Assembly: GCF_009695545.1 (NCBI RefSeq)
Contig: NZ_VUNS01000001.1
Location: forward strand, 1-64,000
Source of the DNA: Victivallis lenta
Lineage (GTDB): Bacteria; Verrucomicrobiota; Lentisphaeria; Victivallales; Victivallaceae
Reading direction: 5' to 3'
Length of the DNA: 64,000 nucleotides
Below, piece by piece: positions 1 to 64,000 of this stretch (positions are counted from its first letter, which is position 1; every line of letters begins with the position of its first letter). The notes under the pieces were generated by a model. It worked only from the letters and a program-made list of their open reading frames with translations, made no database searches and was not told the origin of the DNA. Position numbers and translations under genes: made by a program.

Positions 1-368
1 CTATCTTACTCTTATTGACAGAATATGATGCATTGTTGCATCATATTGACTGTCAATTTATTAACAGGGAGAAAAGTGTCACCTGTTTTTTACTGAAAAA
101 CAGAACCATTTATTCCCGCACATGACAAATTTATCACTTTCCAATATGCAGTGGATCCAGAAAACCCACTGGAAACAGATATAGTTCGTGAAAAAGAAAT
201 TCCAGGAGTACTTGATGTACCATAATGCAATTCATTACTTCCCCAGGCAGAACTTACCGCAACAGTCCCATTTGTTGTTGTTAAAGTATTCTTTAATAAT
301 TGGTGCCATTCTTTGTAAGCCAATAATAATTAGTGCACCATTATTTAAAGAATAAAGAAAGGCACCAT
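1..368. other. AT-rich stretch without a convincing gene
   Basis: The only open frame of note (90-323, minus) would need a TTG start, has a stop codon just upstream, and shows no family signature. It is rich in Ser, Thr and Gly and could be the tail of a decayed surface or tail-fibre protein. Apart from the hairpin at 17-54 I see no other structure here. Confidence 0.5.
17..54. repeat. Strong inverted repeat
   Basis: An 11-bp perfect inverted repeat (AATATGATGCA at 22-32, TGCATCATATT at 37-47, TTGT loop) is extended by GACAG/CTGTC with a two-base bulge. Neither side has a T-run, so a classical terminator is unlikely. It could be a protein-binding palindrome or a mobile-element end. Confidence 0.6.
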
Positions 369-1145
369 TTATTTTGTATTTTCTGGATATAATTGCTTAA
401 TAATTTTATCCAATTCTTTTTTTTGGTCGGAGTCCATCCGGTTACGATTCATTCTCAAATAAAAAAGCAGCGTTTCTCTGATTGTTTTTGGTGTATCTTT
501 TACAGTCACTTTATCAATTGCCTCCCGGAAAAAAATCCGACTGTAGGCGGACAAGGCAACCATGCAAGCGTTTTGACACGCAATATTATCCAGGTTTTCA
601 TACATAATGGCGAAGATGGACGAAAAAGCTTTTTCTTCTGGAAAGTATCCGTACCTCAGCATGGATTGCTCAAAAAAATCATAGGGCAATGCTGGTAATT
701 GTTCCGGCAGCTTGTTGTTTTCGCGAGCCTTCCGGACAATGAGGCAAACGATAATATTACGCAAGAAATCATCCGCTTGAGGGGCCGAATAGCGGACATA
801 AGGGCGCGAAAGCAGCCGTCGGGTCAATTCCGGGGCAATCTCCCCCTGTTCCATTGCTTCGCGAATTTGCCGCGCGACTTCTGCGCGTTTTCCTTTTGGA
901 ATTTTTGCCGCCGCATCGAGAATTTTCCCAATATCGGAGGCATTTCTCACCGTTCCAACAACAAGCGCTTTCGAGGCAATTGCATCATCTGAAGACCCTG
1001 CTAATTCTAAAAGAAAAGATTTATCATTTTCCGTTAGCTCTTTATTTTTCCATAACAGGTCAGTCAGGCGGCCCGTTTCATTGGCACAAAGATAATTCAT
1101 TTGCATTACTGCGAAAAAGAGAAAGATCAATAATATCTGATTCAT
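369..1145 (-). CDS. Secreted hypothetical protein, paralogue of the upstream gene
   Basis: This is a 258-aa protein with a hydrophobic N-terminal segment (residues 2-20), probably a signal peptide, and no recognised domain. Its C-terminal third resembles that of the upstream gene (1177-2001): both have an ALSAY-x-R-(V/I)-FF-x-EA motif followed by a Leu-rich helix and a late acidic stretch, so the two look like a tandem duplication that has diverged. The ATG is preceded by GGGAGGAC, a good ribosome-binding site. The gap to the upstream gene is 31 bp and they probably share a transcript. The content is mainly helical and could be a HEAT-like or periplasmic binding fold, but no function can be assigned. 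It might be an immunity or accessory protein for the HExxH protein that heads the cluster, which is only an inference from order. Confidence 0.7.
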   Translation of the reverse strand: MNQILLIFLFFAVMQMNYLCANETGRLTDLLWKNKELTENDKSFLLELAGSSDDAIASKALVVGTVRNASDIGKILDAAAKIPKGKRAEVARQIREAMEQGEIAPELTRRLLSRPYVRYSAPQADDFLRNIIVCLIVRKARENNKLPEQLPALPYDFFEQSMLRYGYFPEEKAFSSIFAIMYENLDNIACQNACMVALSAYSRIFFREAIDKVTVKDTPKTIRETLLFYLRMNRNRMDSDQKKELDKIIKQLYPENTK

Positions 1146-1176
1146 TTGTCCTCCCTTTTTTACTCGATGTGTCGTG

Positions 1177-2001
1177 TTATTCTTCTTCTTTTGCGTAATA
1201 GCCGACTTCTTTCAGCAATTTAACGGAGTCGATTCTTTGTTCTTCAGTCAGCCGCCACTGATTGAGCTGCAAGTAGATACCGAGAAATTCCCGGTCCTGC
1301 TGCGGCAGATCATGGCGCTTCAAAGAAGCAACAGCTTCATCGAAAAATACTCGGTCATAAGCTGACAATGCCCATGCATAAGCATAGATTCGCGAAACAT
1401 TCTTTTCATTGGCAGCTAAGTTGCTGAGGTAGACGAATGCCTCCGCCTCCTGTTTCCAGGAAAATTCCAGAATAGCTTTTTGTTCCGGAGTAAAATAAAT
1501 TTTTGGGGGGATCGCCACTTGTTTATGATTCCTGCGGGCCTCGAGGGTGAGATGATTGACTAAGATATTCCTGGTATATTGAGGTAGACCTCCACGTATT
1601 TTACCTGTTGCGGCAACCTGTTCCAGTTCCGACGTCAATTGCGCAAAAATATTCCCTCGGGCGCTCAAAATCGTGATGTATTCCGCAAGTTTCTTGGCGT
1701 CTCCCGTTAAATGTGCCGACGCGTACTCCAACATTGCCGGCAGAGTCCGGGCTTGCTTGGCTACGGCTGCAGCCAACGCCGCTTCCGCGACATAAATGTG
1801 AGGATGCTTCAGGCAATTGAACAGTTGTTCCTCTTGGGATTCCGACAAGCTTTCCGTTTGCCATGACAAGCTCTTGATCTGTCCCATCAGGATGGCGTCT
1901 TTTTTATCCAGAGCGACGTAATCCCGTGCATGTAGGGTGCTGACTGCCAGAAAGCCGATCATGATAATGACTGATTTTATCAATATGTTCTTATATTTCA
2001 T
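1177..2001 (-). CDS. Secreted hypothetical protein, paralogue of the downstream gene
   Basis: This is a 274-aa protein. I place the start at MKYKNILIK because AAGGAG lies six bases upstream, whereas the longer frame has no such site. Residues 5-25 form a signal-peptide-like hydrophobic segment ending at an alanine (STLHA). The rest is helical, with alternating Ala/Leu repeats. The segment ALSAYDRVFFDEA matches the paralogue at 369-1145. It starts 11 bp after the HExxH gene, so the three genes look like one operon. No catalytic motif is visible and I do not recognise the family. Confidence 0.7.
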   Translation of the reverse strand: MKYKNILIKSVIIMIGFLAVSTLHARDYVALDKKDAILMGQIKSLSWQTESLSESQEEQLFNCLKHPHIYVAEAALAAAVAKQARTLPAMLEYASAHLTGDAKKLAEYITILSARGNIFAQLTSELEQVAATGKIRGGLPQYTRNILVNHLTLEARRNHKQVAIPPKIYFTPEQKAILEFSWKQEAEAFVYLSNLAANEKNVSRIYAYAWALSAYDRVFFDEAVASLKRHDLPQQDREFLGIYLQLNQWRLTEEQRIDSVKLLKEVGYYAKEEE

Positions 2002-2012
2002 GGTGAACTCCT

Positions 2013-2645
2013 TCATTGTTTTGAATTGCTTCCGGGATATGCCCAATCTTTACTGGTATCGGCACTCTTTATTGCCTGCTCTTCCACAGGACCTCCGGCA
2101 TATGCTTCATCATCCGGCAGAAAGTCATCTAACCCAAGTTGACCTTCGAAAATGCTGTACCTTCTCAGGCGATCACTTTTAGATATATTATCCTCAAAGT
2201 CATTATACAAATAATCAGCATCATAATCATCTGCTCCGCCGGGTGCTCCCGGTTTTTCATTATTCGCATGTTGACGTTCATGTTCTCGAACGCCAAAGAA
2301 GTATTGATAATATTTATAAATCTTTGACCTTCCTGTGGCTTTCAAACGTCCTTGAGCATTAATGGTTGTAGTGATATAGGTATCTCCGGAGTAGGCGCGG
2401 TCTCCAATGCGAATCGTACTTTCTCTCCCCCCGTTTTGCGAACAGGATTCACTATCGAAAGCATATTTATAACTACCTCCTCCCGCATTCTGTTTGTAGT
2501 AATAGAACCAATTGGGGCATCCCGGACAATCGGTACAATTGGGGTGATTCGTAGCTGTCGCGTTATAGAAGACTTCGTAATCGGCAGATTCGGTGATTGT
2601 TCCTATCGAACCGGTATAAACAAACACACCGGAGGTTTTCCGCAA
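2013..2645 (-). CDS. Putative HExxH metallopeptidase-like protein, 5'-truncated
   Basis: This frame encodes about 210 aa from a TTG codon, but it stays open upstream without an ATG to about 2718, where it meets the end of the IS200-like element. The natural N-terminus therefore appears to have been lost. The notable motif is EHERQH followed about 15 residues on by acidic residues, which fits the HExxH zinc-peptidase pattern. A Cys cluster (CTDCPGC) and two further Cys lie earlier, and a YD-rich segment near the end. Composition resembles C-terminal domains of secreted repeat or Rhs-like proteins, possibly a polymorphic-toxin tip, but no family can be named. Downstream are the two paralogous secreted proteins. 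A chance HExxH match in a non-enzymatic protein cannot be excluded. Confidence 0.5.
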   Translation of the reverse strand: MRKTSGVFVYTGSIGTITESADYEVFYNATATNHPNCTDCPGCPNWFYYYKQNAGGGSYKYAFDSESCSQNGGRESTIRIGDRAYSGDTYITTTINAQGRLKATGRSKIYKYYQYFFGVREHERQHANNEKPGAPGGADDYDADYLYNDFEDNISKSDRLRRYSIFEGQLGLDDFLPDDEAYAGGPVEEQAIKSADTSKDWAYPGSNSKQ

Positions 2646-2723
2646 AAGATCATTTTTTTCCTTCCCCTCATTATGAAAATATTCATCTTTTAATATTAAT
2701 GATACGTTGCGTAAATGAGTAAT

Positions 2724-3188
2724 TCAAGTTATCTTATTGTAAATAATGGAAAATGAAGTTCCTCGACCCAAAGGTCGAGGTATCTTCTCACAAATCGAGG
2801 TTAGCTGTTGAAACAGAAGTCTTTTATAGGTTCCTTGGCCAGAGATGTATTTTTGGATGCTTTCCGCATTGGCATATTCGCCAACGGTATTCGCATAGAA
2901 ACCGCTTGTCCAAAGATTACCACTCCACAATACTTTTTTCACTTCTTTATGTCGAGAAAATACCTCACAAACTGTAATGCTTTTTACAATAGTTGCAACC
3001 CTACTCACTGATAAGGAAGAAACACTCTGAACAAGAAAGTGAACATGATCATCATCGGAACCAATCTCAACAAAATGGATTTCGTAACAATGAGATATTC
3101 CCAAACAAATATCCTTAAGACTTTCTGTTACTTTATCAGAAAAAATCTCTTTTCGATATTTTGCCGGAAATACCAAATGGTAAAGCAA
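2724..3188 (-). CDS. tnpA: IS200/IS605-family TnpA transposase, start codon damaged
   Basis: This is a Y1 transposase (HUH single-strand nuclease) that would cut and rejoin single-stranded element ends at hairpins. The HUH motif is DHVHFLV, and the downstream tyrosine in the SIQKYISGQ helix is the expected nucleophile. The N-terminus YHLVFPAKYR is typical. Read upstream in frame, the sequence continues as a normal family N-terminus (H-I-Q-K-S-H-N-K) to an ATG at 3225-3227. However, codon 3 is TAA (3219-3221), so the expected start is followed at once by a stop. Translation would have to begin at an internal TTG (3186-3188) that lacks the first residues. The C-terminus runs through the right-end hairpin and encodes PRPLGRG. 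The element is therefore probably inactive or weakly translated. Confidence 0.75.
   Translation of the reverse strand: MLYHLVFPAKYRKEIFSDKVTESLKDICLGISHCYEIHFVEIGSDDDHVHFLVQSVSSLSVSRVATIVKSITVCEVFSRHKEVKKVLWSGNLWTSGFYANTVGEYANAESIQKYISGQGTYKRLLFQQLTSICEKIPRPLGRGTSFSIIYNKIT
2761..2780. repeat. Right-end hairpin of the IS200-like element
   Basis: CCTCGACC and GGTCGAGG form a perfect 8-bp stem around CAAA, lying inside the 3' end of the transposase frame. Subterminal hairpins of this kind are the recognition structures for Y1 transposases. Confidence 0.7.
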
Positions 3189-3212
3189 AAGTGTCTTATT
3201 ATGGCTTTTCTG

Positions 3213-3230
3213 GATATGTTATGTCATATC
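3213..3230. repeat. Probable left-end hairpin of the IS200-like element
   Basis: GATATG and CATATC flank a six-base loop. The ATG that should start the transposase lies inside this hairpin on the minus strand, and the premature stop lies in its loop. Confidence 0.5.
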
Positions 3231-3691
3231 TAGTAATATAGCTTCTGGTTGTGGGTGGAAACGGCGATGTTCAATGTCCGCATATGCTGTGCATATTCAT
3301 CGGCAATCTGACTGGTAATATCCCGTAGTGTCTTACCGGGATCGTCGATCCAGTTCACGAACTCTTCGAAGGTAGAGCGATAGGCAAGTGCTTCGCTCAC
3401 TGTATCAGGAGTAGCGCGTTCAGGACTTCTCTCATAGATGGCCCATGCTTCGGAAAGCAGCAGATTCTTTTCGGGAGTGATAAGACCACGTGCATGTTTG
3501 ATGTGAGCTGCAATGATTTCAGCGGAAGTTGCTTTCAGAAGTGGAATCTGTTTGTTTGCTTCTTTCTGGTTACGGGTTTTAAGGCTGATTGCCTTGCGTG
3601 CTCCGTTGACCTGATAGCGGAAATAATAGATTCCACCTTCCTCTTTCTGGTAGACGGTTCCGAGATCGAGTTTGATTTTTTGGATGGCCAT
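3230..3691 (-). pseudogene. Tyrosine recombinase (integrase), truncated after the core-binding domain
   Basis: The 153-aa fragment has the N-terminal arm-binding region and the start of the SAM-like core-binding domain (GKTLRDITSQIADEYAQHM, then STHNQKL), then stops where the IS200-like element begins. The whole catalytic half with the R-K-H-x-x-R-H-Y residues is missing. It shares the motif ATSAE(I/V)IAAH with the fragment at 37.8-38.07 kb, so both come from related integrases. Its start is about 110 bp from a copy of the tRNA-Ser 3' end (3801), the same spacing seen beside tRNA-Lys. That suggests it belonged to an element extending left out of the window. It is not functional. Confidence 0.85.
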
Positions 3692-3754
3692 GTTCTGTCC
3701 TTTCGTTTGAAAGTACCGGATTTAGCCAATATAGACGTGTTTTGACAAAAAGAA

Positions 3755-3789
3755 AGCCCGAAACGGTACAGATCAATACCTTCCGGGCT
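3755..3789. terminator. Hairpin between integrase fragment and att remnant
   Basis: AGCCCG pairs with CGGGCT, and the inner arms continue imperfectly (AAACGGTA with TACCTT). It may be a terminator or an integrase arm-site structure. I see no gene between 3692 and 4046; the rest is AT-rich with no clear signal. Confidence 0.4.
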
Positions 3790-3800
3790 GTTCACACTCA

Positions 3801-3830
3801 AAAATGGCGGAGAGAACGGCTTTTGAACCC
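3801..3830 (-). other. Remnant of tRNA-Ser 3' end (distal attachment site)
   Basis: AAAATGGCGGAGAGA (3801-3815) is identical to 10240-10254 at the 3' end of the intact tRNA-Ser(GCT). Past this 15-bp core the similarity to the T-arm continues only loosely (GAACCC then CGGTG). Read on the minus strand it ends in CTCTCCGCCA, like the real tRNA, but the rest of the tRNA is absent. This is the pattern left when an element inserts at the 3' end of a tRNA gene. Confidence 0.75.
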
Positions 3831-4046
3831 CCGGTGCTGTTATGCACGTAAGTGTATCGATGTTCAATAACTCACATCAAACGGACAAAAAAATTAAGTG
3901 TTTAAGGCCGTAAATTTCTTGATTTTTTCATCAACGTTGATTGTGTTGGGGATATTCGCTATATTTGTTAGTACCAGTATTTCAATCTCAAAATAAACTA
4001 CCTTGATGTATAAGTATACGAAGTATTGATTCCGCGGCAACTCAAA

Positions 4047-5579
4047 TTAAATATAGTATTTAAACGCCAATGGTGGGGTTTTCAACTCAGGACAAGCTGT
4101 AAGGATTTCTCCGACTTTGTCTGCAAAGCGTAGCGTTACCGGTATTCCATCCCCATATATACATGCGTTATAATTAAGTTTTGTCAACGACAGAATGTCT
4201 GTCGCAACAACTTTGAGATCAGCGACACCTTTATCTATTCTAATTTGGATAGGTCTTGGTATCTCCATCGCTGATGTTGTTTGAAGCCTTGGTATATATC
4301 CAGTAGTCCAAAGCAAGCATTCCCACTTGTTAATAATATGAAACATCCCACGCGGAATGGGGTAATCTCCGTCTTTTCGATATAATTTCAATGGTTCTCG
4401 GTTGGATATTGTTATTCCTACGATGTTCGTTTCAGAAGGAGTAACACTTTTAAATGCTGCCCACTCTTCTTCGTTGAATCTTGTTTTCGCATGAATAAAA
4501 ATTTCTGCTGGCGCTTTGTTCATAATACTTCTATACGAGTCTAGTGCTTGAGTGAGCAATTGTTTAGCTTCTCGTTCCTGGAGATGATATTCTTTGGTTT
4601 CTGGATTGAACCATGGTCCTACTTCCCCGCGAAAAATGGTACCATCACCACTATCTAAAAACATCTGAGCCGCACAACAAGCGTTTCTCACATCTTTTGT
4701 ATTAGATAATTGTTTATAGACCAAACCAAGATAGCAAACTCCTGCCCTTATATCTGACAACTTCCATGGCTTACCGCCAGCTTTATAGTATGCGGCCGTA
4801 GAAATAGACCATGCTTGGTGCCCTTCTATCTTTGAAAAATCATGAAGATACTTCCCGCGAGTATCAGTAAATGCTCGCCATGCGATCTTACTCTCACGCA
4901 GTATCTGTGTGGGAATTGAATAGGGAAGTAAGCGAGCTTTTAATTGATCATGAAATTGGGCATCATAACTATATTTCTTTACTTCATCGGCTTTTTTATC
5001 TTCTTCCGCCCGCATATCCGAAAATAGATAATCCGTATAAGAAAATATTTTTGCTTTAGCCTTAGAAAGCAAACTTCGTCTTTTGATTAGCTCTTTAGGG
5101 ATTGTTGATTTGGGACGGCAATATTTGTGAATAATATCAGGAACAATAATGAACCAAACATCTATGTTTTCATCGTCATTTTTCTTTGAATTGACTATTG
5201 GCTCTATGAATAAACTCACCATGTCGTAAGTGCGCACATGTGTACTATCAACATACAAAAACTCATTAATTTTTTCTTGAGATATTTCTTTAAATAGGAT
5301 ATGGTCTGGACTCCAACTACATCCAAATGCAGCTTCAAATCCAGGAAAAAATGGTCTACTGATTGAATTACTATTATAAACTGGAGACTGAATGCTTTTT
5401 AAAAAATTCTGAAAATATTTATACCCTTCCTTGGTTGCTACTACTCCACTTCGTATCTCTCTAATTGCCGAAGGTAATGGCCCAAACAGTGTAAGCCCAT
5501 CTCTCGGATCAGGCATTTTCTGGCCATGTCCTAATAAGATATTGGGTTCTGGAATATATGATAATTTACGCATCGGCAC
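4047..5579 (-). CDS. Short prokaryotic Argonaute (MID-PIWI), SPARTA-type
   Basis: At 510 aa this has the usual length of short pAgos, which contain only MID and PIWI domains. The N-terminal segment (residues 8-37), with EPNILLGHG and then DPRDGLTLFGPL, is the recognisable PIWI/MID entry region. The C-terminus ends in a hydrophobic tail (AFKYYI), as is common in Argonautes. I do not see an ordered DEDX tetrad, which agrees with the catalytically dead PIWI of short pAgos, though I could not align it. It overlaps the TIR-APAZ gene by 14 bp, implying translational coupling. In characterised SPARTA systems the pAgo and TIR-APAZ proteins form a heterodimer; guide RNA pairing with target DNA triggers oligomerisation and NAD(P)+ breakdown, killing the cell before an invading plasmid or phage spreads. 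That role is inferred here from family and gene order. Confidence 0.88.
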   Translation of the reverse strand: MPMRKLSYIPEPNILLGHGQKMPDPRDGLTLFGPLPSAIREIRSGVVATKEGYKYFQNFLKSIQSPVYNSNSISRPFFPGFEAAFGCSWSPDHILFKEISQEKINEFLYVDSTHVRTYDMVSLFIEPIVNSKKNDDENIDVWFIIVPDIIHKYCRPKSTIPKELIKRRSLLSKAKAKIFSYTDYLFSDMRAEEDKKADEVKKYSYDAQFHDQLKARLLPYSIPTQILRESKIAWRAFTDTRGKYLHDFSKIEGHQAWSISTAAYYKAGGKPWKLSDIRAGVCYLGLVYKQLSNTKDVRNACCAAQMFLDSGDGTIFRGEVGPWFNPETKEYHLQEREAKQLLTQALDSYRSIMNKAPAEIFIHAKTRFNEEEWAAFKSVTPSETNIVGITISNREPLKLYRKDGDYPIPRGMFHIINKWECLLWTTGYIPRLQTTSAMEIPRPIQIRIDKGVADLKVVATDILSLTKLNYNACIYGDGIPVTLRFADKVGEILTACPELKTPPLAFKYYI

Positions 5580-6915
5580 TCTCCGTATTAGTATTCATTA
5601 GAGAGTCTCCTTGTTTTTCTATATCAGTTTCGATGAATTCATCATCCAAATTATTATTTTTAGGCAATTTGTAACTAATTGGAGATTGAAATTGAATTGA
5701 TGTTGCTGAGATTAGAAATTTTTTCTCATTCCCCAAAGAAAAAGTCATGCAGTCAGTGTCTTTAGATAAAAACGTGACAAAAGCAAATAATCGATTTCTC
5801 CAGTCTTTATTCCACCAGCTTTTTCCTTTTGTTCGTCGTGCAGAATGTTGAATACCATCTTCTCTAATCAAGGTCTGACCATCTGTTGTAAATACTATAT
5901 GAGAACGAATTTGTAATAATGGTTCTGGAAATAATTTTACAGATGCTGAAATAGCAAAGTGCCACATCTTATCTTTTTGTTTGCCTACAAGCTGAATTCT
6001 GCCAATTTTATTTTTAGGAATTACATCCGCAGGTAGCCAAAAAGCATAATGTCCCGACATTAGGTACGATCTTATTCCAGCAGTTTGTTTCAATGTATAG
6101 CCAAAAGCTTTATTTAGAATTTCAATGAGTAGTAATTTTGCCTGTTTTTTATCTATGAAAAGTACGGTTATATTTTGATCTAAAATTTCTTGAGTTAACA
6201 AAATTTTAGGATTTTGATCTACTTTTTCAGATAAATCACTTGGTAGAGATTCGAAGCATTCAAAAGTGACCAAATACCCCTGATGTGTTGTTGCCGGAAT
6301 ACTGATATCCTTTTTGAAAGACGAATCAAAATTACCTTTAAGCTTGAAAAAAAACAATTCTTTGGGAAGCGTTGTGATCGGAAACCAATTTGAATCATAA
6401 AGTTCTGTTTTCCAAATCACGTTACTTTCTATATTCAATAAATCATGAATAAGTTGCGCAACTTTAGAGTAATTTTCTGGAGAACGAGGAATTTTTTGTT
6501 CTTCGAGTGATTTTAACAGAGCTTTTAAGCCAGTCGCCCAAGATGCAGTGAAGTCGATGGCATTTAGTCGAATAATATCAACATTAATGTCATCATAAGA
6601 GAGATTCGGGTCCACTTTTAATGGGCAAATAAAAGTATCATCATTTATCACTTTTTGTGCTTTTGAGGCTACTGCAATTTCCTTCAACACCCCAGGTGCA
6701 GAATTTGATTTTTCAGATAAGACCAACAGGAACTTACAGGTATTTTGTCTTATCTCAGTTTCAATCTCACGCCAAAAATCTCCGCCTTTTTTCAATTTCA
6801 AAAGATCGCACCAAACTTTATATCCCGCTGCCATTAATCTCAATGCAAGCCAACGAGTAAAAGTATCATCTGCAGGCGTTACTGCATGGCTTATGAAAAT
6901 AGTATTTTTTATCAC
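5566..6915 (-). CDS. TIR-APAZ protein, NADase effector subunit of SPARTA
   Basis: The 449-aa protein begins with a TIR domain (about residues 4-140). It shows the BB-like start IFISHA, the strand YKVWCDL, and GGDFWREIETEI, in which Glu50 is the best candidate for the NAD-cleaving residue, followed by KFLLVLS. Residues from about 150 to 430 fit an APAZ domain, the N-terminal-like Argonaute partner region that docks on short pAgos. The tail is acidic and probably disordered. The gene lies 24 bp after the XRE regulator and overlaps the pAgo gene, so the three make one operon. The fusion order and the overlap with a short pAgo identify it as the effector of a SPARTA system. A SIR2-APAZ alternative is ruled out because the N-terminus is TIR. 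Confidence 0.88.
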   Translation of the reverse strand: MIKNTIFISHAVTPADDTFTRWLALRLMAAGYKVWCDLLKLKKGGDFWREIETEIRQNTCKFLLVLSEKSNSAPGVLKEIAVASKAQKVINDDTFICPLKVDPNLSYDDINVDIIRLNAIDFTASWATGLKALLKSLEEQKIPRSPENYSKVAQLIHDLLNIESNVIWKTELYDSNWFPITTLPKELFFFKLKGNFDSSFKKDISIPATTHQGYLVTFECFESLPSDLSEKVDQNPKILLTQEILDQNITVLFIDKKQAKLLLIEILNKAFGYTLKQTAGIRSYLMSGHYAFWLPADVIPKNKIGRIQLVGKQKDKMWHFAISASVKLFPEPLLQIRSHIVFTTDGQTLIREDGIQHSARRTKGKSWWNKDWRNRLFAFVTFLSKDTDCMTFSLGNEKKFLISATSIQFQSPISYKLPKNNNLDDEFIETDIEKQGDSLMNTNTESADA

Positions 6916-6939
6916 TATTTAACCTCATAAATAATATAT

Positions 6940-7179
6940 TTACTCTTTTGCATTAATATCTATCTCAGAAATAATTTCTTCTGGAACTGAGTCAACAATG
7001 TCGCCAATGTTGCAATTGAGCACACGACATATTCGAAGTAGAATATCGGTCGTAACGTTTTCATTTTTTCCAAGTTTAGCCAGCGTGACGGAACTGATTC
7101 CGGATTTTATCCGTAACTCGCCTTTTGACATATTGTGGTCTATCAACAGCTTCCACAATTTTCTATAATCCGTTCTCAT
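6940..7179 (-). CDS. XRE/Cro-type HTH regulator of the defence operon
   Basis: This 79-aa protein consists almost entirely of a Cro/C1-type helix-turn-helix (residues 5-65; SKGELRIKSGISSVTLAKLGKNE is the recognition region, NCNIGDIVD the closing helix). It is the first gene of the TIR-APAZ/pAgo operon. An ATG with upstream GGGAGC gives a fair start. It most likely represses its own operon, and perhaps the divergent recombinase operon too, because short repeats occur in both promoter regions (see the site entries). SPARTA loci do not always carry a dedicated regulator, so this one is worth noting. Confidence 0.85.
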   Translation of the reverse strand: MRTDYRKLWKLLIDHNMSKGELRIKSGISSVTLAKLGKNENVTTDILLRICRVLNCNIGDIVDSVPEEIISEIDINAKE

Positions 7180-7194
7180 ACCGCTCCCAGCAAA

Positions 7195-7266
7195 GTTTCA
7201 AAGTCAAACCGCAACAATGCAGTAAAATATATTCATAAATCGCAAAAGCAAATCTAAAATTTGCTT
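7195..7266 (-). promoter_or_regulatory. Promoter region of the XRE/TIR/pAgo operon with repeated sites
   Basis: On the minus strand a TTGCTT -35-like hexamer (7257-7262 region) is followed about 16 bp later by a TATTTT -10-like hexamer. Two short motifs lie here, AATATATTCATAA (7226-7238, between the hexamers) and GTTTCAAAGTCAAA (7195-7208, near the expected start). Both recur exactly in the divergent promoter. They are candidate operators for the XRE protein. Confidence 0.45.
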
Positions 7267-7608
7267 TTGCAAAGAAAAAACGAATTTTCTGTTTTTTCCA
7301 TTCGATTAGCGTGGATTGCAGAATGGCAAGTAAAACATTGACTCTACTTGCGTCTTCATGATCTCTGGTGGTTTAGCTTACAATGGCTCTAGCATGAGGC
7401 TTTGCCCCTCTGTTTGACGTTCTGCATAACAACTGTGGCCCCGTACATATCTTCCATGAAGTCATGGTGAAAACGTTATAACACCAAGGCTCATAAATTG
7501 ATTTCAGGGCTTTCTAATGCTTGAGTACGCCAAGAACAATCGACAAATCCTATAGCTCCATAATCAGTCCTCATTATCTACATCAAGTTGGAAAATACCG
7601 GTTAGTGT
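7267..7608. other. Central part of the divergent intergenic region
   Basis: About 340 bp with no supported gene. I saw neither a protein remnant I could name nor a convincing RNA fold. It separates the defence and recombinase operons. Confidence 0.5.
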
Positions 7609-7643
7609 AATATATTCATAAGTGTTTCAAAGTCAAATATAAT
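7609..7643 (+). promoter_or_regulatory. Promoter of the recombinase operon with repeated sites
   Basis: A perfect TATAAT (7638-7643) lies 17 bp after TTCATA (7615-7620). The motif AATATATTCATAA (7609-7621) covers the -35 and GTTTCAAAGTCAAA (7624-7637) fills the spacer. Both motifs are exact copies of those in the XRE promoter but in reversed order and closer together. A repressor bound here would block RNA polymerase. Confidence 0.55.
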
Positions 7644-7691
7644 AATTGACTTTATTATCCTGGTTCAAGCTTCAACAATAAGGAGGTGGAT

Positions 7692-7814
7692 GTGGAAGAT
7701 AAAATCACGGTGGTCGCGAGAATTGTTGCGATGGCAATCCTTCAGAAGAAATTACGGCGTGTTCGAAATCAAATAAAAGCAGCGAGGGAAAAGCAATGCA
7801 AACAGAAGAATTAA
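7692..7814 (+). CDS. Small basic protein, 40 aa, first gene of the recombinase operon
   Basis: The frame starts at GTG, five bases after a strong AAGGAGG site. It encodes a 40-residue protein with a hydrophobic stretch followed by a Lys/Arg-rich helix (LQKKLRRVRNQIKAAREKQ). It overlaps the DUF2924 gene by 19 bp. Nothing identifies a function. The strong ribosome-binding site and the overlap suggest it is really translated, perhaps as a coupling leader or a small DNA-binding accessory factor. Confidence 0.5.
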   Translation: MEDKITVVARIVAMAILQKKLRRVRNQIKAAREKQCKQKN

Positions 7815-8206
7815 TATCTGTCTTTTCGAAGTTGGAAGAAATGTCCCTGAATGAATTACGAGATTTCTGGCAAGAGAGATTTCACACACGAGCACCGGGG
7901 TTGTCGCGGCATTTTCTTCGTAAGCGTATCGCTTTTTTACTTCAAGAACAGAAATATGGAGGTTATTCCGATTTTGTGCGAACTCAGGTTTTGCATATAG
8001 CTTCTCAAGAACCGATAACTTTAAATTCCAAAGGATTTGAAGTTGGAAAAGTATTTTCTCGTGTCTGGCAAGGGACCTTGTATCGGATAGTTGCCGTTGA
8101 GAATGGATTTAGAATGAATGGGAAATTATATCGTTCTCTGAGTGGAGCAGCCTTTGCCATAACAGGAACTCAATGGAGTGGAAAAGTTTTTTGGAGGATA
8201 AAATGA
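7796..8206 (+). CDS. DUF2924 family protein
   Basis: This 136-aa protein fits the DUF2924 family, small proteins that regularly precede large serine recombinases in integrated elements. Recognisable parts are the N-terminal LRDFWQERFHTRAPG, the following SRHFLRKRIAFLLQE helix, and the C-terminal region with YRSLSGAAFAITGTQWSGKVFW, which resembles a small DNA-binding fold (Trp- and Gly-rich, SLS-x-A-A). Its stop overlaps the recombinase start (ATGA), so the two are translationally coupled. A role as recombination directionality or accessory factor is plausible but unproven. Confidence 0.8.
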   Translation: MQTEELISVFSKLEEMSLNELRDFWQERFHTRAPGLSRHFLRKRIAFLLQEQKYGGYSDFVRTQVLHIASQEPITLNSKGFEVGKVFSRVWQGTLYRIVAVENGFRMNGKLYRSLSGAAFAITGTQWSGKVFWRIK

Positions 8207-10065
8207 TAAAACAGAAAAGATGTGCTATTTATACCCGTAAAAGTGTTGAAGATGGATTGGAGCAAGAGTTTAATTCATTAGACGCACAGCGTTCGTGTTG
8301 CCAGAATTATATTGATTTGCAGGAGTATGACGGTTGGATATGCCTGCCTAAACATTACGATGATGGCGGATGGTCTGGAGGGAATACGGATCGGCCTGCT
8401 TTTATGCAACTTCTTGAAGACATTGAAGCGAAGTTGATTGATATTGTTGTTGTTTACAAGGTCGATAGGCTATCCAAATCAATGATTGATTTTATCAAAA
8501 TAAACAATTACTTCGATCAGCATAATGTTACACTGGTTTCTGTTACTCAAGCGATAGACAGGAATTCAGCATCCGGCAATTTACATTGGCATTCTCTCGT
8601 TTCGTATGCACAATATGAGCGTGAAATTATTTCGGAGCGTGTGCGTGATAAAATCGCGGAAAGCAGACGAATGGGAAAATATTATGGAGGAATGACTCCA
8701 TATGGTTACAAGCGAAATGAACAGACACGCCGTCTTGATATTGATTTGTCAGAAGCCAGAGTTGTCCGCTGGATATTCAAAAACTATCTTAAAATGCGTT
8801 CGTGCGGTTTGGTCGCAGCAACACTGAACATGAGAGGAAAGAAAACACGTCGTTGGGTTTCCGTTCGGAATATTCCTCATGGTGGCAAGATCTGGAATCT
8901 TCTGGCAATCCACAAAATTATAACCAATCCGATTTATATTGGCATCATTCAGCATCATGAAGAAAAATACCCGGGAGAACACCAGCCCATTATATCTCAA
9001 GATATTTGGGATCAAGCGCAAGATATTCTTGCCCAAAATCGCCATAGTCATGGAACGTATTCCAAATTACGACAATTTGCTATTTTTACCACATTAGTAA
9101 AATGCGGAGAGTGTGATTGCGCATTAACTCCTACTTATACAGACAAAAACAGAAAGCGTTATTTTTATTATGTCTGTCAGAAAGCAATGAAATATCCAGA
9201 TCATATTTGTAACCTGAAGAAGATTTCTGCGGGAGAGATGGAAAAATTAATCTGTCATCAGTTGGCCTTTATTCTCCAATCATATTCATTGCGAACAGCA
9301 ATTATTCGGGAACTCGAAACAGGTCAACGTGAATATTGTAAAAAATTTGTCAAAGAGCGTTCTGCATTGCGTCAAATGCTGAAATATGTAAAGGATGAAG
9401 ATACACGACAAGAGCAAGAAAAGAGAATTGCAGAAATCAACAGTTGCCTGATTAATTGTCAGAAAAAAATCCGGCAGAGTAAAATTGATCACGATATTGA
9501 TCAATTTTACCCAATCTGGAACCTTATGTCTCCTCAAAGCAAAACAGAGTTTTTAGATTCGCTAATTGAAGAGATAAGGATTTATCCTACTAAAGTTCAA
9601 CTTTTCCTGAGTAAAGAGTTTTACAGTCTGAAGGAAGAAATTAGCAGCCGTTTACGGAAAGAGCGAAGTCTGTCGTTCGTTTCTTTCGAAAATGAACGTC
9701 TGCTTTTTGAATCCCCAATAAGTCAGCATCGTGTCAATGGTCAAAATCACCTGGAGATGGCGGGTATTAATTATAATGATAATCGTCGTTGTTTGTTACA
9801 CGCGATTGCAATTTCATGGAAATGGAACGAATTACTCTGTTCCGGCTCGCTGAAGAATATTTCTGACCTAGCCCGCTATGTTAAATTCAGCGAACCATAT
9901 GTACATAGGGTTTTGGCATTAAGCAATCTTGCTCCAAGTATCGTTGAAGATATTGTCAATGGTAATATTCCAGACGCCTTAAGTTTGGCACGGCTGCATG
10001 AAGGATTTCCGGATGATTGGAATGAACAGCGCAAAAAATTAGGTTTTATAATCGAAAACAGCTGA
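8203..10065 (+). CDS. Large serine recombinase (site-specific integrase)
   Basis: A 620-aa large serine recombinase. The resolvase domain covers about residues 5-150, with the nucleophile Ser14 in YTRKS, DAQR, DDGGWSGGNTDRPAF and the VYKVDRLSKS arginine motif. A recombinase DNA-binding domain follows (about 165-270), then a zinc ribbon (CGECDCALTP, then YYVCQKA and a later Cys) and a coiled-coil region (about 355-430). The C-terminus adds a ParB/HTH-like segment. I chose the start at MIKQKRCAIYTRKS because it overlaps the previous stop as ATGA and the motif spacing is then normal. It lies next to the intact tRNA-Ser att site and is the likely enzyme that inserted this island. Confidence 0.92.
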   Translation: MIKQKRCAIYTRKSVEDGLEQEFNSLDAQRSCCQNYIDLQEYDGWICLPKHYDDGGWSGGNTDRPAFMQLLEDIEAKLIDIVVVYKVDRLSKSMIDFIKINNYFDQHNVTLVSVTQAIDRNSASGNLHWHSLVSYAQYEREIISERVRDKIAESRRMGKYYGGMTPYGYKRNEQTRRLDIDLSEARVVRWIFKNYLKMRSCGLVAATLNMRGKKTRRWVSVRNIPHGGKIWNLLAIHKIITNPIYIGIIQHHEEKYPGEHQPIISQDIWDQAQDILAQNRHSHGTYSKLRQFAIFTTLVKCGECDCALTPTYTDKNRKRYFYYVCQKAMKYPDHICNLKKISAGEMEKLICHQLAFILQSYSLRTAIIRELETGQREYCKKFVKERSALRQMLKYVKDEDTRQEQEKRIAEINSCLINCQKKIRQSKIDHDIDQFYPIWNLMSPQSKTEFLDSLIEEIRIYPTKVQLFLSKEFYSLKEEISSRLRKERSLSFVSFENERLLFESPISQHRVNGQNHLEMAGINYNDNRRCLLHAIAISWKWNELLCSGSLKNISDLARYVKFSEPYVHRVLALSNLAPSIVEDIVNGNIPDALSLARLHEGFPDDWNEQRKKLGFIIENS

Positions 10066-10239
10066 ATTTGAACGTAAAATATAACCGTCTCAGAATTTAC
10101 AGAATGGAAAAGGCACTGGTTTTGAGCGTATATTTTTTTCTGAGCTTGGCTGCAGCCCAAATGCGTGATTCTGGCAACTCTTTCTAGCGCAACAGGATAT
10201 GATTGCTTTCAGAAAAATAACCGAGAGTTCGAAAATAAT

Positions 10240-10254
10240 AAAATGGCGGAGAGA
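10240..10254. repeat. tRNA-proximal attachment core
   Basis: This 15-bp sequence (AAAATGGCGGAGAGA) covers the 3' end of tRNA-Ser(GCT), including its encoded CCA, and is identical to 3801-3815. It is the tRNA-side junction of the island. Confidence 0.7.
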
Positions 10255-10333
10255 GAGGGATTCGAACCCTCGGTGAGATTTCTCCCACGCAGGTTTAGCA
10301 AACCTGTGCTTTCGGCCACTCAGCCATCTCTCC
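10244..10333 (-). tRNA. tRNA-Ser(GCT)
   Basis: A 90-nt class II tRNA with acceptor GGAGAGA/TCTCTCC, discriminator G and encoded CCA. The anticodon loop is TTGCTAA (anticodon GCT) between CAGGT and ACCTG. It has a long variable arm typical of serine tRNAs and a GGTTCGAATCC T-arm. It is complete, so island insertion preserved the gene. Confidence 0.95.
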
Positions 10334-10418
10334 GCATCGGATGTCGTATTCCTAAAATAGCCTGATTCTGCGGAATGTCAAATCGGATTTGAGGGAAAAT
10401 TCAAAAATTTCTCCCCCT

Positions 10419-11561
10419 TTACGCTTCGAAACGGATTTCTCCGTCGACGAACGTCTTCCGGACCTTCCAGGCCGCGTCGAGCAGCACGATGTCCGCCCGG
10501 AAGCCCGGCTCGAGTTTGCCGATCCCCGGCAGGCCGAGCGCCTGCGCCTGTGCGTACGACGTCGACTTGACCAGCTCCGCAAGCGGCAGCTTCGTGATTT
10601 CCGCCACGTTCTTCAACGCCACATTGAGCTGAAGCACGCTGCCGGCCAGCGCTCCACCCTCTTTCAACCGCGCGGCGCCGTCCTTCGCGATCACCGGCAG
10701 ACCGCCGAGCGTATATTCGCCGTCCGGCATGCCGGAGGCGCGCATCGCATCAGAAATCAGCTGGATGCGGTCCGGCCCCTTGATCTTGAACACCAGTGCG
10801 ATCATATCCGGGCAGATGTGGAGCTTGTCGCAGATGAACTCGAGAAAAACATCGTCCTCCAGCAGCCCGGCGCCGACCAGCCCGATGTCGCGATGGTGCA
10901 GCGGCGTCATCTGGTTGCAGAAGTGGGACAGATTCCGCATCCCCTCGAGATAACAGCGTTTGAATTCACCGTACTTCGCCGCACTGTGGACGCAGGAGGG
11001 AACGATCCCCATCCGGCACAGTTCAGCGGTCAGCGCGGGGGCGCCCTCCGCCTCGGCGGCGAACGAAACCTTTTTCACCGGATAAACCGCGTTCAGCCGC
11101 CTGACCTCTTCCGCGTCCGGCAGCCGGACGTAGGCCGGATTCTGCGCGCCGCAGCACTTCACGTTGATGAACGGTCCTTCAAGGTGGACGCCCGGCAGTC
11201 TGCAGCCGCTGCCGTCGTAGCGGGCGATCGTTTCGAGGGTTGCCCTGAGCTGCTCCTCCGGCAAAGTCAGCGTGGTCGGCAGCAGCGTGGTCACCCCCTC
11301 CTCCAGCTTTCCGCGCGCGATGCGGCGGACGCCTTCCTCGGAAGCGTCACAGAAGTCGAAGTTGTTCCGTCCGTGACAGTGCACGTCGACAAAGCCCGGC
11401 ATCGCCGTGAGTCCGGTCCCGTCGATGACGTTCCCGGCCGGCGGCAGCGGGGAGCCTCCGTCGCAAATCGAGCTGATCGTGCCGTTTTCGATCAGGACCG
11501 CGCCCGAGGCAAGGTCGATTCCGGGCGAGACGACACGGCAATTCACAATCAAGGTACGCAT
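10419..11561 (-). CDS. nagA: N-acetylglucosamine-6-phosphate deacetylase
   Basis: A 380-aa cytosolic amidohydrolase that removes acetate from GlcNAc-6-phosphate in amino-sugar catabolism and peptidoglycan recycling. The barrel begins after a short beta-sandwich. The first metal motif is DVHCHGRNN (His61, His63), then HLEGPF with the metal-binding glutamate, HSAAKYGE, the FCNQM loop, and LISDAMRASG with the catalytic Asp. C-terminal strands (GKLEPGFRADIVLLD) complete the metal-dependent hydrolase fold. AGGAG precedes the ATG. It is followed across a promoter region by a nucleotidyltransferase and hexosamine kinase, which fits use of GlcNAc/GalNAc from glycans. No nagB is nearby. Confidence 0.95.
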   Translation of the reverse strand: MRTLIVNCRVVSPGIDLASGAVLIENGTISSICDGGSPLPPAGNVIDGTGLTAMPGFVDVHCHGRNNFDFCDASEEGVRRIARGKLEEGVTTLLPTTLTLPEEQLRATLETIARYDGSGCRLPGVHLEGPFINVKCCGAQNPAYVRLPDAEEVRRLNAVYPVKKVSFAAEAEGAPALTAELCRMGIVPSCVHSAAKYGEFKRCYLEGMRNLSHFCNQMTPLHHRDIGLVGAGLLEDDVFLEFICDKLHICPDMIALVFKIKGPDRIQLISDAMRASGMPDGEYTLGGLPVIAKDGAARLKEGGALAGSVLQLNVALKNVAEITKLPLAELVKSTSYAQAQALGLPGIGKLEPGFRADIVLLDAAWKVRKTFVDGEIRFEA

Positions 11562-11703
11562 CTGTTTTTCTCCTGTTTGTAAAGGGATGATCTACCACCA
11601 TACAATATAATGCAGGCGTTCCGGAGCGGAATGCAAAGATCGGCAAAACTTATGGACTTTTTTGCAAAACCGGTCATCCTCCGTTCTTTTTGCGTTGAAA
11701 AAC

Positions 11704-11732
11704 TTGTTTTGAGGCATATTTTGAAGTATATT
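11704..11732 (+). promoter_or_regulatory. Sigma-70-type promoter of the nucleotidyltransferase/kinase operon
   Basis: TTGTTT and TATATT are separated by 17 bp. The start codon lies about 38 bp downstream. Confidence 0.65.
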
Positions 11733-11769
11733 CTCCTGAAATCATCGATATAGTGAAAGGTGTTCTGTC

Positions 11770-12678
11770 ATGAAACTCACGCTTCTCGTGCTGGCGGCCG
11801 GAATGGGCAGCCGTTACGGCGGTCTCAAACAGCTTGACGAAGTCGGTCCTTCCGGCGAAACCGTCATGGATTACTCCGTGTTCGATGCGATGCGCGCCGG
11901 TTTTGACCGGGTGGTCTTCGTCATCCGCAAGGATATCGAAGAGGCGTTCCGCGCCGCGATCGGCAGCCGTTACGCGGACCGGATCGAAGTCGCTTACGCG
12001 TTTCAGGACATGAACGACCTGCCGGCCGGTTTCCGGGTCCCGGAGGGACGCACGAAGCCGTGGGGCACCGGCCAGGCGGTCTACGCGGCGCGCAAGCTGC
12101 TCGACGGTCCCTTCGCGGTCATCAACGCCGACGATTTCTACGGCGCGGACAGCTACCGCAAGCTGGCCGGCTACCTGAAGTCGGCACCGGAGGACGGCAA
12201 AATCCGCGGCTGCATCGCCTCGTTCGTGCTCTCCAACACGCTCAGCGAAAACGGCTCCGTGTCGCGCGGAATCTGCTCGGCGGACGCTGCCGGGAACCTC
12301 TCGAAAGTGGTCGAAAACACGAAGATCTTCCGCCGGGACGGCAAAGTCATCAGCGTTCAGGAGGACGGCGCCGAGCTCGAATTCACAGGAGGAGAGCTCG
12401 TCTCGATGAACTCCTGGGGATTCATGCCGGAGCTGGTCGGCGAACTCGAACGGCTCTTCACCGGCTTCCTCGAAGAGCACGGCACCGAACTCAAGAGCGA
12501 ATTCTATCTGCCGTTCGCCGTCGATACGCTGATCCGCGAAGGCAGGGCCGAGATCAAAATGCTCAAGAGCGAGGACAGCTGGTTCGGAATCACCTACCGC
12601 GAAGACAAGCCGTTCGTCCAGGCCGCGCTGCGGAAGCTGGTCGCGGAGGGAGCTTATCCGGAGAAGCTGTTCAAATGA
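11770..12678 (+). CDS. Sugar nucleotidyltransferase (NDP-sugar pyrophosphorylase family)
   Basis: A 302-aa protein with a Rossmann-like nucleotidyltransferase domain. The signature LAAGMGSRYGGLKQL (residues 8-22) binds the nucleotide phosphates, GTGQAVYAAR binds the base, and INADDFYG (about 119-126) carries the metal-binding aspartate. The family transfers UMP or another NMP to a sugar-1-phosphate. Its stop overlaps the start of a hexosamine-kinase-like gene (ATGA), so the pair probably acts in sequence: kinase makes HexNAc-1-phosphate and this enzyme converts it to the UDP-sugar, as in the Bifidobacterium lacto-N-biose pathway. Substrate assignment is inference from the partner. Confidence 0.85.
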   Translation: MKLTLLVLAAGMGSRYGGLKQLDEVGPSGETVMDYSVFDAMRAGFDRVVFVIRKDIEEAFRAAIGSRYADRIEVAYAFQDMNDLPAGFRVPEGRTKPWGTGQAVYAARKLLDGPFAVINADDFYGADSYRKLAGYLKSAPEDGKIRGCIASFVLSNTLSENGSVSRGICSADAAGNLSKVVENTKIFRRDGKVISVQEDGAELEFTGGELVSMNSWGFMPELVGELERLFTGFLEEHGTELKSEFYLPFAVDTLIREGRAEIKMLKSEDSWFGITYREDKPFVQAALRKLVAEGAYPEKLFK

Positions 12679-13784
12679 CGACTGCCGCGCCGTCCTATAC
12701 GCAGGCCGATCTCCGGGAGATCTGCGCCGGGTTCGCAATCTACGGGGATTTCCTCGTCGCGGTTCCGTTCGGGACCGGTCACATCAACGACACGTTCCAG
12801 GTGACCTACGATCAGGGCGGCGTGCGGCTGCACTACACGCTCCAGCGCATCAACCACGCCGTGTTCCGCAAGCCGGAGCAGGTCATGGAGAACATCGACC
12901 GGGTCACCGGCCACCTGCTCGGCAAAATCAGGAGCCGCAACGAGGAGACCCGCAAGCGGACGATCCGGCTGCTGCGGACCTTCTCGAATCTCCCGTACGT
13001 CCGGGACTGCCGCGGCGACTACTGGCGGGCTTACGTGTTCGTCGAAAACGCGCGCTCGTACGACGTCCTTGAAACTCCGCAGCAGGCTTACCGCGCCGCG
13101 CAGGCGTTCGGCGAATTCCAGTGCGACCTCGTCGACCTGCCGGGGGCGCGGCTGCATGAGACGATCCCCGATTTTCACAACACGCCGAAACGGGTCGAGG
13201 CGCTGATCGAGGCCGTCGACGAGGACCGGGTCGGCCGGGCCGCCGGCGTCAAGCGGGAAATCGACTTCGTCCTGGAGCGGCGCGAGGAAACCGAGCTGCT
13301 CCTGAAGCTGCATGCGGAAGGGGCTATTCCGGAGCGGATCACCCACAACGACACGAAATCCAACAACCTGCTGATCGACGACCTGACCGGCGAAGGCATC
13401 TGCGTGCTCGATCTCGACACCGTGATGCCGGGGCTGTCGCTGTATGATTTCGGCGACATGGTGCGCGGCGGAACGAGTCCGGCCGAGGAGGATGAAGTCA
13501 ATCTCGCGAAGGTCGGCATGCGTTTCGAGATGTTCGAGGCGCTGCTGCAGGGATTCCTGTCGAGCGCCGGCGATTTCCTGACCGCCGCAGAACGGGAGAA
13601 TCTGCCCTTCTCGGGCAAACTCATCACGCTTGAAACCGGAATCCGTTTCCTGACCGACTATATCAACGGCGACCTTTACTTCAAGACGCGCCGCCCGAAC
13701 CACAACCTCGAACGCTGTCGGAACCAGTTCAGGCTGGTCGAGTCGATCGAGCACCAGATGAACCGCATGCTTTCGCTGCTCTGA
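12675..13784 (+). CDS. APH-family sugar kinase, N-acetylhexosamine 1-kinase-like
   Basis: A 369-aa aminoglycoside-phosphotransferase-fold kinase. The Brenner motif THNDTKSNNLL (catalytic Asp and Asn) and the metal motif CVLDLDTVMPG are intact, followed by DFGDMVRGG. The N-terminal FGTGHINDTFQV and the later ETGIRFLTDYINGDLYFK segment fit the NahK/mucin-associated kinase group, which phosphorylates GlcNAc or GalNAc at C1. It is translationally coupled to the upstream nucleotidyltransferase. An aminoglycoside substrate is unlikely given this partnership and the nearby nagA. The exact sugar cannot be told from sequence. Confidence 0.82.
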   Translation: MTTAAPSYTQADLREICAGFAIYGDFLVAVPFGTGHINDTFQVTYDQGGVRLHYTLQRINHAVFRKPEQVMENIDRVTGHLLGKIRSRNEETRKRTIRLLRTFSNLPYVRDCRGDYWRAYVFVENARSYDVLETPQQAYRAAQAFGEFQCDLVDLPGARLHETIPDFHNTPKRVEALIEAVDEDRVGRAAGVKREIDFVLERREETELLLKLHAEGAIPERITHNDTKSNNLLIDDLTGEGICVLDLDTVMPGLSLYDFGDMVRGGTSPAEEDEVNLAKVGMRFEMFEALLQGFLSSAGDFLTAAERENLPFSGKLITLETGIRFLTDYINGDLYFKTRRPNHNLERCRNQFRLVESIEHQMNRMLSLL

Positions 13785-13887
13785 ACCATCCCGGATCTCT
13801 CCGTGACCGCATTCCGGGCGGACGAACTCCCACCGGCGGTTTCGTCGCGCCCTTTTCACCGCCTCTCTCCTCCGGCAGATCTTTCCG

Positions 13888-13915
13888 CTTGATTTTTTCA
13901 CTCCGCATTGTATAT
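13888..13915 (+). promoter_or_regulatory. Sigma-70-type promoter upstream of the MATE gene
   Basis: TTGATT and TATATT are 16 bp apart, about 80 bp before the MATE start codon. Confidence 0.6.
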
Positions 13916-13992
13916 TGCCATATGATACCAATTGAGATTATATCAACCGGTACTTCATGGGGAAGTGCCGGAAAATCCTGCGGAGGTTCATC

Positions 13993-15378
13993 ATGTTTGC
14001 AAACGATCCGACTGTGACGGACGGAAAACTGTTTTTCCGTTACGTCATCCCGTCGATGATCAGCATGCTGACCGCCGGAGTGTACACGTTGGTCGACGGT
14101 TTCTTCGTCGGCTGGGGGGCCGGCAACGACGGCCTGGCCGCAATTAACGTAGCATTCCCGCTGTCACTTCTGATCGTCGCCTGCGGCGAAATGATCGGCA
14201 CCGGCGGCGCGATCAATATCGCGCTGGCCCGGGGCAGAGGAGCGCGGCGGACGGCCGACCTGTTCCTCGGGAACTCCCTGGCGCTGCTGGTTCCGGCCGC
14301 GGTGCTGCTGGCGGGCCTGATCCCGTTTCTGAATCCGATTTTAAGCGCGGTCGGCGCGGCTCCCGCCCTGCTGCCGGCGGCGCGGGAATACGCGGTGATC
14401 ACCCTCGGCGGCGGAATCTTCATGATGGCCGCCGTCTGTCTCGTCGCGGCGATGCGGAACGACGGCGCGCCGAAGCCGGCCATGGCGATCATGGTGGCGG
14501 GGCTCGCGGCGAATATCGTGCTCGACTGGCTTTTCGTCCTGGTTCTTCACGGCGGTGTGGCCGGTTCAGCCTGGGCGACGGTTCTGTCGCAGGCGATCTG
14601 CTTCGCGCTGGCGGCCGGATACTTTGCGGCCGGACGGTCGCACTTCCGCTTCAGCAGGCGCTGTTTCCGGCTGAAGCGCCGGATCGTCCGGCGCATCATC
14701 CCGGCCGGGCTGCCGTCCTTCGGCGTGCAGATCTCGGTGGCGGCGGTGATCCTGCTGCACAACCGGCAGGCGCTGCTGTACGGCGGCGTCGCGGCCGTCG
14801 CGGCTTACGCGATCATCAGCTACGTCGAAGCGATGATTCTCATGCTCCAGCAGGGAATCGGCCTCGGCATCCAGCCGGTCGTCAGTTTCCTGCACGGCGC
14901 GGGCGATACGGAACGGCGCGAAAAGATCGCCCGCTACGGCGTGATCTCGGCCGTGCTCATCGGAGCGGGCGGACTGCTGCTTTCGGCCGGCGGATACCGG
15001 TTGATTCCGGCCCTGTTCAATGCTTCGGGCGACGTGGTGGCCGTGGCCGGGCGCGGGCTGATCATCAGCGCGGCGGTCTATCCGTTCCTCGGACTCCAGA
15101 AGGTGTCGGAGGCCTACTTTCAGGCGATGGACCGTCCCGGGATGGCTTCGCTGCTCGTCTATCTGGACTGCTTTCTGGTATTGCCGCTCTCGCTGCTGCT
15201 CCTGCCGCTCTGGCGGGGGGCGGACGGCATCTGGGCGGCCATGCCGGTATCGAAGCTTCTGATGTTCGGCGTCGTGCTGCTGCTCTGGCGCCGAAGCGCG
15301 CAGGAAGCTGCGGAGGAAAAGCCCGGATTCCGGCTCGAAACGGAAGAACGCGCCTTTGCTTTCGAGGCAAGACGGTGA
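13993..15378 (+). CDS. MATE family multidrug/cation antiporter
   Basis: A 461-aa inner-membrane protein with about 12 hydrophobic segments arranged as two similar halves, typical of MATE exporters that expel cationic drugs or metabolites against Na+ or H+. The N-terminal segment (PSMISMLTAGVYTLVDGFFVG) and the AINVAFPLSLL and GSAWATVLSQ regions are characteristic. I choose the start at MFANDP because CGGAGG lies 7 bases upstream; a longer frame lacks such a site. The MarR regulator 31 bp downstream probably controls it. Confidence 0.88.
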   Translation: MFANDPTVTDGKLFFRYVIPSMISMLTAGVYTLVDGFFVGWGAGNDGLAAINVAFPLSLLIVACGEMIGTGGAINIALARGRGARRTADLFLGNSLALLVPAAVLLAGLIPFLNPILSAVGAAPALLPAAREYAVITLGGGIFMMAAVCLVAAMRNDGAPKPAMAIMVAGLAANIVLDWLFVLVLHGGVAGSAWATVLSQAICFALAAGYFAAGRSHFRFSRRCFRLKRRIVRRIIPAGLPSFGVQISVAAVILLHNRQALLYGGVAAVAAYAIISYVEAMILMLQQGIGLGIQPVVSFLHGAGDTERREKIARYGVISAVLIGAGGLLLSAGGYRLIPALFNASGDVVAVAGRGLIISAAVYPFLGLQKVSEAYFQAMDRPGMASLLVYLDCFLVLPLSLLLLPLWRGADGIWAAMPVSKLLMFGVVLLLWRRSAQEAAEEKPGFRLETEERAFAFEARR

Positions 15379-15409
15379 TATAGTATAAACCGTCAACAAG
15401 CGAGGTGCG

Positions 15410-15862
15410 ATGAAAAACGACAACGACATTGTGGGCCGGATGCAGCGGCTTTTCGACCTGTGGGGAAAATTCGACCGGGTCTACTTCAAGATCCTGCACC
15501 GCTGGAACCTCTCCTACAATGCGTACCTCGTGCTTGAGGAGCTCTACCATCATCCGGAGGGGCTGGAACCGGCGGCGGTAGCGGACCAGCTGAGCATTCC
15601 GCGCCAGACCATGACCTTCGTGCTCGACTCGCTCGAGCGCGAGGGCCGTCTGGAGCGGCTGCCGCATCCGGCCGACCGCCGCCGCAAGCTCGTCTCGCTC
15701 ACCCCGGCCGGGCGGGAATTCGCCCGGGAGGTGGTCGAAACGATTTTCGAGAAAGAGCGCATCGCCATGGAAGTCCTGACTTCCGAAGAGCAGGAGCAGC
15801 TGCTCGCCATGTACGGGCGGCTCCAGCACGGCTTCGAAACCTCTTTCCTTGCCGAAAAATAG
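15410..15862 (+). CDS. MarR family transcriptional regulator
   Basis: A 150-aa winged-helix protein. The recognition part (PAAVADQLSIPRQTMTFVLDSLEREG) and the wing (HPADRRRKLVSLTPAGREFA) match MarR regulators, with dimerising helices at both ends. It follows the MATE exporter by 31 bp and is presumably its ligand-responsive repressor. It starts after a GAGGTG site. Confidence 0.9.
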   Translation: MKNDNDIVGRMQRLFDLWGKFDRVYFKILHRWNLSYNAYLVLEELYHHPEGLEPAAVADQLSIPRQTMTFVLDSLEREGRLERLPHPADRRRKLVSLTPAGREFAREVVETIFEKERIAMEVLTSEEQEQLLAMYGRLQHGFETSFLAEK

Positions 15863-15935
15863 CGCCGGGCTTTCACCGCAAATGCGGCACGCTTCCCGAT
15901 TCCGTAAAAAAACGCGATAAAATCCGGATTCCGTC

Positions 15936-15964
15936 TTGCTTTTTTCGGAAATCTCCGCCATAAT
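15936..15964 (+). promoter_or_regulatory. Promoter of the GntR-type regulator gene
   Basis: TTGCTT and CATAAT are 17 bp apart. The leader to the start codon at 16050 is about 80 nt and contains TTTGTTC-x-TATTTGTACA, a possible operator. Confidence 0.5.
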
Positions 15965-16049
15965 TATAGAAACGTTCGGTTCTGTTTTTTTATTTGCCTC
16001 CATTTGTTCATATTTGTACACTCAAAAACCGGAAGGCGCGGCGGCGGGA

Positions 16050-17093
16050 ATGACGGACGAATTTTCAACGGCATATTCACGGATCCGGCAGTACGTGTTC
16101 ACCCGGATCGCGGCGGCGGCGCCGGAGGAGAGCAGCCTCTGCCTGACCACCGAACGCGAACTCTGCGAGCTCTTCGCCGCATCGCGCGGGACGGTGCGGC
16201 GCGCATTGCAGATGCTGGTGGATGAGGGACTGCTGGTCCGCCGCCCGCACCACGGGACCTTCATCCATCCGGCCGTGCTGAACTCGGCCGGACAGCAGAA
16301 GCTGATCGGGCTGATCATCCTGAACGGAGAACTGGCCTACTGGGACAGCTACATCCTCGCGCTGCTGCACGGCGTGGCTGAAGGCTTCGCCGGAACCCCG
16401 TACCAGGTCCGCCACATCAACTTCATGGGGGACCCGGCGCAGACCATCCGGGTGATGGCCACCAGCCGGCTCTCCGGGCTGCTCTGGCTCGGCCCGATGG
16501 AGTCCGTCCGGGAGTATTTCGGGGAGTTCCGGAAGCAGAACATCCCGATCGTCACCGTGATTCCGCAATTCGAAGCGGACCATACCGTCTCCTGCTTCAC
16601 GATCGATTTCGAGAAATACGGCGAACTCGTGTCGGACCGGCTGCTCGAGACCGGACGCCGGAATTTCGTGCTGCTCGACTCCAATACGGACGGGCGGCAG
16701 GAGCTGAAATCGCGCGGCGTCCGCCGGGCGCTCGCCGCCCGAGGGCTGCCGTTCCGCAACGGCATGGTGCGTAACGTCACGCCGATCACGCTCGACGAAA
16801 CGCTGTCCGCCGCACGGAAGGAGCTCGGGGAACTCGACGCGGCGGTGGTCCCGACCAATCTCCGCCGCGACGCGGCCCGGCTGCTGGCCGGCACCGGAAC
16901 GCAGGTCATCGCGCCGGACATGGATCTCGCCCCTTCTCCCGGGCCGCCGGAATCGTTCCGCGTCGTGATTCCGGTGGCGGAACTCGCGCGGCAGGCCGCG
17001 GCACACCTGACCCGGCGGCTCGACAATCCGCGGTTCTCCCCCGAACACCTGATGCTGAAGCCGGTCATCACCGGTCCGCCCGGACCGGCCTGA
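16050..17093 (+). CDS. GntR-type HTH regulator with LacI-like sugar-binding domain
   Basis: A 347-aa regulator. The N-terminal winged helix (about residues 8-72; [19 protein letters not shown] then [16 protein letters not shown] and HHGTFI) is of GntR type. The rest is a periplasmic-binding-protein-like domain ([10 protein letters not shown] onward), as in the AraR/LacI ligand modules. I place the start at [11 protein letters not shown] since the longer frame would begin within the promoter. It stands 59 bp upstream of a pseudopilin/glycosidase pair on the same strand and probably controls them in response to a sugar, parallel to the LacI cassette at 26-29.6 kb. Confidence 0.85.
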
Positions 17094-17152
17094 CCCGAAC
17101 CGCAGATAGAATCCGACCATCGCGCAACCGGAACAACAATAAGGAGAAAAAA

Positions 17153-17929
17153 ATGAGAACGAATCGATTCTTCACCCTCATCGAGCTTCTGGTAGTCATT
17201 GCCATCATCGCGATTCTCGCTTCCATGCTGCTGCCCTCCCTTCAGCAGGCGCGCGAAACGGCGCGCTCGGCAACCTGCAAAAACAACCTCAAGCAGCAGG
17301 GGCTGGCACACCTTCAATACGTATCGGATTCCGACGACCGGTTCATCGTGGAAGGCATCAACTACAGCGCCCGCTACTGGACCGGCGTCATGGTTACCGG
17401 CAACTACCTGACCAAGAGCCTGCTCTGCTGCCCCACCCGCACCCGCCTTGCGCCGAACGGCAGCGAATGGTACCGCCAGTTCTGGGCCAACCCGAATTCC
17501 GGGACGAGCGACCTCGACAGCACGGACTGGAGCATCTGCGACTACGGCTTGAATTTCCATTATGTCTCGGGCGCCAAAACCAGCCAGTTCCGCCAGATGT
17601 CGCGCACCATCATCGTCGCCGAGTCCGCCCGGGAAAACCGGGACGCAAGCGACCTCGAACCGCTCGGCTATTACCGGGTCAACAGCCATTATTCCGAAGC
17701 CGGCAGCGGACCGACGCTCTGGCCGGCGCACCGCGGCTACACCGAGGCGGCGGCGGTCTTCGCCGACGGACACGTCGATTCCGACCGCAGCGCCGCCGGG
17801 GAAGCCGGGGCGAAAATCCTCATGAATACGCGCGGCGGCAAGCTCGCCGGCCCGTGGGTGGACTCCGGCAACACCGCAAACGACGCATACAACGTCTGGA
17901 CCCGTCACGACGGATATTACCGCTATTGA
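17153..17929 (+). CDS. Secreted pseudopilin-like protein (prepilin-type N-terminus)
   Basis: A 258-aa protein with the class III prepilin signal [21 protein letters not shown]: basic tip, cleavage/methylation before Phe7, Glu at +5, and a long hydrophobic helix that spans the membrane and packs in a pilus. After the stalk ([21 protein letters not shown]) comes a globular domain with Cys and the H-x-(G/A)-x-x-x-x-x-x-x-F-x-DGHV motif ([18 protein letters not shown]) typical of the type II secretion/DUF1559-like proteins abundant in Planctomycetes and Lentisphaerota. AAGGAG precedes the ATG. The 24-bp gap to the glycosidase indicates one operon. A role in displaying or exporting the enzyme is an inference. 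Confidence 0.88.
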
Positions 17930-17953
17930 AAGACAGCAAAGGAACCACCGCGC

Positions 17954-20900
17954 ATGAAAAAACGTCTCTCCGCTCTCCTTCTCCTGTTCGCCGCCGGAAC
18001 GCTGGCGGCGGCATCATTCGAACTGCCCGGGGGCATCCTCTCCCTCCCGTCGGCCGGCATCATCAACCCGGCGGAAGGAACCGTTGAAATCACCGTGACT
18101 CCGGCCGGAGACGTGAAGGATCTCCGCAACGACTGGAGCTTCGCATTCGTGCTGCCCGGCAAGGAGAACAGCAACGCCGAACGCACCGTGCTCGGCATCT
18201 ACACTCCCTCCGGCAATCCCGAAACCGAGCACGGGCTGCGCGGCATCCTGCGCGGCGCCGGCGGGCAGGTCGTCTACCTCGAGGATAAAGCCTCCCCGAT
18301 CCGTGCCGGCGAGACGGTCAACCTCGCACTCTCGTGGGGACCGGCGGGCGCCGTCTTCAGCGTGAACGGAAAAGAGCTCCGCCGCGCCCCGTTCAAGGGG
18401 CCGCTGATCGACGCCGCGCCGATGCTGAACGTCATCACACGTTCACCGTTCTACCCGTCGCGCCTGAAGGTGTCGGCCGCCCAGCTGCCGTCCGGCATGC
18501 TGAACGCCTCGCCGGAGAAACCGTTCACGGCGGACGCCGAATGCACGCTTCTCGCCGACGATCTTGCCGACTGCCGCTTCTTCGCGGCGCCGTTCTTCCG
18601 CAACCGCAACTTCGTCTCGCTCCTGCCGTTCGGGAAACTCAGCGACCGGGTCGTGCGCGAAAACGAACCCGTTTCCCTCGATTTCGTCGGCTGCAACTAC
18701 ACGGAGCGTCCGGTCGAGCTGCCGGTCGAATTCAGAATCCGGGAGTTCAGGGAACGCGCCGCGCACACGGTCAGGCGTACCGTCACGCTGCCGCCCGGCT
18801 GCGTCCAGCAGATATTCCGGCTCGACCCGGGTCCGCTCGCGGCCGGACTGCACAGCATCGAGGTTCATGCCGGGGACGAACCGGTCCGCAAGCTCAAACT
18901 CTCCGTCCTGCCGGCTGTCTCCGGCGCGCCGGAAGGAAAGCTCGCTGAATATCTCGGCCTCGCGGCCGCACGCGAGCCGGAGTTATTCAAAAAATTGAAC
19001 ATCAAATGGATGCGTTCCTGGGGGCATCCGGATTTGAACTGGTTCCAGGTCGAGCCGGTCAGGGGGAAATTCGATTTCCGCACGGCGGACCGGATCATCG
19101 ACGCCTACCGCGCCTGCAACGTCAACATCCTCGCCGTGCTCGGCTACCCGCCGCTCTGGGCGGCCGAACCGCCGCCGGCAGAGGGCGAACGCGCGAAGTT
19201 CCGCTACCGCCGCGGCGAGCCGGGCCGCTGGAAACCGCGCAGCGTCGACGAATGGAGAAACTATGTCAGGAACGTGGCCGGCCATTTCACCGGCAGGGTC
19301 CGGCATTACGAGATCTACAACGAAGTCGACTTTCATCCCCCCGGCTTCGCCGAGTCGTTCAGCGGCACGACGGAGGAGTATTTCGAGCTCCTGAAAAGCG
19401 CCTCGCAGGAGATTCGCGCCGCCGACACGGCGAATCAAGTCCTAGTCTCCGGCTTCAGCAACACGCCGACGGTCTGCGACATGGAGATGCCGGAAAAACT
19501 CGTCAGCCTCGGCGCCGGCGACTGGGTCGATATCTGGAACGTCCACTCCTACCGGGCCAAAGTCGGCATGGCCGAGATGAAGGCGCTCGCGGACAGGGCG
19601 CGGCCCGGCATGCCGATCTGGCAGACCGAGCAGATGTGGCACGTCATCAACGACCCGGCCCGCCGCAGCTATCTCACGGCCGCGATCAATCTCTGGTTCC
19701 TCGAGCTCGGGTTCGACAAGTATTTCAGCTTCGGCTGGGGACGCGACACGCTGAGCGACGAGCATACGAACTCTCCCGAACCGTCTTTGCAGGCATTCGC
19801 GGTCAGCCAGTATTTCCTCGACCGGTGCGATGCGCGGCGCGGCGTCGTGAAAGGGCTGCCGGAGGGCGAATTCGACGTAAACTGCGAACTTGTCCGCCGT
19901 GACGGAAACATCCTGTCGGCTGTCGGCAGCAGCGCCGGAAGCTATACGGTCGAATTCCAGGGGAAAATCCTCGAAGCGCGCGATACGATGGGCCGCAGAA
20001 TCGACTGCTCCGGCAACCGCTTCCGCACCGGCGGCGAAATCTGCTATCTGGTCAGCCCGGAACCGCTCGAGATCGTCTCGGCGACGCTCGACGCGGCCGG
20101 GGAACTCCTGTCGAACACCGGATTCGAAGACCTGGTCGGCGATGCGCTGACCGGCATTGAGCGCTGCACGTTCGCGGGCTGGATCACCCGGGTGAATTTC
20201 GACCCCGGAGCGAAGATATCGATCCGGCCCGAAGGCGGCAGCGGCCGTTACGCGGCGGAACTGCGGACCACCGGCAAAGGACGCGTCTACCTCTTCGAAT
20301 ACATCAAGCCGCCGGCAACCGGCGCCTACCGGGTCACGGCCCATTTCAAGAATCTCTCGGGCAACGCGAAACCGTACATCAGCGTCTTCGACACGTCGCC
20401 CGGCGCGAAGCTCCTGCTGCGGAAGGATTATCCGACGCCGCCCGCCGACCGGTTCGAAAAGCTGACGTTCGACTTCACGCTCGACAAGCTCCCGGCGGAC
20501 AATCTCGCCGTGATCTTCGGCGTCGACGGCGGCAGCGGCGCCGTCCTGCTTGACGACGTCGGCATGGTGCGGCACGTGCCGCAGAAGCTCGATGATGAAA
20601 ACGCCGTCTTCGTTCCCCTGCCGGAACCGGACGGAAAAACCGTGCTCTCCGCCGGGACCGACATCATCGACCTCGACACGGCCCGGGCGCTCGGCAGAGG
20701 GCGCAAGGTGTTCGGCGGCTACCCGTTCGAACTCGGCGGCGGCTGGCTCGCCGCGGCCGGAACGAGGTGGAGCAATCCGGCCGCGGCGGAAACACCCGCA
20801 GTCCGCGGCCGATGCCGGAGCATCGTCCTGCTGCTGGCCGCGATGTACAACGATCCGGCGCAGGGCGCGAAGCTCGGCGCGCTTCTCCTCCGTTATGCGG

Positions 20901-21145
20901 ACGGCAGCGAAGCGGAGCTGCCGCTCCGGAGCAACGTCGAACTGCGCGACTGGTATCTGGCCGGGGCGCCGGCCGACCCGATCCCGGCCGCGGCGGAATT
21001 CATCGCGCCGGATCTGAAGGAGTTCGGCTTCTACGCGGCCGAACTCGCCAATCCGCATCCGGAGCGCGAACTCGTCTCCATCGGGCTCGCGGCGGAGCCG
21101 CAGGGCGGAATCATCGCGGTCCGTGCGGTCACGCTCGCCAGGTGA
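17954..21145 (+). CDS. Large secreted glycoside hydrolase of clan GH-A type with accessory domains
   Basis: A 1063-aa protein with a signal peptide (residues 1-20). The layout is: a LamG/concanavalin-like N-terminal domain (about 25-185), a linker beta-domain (about 200-310), a (beta/alpha)8 catalytic barrel (about 330-640), then a carbohydrate-binding-like jelly roll (about 700-860) and a C-terminal beta domain. The barrel shows the clan A pattern: the putative acid/base is Glu457 in EIYNEVD and the putative nucleophile is Glu559 in IWQTEQ, with HPDLNWFQVEP at the start. It is reminiscent of GH39 or GH5-like enzymes; the exact family cannot be set. It forms an operon with the preceding pseudopilin under the GntR regulator. 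It probably acts outside the cytoplasm on a complex glycan. Confidence 0.82.
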   Translation: MKKRLSALLLLFAAGTLAAASFELPGGILSLPSAGIINPAEGTVEITVTPAGDVKDLRNDWSFAFVLPGKENSNAERTVLGIYTPSGNPETEHGLRGILRGAGGQVVYLEDKASPIRAGETVNLALSWGPAGAVFSVNGKELRRAPFKGPLIDAAPMLNVITRSPFYPSRLKVSAAQLPSGMLNASPEKPFTADAECTLLADDLADCRFFAAPFFRNRNFVSLLPFGKLSDRVVRENEPVSLDFVGCNYTERPVELPVEFRIREFRERAAHTVRRTVTLPPGCVQQIFRLDPGPLAAGLHSIEVHAGDEPVRKLKLSVLPAVSGAPEGKLAEYLGLAAAREPELFKKLNIKWMRSWGHPDLNWFQVEPVRGKFDFRTADRIIDAYRACNVNILAVLGYPPLWAAEPPPAEGERAKFRYRRGEPGRWKPRSVDEWRNYVRNVAGHFTGRVRHYEIYNEVDFHPPGFAESFSGTTEEYFELLKSASQEIRAADTANQVLVSGFSNTPTVCDMEMPEKLVSLGAGDWVDIWNVHSYRAKVGMAEMKALADRARPGMPIWQTEQMWHVINDPARRSYLTAAINLWFLELGFDKYFSFGWGRDTLSDEHTNSPEPSLQAFAVSQYFLDRCDARRGVVKGLPEGEFDVNCELVRRDGNILSAVGSSAGSYTVEFQGKILEARDTMGRRIDCSGNRFRTGGEICYLVSPEPLEIVSATLDAAGELLSNTGFEDLVGDALTGIERCTFAGWITRVNFDPGAKISIRPEGGSGRYAAELRTTGKGRVYLFEYIKPPATGAYRVTAHFKNLSGNAKPYISVFDTSPGAKLLLRKDYPTPPADRFEKLTFDFTLDKLPADNLAVIFGVDGGSGAVLLDDVGMVRHVPQKLDDENAVFVPLPEPDGKTVLSAGTDIIDLDTARALGRGRKVFGGYPFELGGGWLAAAGTRWSNPAAAETPAVRGRCRSIVLLLAAMYNDPAQGAKLGALLLRYADGSEAELPLRSNVELRDWYLAGAPADPIPAAAEFIAPDLKEFGFYAAELANPHPERELVSIGLAAEPQGGIIAVRAVTLAR

Positions 21146-21152
21146 CGCCGGA

Positions 21153-22307
21153 TCACTCCGGGCGGCGGTTTTCGGTAATCACGATCTTGAAATCGAAATT
21201 CCGGGCGCAGAGCTCCTCGAGAATCGAGCGCCTGCCCCGGAGCCGCTGCCAGAACGGAATTTTCCGTCCGGAAGGCCCCATGACGACGTGCCCGACCCGG
21301 TGTTCCCGGGCAAATTCGAGGATCGTCCGGACGATGTTTTCGCTCTTGTAGGTGAAAACCGTCGCCCCGACCTGCCGGGCGAGTTCGAGTGTGTTGGTCA
21401 AATGCCGCTGCGTTGCGGCGTCGATGCGGACCGCGCTCTCCTGCGGGGTCTGCACGTAGAGAACGTACCAGTTCCGGTTCAGCCGGCCCGCGAGGCGGGA
21501 ACCGTAGCGCAGCAGCGCATCGGTGTTCGGGCTCCGAGAACTCATGCAGACCATGACCTGATCCGGGCTCACGCTTTCGCCGGCGGCGTTCTCCCCCTCC
21601 CCGGCCTTTTCGCGGAACCGGGTATCGAGCTGGGCGGCGATTTCCCGGAGCGTCAGCTCGCGGAGCTGCTGCAGATTGCTGTCCTTGAAGAAGTTCGCAA
21701 GTGCCGAATCGATCCGTTCTTCGGGGTAGATGCGTCCGGTGCGGATACGCTCGCGCAGGTCGTCGACCGAAACGTCGACGTTGACGACCTCGTCGGCCCC
21801 GGTTACGACCCAGTCCGGAATCCGCTCCCTGACTTTGACGGCGGTGGATTTCTCAACGATCTCGTAGAGACTCTCAAGGTGCTGGATGTTCAGCGTCGAA
21901 ATCACATGGATTCCGGCATCGAGCAGCTCTTCGACATCCTCATAGCGCTTCGCGTGCTTCGAACCGGGCACGTTCGTGTGCGCAAGTTCGTCAACCAGCA
22001 CGACCTGCGGTTTCCGGGCGAGAATCGCCGGGACATCCATTTCCGAGAGCTCAATGCCGTGATGCACAACCACCCGGCGCGGAATGACTTCAAGTCCGTC
22101 AAGACACGCTTCGGTCTCTCTGCGGCCGTGGGTTTCGACCAGGCCGGCGACCACATCGACGTGCTCGATCTCCTTCAGCCGCCGGGCCTCTTTCAGCATC
22201 TGCATCGTCTTGCCGACTCCGGCGCAGTAGCCGAGATAGATTTTCAGCTTGCCGCGGCGGGAGCTGCGAATCAATTTCAGAAAATTGTCGGCGGCACGTT
22301 CATTCAT
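21153..22307 (-). CDS. KdpD N-terminal sensor protein (KdpD + USP domains, no kinase)
   Basis: The 384-aa protein contains only the cytoplasmic input half of KdpD. The KdpD domain (about 12-225) has the Walker-like GYCAGVGKTMQML, VVAGLVETHGR, PQVVLVDELAHTNVPGS and DAGIHVISTLNIQHLES. The second part (about 240-375) is a universal stress protein domain (VMVCMSSRSP...VVMGPSGRKIPFW). The transmembrane and histidine kinase parts found in E. coli KdpD are missing. A separate histidine kinase lies 33 bp upstream, so the sensor appears to be split. AGGAGG precedes the ATG. No kdpFABC genes are in the window. It is likely to sense K+ or turgor-related signals for the kinase. Confidence 0.88.
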   Translation of the reverse strand: MNERAADNFLKLIRSSRRGKLKIYLGYCAGVGKTMQMLKEARRLKEIEHVDVVAGLVETHGRRETEACLDGLEVIPRRVVVHHGIELSEMDVPAILARKPQVVLVDELAHTNVPGSKHAKRYEDVEELLDAGIHVISTLNIQHLESLYEIVEKSTAVKVRERIPDWVVTGADEVVNVDVSVDDLRERIRTGRIYPEERIDSALANFFKDSNLQQLRELTLREIAAQLDTRFREKAGEGENAAGESVSPDQVMVCMSSRSPNTDALLRYGSRLAGRLNRNWYVLYVQTPQESAVRIDAATQRHLTNTLELARQVGATVFTYKSENIVRTILEFAREHRVGHVVMGPSGRKIPFWQRLRGRRSILEELCARNFDFKIVITENRRPE

Positions 22308-22340
22308 GGACTTCTTCCTCCTTCTGCCTGAGAGCCGGGT

Positions 22341-24200
22341 TTACAACCACTTCACACTGTTCCGGGCTTCTCCGCGTTCCCGCTCCGCGGGAAGGGTGAA
22401 AAAAAACGAACTGCCCCGGCCTTCGGCGCTTTCCACGGTAATCGTTCCCCCCATGGCGGTGACGATCTCCCGGACGATGGAGAGCCCGAGCCCCACACCG
22501 CCGGCAGGGTCCTGGCCGGGTGCCCGGTAAAACTGCTCGAAGAGATGGCTGCGCACCTCTTCCGACATGCCGGAGCCGGTATCGCGGACGGCGAAGCGGA
22601 TTCCGGCATCGCCGTCCGGCTCCGCTTCAAGCGTGATGGTGCCGCCGGGCGGCGTAAAGCGGATCGCGTTGCCGATCAGGTTGTCGAACACATAACCGAT
22701 CCGGTTCACCGCCACCGGAATGGCCGGCAGCGCGGAATCGCAGCGGACCTCGAGCCTGATATCCCTGTCGAGACATGCCGCCCGGAAACGGGATTCGGCG
22801 CCCCGCAGCAGCTCCTCCGGCCGACGCGGCTCGAACTTCAGGTGCGTCCTGCTCGAAATCCGGTTCAGGTCGAGCAGGTCGTTGATGATGCCGGTCAGCC
22901 GCTCGCTGTCGTCACGCATGGAGACCACCAAATCGAGCTGTTCCGGATTCAACGGACCGATTTTCTCCTCCAGCAGCAGATAGATCGACATCCGCAACGA
23001 AGTCAGTGGCGTCTTGAACTGGTGCGACACGGTCGAAATCACGCTTTTCTTCAATTCCTGCTGCTCGTGCGCCAGCGTGACGTCCTTCAGGATAATCGCC
23101 ACGCCGGAAACCCGGTCCGGCGGCGCATCGGCGGGGACCGGCACCGCCGTCGGCTGGAAAAAATATTCCCGGTTCTCGATGAAGTACTGAATCACACCGC
23201 CGTTTTCCTGCCAGACGCACGGGGCGCCGGTCTGCACGACACGCTGGAAAATCCGGTCGAGCCATTCGATGCCGAGCGAATCGATCCGGGTGCCGACGCT
23301 GAGCCCGAAATACCGCTCCGCGCTCTGGGTTGCGATTTCAACCGTGCCGCTGCCGGAATCGGCCACGGCGATCGGGGTCGGCAGTTCACGGAAGACATCC
23401 CGGTTGGTGCGTTCCGAACGTTCCAGCTTCAGCCGGGAACTGCGCCGCGCTTCGCGCAATGCGGCGGCCATGGAATTGAAGGCGCGCGAAAGCCGGCCGA
23501 TTTCGTCGTTCGATTTCGCATCGAGCACAATGTCGAAATCGCCGTTCGAAATGCCGGCGGTCAGCTGGATCAGGCGGTGAATCGGTTTTTCGATCCAGTT
23601 TTTCAGGAACAGCGTCAACACGACGGCGAAGAGCAGAGAAACCGCAAGGATCATGAAAACCCGGGCGTGCAGCTGCTCCGCCCCGAGCCGTGCCCGGTCG
23701 TTCGCCTCGCTCATATTCTTCTGGTTCAGCGCCAGAACCTGCCGGGAGAGTTCGCGCAGCCGGGTGAAAAGCGGAAACGCCTTTTCACGGTAGAGCTTCC
23801 GCCGCTCGGCTTCCGGCACGGCCGGATCGATGATTTTCTCCACACATGCGATATAATCGGGAACGAGCTCCGCGGCAACGTCGACCAGCGCCTGTTCGCC
23901 CGGCACCGTGACGTTCGCCTGTTCGGAGCGCCAGGCTCCGGCCAGAGCCTCGATATATTCGTCAAAATACGCTTCGGAACGGTCGCCCCAGCCGCCGAAT
24001 TCACGCAGGATGCCGCTGTCGAGCCGCTCAAGGGCGTCGTCCATCTGCTGACAATAGATCACGCTGCGGTAATTCTCGCGCAGGATCACATCGATCGAGT
24101 CGCCGAGCCGACGGACCTGCCGCACCATCACGAAGCCGACGGCGCCGATCAGGAGCAGAAGGACCGCAAAGCTCGTCAGGAATTTTTTCTTGATATCCAT
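22341..24200 (-). CDS. Membrane sensor histidine kinase (HAMP-PAS-HisKA-HATPase)
   Basis: A 619-aa inner-membrane kinase. A transmembrane helix (about 8-28) is followed by a periplasmic four-helix-bundle-like region, a second helix (about 190-212), HAMP (about 212-265), a PAS-like domain (about 285-390), HisKA with the phospho-acceptor His in VSHQFKTPLTS, and HATPase_c with DNLIGNAIRFTPPG, DTGSGM and GVGLGLSI. I place the start at MDIKKKFLTS, since GGAGTGG lies upstream and the longer frame runs into the sigma-54 promoter. It is transcribed with the KdpD-like protein and lies downstream of the NtrC-type regulator gene. It probably phosphorylates that regulator. Confidence 0.9.
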   Translation of the reverse strand: MDIKKKFLTSFAVLLLLIGAVGFVMVRQVRRLGDSIDVILRENYRSVIYCQQMDDALERLDSGILREFGGWGDRSEAYFDEYIEALAGAWRSEQANVTVPGEQALVDVAAELVPDYIACVEKIIDPAVPEAERRKLYREKAFPLFTRLRELSRQVLALNQKNMSEANDRARLGAEQLHARVFMILAVSLLFAVVLTLFLKNWIEKPIHRLIQLTAGISNGDFDIVLDAKSNDEIGRLSRAFNSMAAALREARRSSRLKLERSERTNRDVFRELPTPIAVADSGSGTVEIATQSAERYFGLSVGTRIDSLGIEWLDRIFQRVVQTGAPCVWQENGGVIQYFIENREYFFQPTAVPVPADAPPDRVSGVAIILKDVTLAHEQQELKKSVISTVSHQFKTPLTSLRMSIYLLLEEKIGPLNPEQLDLVVSMRDDSERLTGIINDLLDLNRISSRTHLKFEPRRPEELLRGAESRFRAACLDRDIRLEVRCDSALPAIPVAVNRIGYVFDNLIGNAIRFTPPGGTITLEAEPDGDAGIRFAVRDTGSGMSEEVRSHLFEQFYRAPGQDPAGGVGLGLSIVREIVTAMGGTITVESAEGRGSSFFFTLPAERERGEARNSVKWL

Positions 24201-24230
24201 TGAACCACTCCGTATTGTGACAAAACAACC

Positions 24231-24247
24231 AGCAAACCGCATGCCAA
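24231..24247 (-). promoter_or_regulatory. Sigma-54 (-24/-12) promoter of the kinase/KdpD operon
   Basis: On the minus strand the sequence reads TTGGCATGCGGTTTGCT, matching the -24 TTGGCA and -12 TTTGCT elements at exact spacing. The expected transcript start is about 20 bp before the kinase start codon. The gene upstream encodes a sigma-54 activator. Confidence 0.75.
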
Positions 24248-24287
24248 CCCGTTTCCGGCACAGGAGCGATGCGAAACAACACCTCAT

Positions 24288-24335
24288 CTTGCAAAATGCA
24301 AGAAATGCGGCACACACTCATTGCAAAATGCAATG
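24288..24335. promoter_or_regulatory. Paired enhancer palindromes for the NtrC-type regulator
   Basis: CTTGCA-AAA-TGCAAG (24288-24302) and CATTGCA-AAA-TGCAATG (24319-24335) are perfect palindromes around the same AAA. Their centres are 32 bp apart, three helical turns, at roughly -75 and -107 from the sigma-54 start. This is the usual layout of enhancer sites for sigma-54 activators. Confidence 0.75.
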
Positions 24336-24474
24336 CGACAGGGCGGCGAAACCGGGCGCAATCGTGACGCCCCTTGCCGGACAGCGTTTCAAACCGGCCC
24401 GGCGGACTCAGCCGGCAGAACGGACCAATCGTCACAGAGCCTGCTCCGGCAAACTGCGGCGATGCGCGGCGGCC

Positions 24475-25803
24475 TCAGATTCCGTAGCTTTTCCTCTTTC
24501 TCCAGAGCGTCGCCTGGTTCACGCCGAGGATGGCGGCGGCCTCCTGCAGCGATTCCGTCGTGGCCAGGACGTGCCGGATATACGCCTCCTCCATCTCGGC
24601 CAGGGTCCGGCGGCCGGAAAAATGGTTCTCCGCGGCCCGGCCCTGCAGCGCGCCGGGCAGATGCGGCAGACCGACAACGCCGGAGGGCGCCAGAATCGCG
24701 CCGCGTTCGACCGCATTGCGCAGTTCGCGCAGATTTCCCGGCCACGGATAGGCGCGCATCGCCTCAAGCGCCTCGGCGGAAAAGCCCGAAAGCACCTTGC
24801 GGTTCGCATTCGCAAAGAAGAGCAGCATGTCGTTCGCAAGCGGCTCGATATCCTCGACCCGCTCGCGCAGCGGCGGAATCTCCAGCTCAAACACATTGAG
24901 CCGGTAGAACAGGTCCTCGCGGAATCTGCCCTCTTTCACCGCCTCCTCGAGATTCCGGTTCGTCGCCGCCACGAGCCGCACATCCGCGCGGCGCGTCACA
25001 GGGTCGCCGACCCGTTCATACTCGTGATCCTGAATGAAGCGCAGCAGCTGCGGCTGGATCGCAAGCGGCAGGTCGCCGATCTCATCGAGAAACAGCGTGC
25101 CGCGGTCACACGCGGCGATCCGCCCCGGATTGTCGCGCACGGCCCCGGTGAACGAACCGCGCACATGCCCGAAAAGCTCGCTCGAAAGCAGCTCCGGCGT
25201 CAGTGTCGGGCACGACACCGTTCCGAACGGAAAATCCGCGCGGGAACTCCAGCCGTGGATCGCGCGCGCCAGCACCGTCTTGCCGGTTCCGCTCTCACCG
25301 CGCAACAGCACGGCCGCCTCGCTCGCCGCGACCTGCCGCGCCATTTCGATCAGCCGCTGCATCTTCGGGTTCTTCGATGCGAAAACCGCCTCGGGGTGAA
25401 GCCCTTTCAGGTCCTCCCGCAGCACGGAGATCCGGTTTTCGAGCGCCAGAACCTGCTCCGCCTTCTGGATCACCAGATCGATCTGCTCCGGCGTGAACGG
25501 TTTGGCGATATAATCGAAAGCGCCGAGCTTCATCGCCTGCACCGCCGTATCGATCGACGAATAAGCGGTCATGACGACGATCTTCAGCCACGGCGAATCG
25601 GCCAGCAGCGCCGGAATCAGTTCGAGCCCGTTCTCCGCTCCGAGCCGCAGGTCGAGAAACAGCAGGTCGAACTTGTTCGCACCGTTCTCCTCCCGCGCGG
25701 CGGAAGCGGAACCGGCCTGCCGCGTCTGATGGCCGTGCGACTTCAGCCACAGCGACAGGGTTTTCCGGATATTCATCTCGTCATCGACAATCAGTATATT
25801 CAA
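24475..25803 (-). CDS. Sigma-54-dependent response regulator (NtrC family)
   Basis: A 442-aa activator. The receiver domain (residues 1-120) has the DDE acidic pair and phospho-acceptor Asp in LLFLDLRLG. The AAA+ domain has Walker A GESGTGKT, the sigma-54 contact loop as GSFTGA (a conservative change from GAFTGA), Walker B GTLFLDEIGDLP, and an arginine finger region. A Fis-type HTH ends the protein (SLQEAAAILGVNQATLWRKR). I choose a TTG start at 25803 because GGGAGGAG lies 7 bases before it, while the ATG 33 bp upstream has no such site. It presumably binds the paired palindromes downstream and drives the kinase/KdpD operon. Confidence 0.92.
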   Translation of the reverse strand: MNILIVDDEMNIRKTLSLWLKSHGHQTRQAGSASAAREENGANKFDLLFLDLRLGAENGLELIPALLADSPWLKIVVMTAYSSIDTAVQAMKLGAFDYIAKPFTPEQIDLVIQKAEQVLALENRISVLREDLKGLHPEAVFASKNPKMQRLIEMARQVAASEAAVLLRGESGTGKTVLARAIHGWSSRADFPFGTVSCPTLTPELLSSELFGHVRGSFTGAVRDNPGRIAACDRGTLFLDEIGDLPLAIQPQLLRFIQDHEYERVGDPVTRRADVRLVAATNRNLEEAVKEGRFREDLFYRLNVFELEIPPLRERVEDIEPLANDMLLFFANANRKVLSGFSAEALEAMRAYPWPGNLRELRNAVERGAILAPSGVVGLPHLPGALQGRAAENHFSGRRTLAEMEEAYIRHVLATTESLQEAAAILGVNQATLWRKRKSYGI

Positions 25804-25959
25804 TTCCGTCTCCTCCCGAAAATCAATCGTTTCCATATTAAACTACTGCCCCGGACCCCATTCTTCAAGGAGTCCGCCGGCCGTATCACCCGATTCCGGC
25901 GATTTTCATGCCGATTTGTTTTGAATGGCATTATTTTCATGATTTTTTTCCCGGTACTC

Positions 25960-26001
25960 TTGACTTTCGCACCATTTCGATCCATAATATAAACTAGTTT
26001 A
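25960..26001 (+). promoter_or_regulatory. Promoter and operator of the LacI-type regulator
   Basis: TTGACT and CATAAT are separated by 17 bp (25960-25988). Immediately downstream, at the expected start site, is the palindrome TAAACTAGTTTA (25990-26001), which recurs at 27115-27130. This fits autorepression. Confidence 0.75.
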
Positions 26002-26014
26002 GCAAAAAAAATCG

Positions 26015-27058
26015 ATGAAACGGTACGGATGGGATATTCAGAAAATGCAGCGTTATTCCCTGGCCAAAATATCGCGGGAACTCGGGGTCAGCAAAGCGGC
26101 GGTCTCGCTCGCGCTCTCCGGCAAGGCGCGCCGGGTCGGCGTCAGCGAGGAACTCGAAAAACGGATTCTCGACTTCTGCCGCAAGGTGGACTATCAGCCG
26201 AACATCCATGCCCGCCGCCTCAACAGCAGGCTGGTCAGGAACATCGGCATCCTGCTCGAACGGTTCGAGGAGGGGGCCACGGCGCTCATGCTCTCCGGCA
26301 TCGTCGAGGCCGCCGACCGGGCGGGTTTCCGGGTCACGATTCAGATTTACCGCCCGGAGCAGCACGAATCGATCGCCTTCGACTGGCTGCTGAACCGCGA
26401 AATCGACGGTGTCATCTTCTACGGCCTCGAGCTGCCGGAGAGCTGGCAGGCGCGCTTCCTCTCCGAGAAGTGGCCGGTCATCGGCGTCGGCATCGCCCCC
26501 GGCTCCGGCATTCCGTCGGTCAACGTGAACAACTTCACGGCGACCTATACGCTGACCGGCAGCCTGATCCGGCAGGGCTGCCGGGAATTTCACTACATGG
26601 CCGGAACTGAGGGCAGTTACCCGTCCCGCGAGCGTGAACGCGGTTTCCGGGCCGCGCTCCGCGAGGCGGGCCTCCTGTTTCCCGAGAACCGGATGCATGT
26701 CGCGGGTTTCAGCCGGGAGCGGGCGCAGGAGATCACCTTCGAACTGCTGGGCCGCAATCAGCTCCAGCCGGGCTCGGCGGTCGTCTGCGCCACCGATCTG
26801 CTCGCCATCGGAACGATCCAGGCGCTGCACCGCTCCGGCTTCCGCGTACCCGCCGATTTTGCCGTGACCGGCGTCAACGCCTCCTCCGCCGCCGCGGATT
26901 TCTCCCCGAGCCTCACGACGTTCGAATATCTGCCGAAGGAACAGGGGGCCGCCGCGGTGGAGATGCTGCTCGCCCGGCTGCAGAAAAGGGAGATCGAGCC
27001 GGAACGCGAACTGCACGGCAAGCTCGTGCCGGGGGAATCCGCACCGCTCCGAGGGTGA
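26015..27058 (+). CDS. LacI family transcriptional regulator
   Basis: A 347-aa LacI/GalR repressor. The HTH (YSLAKISRELGVSKAAVSLALSG) is followed by the hinge (NIHARRLNSRLVRNIGIL) and a periplasmic-binding-like sugar domain with VVCATDLLAIGTIQALH near the C-terminus. The start may instead be the internal ATG at 26045, because neither has a strong ribosome-binding site. The palindrome TAAACTAGTTTA in its own promoter and the extended copy before the downstream pseudopilin/glycosidase operon make it the probable repressor of both. Confidence 0.9.
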   Translation: MKRYGWDIQKMQRYSLAKISRELGVSKAAVSLALSGKARRVGVSEELEKRILDFCRKVDYQPNIHARRLNSRLVRNIGILLERFEEGATALMLSGIVEAADRAGFRVTIQIYRPEQHESIAFDWLLNREIDGVIFYGLELPESWQARFLSEKWPVIGVGIAPGSGIPSVNVNNFTATYTLTGSLIRQGCREFHYMAGTEGSYPSRERERGFRAALREAGLLFPENRMHVAGFSRERAQEITFELLGRNQLQPGSAVVCATDLLAIGTIQALHRSGFRVPADFAVTGVNASSAAADFSPSLTTFEYLPKEQGAAAVEMLLARLQKREIEPERELHGKLVPGESAPLRG

Positions 27059-27114
27059 ACGCCTCACCAGACCGCAATGGAACCCTCACAAAAAACACTG
27101 GACAAAGCCGGAAA

Positions 27115-27130
27115 TATAAACTAGTTTATA
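27115..27130. promoter_or_regulatory. LacI-type operator upstream of the pseudopilin/GH5 operon
   Basis: A perfect 16-bp palindrome (TATAAACTAGTTTATA) that contains the 12-bp operator core found at the LacI promoter. It overlaps a TATAAA that could serve as the -10. Confidence 0.75.
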
Positions 27131-27162
27131 AACAATTCACCCCACATCAGAGGAGATTCCCC

Positions 27163-27276
27163 ATGAAACAAAATGTGAAACGGAACAGTATTGCCGCCCG
27201 GCAAAAAAGCGCGGCAGGCACTGCGCAGCAAGGAGCAAGCGCAGCGCAGGTGAACGCAGCGGAGCGAAGACCCTGA
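27163..27276 (+). CDS. Small ORF, 37 aa, between operator and pseudopilin
   Basis: The frame starts 7 bases after AGAGGAG and encodes a basic, Ala/Gln/Ser-rich peptide (for example RQKSAAGTAQQGASAAQVNA) with no hydrophobic segment. It ends 37 bp before the pseudopilin. The good ribosome-binding site supports translation, but no function or family is recognised. It may be a leader peptide, or the DNA may be a GC-rich repeat by chance open in this frame. Confidence 0.4.
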   Translation: MKQNVKRNSIAARQKSAAGTAQQGASAAQVNAAERRP

Positions 27277-27313
27277 GACCGAATAAGTTCATTCAACGAA
27301 AAGGAGTTACATT

Positions 27314-28108
27314 ATGAAAGACCGTGCACGGAAACTTCCCATATCCGACATTATGCGCAAACCGTTCACTTTAATCGAGTTGCTGGTGGTTATTGCGATC
27401 ATCGCGATTCTGGCATCGATGCTGCTGCCGGCGCTGAATCAGGCGCGCTCCACCGCCAAGAAGATCAAATGCACCGGAAACCTCAAACAGTTCGCCGCGG
27501 CCGGCATCTTCTACGCAAACGCCTACGATGACTTCCAGGTGCCGGGGCTCGGGTGGCTGAAGGGGAGCGGTACGACGGTCTCCTGGCATGTGAACTACGC
27601 CTACCGCAAAATGCTCGGCGGCGCCATCCCGACGCCGAACCTCGACGAGGCGGCCGGCTACTGCGACCGGCGGACTTCGGCCGGGCTGGTCTGCCCGAAC
27701 GCGGAAATCTGCTTCTCCGATCCGAACACACCCATCTGGGGAGCCGGGATCAACGACAGCTACGGCGTCTCCAGCGAGCACTTCGCGGACATCGGCGCAA
27801 ACTGGAACAAGCCGGAGCCGCATGTCGCATTCAAATATTCCCGGATCACCCACGCATCGCAGCGGGTCGCCTTCCTGGATGCGACCGACTGGGCGGTCAA
27901 CATGAAGAAATCCGCTCCCTCCTTCTACCGCACGACGATGGAGTCAAAAGACGGAGTAACCACCGTCGCCTACCGCCACGGCGGAATGAGCTACGCGAAC
28001 GCCGCGATGTTCGACGGGCATGTCGAAACGCTCCACTACGATTCGCTGAACCGGAAGTACCGTTTCGTCGGCTTCTACGATAAAAACCTGGACGACGCGC
28101 GTCCGTAA
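27314..28108 (+). CDS. Secreted pseudopilin-like protein (prepilin-type N-terminus)
   Basis: A 264-aa protein of the same group as that at 17153. The prepilin signal [21 protein letters not shown] follows a longer basic leader (residues 1-15). The stalk leads into [23 protein letters not shown], then a globular domain with Cys and the terminal [19 protein letters not shown] motif. AAGGAG precedes the chosen ATG by 7 bases. The glycosidase starts 22 bp downstream, so they are co-transcribed, with the LacI-type operator upstream. It is presumably processed by a prepilin peptidase encoded elsewhere. Confidence 0.88.
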
Positions 28109-28130
28109 CCGCTACCGGGAAACCTGCTCC

Positions 28131-29645
28131 ATGAAAAAAATTCTTCTTCTTCTCCTTCTGCTTTCTGCAATCGGCGGCCTTCTTTCCGCCGCGGAAAAAA
28201 GCGTTTACAGCTGCAGTTTCGCCCCGGAAGAACTGGCGGGCTGGAAGATCCCGCCGGCATTTGCGAAGGTCGAAACCGTCGACGGAGCGCCGGCGCTCCG
28301 AGTCACGGTCAAGCCCGGGAATGAAACGAAAGAACAGCATTTCGCAATCCGCGAAATCGATCTTGCGCCGTATCGCGGCAATCAGCTGTTCCTGACTTAC
28401 GAGGTAAAGGGCGAGAACGTCAGCGTCCCGCCCGAACAGTGGAACGGCGTCAAGCTCATGCTCCACTTCAAAACGCCGCAGGAGGAAGTCTGGCGCGGCG
28501 CCGGGGCCCCCACCGGGAGTTTCGGCTGGCGGACCGCTTCGGCGACAGCCTTCATCCCCGCCGGCGCGACAGCCGGAACGATCAATCTCGGGCTCCAGTC
28601 GAGCTCCGGAACCGTCTGGGTGCGCAGCGTGAAGATCACGGCGTCGGAACCGGCGGCAACGGTTCCCGAAGGATTCCGGGCCGTCTATACCGACCGCGTG
28701 AAACGGATGCCGCGCCTGCGCGGCGTCATGTCTCCGAACTCCTTCAAGCCGGAGGACATGGACGAACTGAAACGCTGGAACGCCAACCTGATCCGCTGGC
28801 AGATCAAGCGCAACTGGGGCCGGGCCGGCACCGAGCTTGACCTCGAAGAGTACCTGCGCTGGTTCAACGGCAGGCTCGAAGAGCTCGACAAGGTGCTCGA
28901 CAAATGCGGCGAACTCGGCATTTACGTCCTGATCGATCTCCACACGCCGCCCGGCGGCCGCGACGAAACCGGCAACATGGTCATGTTCTACAATCCCGTC
29001 TACCGCGACGCGTTCTATGCGATGTGGGAACAGATGGCGAAGCGGTACAAGGACCACCCCGCCGTCTGGGGCTGCAATCTTCTCAACGAACCGGTCCAGA
29101 CCCGGCCGACGGAAGACGACTATCTGAGCGTGCAGTACGAAGCCGCCAGACGCATCCGGGCGATCGACCCGGAACTGCCGGTCATCATCGAGTCGAACAA
29201 CTCCAGCAGCCCGGCCGCGTTTCCGGCGCTGCGGCCGCTGCCGCTGGCGAACATCATTTACCAGGCGCACATGTATGCGCCGTACTCGTACACGCACCAG
29301 GGAATTTACGACCGCCGGGCGGAACCCGTCGTCTACCCCGGCGTGATCGAGGGCGCCCCCTATGACCGGGAACGGCTGAAGCGCTGCCTTGCCCCGGTCC
29401 GGGAGTTCGAAAAGAAGTACGGGGCGAAGATCTACATCGGGGAGTTCTCGGCGGTGCGCTATGCGCCCGGCGCGGCACAGTACCTGGAGGAGCTGATTTC
29501 GATCTTCGAGGAGTACGGCTGGGACTGGAGCTACCACGCTTTCCGCGAATCGCCGTACTGGGACGTCGAACTGGACGCCGAAGCGAAACCGGCCGAAACC
29601 GACAGAAGGAAAGTGCTGCTGAAATACTTCAGGCGGAATCGGTGA
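28131..29645 (+). CDS. Secreted GH5-like glycoside hydrolase (cellulase superfamily)
   Basis: A 504-aa protein with a signal peptide (residues 1-20), an N-terminal jelly-roll-like carbohydrate-binding domain (about 25-180), and a GH5-type (beta/alpha)8 barrel (about 185-500). Catalytic candidates are Glu320 in GCNLLNEPV (acid/base) and Glu438 in IYIGEFSAVR (nucleophile). VLIDLHTPPGG and the late WDWSYHAFRE are also typical. It probably hydrolyses beta-linked glucans, mannans or related chains outside the cytoplasm. It is the second gene of the LacI-controlled operon. Confidence 0.9.
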   Translation: MKKILLLLLLLSAIGGLLSAAEKSVYSCSFAPEELAGWKIPPAFAKVETVDGAPALRVTVKPGNETKEQHFAIREIDLAPYRGNQLFLTYEVKGENVSVPPEQWNGVKLMLHFKTPQEEVWRGAGAPTGSFGWRTASATAFIPAGATAGTINLGLQSSSGTVWVRSVKITASEPAATVPEGFRAVYTDRVKRMPRLRGVMSPNSFKPEDMDELKRWNANLIRWQIKRNWGRAGTELDLEEYLRWFNGRLEELDKVLDKCGELGIYVLIDLHTPPGGRDETGNMVMFYNPVYRDAFYAMWEQMAKRYKDHPAVWGCNLLNEPVQTRPTEDDYLSVQYEAARRIRAIDPELPVIIESNNSSSPAAFPALRPLPLANIIYQAHMYAPYSYTHQGIYDRRAEPVVYPGVIEGAPYDRERLKRCLAPVREFEKKYGAKIYIGEFSAVRYAPGAAQYLEELISIFEEYGWDWSYHAFRESPYWDVELDAEAKPAETDRRKVLLKYFRRNR

Positions 29646-29698
29646 ACACCGAGCACCGGCCGCCGGCGCGCACTCCGCTTCCGCCCGCATCGCGCAAT

Positions 29699-30778
29699 TC
29701 ATTGCGGATTTTTACGGGTGGCGGGCCTGAATCCGCTGCGGCGGAACGCCTCGTCGCAAAGGCGAACCACCTCCATCGCCTCCTCAAGCCGGATCGGAAA
29801 CGGCCTCCCCTCCCGAACCGACGCATAAATGTGTTTCCAGATTTCCGACATCGGGATGAACGGGATTTCCACTTTCTGCTCGATGAAGGTCAGCTTCTCG
29901 TCAAAGTTGCCGTACTCCATCGGCGGATTCTCCGGATGCGGCGCCAGCGGCTTGAATTCACACTCCGGATCGACAAATCGCATCTCGATCGCTCCGGCCT
30001 TCGGATCGTAAACAAGCGTGCCGCGCTCGCCCAGGATTTCGATCTCGCGCCCCGGCTTCGCATTCGTCCCGGAGATTTCAAGGTCGGCCACCACGCCGTT
30101 TTCGCCGCGCAGCAGCAGCTTGATCTGGTCGTCGCCGTCGCCGATGCTGATCACCGAACGCACGTCGGCCCACAGATCGGCCACGGGAGAGCCGATGAAC
30201 TGCAGCGCCTGATCGATCACGTGCGGCCCCCAGTTGGTCAGGAGCCCGCCGGAAAATTCCGTCATGGTCATCCAGTCGTTGCGGCGGCAGTAGCCGCAGG
30301 CGCGGTGGAGTTTGACCAGCGTGATTCTGCCGAGCACTCCGGAGGAAATCAGCTGGAGCGCTTTTTGAAACGGCCCTTCGAAACGGCGGTTCTGGCGCGG
30401 AAACAGCCTGCCCGGATGACGGTCGGCACACGCCTTCAGCTTCTGCGCCTCTTCATAATTGACGGCGATCGGCTTGTCGATATTCACATACTTGCCGGCT
30501 TCGAGCGCACGGATTGCGTACGGGACGTGTTCCGGATGGCGCAGCGCGATCGATACAAGCTCGACGGCGGGATCGTCGATCAGCTCTTCGCACGATGCAT
30601 AACGCTTCGCCTGCGCCGGAACGCCGGGCGGATTTTCGAGCCGCGACGGATCGTGATCCGCAACCGCGACGAGTTCGAACCGGTCCGGATACTCGGCAAT
30701 TTCCCGGACGTGCATGCCGACTCCGGCACGGCCCATCCCGAGGATTCCGACTTTGATTGTTTCAGCCATGCCGCTCAT
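29699..30778 (-). CDS. Gfo/Idh/MocA family sugar oxidoreductase
   Basis: A 359-aa NAD(P)-dependent dehydrogenase. A Rossmann fold (VGILGMGRAGVGMHVREI, then LVAVADHDP) is followed by GKYVNIDKPIAVNYEEA, whose Lys is the usual catalytic residue of the EKP-type motif (here DKP). The C-terminal alpha/beta domain binds the sugar. It overlaps the ThuA-like gene by 4 bp and is the last gene of a three-gene sugar operon (isomerase, ThuA, dehydrogenase) that diverges from an AraC-type regulator. The likely role is oxidation of an unknown sugar or inositol. Confidence 0.92.
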   Translation of the reverse strand: MSGMAETIKVGILGMGRAGVGMHVREIAEYPDRFELVAVADHDPSRLENPPGVPAQAKRYASCEELIDDPAVELVSIALRHPEHVPYAIRALEAGKYVNIDKPIAVNYEEAQKLKACADRHPGRLFPRQNRRFEGPFQKALQLISSGVLGRITLVKLHRACGYCRRNDWMTMTEFSGGLLTNWGPHVIDQALQFIGSPVADLWADVRSVISIGDGDDQIKLLLRGENGVVADLEISGTNAKPGREIEILGERGTLVYDPKAGAIEMRFVDPECEFKPLAPHPENPPMEYGNFDEKLTFIEQKVEIPFIPMSEIWKHIYASVREGRPFPIRLEEAMEVVRLCDEAFRRSGFRPATRKNPQ

Positions 30779-31569
30779 CTCCCCTGTTTTCTGTTGTGCA
30801 GTTCTTTCGTATCAAGCTCTTTCAGCGGATTTTCCGTCGCCACCCGCTCCGACGGCTCCGGCTGCGGCGTGACCCGCGGCGGCAGGATCGTCCCCGCCGC
30901 CCAGCGGACCGCATTGCCGATCACCCGGAGGATATTCGCGTCGCGGTAAATCGGGAAGGTTTCGTGTCCGGGCGCGAAATAAAAAATCTTCCCCGCCCCG
31001 CGCCGGAACGCGACGCCGCTGCGAACCACATTCCCTCCCTCGTACCACGACAGGAACACGATCTTCCCGTCATCCGGCAAATCGAACGGCTCCCCGTACA
31101 TCTCCGTATGCGGCAGCGTGAACGTCTCCGGCACCCCGGCCGCGACCGGGTGGGACGGATCGACCACCCAGAGCCGCTCCTTCTCGCCGATCTCCCGCCA
31201 GCGCAGCCGGCAGCCCGTTCCCATCATGCGCCGGAAAATCTTCGAATAATGGCCCGAATGCAGCACCACCAGCCCCATCCCGGCAAGAATCCGCTGCTGG
31301 ACCCGGTCGACCAGCGAATCATCGACCCGGTCGTGCGCGCAATGCCCCCACCAGACCAGCACGTCGGTTTCATCCAGCACCGGTTCCGGGAGCCCCTGCC
31401 CCGGCTCGTCCAGCGTTGCGGTCCGGATCTCGAGATCGGCCGCAGCCAGCTTCTCCGCGAGACACGCATGGATTCCCGCCGGATAGACGGTGCGGATATA
31501 ATCGCCTGCGGCCCCCTCCTCCCGTTCATGCACGAACTCGTTCCAGATGACGACCCTGACTTTTTTCAT
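30775..31569 (-). CDS. ThuA-like (trehalose utilisation) domain protein
   Basis: A 264-aa protein of the ThuA class I glutamine-amidotransferase-like fold. The start is at MKKVRVVIWNE, which overlaps the upstream gene's stop (ATGA); the longer frame has no support. Recognisable segments are DVLVWWGHCAHD, MGLVVLHSGHYSKIF, LPHTEMYGEPFD, VVRSGVAFRRGAGKIFYFAPGHE and the RDANILRVIGNAVRWA end. In ThuA proteins the fold is linked to disaccharide oxidation or isomerisation, working with Gfo/Idh/MocA dehydrogenases, exactly its neighbour here. The exact reaction is unknown. Confidence 0.9.
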   Translation of the reverse strand: MKKVRVVIWNEFVHEREEGAAGDYIRTVYPAGIHACLAEKLAAADLEIRTATLDEPGQGLPEPVLDETDVLVWWGHCAHDRVDDSLVDRVQQRILAGMGLVVLHSGHYSKIFRRMMGTGCRLRWREIGEKERLWVVDPSHPVAAGVPETFTLPHTEMYGEPFDLPDDGKIVFLSWYEGGNVVRSGVAFRRGAGKIFYFAPGHETFPIYRDANILRVIGNAVRWAAGTILPPRVTPQPEPSERVATENPLKELDTKELHNRKQGR

Positions 31570-32330
31570 GAGACGAAATTTCCTTTCAGAAAACACATGC
31601 TTGCGGCGAACGACTCGAACGGGTCGGCGCAGTCTCCGTCATGCTCGACCACATAATACTCCACTCCGGCCGCTTCGGCCGCCGCGAAAATCCGTTTCCA
31701 GTCGAGGTTGCCTGACCCGACCGGCATCATGACCGGTTCCCCCGACGGGTTCACCCCGAAATCCTTCACATGCAGCACCCGGAGCCGCCCGGAAAGCCGT
31801 TCGATCCAGGCGGCCGGGTCGCCGCCTCCCTTCTGAATCCAGAAGGTGTCCGGCTCGCCGTCGACGAGCGGCGCATTCTCGTAGATGATTTCGAGCATCG
31901 GACGGCCGCCGAACCGCCGGAACTCAATCGAGTGGTTGTGGTAGGCGAAAACAATCCCGGCCCTGCGGAATTTTTCCGCCGCCCGGTTCAGTTCCTCCGC
32001 AAAGGCGACCGTCTCCCCCGCTCCGGTCGGAACCCGCTGCGGATACGGACAGGCCGTATGGCGGCAATCGAGCGCGAGCAGGCGGTCGATCACCCGTTCC
32101 GGTTCCCCGACCAGTTCGGCGGCGCGCTCGTGGCTGGTCGGCGCAGCCATTCCCTCCTCCCGCAGCATCCGGCGCAGTTCCGCTTCCGGCATCGGCGCGA
32201 TTGCGCCCGAAAGCTGAACCGCCTCGTAGCCGGTCCGCCGCAATCGCCGCAGCGTATCGCGCACTCCGGCCGGAGTCCCGATATAATCGCGGAAGCTGTA
32301 AAGCTGCGCCGCAATCTTCGCTTGCTTCAT
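31566..32330 (-). CDS. Sugar phosphate isomerase/epimerase (AP-endonuclease-2-like TIM barrel)
   Basis: A 254-aa TIM barrel of the xylose-isomerase-like family. The first strand KIAAQLYSFRDY and later FAYHNHSIEFRRFGG, DTFWIQKGGGDP and VLHVKDFGV show the metal-binding E/D/H positions of this group. I choose MKQAK as start because AAAGGGGGG lies seven bases upstream, while the ATG two codons earlier is too close. It opens the operon isomerase-ThuA-dehydrogenase. The substrate is unknown, probably a keto-sugar or inositol derivative. Confidence 0.9.
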   Translation of the reverse strand: MKQAKIAAQLYSFRDYIGTPAGVRDTLRRLRRTGYEAVQLSGAIAPMPEAELRRMLREEGMAAPTSHERAAELVGEPERVIDRLLALDCRHTACPYPQRVPTGAGETVAFAEELNRAAEKFRRAGIVFAYHNHSIEFRRFGGRPMLEIIYENAPLVDGEPDTFWIQKGGGDPAAWIERLSGRLRVLHVKDFGVNPSGEPVMMPVGSGNLDWKRIFAAAEAAGVEYYVVEHDGDCADPFESFAASMCFLKGNFVS

Positions 32331-32465
32331 GGACATTCCCCCCTTTCATCGGTTGATGTTCCGGCGTTTTTTTGCATTTTTGCCGGATATGCGTATATTA
32401 TACCACAATCGAAGCTGTTCGGGAATGAACGGCAGGAACTGTTTTTTACACGAAACGGACAATCG

Positions 32466-33290
32466 ATGAACTTTTTCGACGGACACGCCTTCAGCCTCTA
32501 CGATTCGACGCCGGACCATCAGGGGGAATCGCGCCATGTGCCGGTCTACTACGGTGTTCAGTACAACCACGCCGGGCGGTTCCGCTTCGCGCTGAATCAC
32601 GGCCCCGTCATGGAATACGAGGGGGCGTACGCTTTCGTCACCCACCCCGGGGCCTTCTTCGAATACGGGAATGTTCCGGGCGAAACGCGGCATCACAGCT
32701 TCCTCTGCTCCCACGGGGAACGGGTCGGGAAATATGTGGAGAGCGGGCTCCTGCCGACCGGGCTTGAAAATCCGGTCCGGAAAATCGCCGATCCGGACCG
32801 GTTCCTCGACACCATGCTGCGGATCATGCAGCTGCTGCGCCGCTCGGCCCCGCTCACCCCGCCGCGCGCGGTGCTGCTGTACGAAGACCTGCTGCTGCAG
32901 TTTCACGAATCGGAGCTCGCCGAGCCGCGGCTGCCGGCGTTTCAGGAGGAGTATTTCCGCCACCTCGTTTCGGAGGTGCGGCACCACCCGGAGAAGCCGT
33001 GGGATTTCGCCGCCGAGGCCGCGAAGCGGAGTCTCACCCCGCATCACTTCCGGCGACTGTTCAAGACCGTCGCCGGGCTTCCTCCCCGGCAGTTCCTGAT
33101 CCGCTGCCGCCTTGAGCTCGCGGCGACGCTGCTGACCGGGTCTCCCCATCCGGTCGGCGTCGTGGCCGAACTCTGCGGCATCGGCAGCGAATTTTACTTT
33201 TCGCGGTTGTTCAAAGAGAAATTCAACCTCTCCCCGCTGAAATACCGCCGGGAATTCCCGGCCGGGAGGGGTGGCCGGACCAATTGCTGA
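32466..33290 (+). CDS. AraC family transcriptional regulator
   Basis: A 274-aa regulator with an N-terminal cupin-like sensing domain (residues 1-150) and a C-terminal double HTH. The first HTH is in DFAAEAAKRSLTPHHFRRLFKTVAG, the second in PVGVVAELCGIGSEFYFSRLFKEKF, ending with SPLKYRREF. It diverges from the isomerase/ThuA/dehydrogenase operon and probably activates it. The start codon follows a weak site in an AT-rich leader. Confidence 0.9.
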   Translation: MNFFDGHAFSLYDSTPDHQGESRHVPVYYGVQYNHAGRFRFALNHGPVMEYEGAYAFVTHPGAFFEYGNVPGETRHHSFLCSHGERVGKYVESGLLPTGLENPVRKIADPDRFLDTMLRIMQLLRRSAPLTPPRAVLLYEDLLLQFHESELAEPRLPAFQEEYFRHLVSEVRHHPEKPWDFAAEAAKRSLTPHHFRRLFKTVAGLPPRQFLIRCRLELAATLLTGSPHPVGVVAELCGIGSEFYFSRLFKEKFNLSPLKYRREFPAGRGGRTNC

Positions 33291-33493
33291 AGCGGGCGCA
33301 GCCTGCACAGATGCGTCCGTGCCGCGGGAAAGCGAAATTTTTCCGGCGGCCATTTGCAAATCGCAGATTCGACAGCTACATTACGGGAAACAATTTGATC
33401 ATCCTCGGAGGTGCCATCGACAGCAAGTAAATTCTGACCTGAAAACCATAGATTTTTTCTTTGTTCATTTTTCCCCCTGAAAACCGGCAAGTT

Positions 33494-33606
33494 TATAGTT
33501 TGTGGAGAATGAGCAAGGGTGTCCTTTGGGGCGCCCTTGTACATTCCACAAACGGGCGCTTGCCGGTGCCGCAGGGGGATATGTGTGAGGGTCGCCCCTC
33601 TTTTTA
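33494..33606 (+). ncRNA. Candidate structured RNA with intrinsic terminator
   Basis: After a TATAGT -10-like box (33494-33499) the sequence can fold into a long hairpin. The outer stem is GTTTGTGG...AATG (33498-33511) with CATTCCACAAAC (33542-33553), and the inner stem is AAGGGTGTCC with GGGCGCCCTT, the two mismatches being G-U pairs in RNA. A small GGCGC/GTGCC hairpin follows, then a terminator (GAGGG-TCGC-CCCTC and TTTTT, 33587-33605). No protein frame explains these pairings. It is either a small RNA of about 100 nt or the leader of the two small ORFs that follow. I recognise no known RNA family. Confidence 0.55.
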
Positions 33607-33632
33607 TCCTTCAGTTGAGGAACCGCTGCACC

Positions 33633-33755
33633 ATGTTATCGAACCCGTCATCAGACAACCGCCGCCGGAAGATAAGAACACGGTTCCGCACTCCGCGAGC
33701 GCATCGGAACGACCGCCGGAAAACAAACGGAAGAACCGAAAAGGCAGTCAGGTGA
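33633..33755 (+). CDS. Small Arg-rich protein, 40 aa
   Basis: A frame of 40 codons, about one third Arg/Lys (for example NRRRKIRTRFRTPRAHRNDRR). It follows TTGAGGAA by ten bases and ends 3 bp before the next ORF. It lies just after the terminator of the candidate RNA. The composition suggests nucleic-acid binding, but the frame could also be fortuitous in GC-rich DNA. Confidence 0.35.
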   Translation: MLSNPSSDNRRRKIRTRFRTPRAHRNDRRKTNGRTEKAVR

Positions 33756-33758
33756 ACG

Positions 33759-34103
33759 ATGGGAGCACTGCCGCTGAAATATCTGCACGTGCGAATGATC
33801 TGCGGAGCTCTCCGGGCAAACGACCTTTCCGGCACGGTCTTCACCGGAGAAATCGAGACGACCCGGATCATGATCGCCCGCCGGGACATCCGCGGTTCGA
33901 TTCAAAACGCGATCAGGACGATGCGGCAGCAGGGCGAACTCCTCGTCGCGGCGCTCGTCGTCGTCCAGATCGAAGGCGATCCCGACACGGACCCGGCTCA
34001 ATTCGACTACCGCGCCGGAGCATATACCGAACTTGTCGCCGCCTCCGGCCGCCGCCGGGCCGCCGGCCACATCATCGAACTGCTGAAACACGAAACGGAA
34101 TGA
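33759..34103 (+). CDS. Hypothetical protein, 114 aa
   Basis: The 114-aa frame has backbone-like codon use and a plausible start, with AGGTGA four bases upstream and the preceding small ORF ending three bases before it. The sequence MGALPLKYLHVRMICGALRANDLSGTVF with alternating strands and the terminal AAGHIIELLKHETE helix suggests a compact alpha/beta protein. No signal peptide, membrane segment or family motif is visible. It may be coupled to the 40-aa ORF. Confidence 0.5.
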   Translation: MGALPLKYLHVRMICGALRANDLSGTVFTGEIETTRIMIARRDIRGSIQNAIRTMRQQGELLVAALVVVQIEGDPDTDPAQFDYRAGAYTELVAASGRRRAAGHIIELLKHETE

Positions 34104-34341
34104 CGTCCCCATGAAATCTGCGGCGACTTTTCAACGCCGTATGCAGGTTTCCTGCGTGAGCCCCCCCCCCGGGAAAGTCCGCCTTCGGCGCGGGCGGGCT
34201 GCTTCGCGGCCGGGCGTCTCAGGCACCGCGCCTTCGGAATCCGCCGGGGCCGAGGGCCCTGCCCCCCACAGACGGCAAACCGCCCGTTATCATGGAAATC
34301 AGCACACAGTACTTTTGACAGACGGACAGAGGAGGGAGAAA
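34104..34341. other. GC-rich intergenic segment with a C10 run and UUCG-type hairpins
   Basis: Contains ten consecutive C (34161-34170) and several short stems closed by TTCG (for example CCGCCTTCGGC and CTGCTTCGCGG). No gene is supported. It immediately precedes the distal tRNA-Lys att copy. It could be a dispersed GC-rich repeat of the genome, which I cannot test from one window. Confidence 0.4.
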
Positions 34342-34360
34342 AAAAATGGTGCGCTCACGG
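34342..34360. repeat. Distal attachment site (tRNA-Lys 3' end copy)
   Basis: Nineteen bases identical to 38182-38200, without the rest of the tRNA. Marks the left end of the island. Confidence 0.85.
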
Positions 34361-34487
34361 AAAACGGAGAACCGCCAGACTTCAGATGTAAAGTCACTTT
34401 TTACGCCAAAAGAAATGTCACAAGTATCACAGGAAGTCAACTCTAAACGATACTGATGAATATGTCTAATGGTACTCTGCGGTACTT

Positions 34488-36443
34488 TCATTTACATAGA
34501 CTTTTAGGATTCGATGGAAATAGATGAGGAGTACAGTCAATTACAACAATACGTATTGTTTTGCCATGTCGAGGTGACTTTCTTTCCAAATCAATTTTCA
34601 TTTCTTCTATATTACTATATTGAGAAGGATAAGGGTATTGTTTTGTTTTGAACCAAAAAATTAGAAAAATACCGTATCGAATATTCTCAGCCTGCATATA
34701 TTGTGGCAACTGCTGTTCCAAGCCGTGAATTAAATGTGGATGGTCTGCTTTTTTCATCTCGACAGCAATTTGTAGTGCACTCCCTTTTGAGGACGTTGCA
34801 GAACAGTGAAAATCTAAGGACCCATTACAACAAACAACTTCTCGGTTTATTGTTATTCCCATAAGGTGAAGTGGGATACGCAACTGATTATATACAAAGG
34901 GTTGTAATGCAGGTTCAGATAAAGGATGTCCATCCATATCAGAAAAATATGAACGACATCCACCATACTCAATTGCATTACCGACTGCATCATGCAAGAG
35001 CCTGACTAAAGTATCTAACATGTCCCTTCCAGACATAAAAAAAATCTTATCTGCAATAATCTTTCTTATAGCAGTTATTGAATCCAAAGCATTACAAACC
35101 GTTGCTTTATAATTGTTTCTTGCTTTCTCATATGAATTGGGATTCGTTAATAAATATGCCTCGAAACAAATGGTATTTCGAATATCGTTCTGAAAATATT
35201 GTATTTTAAAATTCGAAAATAGATCTATCGTAATATCGCTCAGATAAATTTTTAAAACATCCTTTATTTCATTAAAGCTTTTACGTAATGTCGCAATAAC
35301 TTTTTCTTTATCATGTATCACCGTTCGCCCAAGTAATGCTTCCTGTTCCCTTACATCCTCAATATTTCTTGCGCCATCTTCACGAGAGGGAATTTTCACA
35401 TTTTGATATTTAACTTGAATATATGCTGCTTCAGAAGCATCATATATATCAGAAATGAAAACAGGAACAATCGGATAATCTATAGAGAAATCCGTGGCAA
35501 TTTCTGTAAATGGATCTTTAAAAGGGTCGGCCTCGATATCTTCAACTTTTATAGCAACCGAGTCATTTACAATAATTTCTTTGGGACAGATACATTGGAA
35601 CGGAACAATAAACTGTATTATTTGTGTTCCAAAAGTCGGTGCATTTTCCTTTGGTAAGGTTCGAAAATGAGGAGAAAATACTTTAAATTCGTTGAAATAA
35701 TCCTGTTGCAAATAATACTTTTCTTCGTCAGAAAATAATATCTCGTTTTTCTCTATTAGTTCCTCAATACACGAATGATCTTCTAGAGAATATTTTTTAT
35801 TTAATAGTATATATTTAATAAGCAATAATTTTTTTAGATCAGTTATTTGACAATTACCACCAAAATCTTCGAAAAATCTATAAAGTTGAATTATCTTACG
35901 GTTATAGACATAAATTCGTTCTAAGGAATCTAGGATCAAGTTAAAAGTCTGAACAATACTACTTTTTTGATCTTCACCCCAAGAACTGCTTCGGAATTTG
36001 CAACAAAGGAGAAGATCGTTTTCTATTTGTTTGCACCAAACTTCAGCAGAGCTAATTTGGGGACTTATTTGTGGTTGAGAAAAAACCCCATATTCAATAT
36101 TCAAAATATGACAAATGAATTTTATTTTCTCACTATTACTAGAACTGATACAATGATCACAAAATGTATGATTAGCTCGCTGAGCACCAAGAATACTTGC
36201 AGAATCTTTCAAAACATTAGTTAAATATCTCCCTATGACAAAAATATCGGAGAGAAGATACTCTTTCGGAATAAGATCTATTACAAGAGATAATTTATAA
36301 TTTTTTAATTTTTCAAAATTTGTTTCTAGAAGATATAAATAAAGTCGGTAATACTTCAATAATTCCTTCTGAGAATATTTTTCAGGAGAACACATCCCCT
36401 CTAATATTTTCTGTATTCCGTTTTCTATTAAAGAATTATGCAT
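34488..36443 (-). CDS. Orphan AT-rich protein with C-terminal PD-(D/E)XK-like nuclease signature
   Basis: The 651-aa protein is not a family I recognise. Residues 1-270 are strongly helical with Leu/Tyr/Lys-rich segments. The middle (about 275-400) looks beta-rich with PIVPVFISDIYD. The C-terminus (533-610) has the order of a PD-(D/E)XK core: Asp544 in GSLDFHC, Glu562 and Lys564 in LQIAVEMKK, then a helix HGLEQQLPQYM whose Gln578 and Tyr582 match the Q-x-x-x-Y motif of many restriction-like nucleases, then strand YGIFLIFWF. There is no signal peptide. It is the only intact gene of the island and has much lower GC than its neighbours. A single-gene defence nuclease or restriction-like enzyme is the best guess; it could also be a nuclease with a transposon role. 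Confidence 0.72.
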   Translation of the reverse strand: MHNSLIENGIQKILEGMCSPEKYSQKELLKYYRLYLYLLETNFEKLKNYKLSLVIDLIPKEYLLSDIFVIGRYLTNVLKDSASILGAQRANHTFCDHCISSSNSEKIKFICHILNIEYGVFSQPQISPQISSAEVWCKQIENDLLLCCKFRSSSWGEDQKSSIVQTFNLILDSLERIYVYNRKIIQLYRFFEDFGGNCQITDLKKLLLIKYILLNKKYSLEDHSCIEELIEKNEILFSDEEKYYLQQDYFNEFKVFSPHFRTLPKENAPTFGTQIIQFIVPFQCICPKEIIVNDSVAIKVEDIEADPFKDPFTEIATDFSIDYPIVPVFISDIYDASEAAYIQVKYQNVKIPSREDGARNIEDVREQEALLGRTVIHDKEKVIATLRKSFNEIKDVLKIYLSDITIDLFSNFKIQYFQNDIRNTICFEAYLLTNPNSYEKARNNYKATVCNALDSITAIRKIIADKIFFMSGRDMLDTLVRLLHDAVGNAIEYGGCRSYFSDMDGHPLSEPALQPFVYNQLRIPLHLMGITINREVVCCNGSLDFHCSATSSKGSALQIAVEMKKADHPHLIHGLEQQLPQYMQAENIRYGIFLIFWFKTKQYPYPSQYSNIEEMKIDLERKSPRHGKTIRIVVIDCTPHLFPSNPKSLCK

Positions 36444-36590
36444 AATAATTTCTTTCTGTATAATAAAATGATATATGAGTTAATATACACCTCGGGATAA
36501 ATTTGACAACCGCAGATGGTACTCGGTGGTACTTCTAAAGGTATTTTCGGGCGTGAATGTGGTGCCTTGGTAGAGAACGGAGCTACATGA

Positions 36591-36635
36591 AAAACTCCTT
36601 CCTGAAGCGTTTGGCGCGATTCGGGAAGGAGTTTT
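36591..36635 (-). terminator. Intrinsic terminator of the fibronectin-like remnant
   Basis: AAAACTCCTTCC (36591-36602) and GGAAGGAGTTTT (36624-36635) form a 12-bp stem. On the minus strand it is followed by a T-run and lies about 17 bp after the 74-aa frame ends, so it would stop transcripts of that unit. Confidence 0.75.
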
Positions 36636-36651
36636 GTGAATGTGGAAATAA

Positions 36652-36876
36652 TCAGGATGCGACAGCAAAAAGCGTTGCAGGCCGTTTGCTGGTTTCATCT
36701 TGGCCGAGCAGCTCGACGACGGAGAGTTTCAGCGCTGATTCGAGCTTGAGGTAGCTGCAGAAGGCCAGCGGATCAGCGACGGTTTCCGGGGCCGCCGCAC
36801 GCAGGCCGGAATCGAAACCGGAGAGCGACGCCAGCTCCGGCAGCTCTAGGTTGAGGTCCGCCACGGGAAACTCCAT
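36652..36876 (-). CDS. Short frame in phase with the fibronectin-like remnant, 74 aa
   Basis: This frame is in the same phase as the fibronectin-III-like gene above it and is separated from it by one TAA (36904-36906) and nine further codons. The sequence is acidic and Leu-rich (EFPVADLNLELPELASLSGF). It may be the original C-terminal tail of the larger protein cut off by a stop mutation, or a small translationally coupled gene; GGAAAAG precedes its ATG. A terminator follows. No domain is recognised. Confidence 0.4.
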   Translation of the reverse strand: MEFPVADLNLELPELASLSGFDSGLRAAAPETVADPLAFCSYLKLESALKLSVVELLGQDETSKRPATLFAVAS

Positions 36877-36903
36877 TTTGATCGTCGCTTTTCCGGTCTT
36901 CGC

Positions 36904-38072
36904 TTAGCTCTCGTTGCCCGCCGCGTCCACGGCGACAATCCGATACTGATAGCTGCCCTTGGCGATTCCGTCGATCCGGAAGCTCAGCTCGTTCGCCGCC
37001 AGGATTTCCGTATGTTCGAGGTTGACGCCGTACTTCAGAATATAGCCGGTCACGCCGACGTTGTCCTTCGGCGTTTTCCAGATCAGCAGCAGACTGTTTT
37101 CTTCGACTTTCGCCTTGATGGAGACATTTCCCGGCGCGGTCATGTCCTTGACGGTGAAAGTCTGCGCGTCACTCCATTTGCCGACATTTTTGTCTTTGTC
37201 GATGGCGCGGACTTTGCAGGGGTGCTCGCCGACCGACAGTTTGCTGACGTTCAGCATCGTCTTGCCCGATTTCAAAATCTTGCCGTCGTCGAGCTGGATT
37301 TCGTATTGCGCCACTTTGCCGGAGTTGTCCACGCCGGGATTCCACGAAAGCGTCGCCTTGTACTTGCTGTCCGCGACCGGGACGGCAAGCCCGGTCACCT
37401 GTTCCGGAGGCGTCGCGTCCTTGACCGTGAAGCTGACCTTCGTCTGCTTGCTCGCATTTCCTTCGGCGTCGTAGGTGACGACATAGGCGGTCTGCTTGCC
37501 GACTCCGAAATCGCTCAGAACGGCGGTGGAGGTCGTGGTTTCGACCGACTTGTCGCCACAGGTCACGATGTATTTCGCGATGCTGCCGGAGTTGTCCTTG
37601 CCGGAGAGCGCGAAATGGTGAAGGTCTGAACTTCGCTCCACTCTCCGATGTTCTTGTCCTTGTCGATGGCGCGGACTTTATAGGAGTGCTCGCCGACCGA
37701 CAGTTTGCTGACGTTCAGCATCGTCTTGCTCGATTTGAAGATTTTGCCGTCATCGAGCTGAATCTCGCAGGTCGCGGGAGTCGTGCGGCGCGGATGGCAG
37801 GAATAGAACTCCCTGACTTCACTTAAAGAAAGATTGCGTTCCACGGAACTCAGGCCGCGCGCCTGGCTGACGTGAGCGGCGATCACTTCGGCGCTGGTGG
37901 CCTGTACGATCGGACACAGAGCCTCCGCTTCCCGGATCGCTTCGACGCGATTGGCGGTTTGCAGGCTGACGGTTTTGCGGTGTCCGTCAAGCAGGTAGCG
38001 ATAAAAGTAGATTTTGCCCGGCTCTTTGGTGAAGATCGAGCCGACATTCAAACGTAAAGATTTCCCGGCCAC
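36904..38072 (-). pseudogene. Chimeric remnant: integrase N-terminus joined to frameshifted fibronectin-III-like repeats
   Basis: From 38072 the frame reads a tyrosine-integrase N-terminus (MAGKSLRLNVGSIFTKEPG to about residue 100, ATSAEVIAAHVSQARGL). It then switches within one frame to a fibronectin-III-like repeat (CEIQLDDGKIFKSSKTML). About 50 residues later a frameshift near 37620 ends it, and the repeats continue in another frame (36904-37641) with three more units containing AIDKDKNVG and VDAAGNES. Two units are nearly identical at DNA level (about 37.18-37.30 and 37.65-37.77 kb). The parent was probably a secreted repeat protein and a tRNA-Lys integrase joined by deletion. No catalytic part of the integrase remains. 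Confidence 0.8.
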
Positions 38073-38181
38073 GGAGTTGCCCTTTCATTTCGGTATCGTC
38101 CACAGCCAAAAATAAATTTTCTGAAGGCAAAAGAAATACCTCAGTGGTACTTGATGGTACCTGCTGAGGCAGTCTGAGGCG

Positions 38182-38200
38182 AAAAATGGTGCGCTCACGG
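38182..38200. repeat. tRNA-proximal attachment site
   Basis: The 19-bp core repeat at the 3' end of tRNA-Lys, identical to 34342-34360. Confidence 0.85.
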
Positions 38201-38262
38201 GGACTCGAACCCAGGACCCAGTGATTAAGAGTCACTTGCTCTACCAACTGAGCTATGAGCGC
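38187..38262 (-). tRNA. tRNA-Lys(CTT)
   Basis: A 76-nt tRNA with acceptor GCGCTCA/TGAGCGC, discriminator A and encoded CCA. The D-arm is AGCTCAGTTGGTAGAGC. The anticodon stem AGTGA/TCACT has loop CTCTTAA (anticodon CTT), and the T-arm is GGGTTCGAGTCC. It is complete despite island insertion at its 3' end. Confidence 0.95.
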
Positions 38263-38465
38263 TTGGTATTTTTAAATATATCCCCCGAACACCCCATTTG
38301 CAAGTGTGAAGTTTTCTTTTTTTGCGAAAAAACATGAAAAAAATCATAAAACCCCGCTTCGGCGGCCGGAAGGAAAACGAGCAAAGAGGCATATTCCGCT
38401 GTTGATAAAAGCGGAAAAACGGTTATATTGTCTATCAGTTTTACCGGTCGAACCACGGAGCAGAA

Positions 38466-39134
38466 TTGAAACTTCCGCCAGTCATCACCCGCTCGGCGCG
38501 CCGCCGCCGGGTCGCCTTCACCATCCGCCCCGAAGACGGACGGCTGGAGGTCCTCGCGCCGCTGCGCGCCTCCGCCGCCGAAATCGAACGCATCATCGCG
38601 CACAATCCCGACCTGATCGAACGTCTCCGCAGACAGTTCGAGCAGGTCGAGGCGCGCCGGACCGTTCCCGAATTCCGCGAGGGCGGCGAATTCCATTACC
38701 TCGGGACGCTGTATCCGGTCCGCTTCACCCGGAAGGTGCTGGCCTTCGACCGGGCGTTCCTGATTCCGGCCGGAGACGAAGCGGCCGTCAGAACGGAACT
38801 GGAGCAGCTTTACCGGAAACTCGCCGCCGAACTGCTCGAACCGAAGGTTTCTGACGCCGCCGGACGATTCGGCCTGACCTACCGCCATGTCCGGGTCGGC
38901 GGCGCCCGCGGACGCTGGGGCTCCTGCAGCCGGGACGGCGGGCTGAATTTCTCCTGGCGGCTCGTCCGCTGGCCCGAGCCGGTCGTCGACTATGTGGTCG
39001 TCCATGAGCTCGCCCACCGGATCGAACTCAACCACTCCGCACGCTACTGGCGCGAAGTCGAACGGCTCTGCCCGGGCTACCGGCAGCTCGACCGCTTCCT
39101 CCGCGAACACGTGCCGGAATACTGCCCCTGGTGA
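38466..39134 (+). CDS. YgjP-like zinc metallopeptidase (M48-related)
   Basis: A 222-aa protein of the YgjP/DUF45 family. The zinc site is VVHELAHRIELNHSARYW (HExxH then His), preceded by the typical GRWGSCSRDGGLNFSWRLV. The N-terminal SARRRRVAFTIRPEDGRLEVLAP is also standard. It is soluble, with no signal peptide. The cellular role is not well defined. It starts after GGAGCAGA. It is the first backbone gene beyond tRNA-Lys. Confidence 0.9.
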   Translation: MKLPPVITRSARRRRVAFTIRPEDGRLEVLAPLRASAAEIERIIAHNPDLIERLRRQFEQVEARRTVPEFREGGEFHYLGTLYPVRFTRKVLAFDRAFLIPAGDEAAVRTELEQLYRKLAAELLEPKVSDAAGRFGLTYRHVRVGGARGRWGSCSRDGGLNFSWRLVRWPEPVVDYVVVHELAHRIELNHSARYWREVERLCPGYRQLDRFLREHVPEYCPW

Positions 39135-39167
39135 CGCGCCCTCTTTACCGCTTGTGCCGGAAACGAT

Positions 39168-39195
39168 TTGACATTTCATCCGACGGTGCTACATT
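39168..39195 (+). promoter_or_regulatory. Sigma-70-type promoter of the Fe-alcohol dehydrogenase
   Basis: A consensus TTGACA (39168-39173) is 16 bp from TACATT (39190-39195). The leader to the start codon is about 75 nt. Confidence 0.7.
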
Positions 39196-39276
39196 AGCAT
39201 TGTCCGGGCCGGTTGCGCGGACGGAGGTGAAAAAAGCCTGCCGGAGTGGAACTGTTTCACATTGAGGAGGAATATC

Positions 39277-40488
39277 ATGTGGGAAAACGGCATTGACATC
39301 TACAGCGTCCGGGTCATCCGGACACGGACCAACCTTTATTTCGGAGTCGGCGCGATTCAGTATTTCGCCGATATCGCCGACCAGCTCACCGCCCGCGGAA
39401 TCACGAGCGTCCTGGTCGTCACCGGCCGCAGCTCCTACAAACGCACCGGCGCGTGGGAGGTGGTCGAAAAGATCCTGAACAGCCGTAAAATCAGCTACGC
39501 GCTGTACGACCGCGTGACCCCGAACCCGACCACGATGCAGGCCGACGAAGCGACCGCTCTCGGCAAGGGCATCCGGGCCCAGGCCGTCATCGCCATCGGC
39601 GGCGGCAGCCCGATCGACACCGGGAAAAGCGCGGCGATCCTGCTGCGTCACCCCGGCAAAACCGCGCGCGAACTCTTCTCGCAGGGCTTTACGCCGGAGG
39701 GTGCGCTGCCGATCGTCGCGGTAAACCTCACGCACGGCACCGGCACCGAAGTCAACCGTTTCGCCGTGCTGTCGATTCCGGAAACCGAGCAGAAGCCGGT
39801 CATCGCCTTCGACTGCATCTACCCGACCTGGTCGATCGACGACCCGGCCCTCATGACCGGGCTCTCGAAGGAGCAGACCCGCTTCGTCAGCATCGATGCG
39901 GTCAACCATGTCATCGAAGCGGCCACGAGCAAATCGACCAATCCGCTCGCCGTCATGCTCGGCAAGAATACCATCGAGCTGGTCGTACGCTACCTGCCGT
40001 TCGCGGAAAAAGATCCGGGCGACCTGAATGCGCGTTATTTCCTGCTCTATGCCTCGATGCTCGGCGGGCTGTCGTTCGACAACGGCCTGCTGCACTACAC
40101 GCATGCGCTGGAGCATCCGCTCTCGGCGCTGAAACCGGAGCTGTCGCACGGGCTCGGGCTTGCCTGCCTGCTCCCGGCCGTGGTCCAGGCGATCTATCCG
40201 CAGGAGTCGTTCATCCTCGCCGACCTGCTCAAGCCGATCGCGCCGGACCTCGAAGGCAAACCCGAAGAGGCCCACGAAGCCGGCAAAGCGGTCCAGGCCT
40301 GGCTCAACAAATGCGGCGTGACCCAGAAGCTCTGCGACGTCGGCTTCCGGAGAGAGGATATCGACAAGCTCGTCGACATGACCATCAAGGAACCGTCGCT
40401 CGCCGGCCTGCTCGAACAGGCGCCGGGCTACGCGAACGCCACTTCGGTCGCCGCAATCTACATGAATTCGTTCATGCCTCTGGTTTAA
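39277..40488 (+). CDS. Iron-containing alcohol dehydrogenase
   Basis: A 403-aa group III alcohol dehydrogenase. The NAD-binding half has VVTGRSSYKRTGAW and AVIAIGGGSPIDTGKSAAIL (GGGSPxD motif). The metal half has the DAVNHVIEA region and H-x-x-x-H-type ligands in LHYTHALEHPLSALKPELSHGLG. I place the start at MWENGIDIYS because GAGGAGGAAT lies directly upstream. It has its own promoter, so it is probably a single-gene unit. It likely reduces an aldehyde during fermentation, though butanol- and lactaldehyde-type enzymes cannot be separated. Confidence 0.93.
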   Translation: MWENGIDIYSVRVIRTRTNLYFGVGAIQYFADIADQLTARGITSVLVVTGRSSYKRTGAWEVVEKILNSRKISYALYDRVTPNPTTMQADEATALGKGIRAQAVIAIGGGSPIDTGKSAAILLRHPGKTARELFSQGFTPEGALPIVAVNLTHGTGTEVNRFAVLSIPETEQKPVIAFDCIYPTWSIDDPALMTGLSKEQTRFVSIDAVNHVIEAATSKSTNPLAVMLGKNTIELVVRYLPFAEKDPGDLNARYFLLYASMLGGLSFDNGLLHYTHALEHPLSALKPELSHGLGLACLLPAVVQAIYPQESFILADLLKPIAPDLEGKPEEAHEAGKAVQAWLNKCGVTQKLCDVGFRREDIDKLVDMTIKEPSLAGLLEQAPGYANATSVAAIYMNSFMPLV

Positions 40489-40635
40489 TTGTCCGGCAAG
40501 CCGCGGTCTCCCCGGCGGGGACGCTCCGTCCCCCCTCCGGCTCCCGCGGCATATGGAGCGGACAGGCGGGGGGGGGGACGCGCGCAGCATGCGGCTCCCT
40601 TCCGCACGGAGGCCGGGAAACCGGGAAACAGCGGC

Positions 40636-42078
40636 TCAATGCGGAGAAGTTTTCTCCGCCCTGAGCCGCTCCGCCAGACTGCTCCGGAGCAGTTCGGCCA
40701 CGAGCTGCGGCGAACGCATATGGACGCCGGAGACGTAAATATGCCGGAAGCTGGCCTCTTCGCCGAGCGAATCGATCAGCCGCCTCGTCATCTCTCCCTC
40801 CGGGTCCCGCTCGAAGGTCATGACCAGAAGATTGCTGAGAAACGGGCTGCGGATCGTGTTCGAGAAGTGGCCGTCCGGCGTATGGGCGCCTTCATTCGCG
40901 ATGCAGAACGGGCAGTAGACGCCGATAAGCGAGGTCACGCATCCCCACAGCAGCAGGAGAACGACCGCCGCCGCTTTCCAGACCGCCTGTTTCCAGCTCA
41001 GAATCCAGCGGGAGATCACGAGCCAGAAAACCGGAATCACCGGAACCAGGTAGCGCATGCCGTAGGAGGGGCCGCCGTACTCCCCGGTCAGGCTCAGATA
41101 GAAAACGACGACCGCCGCCGCGATGCCGAGCCCGGTCCACTCCGGCACCCGCAGCTTCTTCCGCAGCAGCCAGACCGCCGGAAAGATCAGCAGCAGAAAC
41201 GGCTGATAGCTGAAAAGCCCCCGGAAGCCGAAGAGACACTCATACCAGTAAACCGGCATCGTCGCCCAGAGCAGCGGCGGCACGTACGACCCCCCGGCAA
41301 TATAAAGCGGCAGGATCGTTCCGTACGCGATATGATTCAGCAGCACGATTCCGGCGGCAATCCCGCCGCCGACAGCGAAAACCGTCAGCACCGGCCGCAG
41401 GCGCTGCCGCGCCGGACTCTCGAGCGCGATTCCCGCCGCCGCGGCGATGCCGCAGAAAAAGCCCAGCGGAATATCCAGCGCCCCGGCAGCACCGGCGGCC
41501 GCCGCGGCGCAGGCGGCCGCCCGGAGCGTCGGCCGCCGACGGTACTTCTCCAGCGCGATCACCAGCCCCAGCACGGCCAGCGCGGCCGGCGTGTGGTTGT
41601 TGAAAATGACCGAGTAGGTCAGAAGCCAGGTCGACAGGCACATCGCCAGCGCCAGCAGCCACTTCACCTCGATCCGGCCCCGGCAGGTGCGGCGCAGCAG
41701 CCGGAACATCCAGAGAAACAGCAGAATATTGCAGCCGCCGGAGAACAGCAGGTTGATGAGATAGATTGCCAGCATCCGGTTTTCCGAAAAATTGATGCCG
41801 GTCAGGCGGTGGACGGTTCCGTGGACCACGGCGGCGGCGCTGCTGAGCGGCAGCGGTTTATCCGAATAAACATGGCCGTTCCATTCGACCCGGTCCACCG
41901 TCGAGGCGAAATTCGTGCGCTCGATGTGAAACACCCCCTGCTCGCCCAGCGCCTGAATCACGCCGAAGCGCGACGATTCGTTTCCGGCGAGAGTGATCTC
42001 CTCTTTGGCGTAGAGGACGGCGAACAGCAGGAGCACGATGACTCCGGCATATTGCAGTCTCCGGGCTTTCCGTTTCAT
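40636..42078 (-). CDS. Polytopic membrane protein, possible GT-C-like glycosyltransferase
   Basis: A 480-aa protein with about 10-11 transmembrane helices. An extracytoplasmic loop after the first helix (about residues 35-105, acidic motif TLAGNESSRFGVIQAL and KPLPLSSAAA) and a late loop with GGPSYGMRYLVPVIPVFWL resemble GT-C glycosyltransferases of the dolichyl-phosphate-mannose type, though no clear catalytic pair is seen. A soluble tail of about 80 residues ends the protein. It starts 17 bp after ruvA and may be in the nadC-ruvA transcript. Substrate and role are unknown. Confidence 0.7.
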   Translation of the reverse strand: MKRKARRLQYAGVIVLLLFAVLYAKEEITLAGNESSRFGVIQALGEQGVFHIERTNFASTVDRVEWNGHVYSDKPLPLSSAAAVVHGTVHRLTGINFSENRMLAIYLINLLFSGGCNILLFLWMFRLLRRTCRGRIEVKWLLALAMCLSTWLLTYSVIFNNHTPAALAVLGLVIALEKYRRRPTLRAAACAAAAAGAAGALDIPLGFFCGIAAAAGIALESPARQRLRPVLTVFAVGGGIAAGIVLLNHIAYGTILPLYIAGGSYVPPLLWATMPVYWYECLFGFRGLFSYQPFLLLIFPAVWLLRKKLRVPEWTGLGIAAAVVVFYLSLTGEYGGPSYGMRYLVPVIPVFWLVISRWILSWKQAVWKAAAVVLLLLWGCVTSLIGVYCPFCIANEGAHTPDGHFSNTIRSPFLSNLLVMTFERDPEGEMTRRLIDSLGEEASFRHIYVSGVHMRSPQLVAELLRSSLAERLRAEKTSPH

Positions 42079-42095
42079 GCTTCCTCCGCCGCCGG

Positions 42096-42701
42096 TCAGA
42101 ATTTCAGCCGGATGATCGCCTGCCGAAGCAGGTTTTCGGTACTCTGCTCGGCCGGAGGGAGTTCCGACGCCAGCGCCTTGAGGACCTTGTCGATCGCATC
42201 GCGCTTGAAACCGAGCTGCTCGAGCGCCAGCGCGGCATCCCCGACCGCAGTGGCCGGAGCATTTTCGCCGGGAGAGGCGAAAACGCTCGCCGCCCCGGTC
42301 GAAGTCACCTTATCCTTGAGCTCGACCACGAGGCGCTCCGCCGTCCGCTTGCCGATGCCGGGAATCCGCGACAGCGATTTGACGTCGCTGGACTGGACGG
42401 CCGCGCAGAAATTCTGCACCGGCATGGCCGAAAGCACCGAGAGCGCCAGCTTCCCGCCGATGCCGGAAACGTTCAGCAGCTGCCGGAACAGATTCTTCTC
42501 CTCGACGGTCGCAAAGCCGAAAAGCTGAATCGCATCCTCCCGCACCTGCGTATGGATGAAAAGCCGCGCCTCCCCGCCGGGCTGCGGCAGCTTTTCAAAG
42601 GTCGAAACCGGAATCGCGACCTCGTAACCGACGCCGTGAACGTCAAGCACGCAGCCGGAAAAACCCGACTCCGCCACGATTCCGGTCAGCCGGGCTATCA
42701 C
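42096..42701 (-). CDS. ruvA: Holliday junction branch migration protein RuvA
   Basis: A 201-aa RuvA with the OB-fold N-terminus (MIARLTGIVAESGFSGCVLDVHGVGYEVAIP), HTQVREDAIQLFGF, the tandem helix-hairpin-helix motifs (LLNVSGIGGKLALSVLS and LSRIPGIGKRTAERLVVEL) and the C-terminal RuvB-binding domain (AALALEQLGFKRDAIDKVL). It tetramerises on four-way junctions and recruits RuvB. The start is GTG and overlaps the nadC stop by 4 bp. ruvB and ruvC are not in the window. Confidence 0.96.
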   Translation of the reverse strand: MIARLTGIVAESGFSGCVLDVHGVGYEVAIPVSTFEKLPQPGGEARLFIHTQVREDAIQLFGFATVEEKNLFRQLLNVSGIGGKLALSVLSAMPVQNFCAAVQSSDVKSLSRIPGIGKRTAERLVVELKDKVTSTGAASVFASPGENAPATAVGDAALALEQLGFKRDAIDKVLKALASELPPAEQSTENLLRQAIIRLKF

Positions 42702-43582
42702 TTGTCAGCCTCGATATCGAGCGAAATGTCGGCCGCCTTGACCGAGTGGGTCAGAGCCCCGCTCGAGACATAATCCACCCCGAGTCTGCCGATCCGCGGC
42801 AGGCGCTCGAGCGTGATGCCGCCGGAGGCTTCGAGTTTCGAGCGGCCCGCGACGATCCTGACCGCCTCAGCCATCATCTCGTCGGACATATTGTCGAGCA
42901 TGATGTATTCGGCGCCGGCCTCGACGGCTTCGCGGACCTCGTCGAGACTGTCCGCCTCGACCTCGATTTCGAGCTCGGGATACTTTGCACGGGCGCGCCC
43001 GACAGAGCGGGCGATGCCGCCCGCGCCTTCCATCGCGGCAAGCTCGCGGTGATTGTCCTTGATCATGACCCGGTCGTAAAGGCCGATGCGGTGGTTCGTC
43101 GCACCGCCGACCGCGACCGCATACTTTTCAAGGTTGCGGTAACCGGGCGTCGTCTTGCGCGTATCGAGGATCTCGGTTCCGGTCCCTTCCAGCGCCGCCG
43201 CGTACTTCGAAGCGGTCGTCGCCACGCCGCAGAGCCGCTGCAGAAAATTCAGCGCGGTCCGTTCCGCGACGAGAATGCCGCGCGCCGGACCGGAAACCTC
43301 AGCGATGACTTCACCGTATTCGCAGGTGTCCCCGTCGTCCTTCATGGTCCGGAACTGCAGGCGCGGCTCGACCATTTTGAACACACGTTCGGCGATCTGG
43401 ATTCCGGCCAGCACCATCTTCGGCTCCTTGCAGCGCAGCACGGCGGTGGCGGTCGCCTCTTCCGGAACGACCGAAGCGGTCGTCACGTCTCCGGTCGTAT
43501 CGAGATCCTCGTTGAGCGCAAGCTCGATCAACAGGTCCGCACGCCCCCAGTCGATTTGCGGAACCGCATCTTCCTGATTCAT
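42698..43582 (-). CDS. nadC: Nicotinate-nucleotide pyrophosphorylase (quinolinate phosphoribosyltransferase)
   Basis: A 294-aa enzyme making nicotinate mononucleotide from quinolinate in de novo NAD synthesis. Signatures include LNEDLDTTGDVTTASVVP, ERTALNFLQRLCGVATTASKYA, the TRKTTPGYRNLEKYAV motif that binds phosphoribosyl diphosphate, GGATNHRIGLYDRVMIKDNH, and LEASGGITLERLPRIG. I choose MNQED as start since AAAGGA lies five bases upstream; a start nine codons earlier lacks a site. It overlaps ruvA by 4 bp. Confidence 0.95.
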   Translation of the reverse strand: MNQEDAVPQIDWGRADLLIELALNEDLDTTGDVTTASVVPEEATATAVLRCKEPKMVLAGIQIAERVFKMVEPRLQFRTMKDDGDTCEYGEVIAEVSGPARGILVAERTALNFLQRLCGVATTASKYAAALEGTGTEILDTRKTTPGYRNLEKYAVAVGGATNHRIGLYDRVMIKDNHRELAAMEGAGGIARSVGRARAKYPELEIEVEADSLDEVREAVEAGAEYIMLDNMSDEMMAEAVRIVAGRSKLEASGGITLERLPRIGRLGVDYVSSGALTHSVKAADISLDIEADK

Positions 43583-43647
43583 TTCCATCCTTTCTTCTCT
43601 CTCTATCATTCACCGGCCCGGCGGCCGGATTCGTTTTCCCCGGGAAA

Positions 43648-44121
43648 TCAATCTTCCGTGAAAGCCGCGCAGAGCCCGGCCGCGTCGGCGCAGCCGAACA
43701 CGCGTTCCCGGAAACCGTCCTCTTTCAGAAGGGAACTCAGCCGGGAAAGCACACGCAGGTAAAGTTCATGCTGGTCGGTGCGGGCCACAATCATCACGAC
43801 CAGGCGGACCGGCACCGCGTCCGGGCTGCCGTAGTCGGCGACGCCCCCGCGAACCAGCGCGGCGGCGATCTCCAGGCCGTGCACCGAAGCGAGCCGGACA
43901 TGCGGGATGGCGACGCCGAACCCGATGCCGGTGCTCAGCAGACGCTCCCGGGCATGGATGCCCCGGGCGATTTCACACTCCTCCCCCGCACCGCCGGGAC
44001 CGGACAACAGCCGGATCAGCTTGTCGAGCACCTCGCGCTTGCCGGCCCGTTCGAGCACAATGCACCGTTCCGGCCGCAGACAGCCGGATAATCGAAACGC
44101 TCCGTCGGAGGAATCGTCCAT
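43648..44121 (-). CDS. PTS EIIA domain protein (fructose/nitrogen family)
   Basis: A 157-aa single EIIA domain of the mannitol/fructose family. The phosphorylatable histidine is in GIGFGVAIPHVRL (His74). GAGEECEIARGIHARERLLSTGI and the late VRLVVMIVARTDQHELYLRVLSRLSSLL are typical of this family. No EIIB or EIIC partner is nearby. It may be a regulatory PtsN-type protein. I start at MDDSSDGAF, just upstream of the conserved domain, since the long open frame to 44667 is antisense to the peptidase gene. Confidence 0.85.
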   Translation of the reverse strand: MDDSSDGAFRLSGCLRPERCIVLERAGKREVLDKLIRLLSGPGGAGEECEIARGIHARERLLSTGIGFGVAIPHVRLASVHGLEIAAALVRGGVADYGSPDAVPVRLVVMIVARTDQHELYLRVLSRLSSLLKEDGFRERVFGCADAAGLCAAFTED

Positions 44122-44240
44122 TGTTCGGTAACGCCTTTCATGCAAAACGGAAGGAACAGACTGTTCATCCCTAATATACAGCCGTTTCCCGGAAAAGTAA
44201 AGGGGATGCGGCAATTTTCGGAAATCCGGCCCGGCCCCCG

Positions 44241-45347
44241 TTACAATTCGAGAAAATCTTCGAGCTCGGTCAGGCATCGCGCCTCCCCGGAAGGGGCGAG
44301 CCAGACAAGGTCCTCCAGGCGGATGCCGCCCCACTCCGGATAGTACAGCCCCGGCTCGACCGTGACGACCTCGCCGCCCCGGAACGGCACGTTGTTGCGC
44401 AGCGAGAGCCGCGGGGCTTCGTGAATATCGAGCCCGACGCCGTGCCCGAGCCCGTGGAAAAAGCCGAACGCGGCCTTCTCCCCTTCGCCGGTATGGAAAC
44501 CGGCCTTCTCCATGCTTTCCGCCGCCGCCCGGTGAATCTCCGCGGGGTCGGCGCCGATCGCGATGAGCGATTTGCCGAGCTCGCGGGCGGCGAGCACCGC
44601 ATCGTAAGCGCGCTTGACGAGGTCGGAAGCGCGCCCGCGCACGACGGTCCGGGTCAGGTCTCCCCAATATCCGCTGCAGGCGGAACGCGGGAAAATATCC
44701 ATGACGATCGGACGGTCCGCAAACAGCGGCCCGGAACCGATATTGTGCGGCTGCGCCCCCTGCTCGCCGCCGGCGCAGATCGTGCCGGTCGGCAGCATGC
44801 CGAGCCGCACCATCTCCACGTCGATCTCGCCGCGCAGGATTTCGCTGGTCAGGATTTCGCCGTTCCAGACCAGCCGCCCCGAGCGGTCGACATCGGTTTC
44901 ACGCAGCACGGCGAACGCGCGGCGGCAGCCGGCCTCGCCGGCGCGCTGCGAACGGACGATCTCCTCGACCTCTTCCGGGCGCTTCCACTCCCGAGACGGA
45001 AAGAAAGCCCCCGTCTCCGGCACCACTTTGAAACCGTTCTCGCGCAGCCGGTCCGCAAGCGCAAGCGGGAAATCGGTGGGAACCAGAAACACACCGCTCC
45101 GCAGCATCGAGGCGATCCCGCTCAGAATCTCAAGCCGGTTCCGGCCGAACTCGGTCTCGGCGTGCACCTCGACGTCCCGCGGAGCCGAGTGGATCGCGCG
45201 GCCGTATTCGAGCGCCGACATGACGACTCCCCGGCGTGTGCCGTCGTCGAAGTAGATGAACTCGTCGGGCGTGGAAAATCCGGCCGCGTACCTGAGATCG
45301 GCGCACTGCTCGCCGGAGGCGACGATCAAACGAACGATTTTATGCAT
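44241..45347 (-). CDS. Xaa-Pro aminopeptidase family (M24) metallopeptidase
   Basis: A 368-aa cytosolic pita-bread-fold peptidase with a creatinase-like N-terminal domain (residues 1-140). Metal ligands are visible in order: DIFPRSACSGYWGDLTRTV (two Asp), HGLGHGVGLDIHE (His), VTVEPGLYY (Glu) and GGIRLEDLVWL (Glu). It would release N-terminal residues linked to proline. The start at MHKIVRLIVASGE is supported by GGGAGAGC upstream; the longer frame is not. It is divergent from plsY. Confidence 0.9.
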   Translation of the reverse strand: MHKIVRLIVASGEQCADLRYAAGFSTPDEFIYFDDGTRRGVVMSALEYGRAIHSAPRDVEVHAETEFGRNRLEILSGIASMLRSGVFLVPTDFPLALADRLRENGFKVVPETGAFFPSREWKRPEEVEEIVRSQRAGEAGCRRAFAVLRETDVDRSGRLVWNGEILTSEILRGEIDVEMVRLGMLPTGTICAGGEQGAQPHNIGSGPLFADRPIVMDIFPRSACSGYWGDLTRTVVRGRASDLVKRAYDAVLAARELGKSLIAIGADPAEIHRAAAESMEKAGFHTGEGEKAAFGFFHGLGHGVGLDIHEAPRLSLRNNVPFRGGEVVTVEPGLYYPEWGGIRLEDLVWLAPSGEARCLTELEDFLEL

Positions 45348-45449
45348 TTCAGCTCTCCCGTATTTGCAATAAACGCAATTCCGCGATATTTTATCGGAGA
45401 ATATAGTATCCCCGCGGGCGGGTTTCAATTAAGATTACGGGAGATTTTC

Positions 45450-46097
45450 ATGAATCTGGAATATTTCATCGTTCCGGCGGCCTCCTACCTGATCGGCTCG
45501 ATTCCGTTCGGCTACCTGATCGGGCGGCTGCACGGCATCGATATCCGCAAGGTCGGCAGCGGCAACATCGGAGCAACCAACGTCACGCGTTCGATCGGCA
45601 AAATCGCGGGAAAAATCTGCTTTTTCCTCGACTTCCTCAAGGGAGCGCTTCCGGTCGTCCTCGTCAACATGACCTTCGAGGAAAACACGGCGAATCTGGC
45701 CCTCGCGGCCGGGCTCGCGGTCATTCTCGGGCACGTGTTCCCGATCTATCTGCGCTTCAGGGGCGGCAAGGGGGTGGCGACTGCCGCCGGCGTCGCGCTG
45801 GCCCTCGCGCCGTATCCATTGCTCTGCGCGCTTGCGGTCTGGGTCGTGACCTTCCTGACCAGCCGCTACGTGTCGCTGGCCAGCATCGTCGCCGCCGCGT
45901 CGCTGCCGATCATCGCGGCGCTCTTCTTCGGGCTCGGGATCGGCACCCCCTTCCCGCTGGCCAATTCGACGGTATTCTTTTTCGCCCTCATCGCGTTTCT
46001 CGCGATCCTGCGGCACATATCCAACATCAAACGCCTGCTGAACGGCACCGAAAACCGCTTCGACAGCGGAGCCGGCAAGCGGGGGAGCGGCAAATGA
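45450..46097 (+). CDS. plsY: Glycerol-3-phosphate acyltransferase PlsY
   Basis: A 215-aa inner-membrane enzyme with five transmembrane helices that acylates glycerol-3-phosphate from acyl-phosphate, the first step of phospholipid synthesis. Conserved motifs are YLIGSIPFGYLIG, KVGSGNIGATNVTR (motif 1), FRGGKGVATAAGVAL (motif 2) and the terminal RHISNIKRLLNGTE (motif 3). The start follows GGGAG. Its stop overlaps the gpsA start (ATGA), placing both steps of glycerol-phosphate supply and use in one operon. Confidence 0.96.
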   Translation: MNLEYFIVPAASYLIGSIPFGYLIGRLHGIDIRKVGSGNIGATNVTRSIGKIAGKICFFLDFLKGALPVVLVNMTFEENTANLALAAGLAVILGHVFPIYLRFRGGKGVATAAGVALALAPYPLLCALAVWVVTFLTSRYVSLASIVAAASLPIIAALFFGLGIGTPFPLANSTVFFFALIAFLAILRHISNIKRLLNGTENRFDSGAGKRGSGK

Positions 46098-47086
46098 AAA
46101 TCGCGGTATTGAGCGACGGCGCCTGGGGCACGGCCCTCGCCATGAACCTGATCGACAACGGGCACGAAGTCGTGAGCTGGGGTCCGTTCCCGGACTATCT
46201 GGACGAGATGCGCGAAAAGCGCGAAAACGTCCGTTTCCTGCCCGGCGTGAAGCTGCCGGAAGCCCTGTCGTTCGAAGCCGATATCGGCAGGGCCGCCGAC
46301 GGCGCCGGGCTGCTGCTGCTCGCGACTCCGACGCAGTATCTGCGCGGGGTGCTCGACAAACTCAAGCCGCACTTCGACCCGCAGCGCCACCTGCTGCTGG
46401 ATGTGGCCAAGGGGATCGAAGTCGATTCCAGGCTGCTGATCAGCGAAATGGTGCGGCAGGTGCTCGGCCCGAACCGGTACGCGGTCCTCTCCGGGCCCAG
46501 CCACGCCGAGGAGGTGTCGCGGCGCGTGCCGACCGCCGTGGTCGCCGCTTCCGCGAATCCGGCCGACGCCGAACTTGTGCAGCAATTGTTCATCAACGAC
46601 AATTTCCGGGTCTATACCGGCAGCGATGTCGTCGGGGTGGAGCTCGGAGGAGCGCTCAAGAACGTCATGGCCATCGCGGCCGGCATCATCGACGGCATGA
46701 AGCTCGGGGACAATCCGAAAGCCGCGCTCATGACCCGCGGAATTTCCGAAATGGGCCGCCTCGGCGAACTGCTCGGCGGCAAGGCGCAGACCTTCTCGGG
46801 CCTGAGCGGAATCGGAGATCTGATCGTGACCTGCACCAGCGGACACAGCCGCAACCGGCACGTCGGCGAGGAGCTCGGCCGCGGCAAACGCCTGCCGGAA
46901 ATCCTCAGTTCCATGGGCATGGTCGTCGCCGAAGGCGTCACAACCGCCCGCGGCGCCTATACCCTCGCCCGCCGGACCGGCGCCGAAACCCCGATCATCG
47001 ACGAAATCCACGCAATCCTGTACGAAGACCGCAATGTTCCGGACGCGATCCGCAACCTGATGTCGCGCTCCGCCAAACCGGAATAA
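46094..47086 (+). CDS. gpsA: NAD(P)+-dependent glycerol-3-phosphate dehydrogenase
   Basis: A 330-aa dehydrogenase. The N-terminal Rossmann fold is slightly unusual (IAVLSDGAWGTALAMNLIDNGHEV, with SDGAWG where GxGxxG is common). It is followed by VAKGIEVDSR, SGPSHAEEV, the catalytic Lys in GVELGGALKNVMAIAAGIIDGM and FSGLSGIGDLIVTCTSGHSRNR. It makes glycerol-3-phosphate for the coupled PlsY. A hairpin follows the gene. Confidence 0.95.
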   Translation: MKIAVLSDGAWGTALAMNLIDNGHEVVSWGPFPDYLDEMREKRENVRFLPGVKLPEALSFEADIGRAADGAGLLLLATPTQYLRGVLDKLKPHFDPQRHLLLDVAKGIEVDSRLLISEMVRQVLGPNRYAVLSGPSHAEEVSRRVPTAVVAASANPADAELVQQLFINDNFRVYTGSDVVGVELGGALKNVMAIAAGIIDGMKLGDNPKAALMTRGISEMGRLGELLGGKAQTFSGLSGIGDLIVTCTSGHSRNRHVGEELGRGKRLPEILSSMGMVVAEGVTTARGAYTLARRTGAETPIIDEIHAILYEDRNVPDAIRNLMSRSAKPE

Positions 47087-47114
47087 CCGGAACTGAATTC
47101 AGATGCCGCAATGC

Positions 47115-47142
47115 CCGGAGGAGGCACTTCGTCCTCCTCCGG
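47115..47142. terminator. Bidirectional terminator-like hairpin between gpsA and argC
   Basis: CCGGAGGAGG and CCTCCTCCGG make a perfect 10-bp stem between convergent gene ends. The T-run is weak on both strands. Confidence 0.6.
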
Positions 47143-47162
47143 AAAATCCAGCGGCCGGAAAG

Positions 47163-48188
47163 TTACAGAAGACCTTCGGCTTCGTCGAGGCCGAAACGGA
47201 TGTTCATGCACTGGACGGCCTGGCCGGCGGCGCCTTTGGTCAGGTTGTCGATGCAGCTGGTAACGATGACCTTATTGGTGTGCGGATCGAGGTTGTAGCC
47301 GATTTCGCAGGTGTTGGTCATGAAGACGTACTTCGTATCGCTGGTCCGTCCGGGCGGAAGAATCCGGACGAACTGCTCGCTGCCGTAGGCCTGCGCGTAC
47401 ACTTCGCCGATCTTTTCGAGCGTAGTTCCGGGCATTGCATCCATGACAATGGTCGAGTTGATGCCGCGGTTCATCGGGGCGAGATGCGGAATGAAGTTGA
47501 TGGCCATCTCCGGAACTCCGGCGGCGACGGCCATCTCCTGCTCGATTTCGGGCAGGTGACGATGCCCGACCACGCCGTAGGCCTTCAGGCTCTCGTTGCA
47601 CTCCGGGAAAATATACGGAAGATCGACCTTGCGCCCTGCACCGGTCACGCCGGAACAGCTGGCGACGACGATCCCCTTCGGGCTGACGAGCCCGGCGGCG
47701 AGAAGCGGCGCGGTCGGCAGAATCGAACTGGTCGGATAGCATCCGGCGCAGGCCACGAGATCCGCCGTCCTCAGCTGCTCCCGATAACGCTCGGGCAGGC
47801 CGTAGACGGCCTTCCTGAGCAATTCAGGCGCCGGATGGTCCGCCTTGTAATACTCCTTGTACTTTTCCGGACTGCGGAGCCGGAAATCAGCCGAAATATC
47901 GAACACTTTGATTCCCGCGTTCAGCAGCGGAATCGCATATTCGGTCGCAAGGCCGTGCGGCAGCGCGAGGATCGCGGCATCGCACTTCGAAGCGATCGCC
48001 TCGACGTCGGGTTCGCAGAACACCAGCGGTGCGCCGGTAAAACGCGGGAACACGGTCGACACCGGCTCCCCGGCGCTTTTGCGCGAGGTGATGGCGGCGA
48101 CCTCCGCATTCTTATGCCGCAGAAGAATCCGCAACAACTCCTCTCCGGCATAGCCGGAAGCCCCGAAAACCGCAACTCTGACTTTCAT
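47163..48188 (-). CDS. argC: N-acetyl-gamma-glutamyl-phosphate reductase
   Basis: A 341-aa arginine-biosynthesis enzyme that reduces N-acetylglutamyl-phosphate to the semialdehyde. The NADP motif VAVFGASGYAGEELLRIL, the catalytic Cys in CAGCYPTSSILPTAPL and the later GVVGHRHLPEIEQEM and HLAPMNRGINSTI are clear. No other arg genes are adjacent; DUF349 and gpsA flank it. Confidence 0.96.
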   Translation of the reverse strand: MKVRVAVFGASGYAGEELLRILLRHKNAEVAAITSRKSAGEPVSTVFPRFTGAPLVFCEPDVEAIASKCDAAILALPHGLATEYAIPLLNAGIKVFDISADFRLRSPEKYKEYYKADHPAPELLRKAVYGLPERYREQLRTADLVACAGCYPTSSILPTAPLLAAGLVSPKGIVVASCSGVTGAGRKVDLPYIFPECNESLKAYGVVGHRHLPEIEQEMAVAAGVPEMAINFIPHLAPMNRGINSTIVMDAMPGTTLEKIGEVYAQAYGSEQFVRILPPGRTSDTKYVFMTNTCEIGYNLDPHTNKVIVTSCIDNLTKGAAGQAVQCMNIRFGLDEAEGLL

Positions 48189-48240
48189 CTTTCCTGATAT
48201 CCTTATATTTCAAAAGGCCGCAAACACGGCGGCCGCTCGG

Positions 48241-50343
48241 TTAACGCACTTTGCCGTACGCCCGGTCGAACCGTTCGAACGACGCCTCGAGGTCAGCCGC
48301 TTCGAGCAGCCCGGCGCCGACAAACTCCGAAAGCAGCTGCTTCGGGTCGACAACCTTGTTTCTCGCCTCGGCGCGGGCATTCGATGCCGCGAAGTTGCCG
48401 GCAATGGCCGCCGTAAGCTCGGCAGCGAGCGACAGTGCATCATCGGCCGCCGGCTTCGCCTCCTCTTCCGCTTCGATGCCGACCAGCTTTTCGAGCTCGG
48501 AACAGATCCGTTTGTGCTCGTGCATGGCCGAATCGAACGACTTTTCAAGCTTCTCCTTCGCCTTTTCGTCCCCGGCTGCGACCTGCCCGATCAGCTGGGC
48601 CGCGGCGGAAAGCTTCGGGAAACGGTCGAGATTTTCGACCGCAAGGCGCCCCTCCTCAAGCACAGCGCCGGACTTCACCTCTTCCCAGGCGGCGGCGAGC
48701 GAGCGGGCCACGCTCTTGGCCAGCGTCAGCTTGTCCGACAGGACCCGGGTGCGGGCGGCGCCGAGCGCGGCCTCAAACCGCTCGCCGGCCTTGATTTCGG
48801 CCGGGTAGGTCTTGCGGCAGCTGAGCTCCCTGAGTTCGCGGCGGATCGCCCTGTAGCGCGCATCGGCCGCGGCGGTATCGGTCAGGTCGGCGGCAAGCGC
48901 ATCGATTTCGGCCACAAGCTTCTTCGCCTGCTCTTCGCGTCCGGCGAAGGCCTCGCGCCGGCCGGAGAAGAATTTGTCCAGCGCGGCATTGAATTTTTCG
49001 GACAGTTCATGCTCGGCGCGGCCAGCGCGGCCGGCTGCCATATACTCGCTGCGGAGCTGTTTGGCACGCTGAACCGCGGCCGGGGAGTCGACCGACTGCT
49101 CCGCCAGCTGCTCTGCTTCGGCCAGAAGCCTGCGCTTAATTTCGGCGATGCCCTCGAACTTCGCATTGCGTTCGTCGAACCAGGCGCTGCGGGCGTTGAA
49201 AAATTTGTCCGCCGAGGCGCGGAAAGCCGTGAACAACGCCTTCTCCTGCGCGCCGGCGCCCGGAATCGCCTTCCAGGCGGCCTGCAGCTCCTTGAAGGCC
49301 GCGGCGGTCGCATTCCACTCGGTGGAATCGGCCAGCGCAGCGGCTTTTTCGCAGAGCTCCTGTTTGGCGGCGGCGGCCTGTTTGTGCTGCTGCCGCAGAT
49401 TCGCATAGTATTCGTCGACGCGGTGCTGGAGCTTTCGGGTCGCCTCCAGATAGCGCGGATTGATCTCTTCGGCCTTCGATTTCGGCACGGCGCCGAGCTG
49501 CTTCCACTTTTCCCGCAGCTCCTGCAGCCGCCGGGCCGCCTTCGGCAGCTCGGCCTCCGGCATTTCGGCCAGCCGGTCGAGTTCGTTGCAGAGGTCCTGC
49601 TTGAGCGTATAGCTCTCCCAGCGGGCCAGGTCGAGCGTCTCGTAATGCTGCGCGAGTTTCGCGGCGGCCTTCCGGTGCGCATCGTTGTATTTATCGGCGG
49701 CGGCCTTGGCCACTTTGCCGAGCGCAGCGTATTCGGCCTCGATCGCGGTCTTGCGCTCCTTCAGCAAATTCATATCCTCCCCGGCGGTCAGCGCGATCAG
49801 TTCCCCGGTGAGCTTTGCGGCGGCTTCGGAGCGCGCATTCTCCGCAGCGACTTCAGCCGCCATGCGCTCCTGAAGCGGCCGGAACTTGGCCATGAACGCC
49901 TCCTCGACGGACTCTTCGGCGGTCAGGCCGGCGGTGCAGGCCGCCCACTTCTTCCCGAGTTCGGCGACTTCGGCCGGAACCACGAGCTCGCCTGCGGCGA
50001 TCAGCCTGTCGAGTTCGAGATGAAGCGCGGCCGACTCGTTGATTTTCGCCTGGCGGGCACGGCGGCGCGCTTCGGCTTCGGCGGCGGCATCGTTCGCGGC
50101 CTTGACCGCAGCAGCAAACCGTTTGTCCAGAATCTCCGCATATTCAGGAGGGACTTCGGGCAGATCGTTCCATGCAGCTTCCAGCGAAGCGAGTTCCGCC
50201 GAATAATCCTCCACCGCCGCGGCAGGCAGCTCTTCGAGTTTGCGGCATACCTCTTCGCGCCGGTGCAGATGCTCGCGGAGTTCGCCTGACATGCCGCCGG
50301 CGGCGGCCCGATCGGTCTGTGGATTCTCGATTTGTTCGCTCAT
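48241..50343 (-). CDS. DUF349 repeat protein, long coiled-coil
   Basis: A 700-aa soluble protein built of Ala/Glu/Lys-rich helices with repeated DUF349 units; recognisable cores are LRELREKWKQLGAVPKSKAEEINPRYLEATRKLQHR and ELQAAWKAIPGAGAQEKALFTAFRASADKFFNAR. No enzyme motif is present. The start at MSEQIENPQ is chosen because the longer frame lacks a ribosome-binding site. The function is unknown. The GC-rich Ala-coding DNA produces a long open antisense frame, which I reject as a gene. Confidence 0.85.
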   Translation of the reverse strand: MSEQIENPQTDRAAAGGMSGELREHLHRREEVCRKLEELPAAAVEDYSAELASLEAAWNDLPEVPPEYAEILDKRFAAAVKAANDAAAEAEARRRARQAKINESAALHLELDRLIAAGELVVPAEVAELGKKWAACTAGLTAEESVEEAFMAKFRPLQERMAAEVAAENARSEAAAKLTGELIALTAGEDMNLLKERKTAIEAEYAALGKVAKAAADKYNDAHRKAAAKLAQHYETLDLARWESYTLKQDLCNELDRLAEMPEAELPKAARRLQELREKWKQLGAVPKSKAEEINPRYLEATRKLQHRVDEYYANLRQQHKQAAAAKQELCEKAAALADSTEWNATAAAFKELQAAWKAIPGAGAQEKALFTAFRASADKFFNARSAWFDERNAKFEGIAEIKRRLLAEAEQLAEQSVDSPAAVQRAKQLRSEYMAAGRAGRAEHELSEKFNAALDKFFSGRREAFAGREEQAKKLVAEIDALAADLTDTAAADARYRAIRRELRELSCRKTYPAEIKAGERFEAALGAARTRVLSDKLTLAKSVARSLAAAWEEVKSGAVLEEGRLAVENLDRFPKLSAAAQLIGQVAAGDEKAKEKLEKSFDSAMHEHKRICSELEKLVGIEAEEEAKPAADDALSLAAELTAAIAGNFAASNARAEARNKVVDPKQLLSEFVGAGLLEAADLEASFERFDRAYGKVR

Positions 50344-50512
50344 GGCTCCATCTTTTCCCGTTTTCGCAACCGCGGCCGATGGACGACCGCGGCCGGTTGA
50401 ATTGTAACGGACCGGCGGACCGGCCCAGTGGCATCTTTTCGTTCCAAAATCAGTACATCTCATAGATTATAATCCGTTTTCCATTTTTTTCCAACCGAAA
50501 CGGCCCTGCGGC

Positions 50513-50540
50513 TTGATTTTTCCGCAAAAAAAATTATATT
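50513..50540 (+). promoter_or_regulatory. Sigma-70-type promoter of htpG
   Basis: TTGATT (50513-50518) and TATATT (50535-50540) are 16 bp apart, 62 bp before the start codon. I see no CIRCE element. Confidence 0.65.
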
Positions 50541-50602
50541 TCATAATCCGGTAATCAATCACAGGGGGCCTGCGGACCCCTTCCATCTGAGGAGCAGTAC
50601 AA

Positions 50603-52510
50603 ATGGCAACAACCAGAGAATTCAAGACGGAAGTGCAGCAGCTGCTGAATCTGATGATTCATTCGCTGTACTCGAACCGGGATATTTTTCTGCGCGAACT
50701 CATTGCAAACGCGGCGGACGCGATCGACAAGGCGCGCTTCGAGAGCCTGACCACGCCGGAACTCGCCCGCGAATGGCAGATCCGCCTGAGCATCGACAAA
50801 GACGCCAAAACGCTGACCATCAGCGACAACGGCATCGGCATGACCGAAGAGGAGGTCGTCGAGAACATCGGCACCATCGCGAAGAGCGGAACCAAGGCGT
50901 TCCTGAAGATGCTTGAGGAGCAGGAGGACAACAAGGAACCGCTGCCGGAGCTGATCGGCCAGTTCGGCGTCGGCTTCTACTCCGCTTTCATGGTCGCGTC
51001 GAAGGTCGAGCTGGTGACCAAAAAGGCCGGCAGCGAACTCCCGGCGGTCAAGTGGACCAGCAGCGGCGAAGGCAGTTACGAAATCGACGCCGATACGCGG
51101 ACCGAGCAGGGCACGACGATCACGCTGCATCTGAAGGACGACGCAGCGCAGTATCTCGACAGCTGGAAGATCGGCGAAATCGTGCGGCGCTATTCGGACT
51201 TCATCGCCTACCCGATCGTCCTGCCGACCAAAAAGGTCAACGAGGACAAAACCGAAACGGTCGAAGACAAGGTGCTGAATTCGCAAAAGGCGATCTGGCT
51301 GCGCAAGTCCTCCGAAATCACCGAAGAGGAGTACAGGAGCTTCTACGGCCATCTGTCGCATATGGGCGGCGACTACCTGAAGGCGATCCACATTTCGGCG
51401 GAGGGAACGAGCGAATTCAAGGCGCTGCTGTTCCTGCCGAAGGAGGCGCCGTTCAATCTGCTGATGCCGGAGATCCAGAAGAAGGGGCTGCAGCTCTACG
51501 TCCGTCGCGTCTTCATCACCGACGAGTGCAAGGAGCTGATTCCGGACTATCTGCGGTTCGTCGCCGGCGTGGTGGATTCGAGCGACCTGCCGCTGAATGT
51601 GTCGCGTGAAATTCTGCAGGAGAATCCGCAGCTGCGCCGGATCGAGAAGGCGGTCGTGAGCCGGGTGCTCTCCGAACTCAGGAAGATGCTCGAAAACGAG
51701 CGCGAGGCCTATGCGGGGTTCTTCCGCGAATTCGGCCGCATCCTGAAAGAGGGCATCCACACCGATTACGCGAATGCCGAGAAGCTCAAGGATCTCGTCA
51801 TGTACGAGTCGATGAACACCGAGCCGGGCAAGATGATCACGCTCGAGGAGTACGTCACGGCGATGCCGGAAAGCCAGAAGGAGATCTATTACATCACCGG
51901 CGAAAAGCGCGAGGCGGTCGCCTCGTCCCCGGCGCTTGAGTACTTCAGGGCGCAGGGCTACGATGTGCTGTTCATGACCGATCCGATCGACGACTGGATC
52001 ATGCAGCAGATGTTCCAGTACAAAAAGAAGAGCTTCAAGTCGGTCGACAAGGGCGATTTCGAAGTCGAAGGCGCCGAAGAGATGATCAAACAGGCGCAGG
52101 AGAAATTCGCAAAACTGCTCGAATTCCTGAAAACGACGCTCGGCGACAGCGTCAGCGAGGTCCGTTTCTCGGCCCGGCTGACCGACAGCCCGTGCTGCCT
52201 GATCACCGAGGGCAACGCGCTTTCGCCGCATCTCGAGCGGCTGTTCAAGGCGATGCACCAGGAGATTCCGGAGAGCAAGCGGATTCTCGAGCTGAATCCG
52301 AAACATCCTCTGATCGAGGCGCTGTTCAAGGTTTATACCGCGAATGAAAACGCGCCGGAGCTGAAGACCTACGCGAAGGTGCTGTTCGACCAGTCGCTGC
52401 TGACCGAAGGAAGCCCGCTGCCGGACCCGGCGGCGTTTGCGAAGGAGGTCACCAACCTGCTGCTGCAGGGCCTCGGAGCCGGCGGCAAAGCCGATTCCGC
52501 CGAAAAATAA
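50603..52510 (+). CDS. htpG: Chaperone HtpG (Hsp90 family)
   Basis: A 635-aa bacterial Hsp90. The ATPase domain has EFKTEVQQLLNLMIHSLYSN, IFLRELIANAADAIDKAR (catalytic Glu), ISDNGIGMTEEEV, IGTIAKSGTKAFL and IGQFGVGFYSAFMVA. The middle domain has RVFITDECKELIPDYLRFVAGVVDSSDLPLNVSRE with the catalytic Arg, and the C-terminal dimerisation domain follows. It assists folding of client proteins in the cytosol. It has its own promoter and is followed by a tRNA gene. Confidence 0.97.
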   Translation: MATTREFKTEVQQLLNLMIHSLYSNRDIFLRELIANAADAIDKARFESLTTPELAREWQIRLSIDKDAKTLTISDNGIGMTEEEVVENIGTIAKSGTKAFLKMLEEQEDNKEPLPELIGQFGVGFYSAFMVASKVELVTKKAGSELPAVKWTSSGEGSYEIDADTRTEQGTTITLHLKDDAAQYLDSWKIGEIVRRYSDFIAYPIVLPTKKVNEDKTETVEDKVLNSQKAIWLRKSSEITEEEYRSFYGHLSHMGGDYLKAIHISAEGTSEFKALLFLPKEAPFNLLMPEIQKKGLQLYVRRVFITDECKELIPDYLRFVAGVVDSSDLPLNVSREILQENPQLRRIEKAVVSRVLSELRKMLENEREAYAGFFREFGRILKEGIHTDYANAEKLKDLVMYESMNTEPGKMITLEEYVTAMPESQKEIYYITGEKREAVASSPALEYFRAQGYDVLFMTDPIDDWIMQQMFQYKKKSFKSVDKGDFEVEGAEEMIKQAQEKFAKLLEFLKTTLGDSVSEVRFSARLTDSPCCLITEGNALSPHLERLFKAMHQEIPESKRILELNPKHPLIEALFKVYTANENAPELKTYAKVLFDQSLLTEGSPLPDPAAFAKEVTNLLLQGLGAGGKADSAEK

Positions 52511-52572
52511 TCCGCGCCCGCCCGGAACGCGCTTGAAAAACTGCCGTTCCGGGCGCATATTATGCAAATCAC

Positions 52573-52660
52573 GGAGAAATGGTCGAGTGGTTTAAGGCAG
52601 CGGTCTTGAAAACCGCCGGGGAGCAATCCCCCGAGGGTTCGAATCCCTCTTTCTCCGCCA
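52573..52660 (+). tRNA. tRNA-Ser(TGA)
   Basis: An 88-nt class II tRNA with acceptor GGAGAAA/TTTCTCC, discriminator G and encoded CCA. The anticodon loop CTTGAAA (anticodon TGA) lies between GCGGT and ACCGC, with a long variable arm and the GGTTCGAATCC T-arm. Confidence 0.95.
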
Positions 52661-52675
52661 ACTACTTACGACAGG

Positions 52676-52703
52676 AAAGCGACTTGAACAGGTCGCTTTT
52701 TTA
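52676..52703 (+). terminator. Intrinsic terminator after tRNA-Ser
   Basis: AAAGCGAC and GTCGCTTT form an 8-bp stem followed by a run of T. Confidence 0.85.
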
Positions 52704-53072
52704 TTTTGAGCTATCCCCCGTTTTCGTAACAAGTCTTATGCAGAAAACGGAAAAGGCTGCCGCAAAGCCATGAGATTTTGCAGCAGCTTCCCTGAAAATG
52801 ATATTTCTTTTTTCCGTTATTCCCTTCCGCCAGACGCGAGGTTCAGCATTCAGGACGTTCATGAAAGACATGCCGGAATGGATTTGCGCAGAAGCGCACG
52901 AAAAAAATCCGCCCCGGCACGGTAAAATGCAGTACCGGAAAACGGAGCCGCCTTCGCTTTTGCAATGGCGAACGGGAATGACCGCTCCGGATTTGCTTTT
53001 TCGCCCTCCCCGCCATATAGTAATGTCAATCTCACGAGGAACGGAAATGACAACCCCGAAGGAACGCATCAG
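52704..53072. other. Intergenic region between tRNA-Ser and amidase
   Basis: A hairpin around 52767-52800 (AAGGCTGC with GCAGCTT-like arms) is visible. A frame at 52798-53076 lacks a ribosome-binding site and protein-like composition, so no gene is called. Confidence 0.5.
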
Positions 53073-53990
53073 ATGATCAGGGCAATTCTTGCCGCCGGAG
53101 CACTGGCCTGTCTCACCCTCGCCGGAGCGGCGGAACCGGCTGGAGCCGCCGCCGTGGCGCTGAGCCGCGACAAAGCGGGCAACGAGACCTTTTTCATTTT
53201 CGGCACGGGCAGAACCGGCGCGCTGGAAAATCTCCCCGCCGAACTGAAAAAAAGCGGCTGCCGCGAAGCCGACCTCTCGGCCTGGACGAATGCAATTGAT
53301 TACGGGAAACTGCTCGCATCGCTGTCGGAGGCGGGAATCCGTGTGCCGCGCTGCTACGTTCCCGAGCCCGGCAAAGCGGCCCATTTCCGAAAAAATCTGG
53401 CCGGACCGGAGCCGGAAGAGAGCGGAGAACGCAGTGTCGTCTTCGTCCGCGCCCTGATCGAAGACAACGAATACAACCGCCGCCACAAGCTGCCGGGACC
53501 GTTCAAGAGAGTGAAATACATTACCATCCACAACACGGCCGAGCCTTTTTCGGCGCGGCAGGAACGCGACCGGGTCGATTTCCGGCGCGACGGGATGAGC
53601 GTTTCGTTTCACTTCGCGGTCGACGAGCACGAAGCGGTGCAGATTCTGCCGCTCGCCATTCACGGCTGGCACGCCGGCGACGGCCGCGGACCGGGCAACA
53701 CCGAAAGCATCGGCGTCGAAATCTGCCGCAGCCAGTGCCGCGGTCCGGCGGACTGGCAGTACCGCCGCAGCGAAGCGAACGCAGAAATTCTCGCTTCCGC
53801 GCTGCTGCGGCACTTCAGGCTGACGGCGGCCGATTTGCGCATGCATCAGGACTGGACCGGTAAATACTGTCCGCATCGGATCCTCGAAGAGAACCGTTTC
53901 GAGTCCTTCCGCTCCCGCGTCGCCGCCCGCCTCGCAAATCCGCCGGATGAAGAGGAACAAAGATTGCTGGCTGGCCTCACCCGGCCGTAA
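53073..53990 (+). CDS. Secreted N-acetylmuramoyl-L-alanine amidase (Amidase_2)
   Basis: A 305-aa protein with an N-terminal signal-like hydrophobic segment (MIRAILAAGALACLTLAGAA). The catalytic zinc domain (about 145-285) has the first His in YITIHNTAEPF, SFHFAVDEHEAVQILPL, HGWHAGDG, SIGVEICRSQ and LRMHQDWTGKYCPHRIL with the last ligands, as in T7 lysozyme/PGRP amidases. It cleaves the peptide from muramic acid in peptidoglycan, for remodelling or recycling. About 100 residues between signal and amidase domain have no recognised fold. Confidence 0.9.
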   Translation: MIRAILAAGALACLTLAGAAEPAGAAAVALSRDKAGNETFFIFGTGRTGALENLPAELKKSGCREADLSAWTNAIDYGKLLASLSEAGIRVPRCYVPEPGKAAHFRKNLAGPEPEESGERSVVFVRALIEDNEYNRRHKLPGPFKRVKYITIHNTAEPFSARQERDRVDFRRDGMSVSFHFAVDEHEAVQILPLAIHGWHAGDGRGPGNTESIGVEICRSQCRGPADWQYRRSEANAEILASALLRHFRLTAADLRMHQDWTGKYCPHRILEENRFESFRSRVAARLANPPDEEEQRLLAGLTRP

Positions 53991-54012
53991 ACGGAATCCT
54001 GCCGCTCCACTG

Positions 54013-54041
54013 TTGATTTTTCACCGACCCAGCGGCATATT
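54013..54041 (+). promoter_or_regulatory. Possible promoter of the methyltransferase gene
   Basis: TTGATT (54013-54018) and CATATT (54036-54041) are 17 bp apart; the start codon is at 54079. Confidence 0.5.
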
Positions 54042-54078
54042 ATATATTTAATCTAAAATACGGGAAAGGCGGTGTGCG

Positions 54079-54852
54079 ATGGCGGAGTGGGATTCGAAAC
54101 AGTATCTGAAGTTTGAGGCGGAGCGGACACAGCCCGCAGTCGATCTCGCCAACCGGATCGAGCTGACTGCGCCGGAACGGATTCTGGACCTCGGCTGCGG
54201 CCCCGGCAACAGCACCGGAGTGCTGGCGCGGCGTTTCCCCGGCGCGCACATTCTCGGCGTGGACAATTCGGAAAACATGATCACAACCGCGCAGCGCGAT
54301 TATCCGGAACTCGAATTCCGCCTCTTCGACGCAACCAGCCCCCTTTCGGAACTCGGCGGCAGCTTCGATGTGGTCTATTCGAACGCCTGCATCCAGTGGG
54401 TCCCGGACCACCCTGCGCTGCTTCGCAGAATGATGGACATCCTCGCGCCGGGCGGCGTCATGGCCGTGCAGATTCCGAATAACTTCGACGCGCCGGTCCA
54501 CCGGATCATCCGCGAAGTCGTCGCCGGGCCGGAGTGGAAGCCGCAATTCCCCTCCCCGCGGATTTTCCACTCCCTGCCGCCGGACGACTACTTCGACCTG
54601 CTCGCCGAACTGTCGGACCATTTCCATCTCTGGCAGACCACCTATTTCCAGCGCATGCCGTCACACAGGGCTCTGCTCGAATGGTACCGCGGCACCGGGC
54701 TGCGACCGTACCTGGCCGCGCTGGACGATGTAAAACGGCCGCTGTTCGAAGCGGAGATACTGCGCCGCATCGCCGAACGGTATCCGGTCCGGAGAAACGG
54801 CGAAATCATTTTCCACTTTCCGCGGCTCTTTTTCACCGCGGTCCGCAAATAG
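54079..54852 (+). CDS. tam: Trans-aconitate 2-methyltransferase-like SAM methyltransferase
   Basis: A 257-aa class I methyltransferase. The SAM motif ILDLGCGPGNSTGVLA, acid motif GVDNSENMI, and the conserved N-terminus MAEWDSKQYLKFEAERTQPAVDL match Tam proteins, which esterify trans-aconitate to neutralise it. The region SNACIQWVPDHPALLRRM is also characteristic. Substrate is inferred from similarity of these motifs. A HAD phosphatase gene follows 37 bp downstream. Confidence 0.88.
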   Translation: MAEWDSKQYLKFEAERTQPAVDLANRIELTAPERILDLGCGPGNSTGVLARRFPGAHILGVDNSENMITTAQRDYPELEFRLFDATSPLSELGGSFDVVYSNACIQWVPDHPALLRRMMDILAPGGVMAVQIPNNFDAPVHRIIREVVAGPEWKPQFPSPRIFHSLPPDDYFDLLAELSDHFHLWQTTYFQRMPSHRALLEWYRGTGLRPYLAALDDVKRPLFEAEILRRIAERYPVRRNGEIIFHFPRLFFTAVRK

Positions 54853-54889
54853 TTGCCGGGATATTCCGGGAAAAGAAAGAGGAGTCACC

Positions 54890-55534
54890 ATGATCAGAGC
54901 CGTCATTTTCGATTTCGACGGAACAATCGGCAACACGCTGCCGCTCTGCATCGCCGCCTTTCGCAGGGCGATTGAGCCGCTGGCCGGAAAACAGCTGCCG
55001 GATGAGGAGATCGTCGCAACGTTCGGCCCGAGCGAAGAGGGTACGATCCGCATTCTGGCGCCGCACGCGTACGAGCAGGGTCTTGCCGATTATCTGAACT
55101 GCTACCGGGAGCTGCATGATATGTGCCCGTCGCCGTTCGACGGAATTCCGGAGTTGCTGGAGTGGCTGAAAGCACGCGGAATCATCATCGCCCTCGTGAC
55201 CGGCAAAGGGCGCCGCAGCTGCAGCATCTCGCTCGAACAGTACGGAATCGCCCGCTTCTTCGACCTGGTCGAAACCGGCTCCCCGGAAGGCCCCTGCAAG
55301 CCGGAGGGCATACGCGCCGTGCTCGATCGTTTCCTGCTGAAACCGGAGGAAGCGATCTACGTCGGCGACACGGCAAGCGACGTCGCCTCGGCCCGCTCCG
55401 CCGGAGTTCCTGCCGTCGCGGCGGCCTGGGCGGAAACCGCCGACCGGGAAACCCTGCGCCGGGCCGGCGCGGACCAGCTGTTCCCGACCATCCCGGCCTT
55501 CCGGGAGTGGCTCGAAAATTCCCTCTGTCGCTGA
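54890..55534 (+). CDS. HAD-family phosphatase (phosphoglycolate phosphatase/PpaX-like)
   Basis: A 214-aa HAD hydrolase with the nucleophile motif FDFDGTIGNT, a helical cap, motif II ALVTGKG, motif III Lys in PCKPEG and motif IV VGDTASDVASARSAG. It follows the methyltransferase gene after AGAGGAG and probably shares its transcript. Substrate unknown; phosphoglycolate and pyrophosphate are candidates. Confidence 0.88.
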   Translation: MIRAVIFDFDGTIGNTLPLCIAAFRRAIEPLAGKQLPDEEIVATFGPSEEGTIRILAPHAYEQGLADYLNCYRELHDMCPSPFDGIPELLEWLKARGIIIALVTGKGRRSCSISLEQYGIARFFDLVETGSPEGPCKPEGIRAVLDRFLLKPEEAIYVGDTASDVASARSAGVPAVAAAWAETADRETLRRAGADQLFPTIPAFREWLENSLCR

Positions 55535-55567
55535 TCCGGGCCGGGACCCGGAAGCGGAACCCGGCGG

Positions 55568-56458
55568 TTATTTCAGGTAGATTCCGATATTCGAACCGAC
55601 CGGGCGCTGGTAGCCGCTTTCGGTCTGACGGTTGACCGTGACCGGAGTTTTCGTCTTTTCATCCCAGTAACAGAGTGTTGCTGAGCCGCCGCCGTCCATA
55701 TTGATCGCATCGGCGGCGCCCGCCTCCTTCAGCAGCGCGGCGGTCTCCTTTCCGGTGGCGCCGAGGCTCCACCCTTTCTGGCGGCCGTCGACGGTGACGA
55801 TATAAAGATAACGCCGGTCCTCCGACAATCCGTAGGCGATGCGCGGCATCGGTTCCTTTTCGTAGCTGCCGCCTTCGAGAATCTCTCCGTCCCGCAGGAT
55901 GATCGCAAACCCGGAGGCTGCAACCCGGATCGACCTGTAATCGCTCTCCGGCACCGACGAAACGATGTCGGCCCGGCCGTCTTCATACACCACGAACACG
56001 GCCTTGTGCGGCCGGGTGTCGCAGATCACCTCGCCGTTCAGGATGCCGAGTCCGGCGGGATGGGCGTATTTGTGCGTATACGGCTTCGTCCACGGCCACC
56101 ACGGGGCGGAATTCGCCGCCACGATCATATTGAGCCCCTGCCCGCCTTCCTCTGCCGGCTTCCGGGCATTGAGCAGAAAATCGCGGGTGCGGATCCGTCT
56201 GGTGCGGATAACCGCCTTGTCCCAGTCGGGCATCGGCTTGCCCCAGTCCGGATCGCGCGCGCTGCCGGTGAACTCGAGCCCCCCGGTCCTCAGGTCGATG
56301 CGCATGAGGTTGATCTTCTGAAGACGGGGTTGATCGGTCTCGCGCTTCACCAGCCGGACGCCGGCCTGAACCTCCGGCGCCTCGCTCCAGTCGATCGTTT
56401 CGGCCCCGAGTACGAAACAGCAGAAAACTGCCGCCAGACAGGAAAGAAAACAGCGCAT
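55568..56458 (-). CDS. Secreted phosphodiester glycosidase (NAGPA/DUF2233 family)
   Basis: A 296-aa protein. I place the start at MRCFLSCLAAVFCCFVLGA, a signal peptide with GGAAGGAGC upstream; the longer frame is unlikely. The catalytic domain has MIVAANSAPW, GLGILNGEVI, SVPESDY, AASGFAIILRDGE, PRIAYGLSEDRRYLYIVTVDGR and the hallmark NMDGGGSATL near the C-terminus. The family cleaves GlcNAc-phosphodiester bonds; in bacteria it may act on exopolysaccharide or teichoic-like polymers. It is convergent with the HAD gene. Confidence 0.88.
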   Translation of the reverse strand: MRCFLSCLAAVFCCFVLGAETIDWSEAPEVQAGVRLVKRETDQPRLQKINLMRIDLRTGGLEFTGSARDPDWGKPMPDWDKAVIRTRRIRTRDFLLNARKPAEEGGQGLNMIVAANSAPWWPWTKPYTHKYAHPAGLGILNGEVICDTRPHKAVFVVYEDGRADIVSSVPESDYRSIRVAASGFAIILRDGEILEGGSYEKEPMPRIAYGLSEDRRYLYIVTVDGRQKGWSLGATGKETAALLKEAGAADAINMDGGGSATLCYWDEKTKTPVTVNRQTESGYQRPVGSNIGIYLK

Positions 56459-56566
56459 CACAAAAGCTCCTTCCGTAAGTTGCCGGTTACTGCAATACTC
56501 TAGCACGGCAAGCCGGAAAAGTCCATCATCCAGCCGGAGGAAAAACAGAAAACAACCCCGCCGGGC

Positions 56567-57454
56567 TCAACGCGGGGCGGCGAAATTCGGGAATTCGCGC
56601 CGGTAACGCTCGGGAGAGATTCCGGAAAAATTCTTGAAGCGGCGGCTGAAGTGGTAGGGGTCGCGGTAACCGAGCCGTCCGGCGACTTCGGAGACGGGCA
56701 GCGCGGTCGAGACCAGCAGCTCGGCCGCCTGGCGCAGCTTGAATTCCTCGACATAGCTTTTCGGCAGCATCCCGGTATGCTGCCGGAAGTTGCGGCGGAA
56801 CTGATCGGGTGAGAGGTTGCAGAATTCGGCCATCTCCTCGACGGTCCACCAATGTTTCGGCCTGGATTTGATCGCCTCAAGCAGCTCCTCGACCGGCGGG
56901 GCGCCGCTGCTCCGGCGCCGTTCGAAATAGAGGTCGACCAGCAGCTTCTGGAGCGTGATGTTCGCATTGATCTGCGCGTCGTTGGAGGGGTCCTGAATCA
57001 GCTCCGCGATAGGCAGAAGCTTGCGCGCCGTTCCGAACTCGCAGACGCCGTCGCGGAGTACGCCGGAGTGATACAGCATATCGGCGACGGGGCCGGTGAA
57101 GCGGATCGAATCCTCGACGTACGGCCTGCCGCAGTCGCCGCCGTAGCGGTTCAGCGTCCCCGGCGAGACGGCGACGAGCTGCCCGGGTTTCATTTCGCAC
57201 TCCCCGCGTCCGTCGATCCAGCAACGCCCCGCTCCGTCGATCAGGTGCGAGATCGAGTAGAATTCGAATTTGCGCGGGCGGCAGGCATGGAACCCGTCGA
57301 CCGGCGAACGCCCGGCCGTGCTCGCGTTGATGATCCAGAGGCCGTAACGGCGGTGGAATTCCGGCATCGGCATCAGGAGACGGTGGATATCCGGCCGTTC
57401 GGCATTGAAATCGAACGCGATGATTTTGTCATTACCCATGCGGTTTTTATCCAT
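56567..57454 (-). CDS. AraC family transcriptional regulator
   Basis: A 295-aa regulator with an N-terminal cupin sensing domain (about 15-160; YSISHLIDGAGRCWIDGRGECEMKPGQL) and a C-terminal double HTH (WWTVEEMAEFCNLSPDQFRRNF, then PVSEVAGRLGYRDPYHFSRRFKNF, ending SPERYRREFP). It diverges from the Gfo/Idh/MocA gene at 57539 and probably regulates it. The chosen ATG gives a domain start of normal length; a second ATG five codons later is possible. Confidence 0.9.
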   Translation of the reverse strand: MDKNRMGNDKIIAFDFNAERPDIHRLLMPMPEFHRRYGLWIINASTAGRSPVDGFHACRPRKFEFYSISHLIDGAGRCWIDGRGECEMKPGQLVAVSPGTLNRYGGDCGRPYVEDSIRFTGPVADMLYHSGVLRDGVCEFGTARKLLPIAELIQDPSNDAQINANITLQKLLVDLYFERRRSSGAPPVEELLEAIKSRPKHWWTVEEMAEFCNLSPDQFRRNFRQHTGMLPKSYVEEFKLRQAAELLVSTALPVSEVAGRLGYRDPYHFSRRFKNFSGISPERYRREFPNFAAPR

Positions 57455-57538
57455 TTGAGTTTCTGATTTATGGAGTATAATATATAGCAACGACAGTTTT
57501 TTTGTCAAGGTACCCATCCTATAACAAGAGGCATTTTT

Positions 57539-58681
57539 ATGGCGGAAACGAAAAAGATCGGCGTTGCGGTTCTCGGAACCGGCAGTCGCGGCCGCGGCGT
57601 GGTGAGCAACCTTCTGCGGGACTCCGAAAACGGCGTGGAAATTCTCGCCGCTTACGACCCGGACAAAGCGGTGATGGCCGAAACCATCGAAGTCTGGAAG
57701 CATACCGGAATCACGAAGGAGTGCGGCTCCGTCGATGAGGCGATCCGCACTCCGGGCGTCGAATGGGTCATGGTCTTTTCCCCGAACGTCTACCACAAGG
57801 AGCACATTCTGGCCGCCTTCGAGGCCGGGAAAAACGTCTTCTCCGAAAAACCGCTGGCGACCTCGATCGAGGATTGCCGCGAGATTTACGAGGCGCATCA
57901 GAAGTGCGGAAAACTCTTCGCCACCGGCTTCGTGCTGCGCTACGCGCCGATCTACCGCAAGGCGAAGGAGCTGCTCGACTCCGGGAAGCTCGGCAGGCTG
58001 ATCGCAATCGACGGCAACGAGAACATCTCGCCGGAACACGGCGGATACATCATGTGCAACTGGCGGCGCCTCACGAAGTTCGCGGGGCCGCACATTCTCG
58101 AAAAGTGCTGCCACGACCTCGACCTCATCAACTGGTTCGTCGGCTCGCTGCCGTCGCGCGTCGCCTCGTTCGGCGGCCGGAACTTCTTCATCCCGGAAAA
58201 TGAGAAGCTGATGGAAAAATACGGGAAAAAGACCTTCTGCAGCTGGTGGGACCCCCATGCGCTTCCGTCCCCGTTCTCCGGTGACACCGACCTCATGGAC
58301 AACTCGATTTCGATCGCCGAGTTCCGCAACGAGGTCCGGGTCATGTTCATGGCGACCATGAGCAACGCCATGCCGGAGCGGCGGCTCTACTTCTCGTGCA
58401 GCGAAGGAACCATGCGGCTCGACCTCTACGCCGGCAAGCTCTACTACCGCTGCATCGGCGGAGAAGGCACCATTGAAGTTGCAATTGCCGGCGACGGACA
58501 CGGCGGCGGCGACAACTATATCATGAAAGAACTCTACGAGACCATGACGACCGGCGCCAAGCCGAAATGCAGCGGCAACGAGGGGCTTGAAAGCGCGGTG
58601 TATGCGCTGGCGCTCGACGAAGCCGCCCGTACAAAGCAAATCGTCGATCTCGAACCGGTCTGGAAGTCCCTGGGACGCTGA
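57539..58681 (+). CDS. Gfo/Idh/MocA family oxidoreductase
   Basis: A 380-aa dehydrogenase. The NAD motif VAVLGTGSRGRGVVSNLL, then GKNVFSEKPLATSIEDC with the catalytic-region Lys (EKP), TGFVLRYAPIYRKAKELLDSGKLG and HILEKCCHDLDLINW (His/Asp) are typical of sugar-oxidising members. It diverges from an AraC regulator, so a sugar-inducible single-gene unit is likely. It ends before a hairpin that overlaps the next gene's ribosome-binding site. Confidence 0.92.
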   Translation: MAETKKIGVAVLGTGSRGRGVVSNLLRDSENGVEILAAYDPDKAVMAETIEVWKHTGITKECGSVDEAIRTPGVEWVMVFSPNVYHKEHILAAFEAGKNVFSEKPLATSIEDCREIYEAHQKCGKLFATGFVLRYAPIYRKAKELLDSGKLGRLIAIDGNENISPEHGGYIMCNWRRLTKFAGPHILEKCCHDLDLINWFVGSLPSRVASFGGRNFFIPENEKLMEKYGKKTFCSWWDPHALPSPFSGDTDLMDNSISIAEFRNEVRVMFMATMSNAMPERRLYFSCSEGTMRLDLYAGKLYYRCIGGEGTIEVAIAGDGHGGGDNYIMKELYETMTTGAKPKCSGNEGLESAVYALALDEAARTKQIVDLEPVWKSLGR

Positions 58682-58715
58682 CCGATTTCAGAAAAAACAA
58701 CCTCTCCTGGTTGAC

Positions 58716-58774
58716 AAATCCTCCTGTTCCGCCACCCGGCAGCGGTCCGCCGGCAACCGGCAACAGGAGGATTT
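58716..58774 (+). promoter_or_regulatory. Terminator-like hairpin that sequesters the next ribosome-binding site
   Basis: AAATCCTCCTGTT (58716-58728) pairs with AACAGGAGGATTT (58762-58774), with an inner CCGGC/GCCGG stem. The 3' arm contains AGGAGG, the ribosome-binding site of the gene at 58778, and is followed by TTTC. It can act as terminator for the oxidoreductase and as a lock on translation of the phage-like module. Confidence 0.7.
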
Positions 58775-58777
58775 TTC

Positions 58778-59821
58778 ATGCCAGAACCCATTGTTCGCAT
58801 CCATCTGCCGCTGGAGTTTTCCGGCGGCAGGCTGCTCGATTCCAACGGCGACGAGGTCAGACATCCTCTCGCTTTTCCGAAATTCATCAGCAACACAACG
58901 GTGATCCTTGCCGTTGAACTCTTCGACCGGGAACTTCAACCGGATCTATCCTGGCGTCTGGAGCCGCATCCGCTCGATGCCGGCGACACCTGGAGCATTT
59001 CGGGCGCATGCAACCGGAGCGCCGATCCGGTCCCGATGTTCACCCATGATCCGGCCGGAGTCAATCTGCCCGGAGACTGGCCGGACGGCACCGACGCCGA
59101 CCCTGCGGCCGGACGGCTGACCTTCCGGCTCCGGACCGATACGCAACGCTTCCGCGAAATCGCCGCCCACCCGGTACTGAGCCGTCACTGTTCCATCTGC
59201 ATCGTCTCCGGCTCGGCCACGCTCCTGCTGGCGGAAATTCCGTTTGTTCCGGTCAACAGGCCCGGAACCGAAAACCCGCCCGACGATGATGAGCCCGCCG
59301 GCAGCCGAACCACCCTGAACGGCCTCTCCGGAGCCGTGATCCTGGCGGATGCGCAAGGCAAACCTCTGCCGTCCGAAGGACAGACGATCACCATTCCCGC
59401 CGGAGGCGGATCGTTCGCCGGACTGCTTCCGATCGCGGACCCGGTGACGGAGATGGCGGTGGCGGATGAGACGTGGGGCGACTGCCGGTATCTCGATGCG
59501 GCGTTCCGGCAGCTGAGCTTCCGGGGGAGAGTGCGGAGTCTCCGGCGCGTTTCGCTCGAGACGGTCAGCATCGATTCCGGCGTGACCGGAAACATCGTCC
59601 TCGTGCCGGTCGTGAACGGCTCCGAGCTCTCCGGCACCTCGTTCGTCGTCGCGGTCGGGGCGGTTCCGGCCGTGGCGGAATTCGAGCTCGAAGTCGCCTC
59701 CGGGACGCTCGCGCTCCGGCGCGACACCGACGATGAACGCGACACCCTCAAAGACTCCGGGAACACCCCCGTCACGGCGGTCGTCCTCAGCGTCATTCTG
59801 GAGGTGCAGTATGATGCGTGA
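58778..59821 (+). CDS. Phage-tail-like hypothetical protein, first gene of module
   Basis: A 347-aa protein with no recognised domain. It is rich in beta-prone segments, and contains a low-complexity acidic linker in the middle (TENPPDDDEPAGSR) followed by LNGLSGAVILADAQGKPLPSEGQTITIP, an immunoglobulin-like or baseplate-like style. No signal peptide. The ribosome-binding site is embedded in the upstream hairpin. It overlaps the LamG protein by 11 bp. Position before a receptor-binding-like protein suggests an upper-baseplate or fibre component, an inference only. Confidence 0.6.
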   Translation: MPEPIVRIHLPLEFSGGRLLDSNGDEVRHPLAFPKFISNTTVILAVELFDRELQPDLSWRLEPHPLDAGDTWSISGACNRSADPVPMFTHDPAGVNLPGDWPDGTDADPAAGRLTFRLRTDTQRFREIAAHPVLSRHCSICIVSGSATLLLAEIPFVPVNRPGTENPPDDDEPAGSRTTLNGLSGAVILADAQGKPLPSEGQTITIPAGGGSFAGLLPIADPVTEMAVADETWGDCRYLDAAFRQLSFRGRVRSLRRVSLETVSIDSGVTGNIVLVPVVNGSELSGTSFVVAVGAVPAVAEFELEVASGTLALRRDTDDERDTLKDSGNTPVTAVVLSVILEVQYDA

Positions 59822-61526
59822 TCCGATCACCGACGCCGCGCAGGACCCGTCCTGCCTGCTCTGCCTGACGCCCGACCGGGGCGGCTCCTGGTGGAGCCGT
59901 CTGCGTCCGGCACAATTACGCAATTTTGCGGCAGACCCGATGACGTGGACGGACGCAAAAACAGCGCTGGATAAAATCGATCAGTCACATGATTTTACGT
60001 TTGAAATTGAGTTCAAATGCGTAGAAACAAATGCAGTGTATGTTTTTGCATCCGATGCGTCGCGTGATTTTATTCGTGTGTTTATGTCAGCAGGTCAGGT
60101 GATTGTAAATTCCGCGCTTATGAGCACATCACCCGGTGGATCAACACAGTTTTCGGCAGGTTCTGACTCAACAAATCGCCATGCCCTGACCGTGAAAATG
60201 ATAAAAAATATCATTACTGCATTGATTGACGGTGAGATCGTTTACACACGTGAAAATCTGGTCAGAAATGCGATTGAAATTTCCGCCCCGCGATCAAATG
60301 CCGGTTATGTCTATAAAATTTCTATTACAGACGATACCACCGGCGAAATCGTCTGGCAGGCCGCATACTCCGATCTGTACGACACGTCGAATCCGTGGCC
60401 GTCGCCCGTTCCTGAAAACTTTGCCGAGAATGCCAAGGCTTTCTATGACTGTCAGGCGGTGGTGCAGGAAGCACTCGATCCGACGCATGATTACAGTTTC
60501 CTCATTGACTTCAAATTGGATGAGGCAAAAACGAGCGGGAACGTTTTCTCCACAAGTCTGAGCGATGCTCCGTTCGCGCTTATCTTTCAGAGTAACAACC
60601 AGATCGACTTCTTCACAAATCTTTTAAAACCCAACGGCGGCTCTGGCTCTTTTACAAGCATTTACGCCTACTACCAGTCGGACGTCAAGCTTCAGGGCAG
60701 ACACCAAATCGAATGCAAAATTGAAGCCAATATGCTTTCCTCCTATCTGGACGGAGTTCTTGTTGCTCAGAAAACCAGCAATCTTGAGAGAACCGGAACC
60801 GCCGCTGTCGGACTTCCAAATTGCAACAGCGGCTACGTGTATAAAATTCAAATCACGGATTTAACTGACAATCAAGTTGTCTGGTCTTATCCGTCCGAAG
60901 CGGAGCGGGTGCGGCTCATCACGAAAACGAACGTCCGCACCGACCGGGGGGCGTTCGAGGCGGCGGACGAAACGCAGCCGGCGAGGGTCGATACCGCGCT
61001 GGATTTGCGCGGGAAAGTGTCGAGTTACACGGTCGTCGTCGATTTCGAAGCGGCGGAGTTTCCTGAAACAACAACGATGGAATGTCATCAGGAACTGGCG
61101 GGACAGGGCGGCGCTTTGATCGGCAGCGGTACTCCTCCGATTTGTTCGATCGGTTATTACCTTGCCTCTTCCGGCAGCGCGCGGCTTCAGTTGTCCCAGG
61201 AGGTCGCCGGAGGGCGGCACGTCGTCAATGCAACCCTGACCGGGCGTTTGTCCGGCCGTCACATATGCTGCGGCGTGGTGGAGGTCGATCCGGCAGCGCC
61301 ATTGACTGCATCGACCCTTTATCTCGACGGCGTGCGGATCGGAAACGCCTCCATTTACGCCGTCCCGACCGGAAACGCGGCAGTGAGCGCCAGGTGCTTC
61401 TCCATAGCCGGTCATTCATTCACCGGCGGCTGGCCGCCATATACCGGCAAGGTCTATTCGTGTCTGTTGTTCGACCGGGCGCTTTCCGCCGCCGAAATCG
61501 CGGCGCTGACGCCGAAACAAGCATAA
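59811..61526 (+). CDS. Mosaic LamG-like fibre/receptor-binding protein
   Basis: A 571-aa protein with three concanavalin/LamG-like units (about 40-200, 205-365 and 375-570). The first two share the pattern DFTFEIEFK or DYSFLIDFK, GYVYKI-x-ITD and (I/V)VW; the third is the GC-rich VDTALDLRGKVSSYTVVVDFEA...GKVYSCLLFDRALSAAEIAAL ending. DNA of the first two units is AT-rich and that of the ends is GC-rich, indicating module exchange. It starts after GGAGGTG and overlaps the previous gene. The likely role is glycan or surface binding by a phage-like particle or secreted fibre. Confidence 0.72.
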   Translation: MMRDPITDAAQDPSCLLCLTPDRGGSWWSRLRPAQLRNFAADPMTWTDAKTALDKIDQSHDFTFEIEFKCVETNAVYVFASDASRDFIRVFMSAGQVIVNSALMSTSPGGSTQFSAGSDSTNRHALTVKMIKNIITALIDGEIVYTRENLVRNAIEISAPRSNAGYVYKISITDDTTGEIVWQAAYSDLYDTSNPWPSPVPENFAENAKAFYDCQAVVQEALDPTHDYSFLIDFKLDEAKTSGNVFSTSLSDAPFALIFQSNNQIDFFTNLLKPNGGSGSFTSIYAYYQSDVKLQGRHQIECKIEANMLSSYLDGVLVAQKTSNLERTGTAAVGLPNCNSGYVYKIQITDLTDNQVVWSYPSEAERVRLITKTNVRTDRGAFEAADETQPARVDTALDLRGKVSSYTVVVDFEAAEFPETTTMECHQELAGQGGALIGSGTPPICSIGYYLASSGSARLQLSQEVAGGRHVVNATLTGRLSGRHICCGVVEVDPAAPLTASTLYLDGVRIGNASIYAVPTGNAAVSARCFSIAGHSFTGGWPPYTGKVYSCLLFDRALSAAEIAALTPKQA

Positions 61527-61540
61527 CTTTGGAGGAACCA

Positions 61541-61996
61541 ATGAGATACATACGAAAAATCAACGGATACGTCGAGGAGTCGCCCATCCCGCCCTATCGC
61601 GGCGCGGAATACTACGCCGCACACGGCTACCTGAGAAGCGACAGCACGCTGCCGCTTTCGCGCCTGGACATCGTGAACGGCGAGATCATCGAACTTCCCG
61701 AGCCGGAACCGACGGAAGAATGGGTGGATAAGGAAGCGTTCATCAACGCGCTCTATGCGCTGATTCCAGCGGATCAGCTGGCGGCGGCGCTACAGAACCC
61801 GGATACCTTCAAGCAGGGCATTGCGGGACTGGCGCTGCTGACCTCCGACGCTGCTCCCGGCGGACAGATCGACCTGATGGACCCGCGCGTTCCGGCCTGG
61901 CTCGCCGCGTTCGATCTGACCCTCGAAGCAGTCCGGGCGAAAATGGAGGAATCGGCGGAGGCGCAGGCGGAACAGGAGGTGACGAATGCAGATTGA
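61541..61996 (+). CDS. Hypothetical protein of the phage-like module, 151 aa
   Basis: The protein begins MRYIRKINGYVEESPIPPYRGAEYYAAHGYLRSDS, a pattern seen in short phage chaperone/tail-assembly-like proteins that follow fibre genes. It continues with an acidic Glu/Pro stretch, a helical region (FINALYALIPADQLAAALQ) and an Ala/Glu-rich tail. GGAGGAA precedes the ATG. A tail-fibre assembly or chaperone role is only suggested by position. Confidence 0.6.
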   Translation: MRYIRKINGYVEESPIPPYRGAEYYAAHGYLRSDSTLPLSRLDIVNGEIIELPEPEPTEEWVDKEAFINALYALIPADQLAAALQNPDTFKQGIAGLALLTSDAAPGGQIDLMDPRVPAWLAAFDLTLEAVRAKMEESAEAQAEQEVTNAD

Positions 61997-62363
61997 ACTT
62001 CACTCCGAGGATGAACGCGGCAATATCGTCCGTCTGCTGAAGCCGGTGAAATTCCGGTTCCGCGAGAAAACGTTCATCGTGCATGCCGGATTCGAGTGCG
62101 ACGGCGTGAGCGTCCCGCGTCCGGCATGGCCGCTGGTGTCGCCGCAGATCGATCCGCGCAGCCTCCGGGCCGGAATCGCGCACGACTACATTTACCGGGT
62201 TCAGCCGGAGGGCTGGACGCGCGCCGAAGCCGACCTGATGTTTTTGTGTTTCCTGATTGAAGACGGCCTCGCTGTGCCGCGCGCACTGGCCGCCTACGCC
62301 GCCGTCCGCGTTTGTGGCTGGAAGGCGTGGAACGACAACCGCAAACTGCTGGAGGGCGCGTAA
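61986..62363 (+). CDS. DUF1353 family protein
   Basis: A 125-aa protein with the DUF1353 signature: FECDGVSVPRPAWPLV, GIAHDYIYR and AEADLMFLCFLIEDG. The family is small and phage-associated, often near lysis genes, without established biochemistry. It overlaps both neighbours by a few bases, as phage genes do. Confidence 0.88.
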   Translation: MQIELHSEDERGNIVRLLKPVKFRFREKTFIVHAGFECDGVSVPRPAWPLVSPQIDPRSLRAGIAHDYIYRVQPEGWTRAEADLMFLCFLIEDGLAVPRALAAYAAVRVCGWKAWNDNRKLLEGA

Positions 62364-62578
62364 TGGAAACAACCGTTGAAGCGATCGTGAAGCTGCTTGC
62401 GGTGATCGTGCCGATTTGCGGCGGCCTGCTCTGGATCATCAAGCAGAACCGCCGGATCGAAAAAAGTCAGGCGGCCATGCTGAAGAAGGTAAACAAGATC
62501 GACAAACATAAAGTGTCGTACAAAGTGTGCGACCAGCGCCGGGCTGAATGCCCGTGCAAAACCAGCAAAGGAGACTGA
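62363..62578 (+). CDS. Small membrane protein, holin-like position
   Basis: A 71-aa protein with one hydrophobic helix (residues 8-26, IVKLLAVIVPICGGLLWII) followed by a basic Lys-rich coiled segment and two CxxC-like Cys pairs at the end (VCDQRRAECPCK). It starts at the last base of the DUF1353 stop. A holin or spanin-like role fits its place but is not shown by sequence. Confidence 0.6.
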   Translation: METTVEAIVKLLAVIVPICGGLLWIIKQNRRIEKSQAAMLKKVNKIDKHKVSYKVCDQRRAECPCKTSKGD

Positions 62579-62582
62579 AACC

Positions 62583-62999
62583 ATGAAAAAAATCATCATC
62601 GCCCTCGCCGTCATCGCCGCCACGCTGCTGCTGCCGGGATGCAGCCACAACACGGGAGCCTTCACGCTCGGAACCCGGATCAATGCCGGGCTCGATCCGC
62701 AGAACGCGACGGCGAACCTCAGCTATACGGACGGCCTGAACGTCGTCGACGTCAGCCGGGAGAACACAAGCTGGGATATCGAAATCGACGCCGACAACGG
62801 CGTTTCGGTCGACGACAGTACCGGAACCGTCAAAGGCGTGAAACGCCTGCGCCGCGACGTCGGACCGCAGATCACCGGCTATCTGGTCGACCTCGCGGCC
62901 AAAGACCCGGAAATGGCGAAAACGTATGTGAAATCGATGAAACTCTACTGGCAGTACCGCCTCGAAAAGCTGCGGGAGGCAGACAGCCGGACGGAGTGA
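62583..62999 (+). CDS. Lipoprotein of the phage-like module
   Basis: A 138-aa protein with a signal peptide ending in the lipobox LLLPGC (Cys20), then a mature domain with DVSRENTSWDIEIDADNGVSVDDSTGTVKGVKRLRR. It starts 4 bp after the small membrane protein. An outer-membrane lipoprotein next to a membrane protein recalls spanin pairs, but homology is not evident. Confidence 0.7.
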   Translation: MKKIIIALAVIAATLLLPGCSHNTGAFTLGTRINAGLDPQNATANLSYTDGLNVVDVSRENTSWDIEIDADNGVSVDDSTGTVKGVKRLRRDVGPQITGYLVDLAAKDPEMAKTYVKSMKLYWQYRLEKLREADSRTE

Positions 63000-63205
63000 A
63001 CAGACCGCGGGACGCTCCGAAAGTGCAAACCGATCCACTCTGACCGTTATTTCCGGCAGGATCACGGATATGCGGAAAAAACATCCCCTGATCGTCGGAA
63101 TGGGCAGTACCATTCAACGTCTCAACACGGCGTTGACAAGTTGAGACGTCCAAATCCGACCGGGGCTGAACGAATTCGAACAGAAGGAAACGGAAAGAAA
63201 CAAAA

Positions 63206-63241
63206 AACGGCACCGGTGAAGTTTTCTCCACCGGCGCCGTT
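63206..63241 (-). terminator. Terminator of the RRM protein gene
   Basis: AACGGCACCGGTG (63206-63218) pairs with CACCGGCGCCGTT (63229-63241) with one mismatch. On the minus strand the stem is followed by TTTTT. It may also end the plus-strand module. Confidence 0.8.
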
Positions 63242-63273
63242 TCTAGTTCACTGATACGCGAAGCGTACCGGGG

Positions 63274-63576
63274 TCAGAAGCGACGGCCGCCGCCGAAACC
63301 GCCGCGGCTGCCGCCTTCACGACGCGGACGTTCCTCACGGGGACGCGCCTCGTTGACCACGAGCTCGCGGCCGCCCTGCTTCGTGCCGTTGATCGCCTCG
63401 ATCGCGGCCTGTGCTTCACCGGCATTGTCCATTTCGACGAAGCCGAAGCCCTTGGCGCGGCCGGTGTCACGGTCCATGACCAGACGGGCGCTCGAAACGC
63501 CGCCGTAGGTCCCGAACAGGTTCCGGAGGTCGTCTTCGCTCATCGAGTAAGGCATGTTTCCGACGTAGATATTCAT
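63274..63576 (-). CDS. RRM-domain RNA-binding protein (cold-shock/glycine-rich type)
   Basis: A 100-aa protein with a single RNA recognition motif: RNP2 NIYVGNMPY (residues 2-10) and RNP1 GRAKGFGFVEM (about 42-52). The C-terminal tail is Arg/Gly-rich (REERPRREGGSRGGFGGG). Such proteins are post-transcriptional regulators in cyanobacteria and PVC-group bacteria, often cold-induced. AAGGAAG precedes the ATG. A 400-bp upstream region could hold a structured leader. Confidence 0.92.
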   Translation of the reverse strand: MNIYVGNMPYSMSEDDLRNLFGTYGGVSSARLVMDRDTGRAKGFGFVEMDNAGEAQAAIEAINGTKQGGRELVVNEARPREERPRREGGSRGGFGGGRRF

Positions 63577-64000
63577 TTTTCTTCCTTTTCCGCGGCAAAT
63601 ATGCACGCTTTTTCTCTCCCCGTACTTCGTTATGACACAATTGAATATACTTCCGCATTGCGACACCGGACAGAGGGGGAGAGAAATAATCTGCAACCAT
63701 CTGGAATGAGCCTGCGGAATATCCTGAAACGGCCTTATGACCGGAGGACCTTTGGCATCGGCGCTTTCGGAAGCGCCTGCTTACGGTAGGAACGTACCAA
63801 ATCAAAAACTTTCTGAAAATGCCCGGAGGGGGGTGCTTATTCCATAAAAATGCCGACGCCGGCAAATCGTTCACCCGGAAATTCCGAACTTTGGTTAAGA
63901 ATATAACTGCCGTTTCCGCAATTACAACCGAAATTTCAGATATTTTGCGTTTATTTTTAAGAGACCGCTCAAAAGCGCTCCGAATCCCCGGCTTTCCACT
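63577..64000. other. Upstream region of the RRM gene
   Basis: About 420 bp without a convincing gene. It contains GC-rich stretches able to form short stems (for example ATGCCGACGCCGGCA). It is probably the leader and promoter area of the RRM gene, and no specific regulatory element is identified. Confidence 0.4.

Follow-up and report, generated by a model that had tools for sequence, protein, structure and literature searches.

EruA and HyoA (NCBIfam NF058535 and NF058534) are NACHT antiphage proteins whose models span 1,318 and 1,430 positions, respectively, with a NACHT NTPase at the N-terminus; a literature search did not find a paper describing them, and their names rest on NCBIfam. PDC-M36A-like proteins, a PADLOC candidate system found on plasmids, in phages, and in Clostridia, carry a nuclease module behind an N-terminus of ~330 aa ("VDTxLFIDP ... 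GxDxISDLT"). Hachiman HamA, which has a defence role, acts with the helicase HamB, and BamHI, SwaI, and EcoRV are type II restriction endonucleases. Here we compare these systems with a 651-aa protein encoded in a stretch of 64,000 nucleotides from Victivallis lenta (contig NZ_VUNS01000001.1, positions 1 to 64,000; the window). We propose that its gene, which persists in the remains of an integrative element at tRNA-Lys, probably encodes a self-contained sensor-nuclease directed against phages, a defence role to which the relatives of its nuclease module point.

The gene for this putative sensor-nuclease (34488–36443, reverse strand) starts with ATG and runs for 651 codons with no internal stop, an open run with a chance of ~5e-24 given the base composition of the gene stretch; the other five frames contain 32–60 stops each. 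Its GC content of 0.32 and GC3 of 0.23, against 0.58 for the window minus the island, confirm the initial annotation's description of a gene far more AT-rich than its surroundings and therefore point to a foreign origin, such that the gene was most likely acquired from elsewhere. A candidate promoter, TTGTCA-16-TATATT (36482–36509, reverse strand), lies ~38 bp before the ATG and has the top score in the region with 10 of 12 matches, a score that is not in itself evidence of function. Judged from the neighbouring open reading frames, the adjoining genes are metabolic and form no defence island, a setting that speaks against a defence role, and no helicase was seen among them.

The tail of ~160 residues is, by its predicted fold and its residues, a PD-(D/E)XK nuclease module (aa ~487–645; 34509–34985, reverse strand), delimited by homology to EruA and M36A-like proteins, a structural model, and VIA-align. 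An AlphaFold model of the domain, made with a 16-sequence alignment (pLDDT 83), presents in order a helix (41–58 in the domain model), three strands (62–65, 76–81, and 87–96), a helix (102–115), and a strand (121–128), corresponding to the alpha-beta-beta-beta-alpha-beta core of PD-(D/E)XK enzymes. At strands 2 and 3 stand the predicted catalytic residues: the Asp D544 (34812–34814, reverse strand, as are all residues given here) and the E-x-K formed by E562-M-K564 (34752–34760). D544, E562, and K564 are kept in 16 of 16 aligned sequences, as are E510, where the first core helix begins (34914–34916), Q514, E535 ahead of the catalytic Asp (34839–34841), and Q578 (34710–34712); Y582 (34698–34700) is conserved in at least 90% of the 16. 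The D-(17)-E-x-K and Q-x-x-x-Y signatures read in the initial annotation are present as D544-x17-E562-x-K564 and Q578-x3-Y582, and both are conserved in relatives. A Q-x3-Y following the E-x-K is a feature of the RecB/Cas4-like subgroup, a motif that alone is no proof of membership.

Comparison of the domain model with solved structures pointed in the same direction. In Foldseek, all PDB matches lay above E 0.001 (best E 0.014), and a further match was to a viral protein with a "type IV Mrr domain"; VIA-align placed the model nearest to SwaI and BamHI (Z 8.2), EcoRV (7.7), BstYI (7.4), and EcoT38I (7.3), with OkrAI also within Z 7.4–8.2. Restriction endonucleases dominate these top neighbours, CdiA-CT toxin complexes are also present, and HamA and Can2, which are defence nucleases, follow lower, at Z 5.8. 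Because a Z of ~8, middling when taken alone, is accompanied by invariant catalytic residues, we consider the PD-(D/E)XK assignment secure; the earlier, putative call of this fold is upheld by the core in the domain model and by neighbours that are nearly all restriction endonucleases.

When the full 651-aa protein was searched against Pfam, PADLOC, PHROGs, NCBIfam, and PDB sequences, the tail alone gave matches: EruA aligned with aa 497–637 (1.3e-11) at the extreme end of its model (positions 1173–1317 of 1318), HyoA with aa 552–620 (4e-6), and PHROG 30194 with the same tail. Exact-peptide scans of the collections with the full protein returned zero relatives. Relatives of the tail occur in Lentisphaera marina, on a Bradyrhizobium plasmid, in Nitrosospira, on Rhodobacter and Paenarthrobacter plasmids, in Clostridia, in NACHT proteins from the window's own phylum, and on IMG/VR viral contigs. 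With the window protein included, the module is found on at least five unrelated N-termini, the others being NACHT-type proteins of 1,275–1,445 aa, the N-terminal halves of which match EruA too; the 520-aa Bradyrhizobium plasmid protein WP_208089731.1, weakly squalene-cyclase-like (a cyclase-like toroid); M36A-like proteins of 458–496 aa; and a 377-aa protein from Clostridia (tail alignment E 6e-16). No Pfam PD-(D/E)XK model matched any module carrier scanned. The combination in WP_208089731.1 (L010, 8870–10432), a weak terpene-cyclase-like N-terminus on the same nuclease tail, makes that protein an odd sensor candidate in its own right.

The neighbourhoods of these carriers bear on the initial annotation's suggestion that homologues be sought in defence islands, and several carriers do adjoin known defence genes, in examples read from a handful of loci and not as a counted statistic against background. 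An EruA-like NACHT protein lies between a type I restriction HsdR and a HerA-like ATPase in a candidate defence island (L007, 3219–15068), and other carriers adjoin a Dsr1-like SIR2 (sirtuin) protein (L012), a run of methyltransferase, helicase, and GIY-YIG genes (L013), and DUF5343 (L021). Two phage copies, one between terminase-like and portal-like genes (L024) and one near a Zot-like gene (L023), with these identities read from translations, look like cargo. The homologues are antiphage or defence-linked and not of the unrelated function that had been named as counting against a defence system.

The window protein is not EruA or HyoA, not Hachiman, and not PDC-M36A; it carries the same effector cassette behind a different front part. 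It shares with EruA and HyoA the homologous C-terminal ~145 residues and the conserved D, E-x-K, and Q, but is 651 aa long, matches neither NACHT nor AAA at E values up to 10, and scores 43.4 bits against the EruA model, over the C-terminal 145 positions only, where the curated full-length cut-off is 1000 bits. PDC-M36A-like proteins have this module at an equivalent position (hhalign E 2.5e-10, aa 487–644), whereas their N-terminus has no detectable kinship to that of the window protein, which remained unmatched in PADLOC at E values up to 10. Among annotated records, the closest C-terminal match is WP_208089731.1 (32% over 105 aa), with a weakly squalene-hopene-cyclase-like N-terminus (Pfam E 0.009) unlike that of the window protein. 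Hachiman HamA shares the fold superfamily, but the 651-aa gene has no adjoining HamB or other helicase, and a PADLOC match to HamA is also absent. Among solved structures, the C-terminal domain is closest in fold to BamHI, SwaI, and EcoRV (Z 7.7–8.2), from which the 651-aa gene differs in lacking a paired methyltransferase and in its extra N-terminal part of 486 aa.

This orphan N-terminal part (aa 1–486; 34986–36443, reverse strand), the presumed sensor or regulator, appears mostly helical with a possible beta-rich stretch, and is modelled at low confidence: the full-length AlphaFold model has a pLDDT of 49, with the N-terminal part mostly under 50. No credible relative of aa 1–~486 was found in more than 1,100 genomes, 72,556 plasmids, and 50,697 phages. 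The genomes were taken in overlapping draws: 388 from the phylum and 198 from the class of the window's own lineage, and 398 from the phylum and 391 from the class of a Clostridiales MAG. No other genome searched has the combination that makes up the full 651-aa architecture. The initial annotation's statement that the N-terminal 530 residues match no known family stands for ~486 of them; hhalign sets the boundary at ~487, not 530, and the tail beyond it is common to EruA, HyoA, and PHROG 30194. Several candidate likenesses were set aside. Weak matches outside the tail to Pfam HEPN (0.09), KIF26, and RING and to PDB PCNA (0.27) were dismissed as chance, as were five short matches at E ~1e-3 (aa 18–86 against frames of 139–150 aa), attributed to helical composition given the 398 genomes searched. 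A reading of the N-terminus as a diverged M36A-like domain is unsupported, since hhalign aligns aa 487–644 alone.

The gene lies in a 3.86-kb island remnant, both ends of which are formed by an exact 19-bp direct repeat, AAAAATGGTGCGCTCACGG. The left copy (34342–34360) and the right copy (38182–38200) reproduce the 3' end of the tRNA-Lys (CTT) gene detected by ARAGORN (38187–38262, reverse strand), the integration target, as in tRNA-targeted integrative elements. The arm-like motif GGTACTYNNTGGTACY, which the initial annotation does not mention, has three copies in the window (34471, 36518, and 38146), all of them within the island, against 0 expected in shuffles: one as the repeat ATGGTACTCTGCGGTACTT (GGTACTYNNTGGTACY, 1 mismatch; 34469–34487, forward strand), one as its second copy (36516–36534, forward strand), and one beside the tRNA end of the island (38146–38161, forward strand). 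These copies may represent integrase arm sites. Adjoining the tRNA-Lys gene is an N-terminal remnant of an integrase (37563–38072, reverse strand), 43–49% identical to the N-termini of open frames of 436–509 aa in the same genome, which runs into a fibronectin-III-like fragment. The island also contains a fibronectin-III fragment (36904–37641, reverse strand; Pfam fn3 1e-11), part of which recurs with 85% identity at 37617–37767. A 19-nt inverted repeat (36591–36635), a possible bidirectional terminator, is absent from the terminator-scan listing. As only this N-terminal remnant takes the place of a functional integrase, the element is a decayed one. The earlier reading of the nuclease as sole cargo is right in that it is the only intact gene in the island, and has to be qualified for the integrase and fibronectin-III fragments. 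The genome has a further tRNA-Lys (CTT) gene (L033, 11965–12145) with a single att copy and ~100 bp of this integrase junction sequence, which marks a place where an element of the same type has been emptied or has decayed. No empty site was found in the tRNA-Lys regions of four genomes of the same genus, where alignment was limited to the tRNA itself.

Further elements were observed in the window and the genome. A two-gene TIR-APAZ and short prokaryotic Argonaute (SPARTA-like) system (4047–6834, reverse strand; 508 aa, pAgo_I E 1e-187; 422 aa, Aga_TIR E 3e-110) occupies an AT-rich island near a tRNA-Ser gene, with an integrase remnant (3230–3691) of the same family as that in the tRNA-Lys island; this second island with defence cargo counts in favour of the defence role proposed for the 651-aa gene. 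A 136-aa gene and a 630-aa gene that by eye is large-serine-recombinase-like (7796–10065, forward strand) adjoin the tRNA-Ser gene (10244–10333). Elsewhere in the genome, elements with one integrase family are found at tRNA-Asn, tRNA-Arg, and tRNA-Leu (L058, 7564–17000; L061, 4322–13534; L059; L060; L062). Their integrase-like frames of 436–509 aa, just downstream of the tRNA, would be tyrosine recombinases judging from size, position, and N-terminal likeness. Two of these elements share further genes that by eye encode small excisionase-like, replication-like, and RecB-like proteins; possibly, elements with this gene set constitute a family of phage satellites in the phylum.

By analogy with the other module carriers, we infer a sensor role for the N-terminal part. 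In the mechanism that we propose, aa 1–~486 would bind either a product of the phage or a nucleic acid specific to infection and, until so triggered, would keep the nuclease silent by autoinhibition; once released, the C-terminal nuclease would cut DNA, its presumed substrate, with a divalent metal. The outcome would be destruction of phage DNA or of the infected cell's own DNA, the latter amounting to abortive infection. We assign recognition and self-protection to the N-terminal part because no methylase, helicase, or ATPase is linked to the gene. Abortive infection is a frequent mode of action of NACHT receptors and of other nucleases released by a trigger, and by that analogy we slightly favour it over direct restriction. 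Tentatively, and with less assurance than the defence role itself, the locus might define a one-gene, NTPase-free anti-phage system not described before, in which a new sensor domain of ~480 residues is joined to a shared, Pfam-less PD-(D/E)XK cassette that is swapped among NACHT receptors, cyclase-like toroids, and others.

The main rival to this sensor-nuclease reading is a restriction enzyme that acts on its own and depends on modification (type IV-like): its N-terminus would read modified bases on incoming DNA while the C-terminal domain cuts nearby, acting directly and not through abortive infection. A single gene with no methyltransferase, a predicted fold resembling restriction endonucleases, and the Foldseek match to the viral Mrr-domain protein are all in keeping with such an enzyme. 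However, the 651-aa protein has no Pfam match to a modified-base reader domain at E up to 10, a result to be read with the poor N-terminal model in mind, and we consider this explanation unlikely.

The setting of the gene suggests other roles. As the sole intact gene remaining between the att repeats, together with what is left of a recombinase, the nuclease might serve the element itself in maintenance, replication, or the killing of cells that lose it. Yet the integrase is destroyed, so that the element is unable to move on its own, and the nuclease frame has nonetheless been kept; moreover, it has no partner gene at its side within the island, and module relatives reside in varied plasmids, phages, and chromosomes where a common mobility gene is absent. 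A service to the element is quite improbable on this evidence. The visible decay of the island and an architecture met in no other genome searched could also mean that the gene is a relic, a now non-functional nuclease tail that was fused or remained from some larger system; against this stand the intact 651-codon frame, the retention of all catalytic residues, and the promoter-like site upstream, which make loss of function very improbable.

Under the favoured reading, an anti-phage sensor-nuclease, the tail module would be a plug-in effector common to very different putative immune receptors. Once defined, it offers a means of finding further defence proteins through the effector they carry and not through their gene neighbourhoods. 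The window protein would be the minimal, single-chain case without an NTPase, and as such useful for learning how a nuclease of this kind is held off and triggered.
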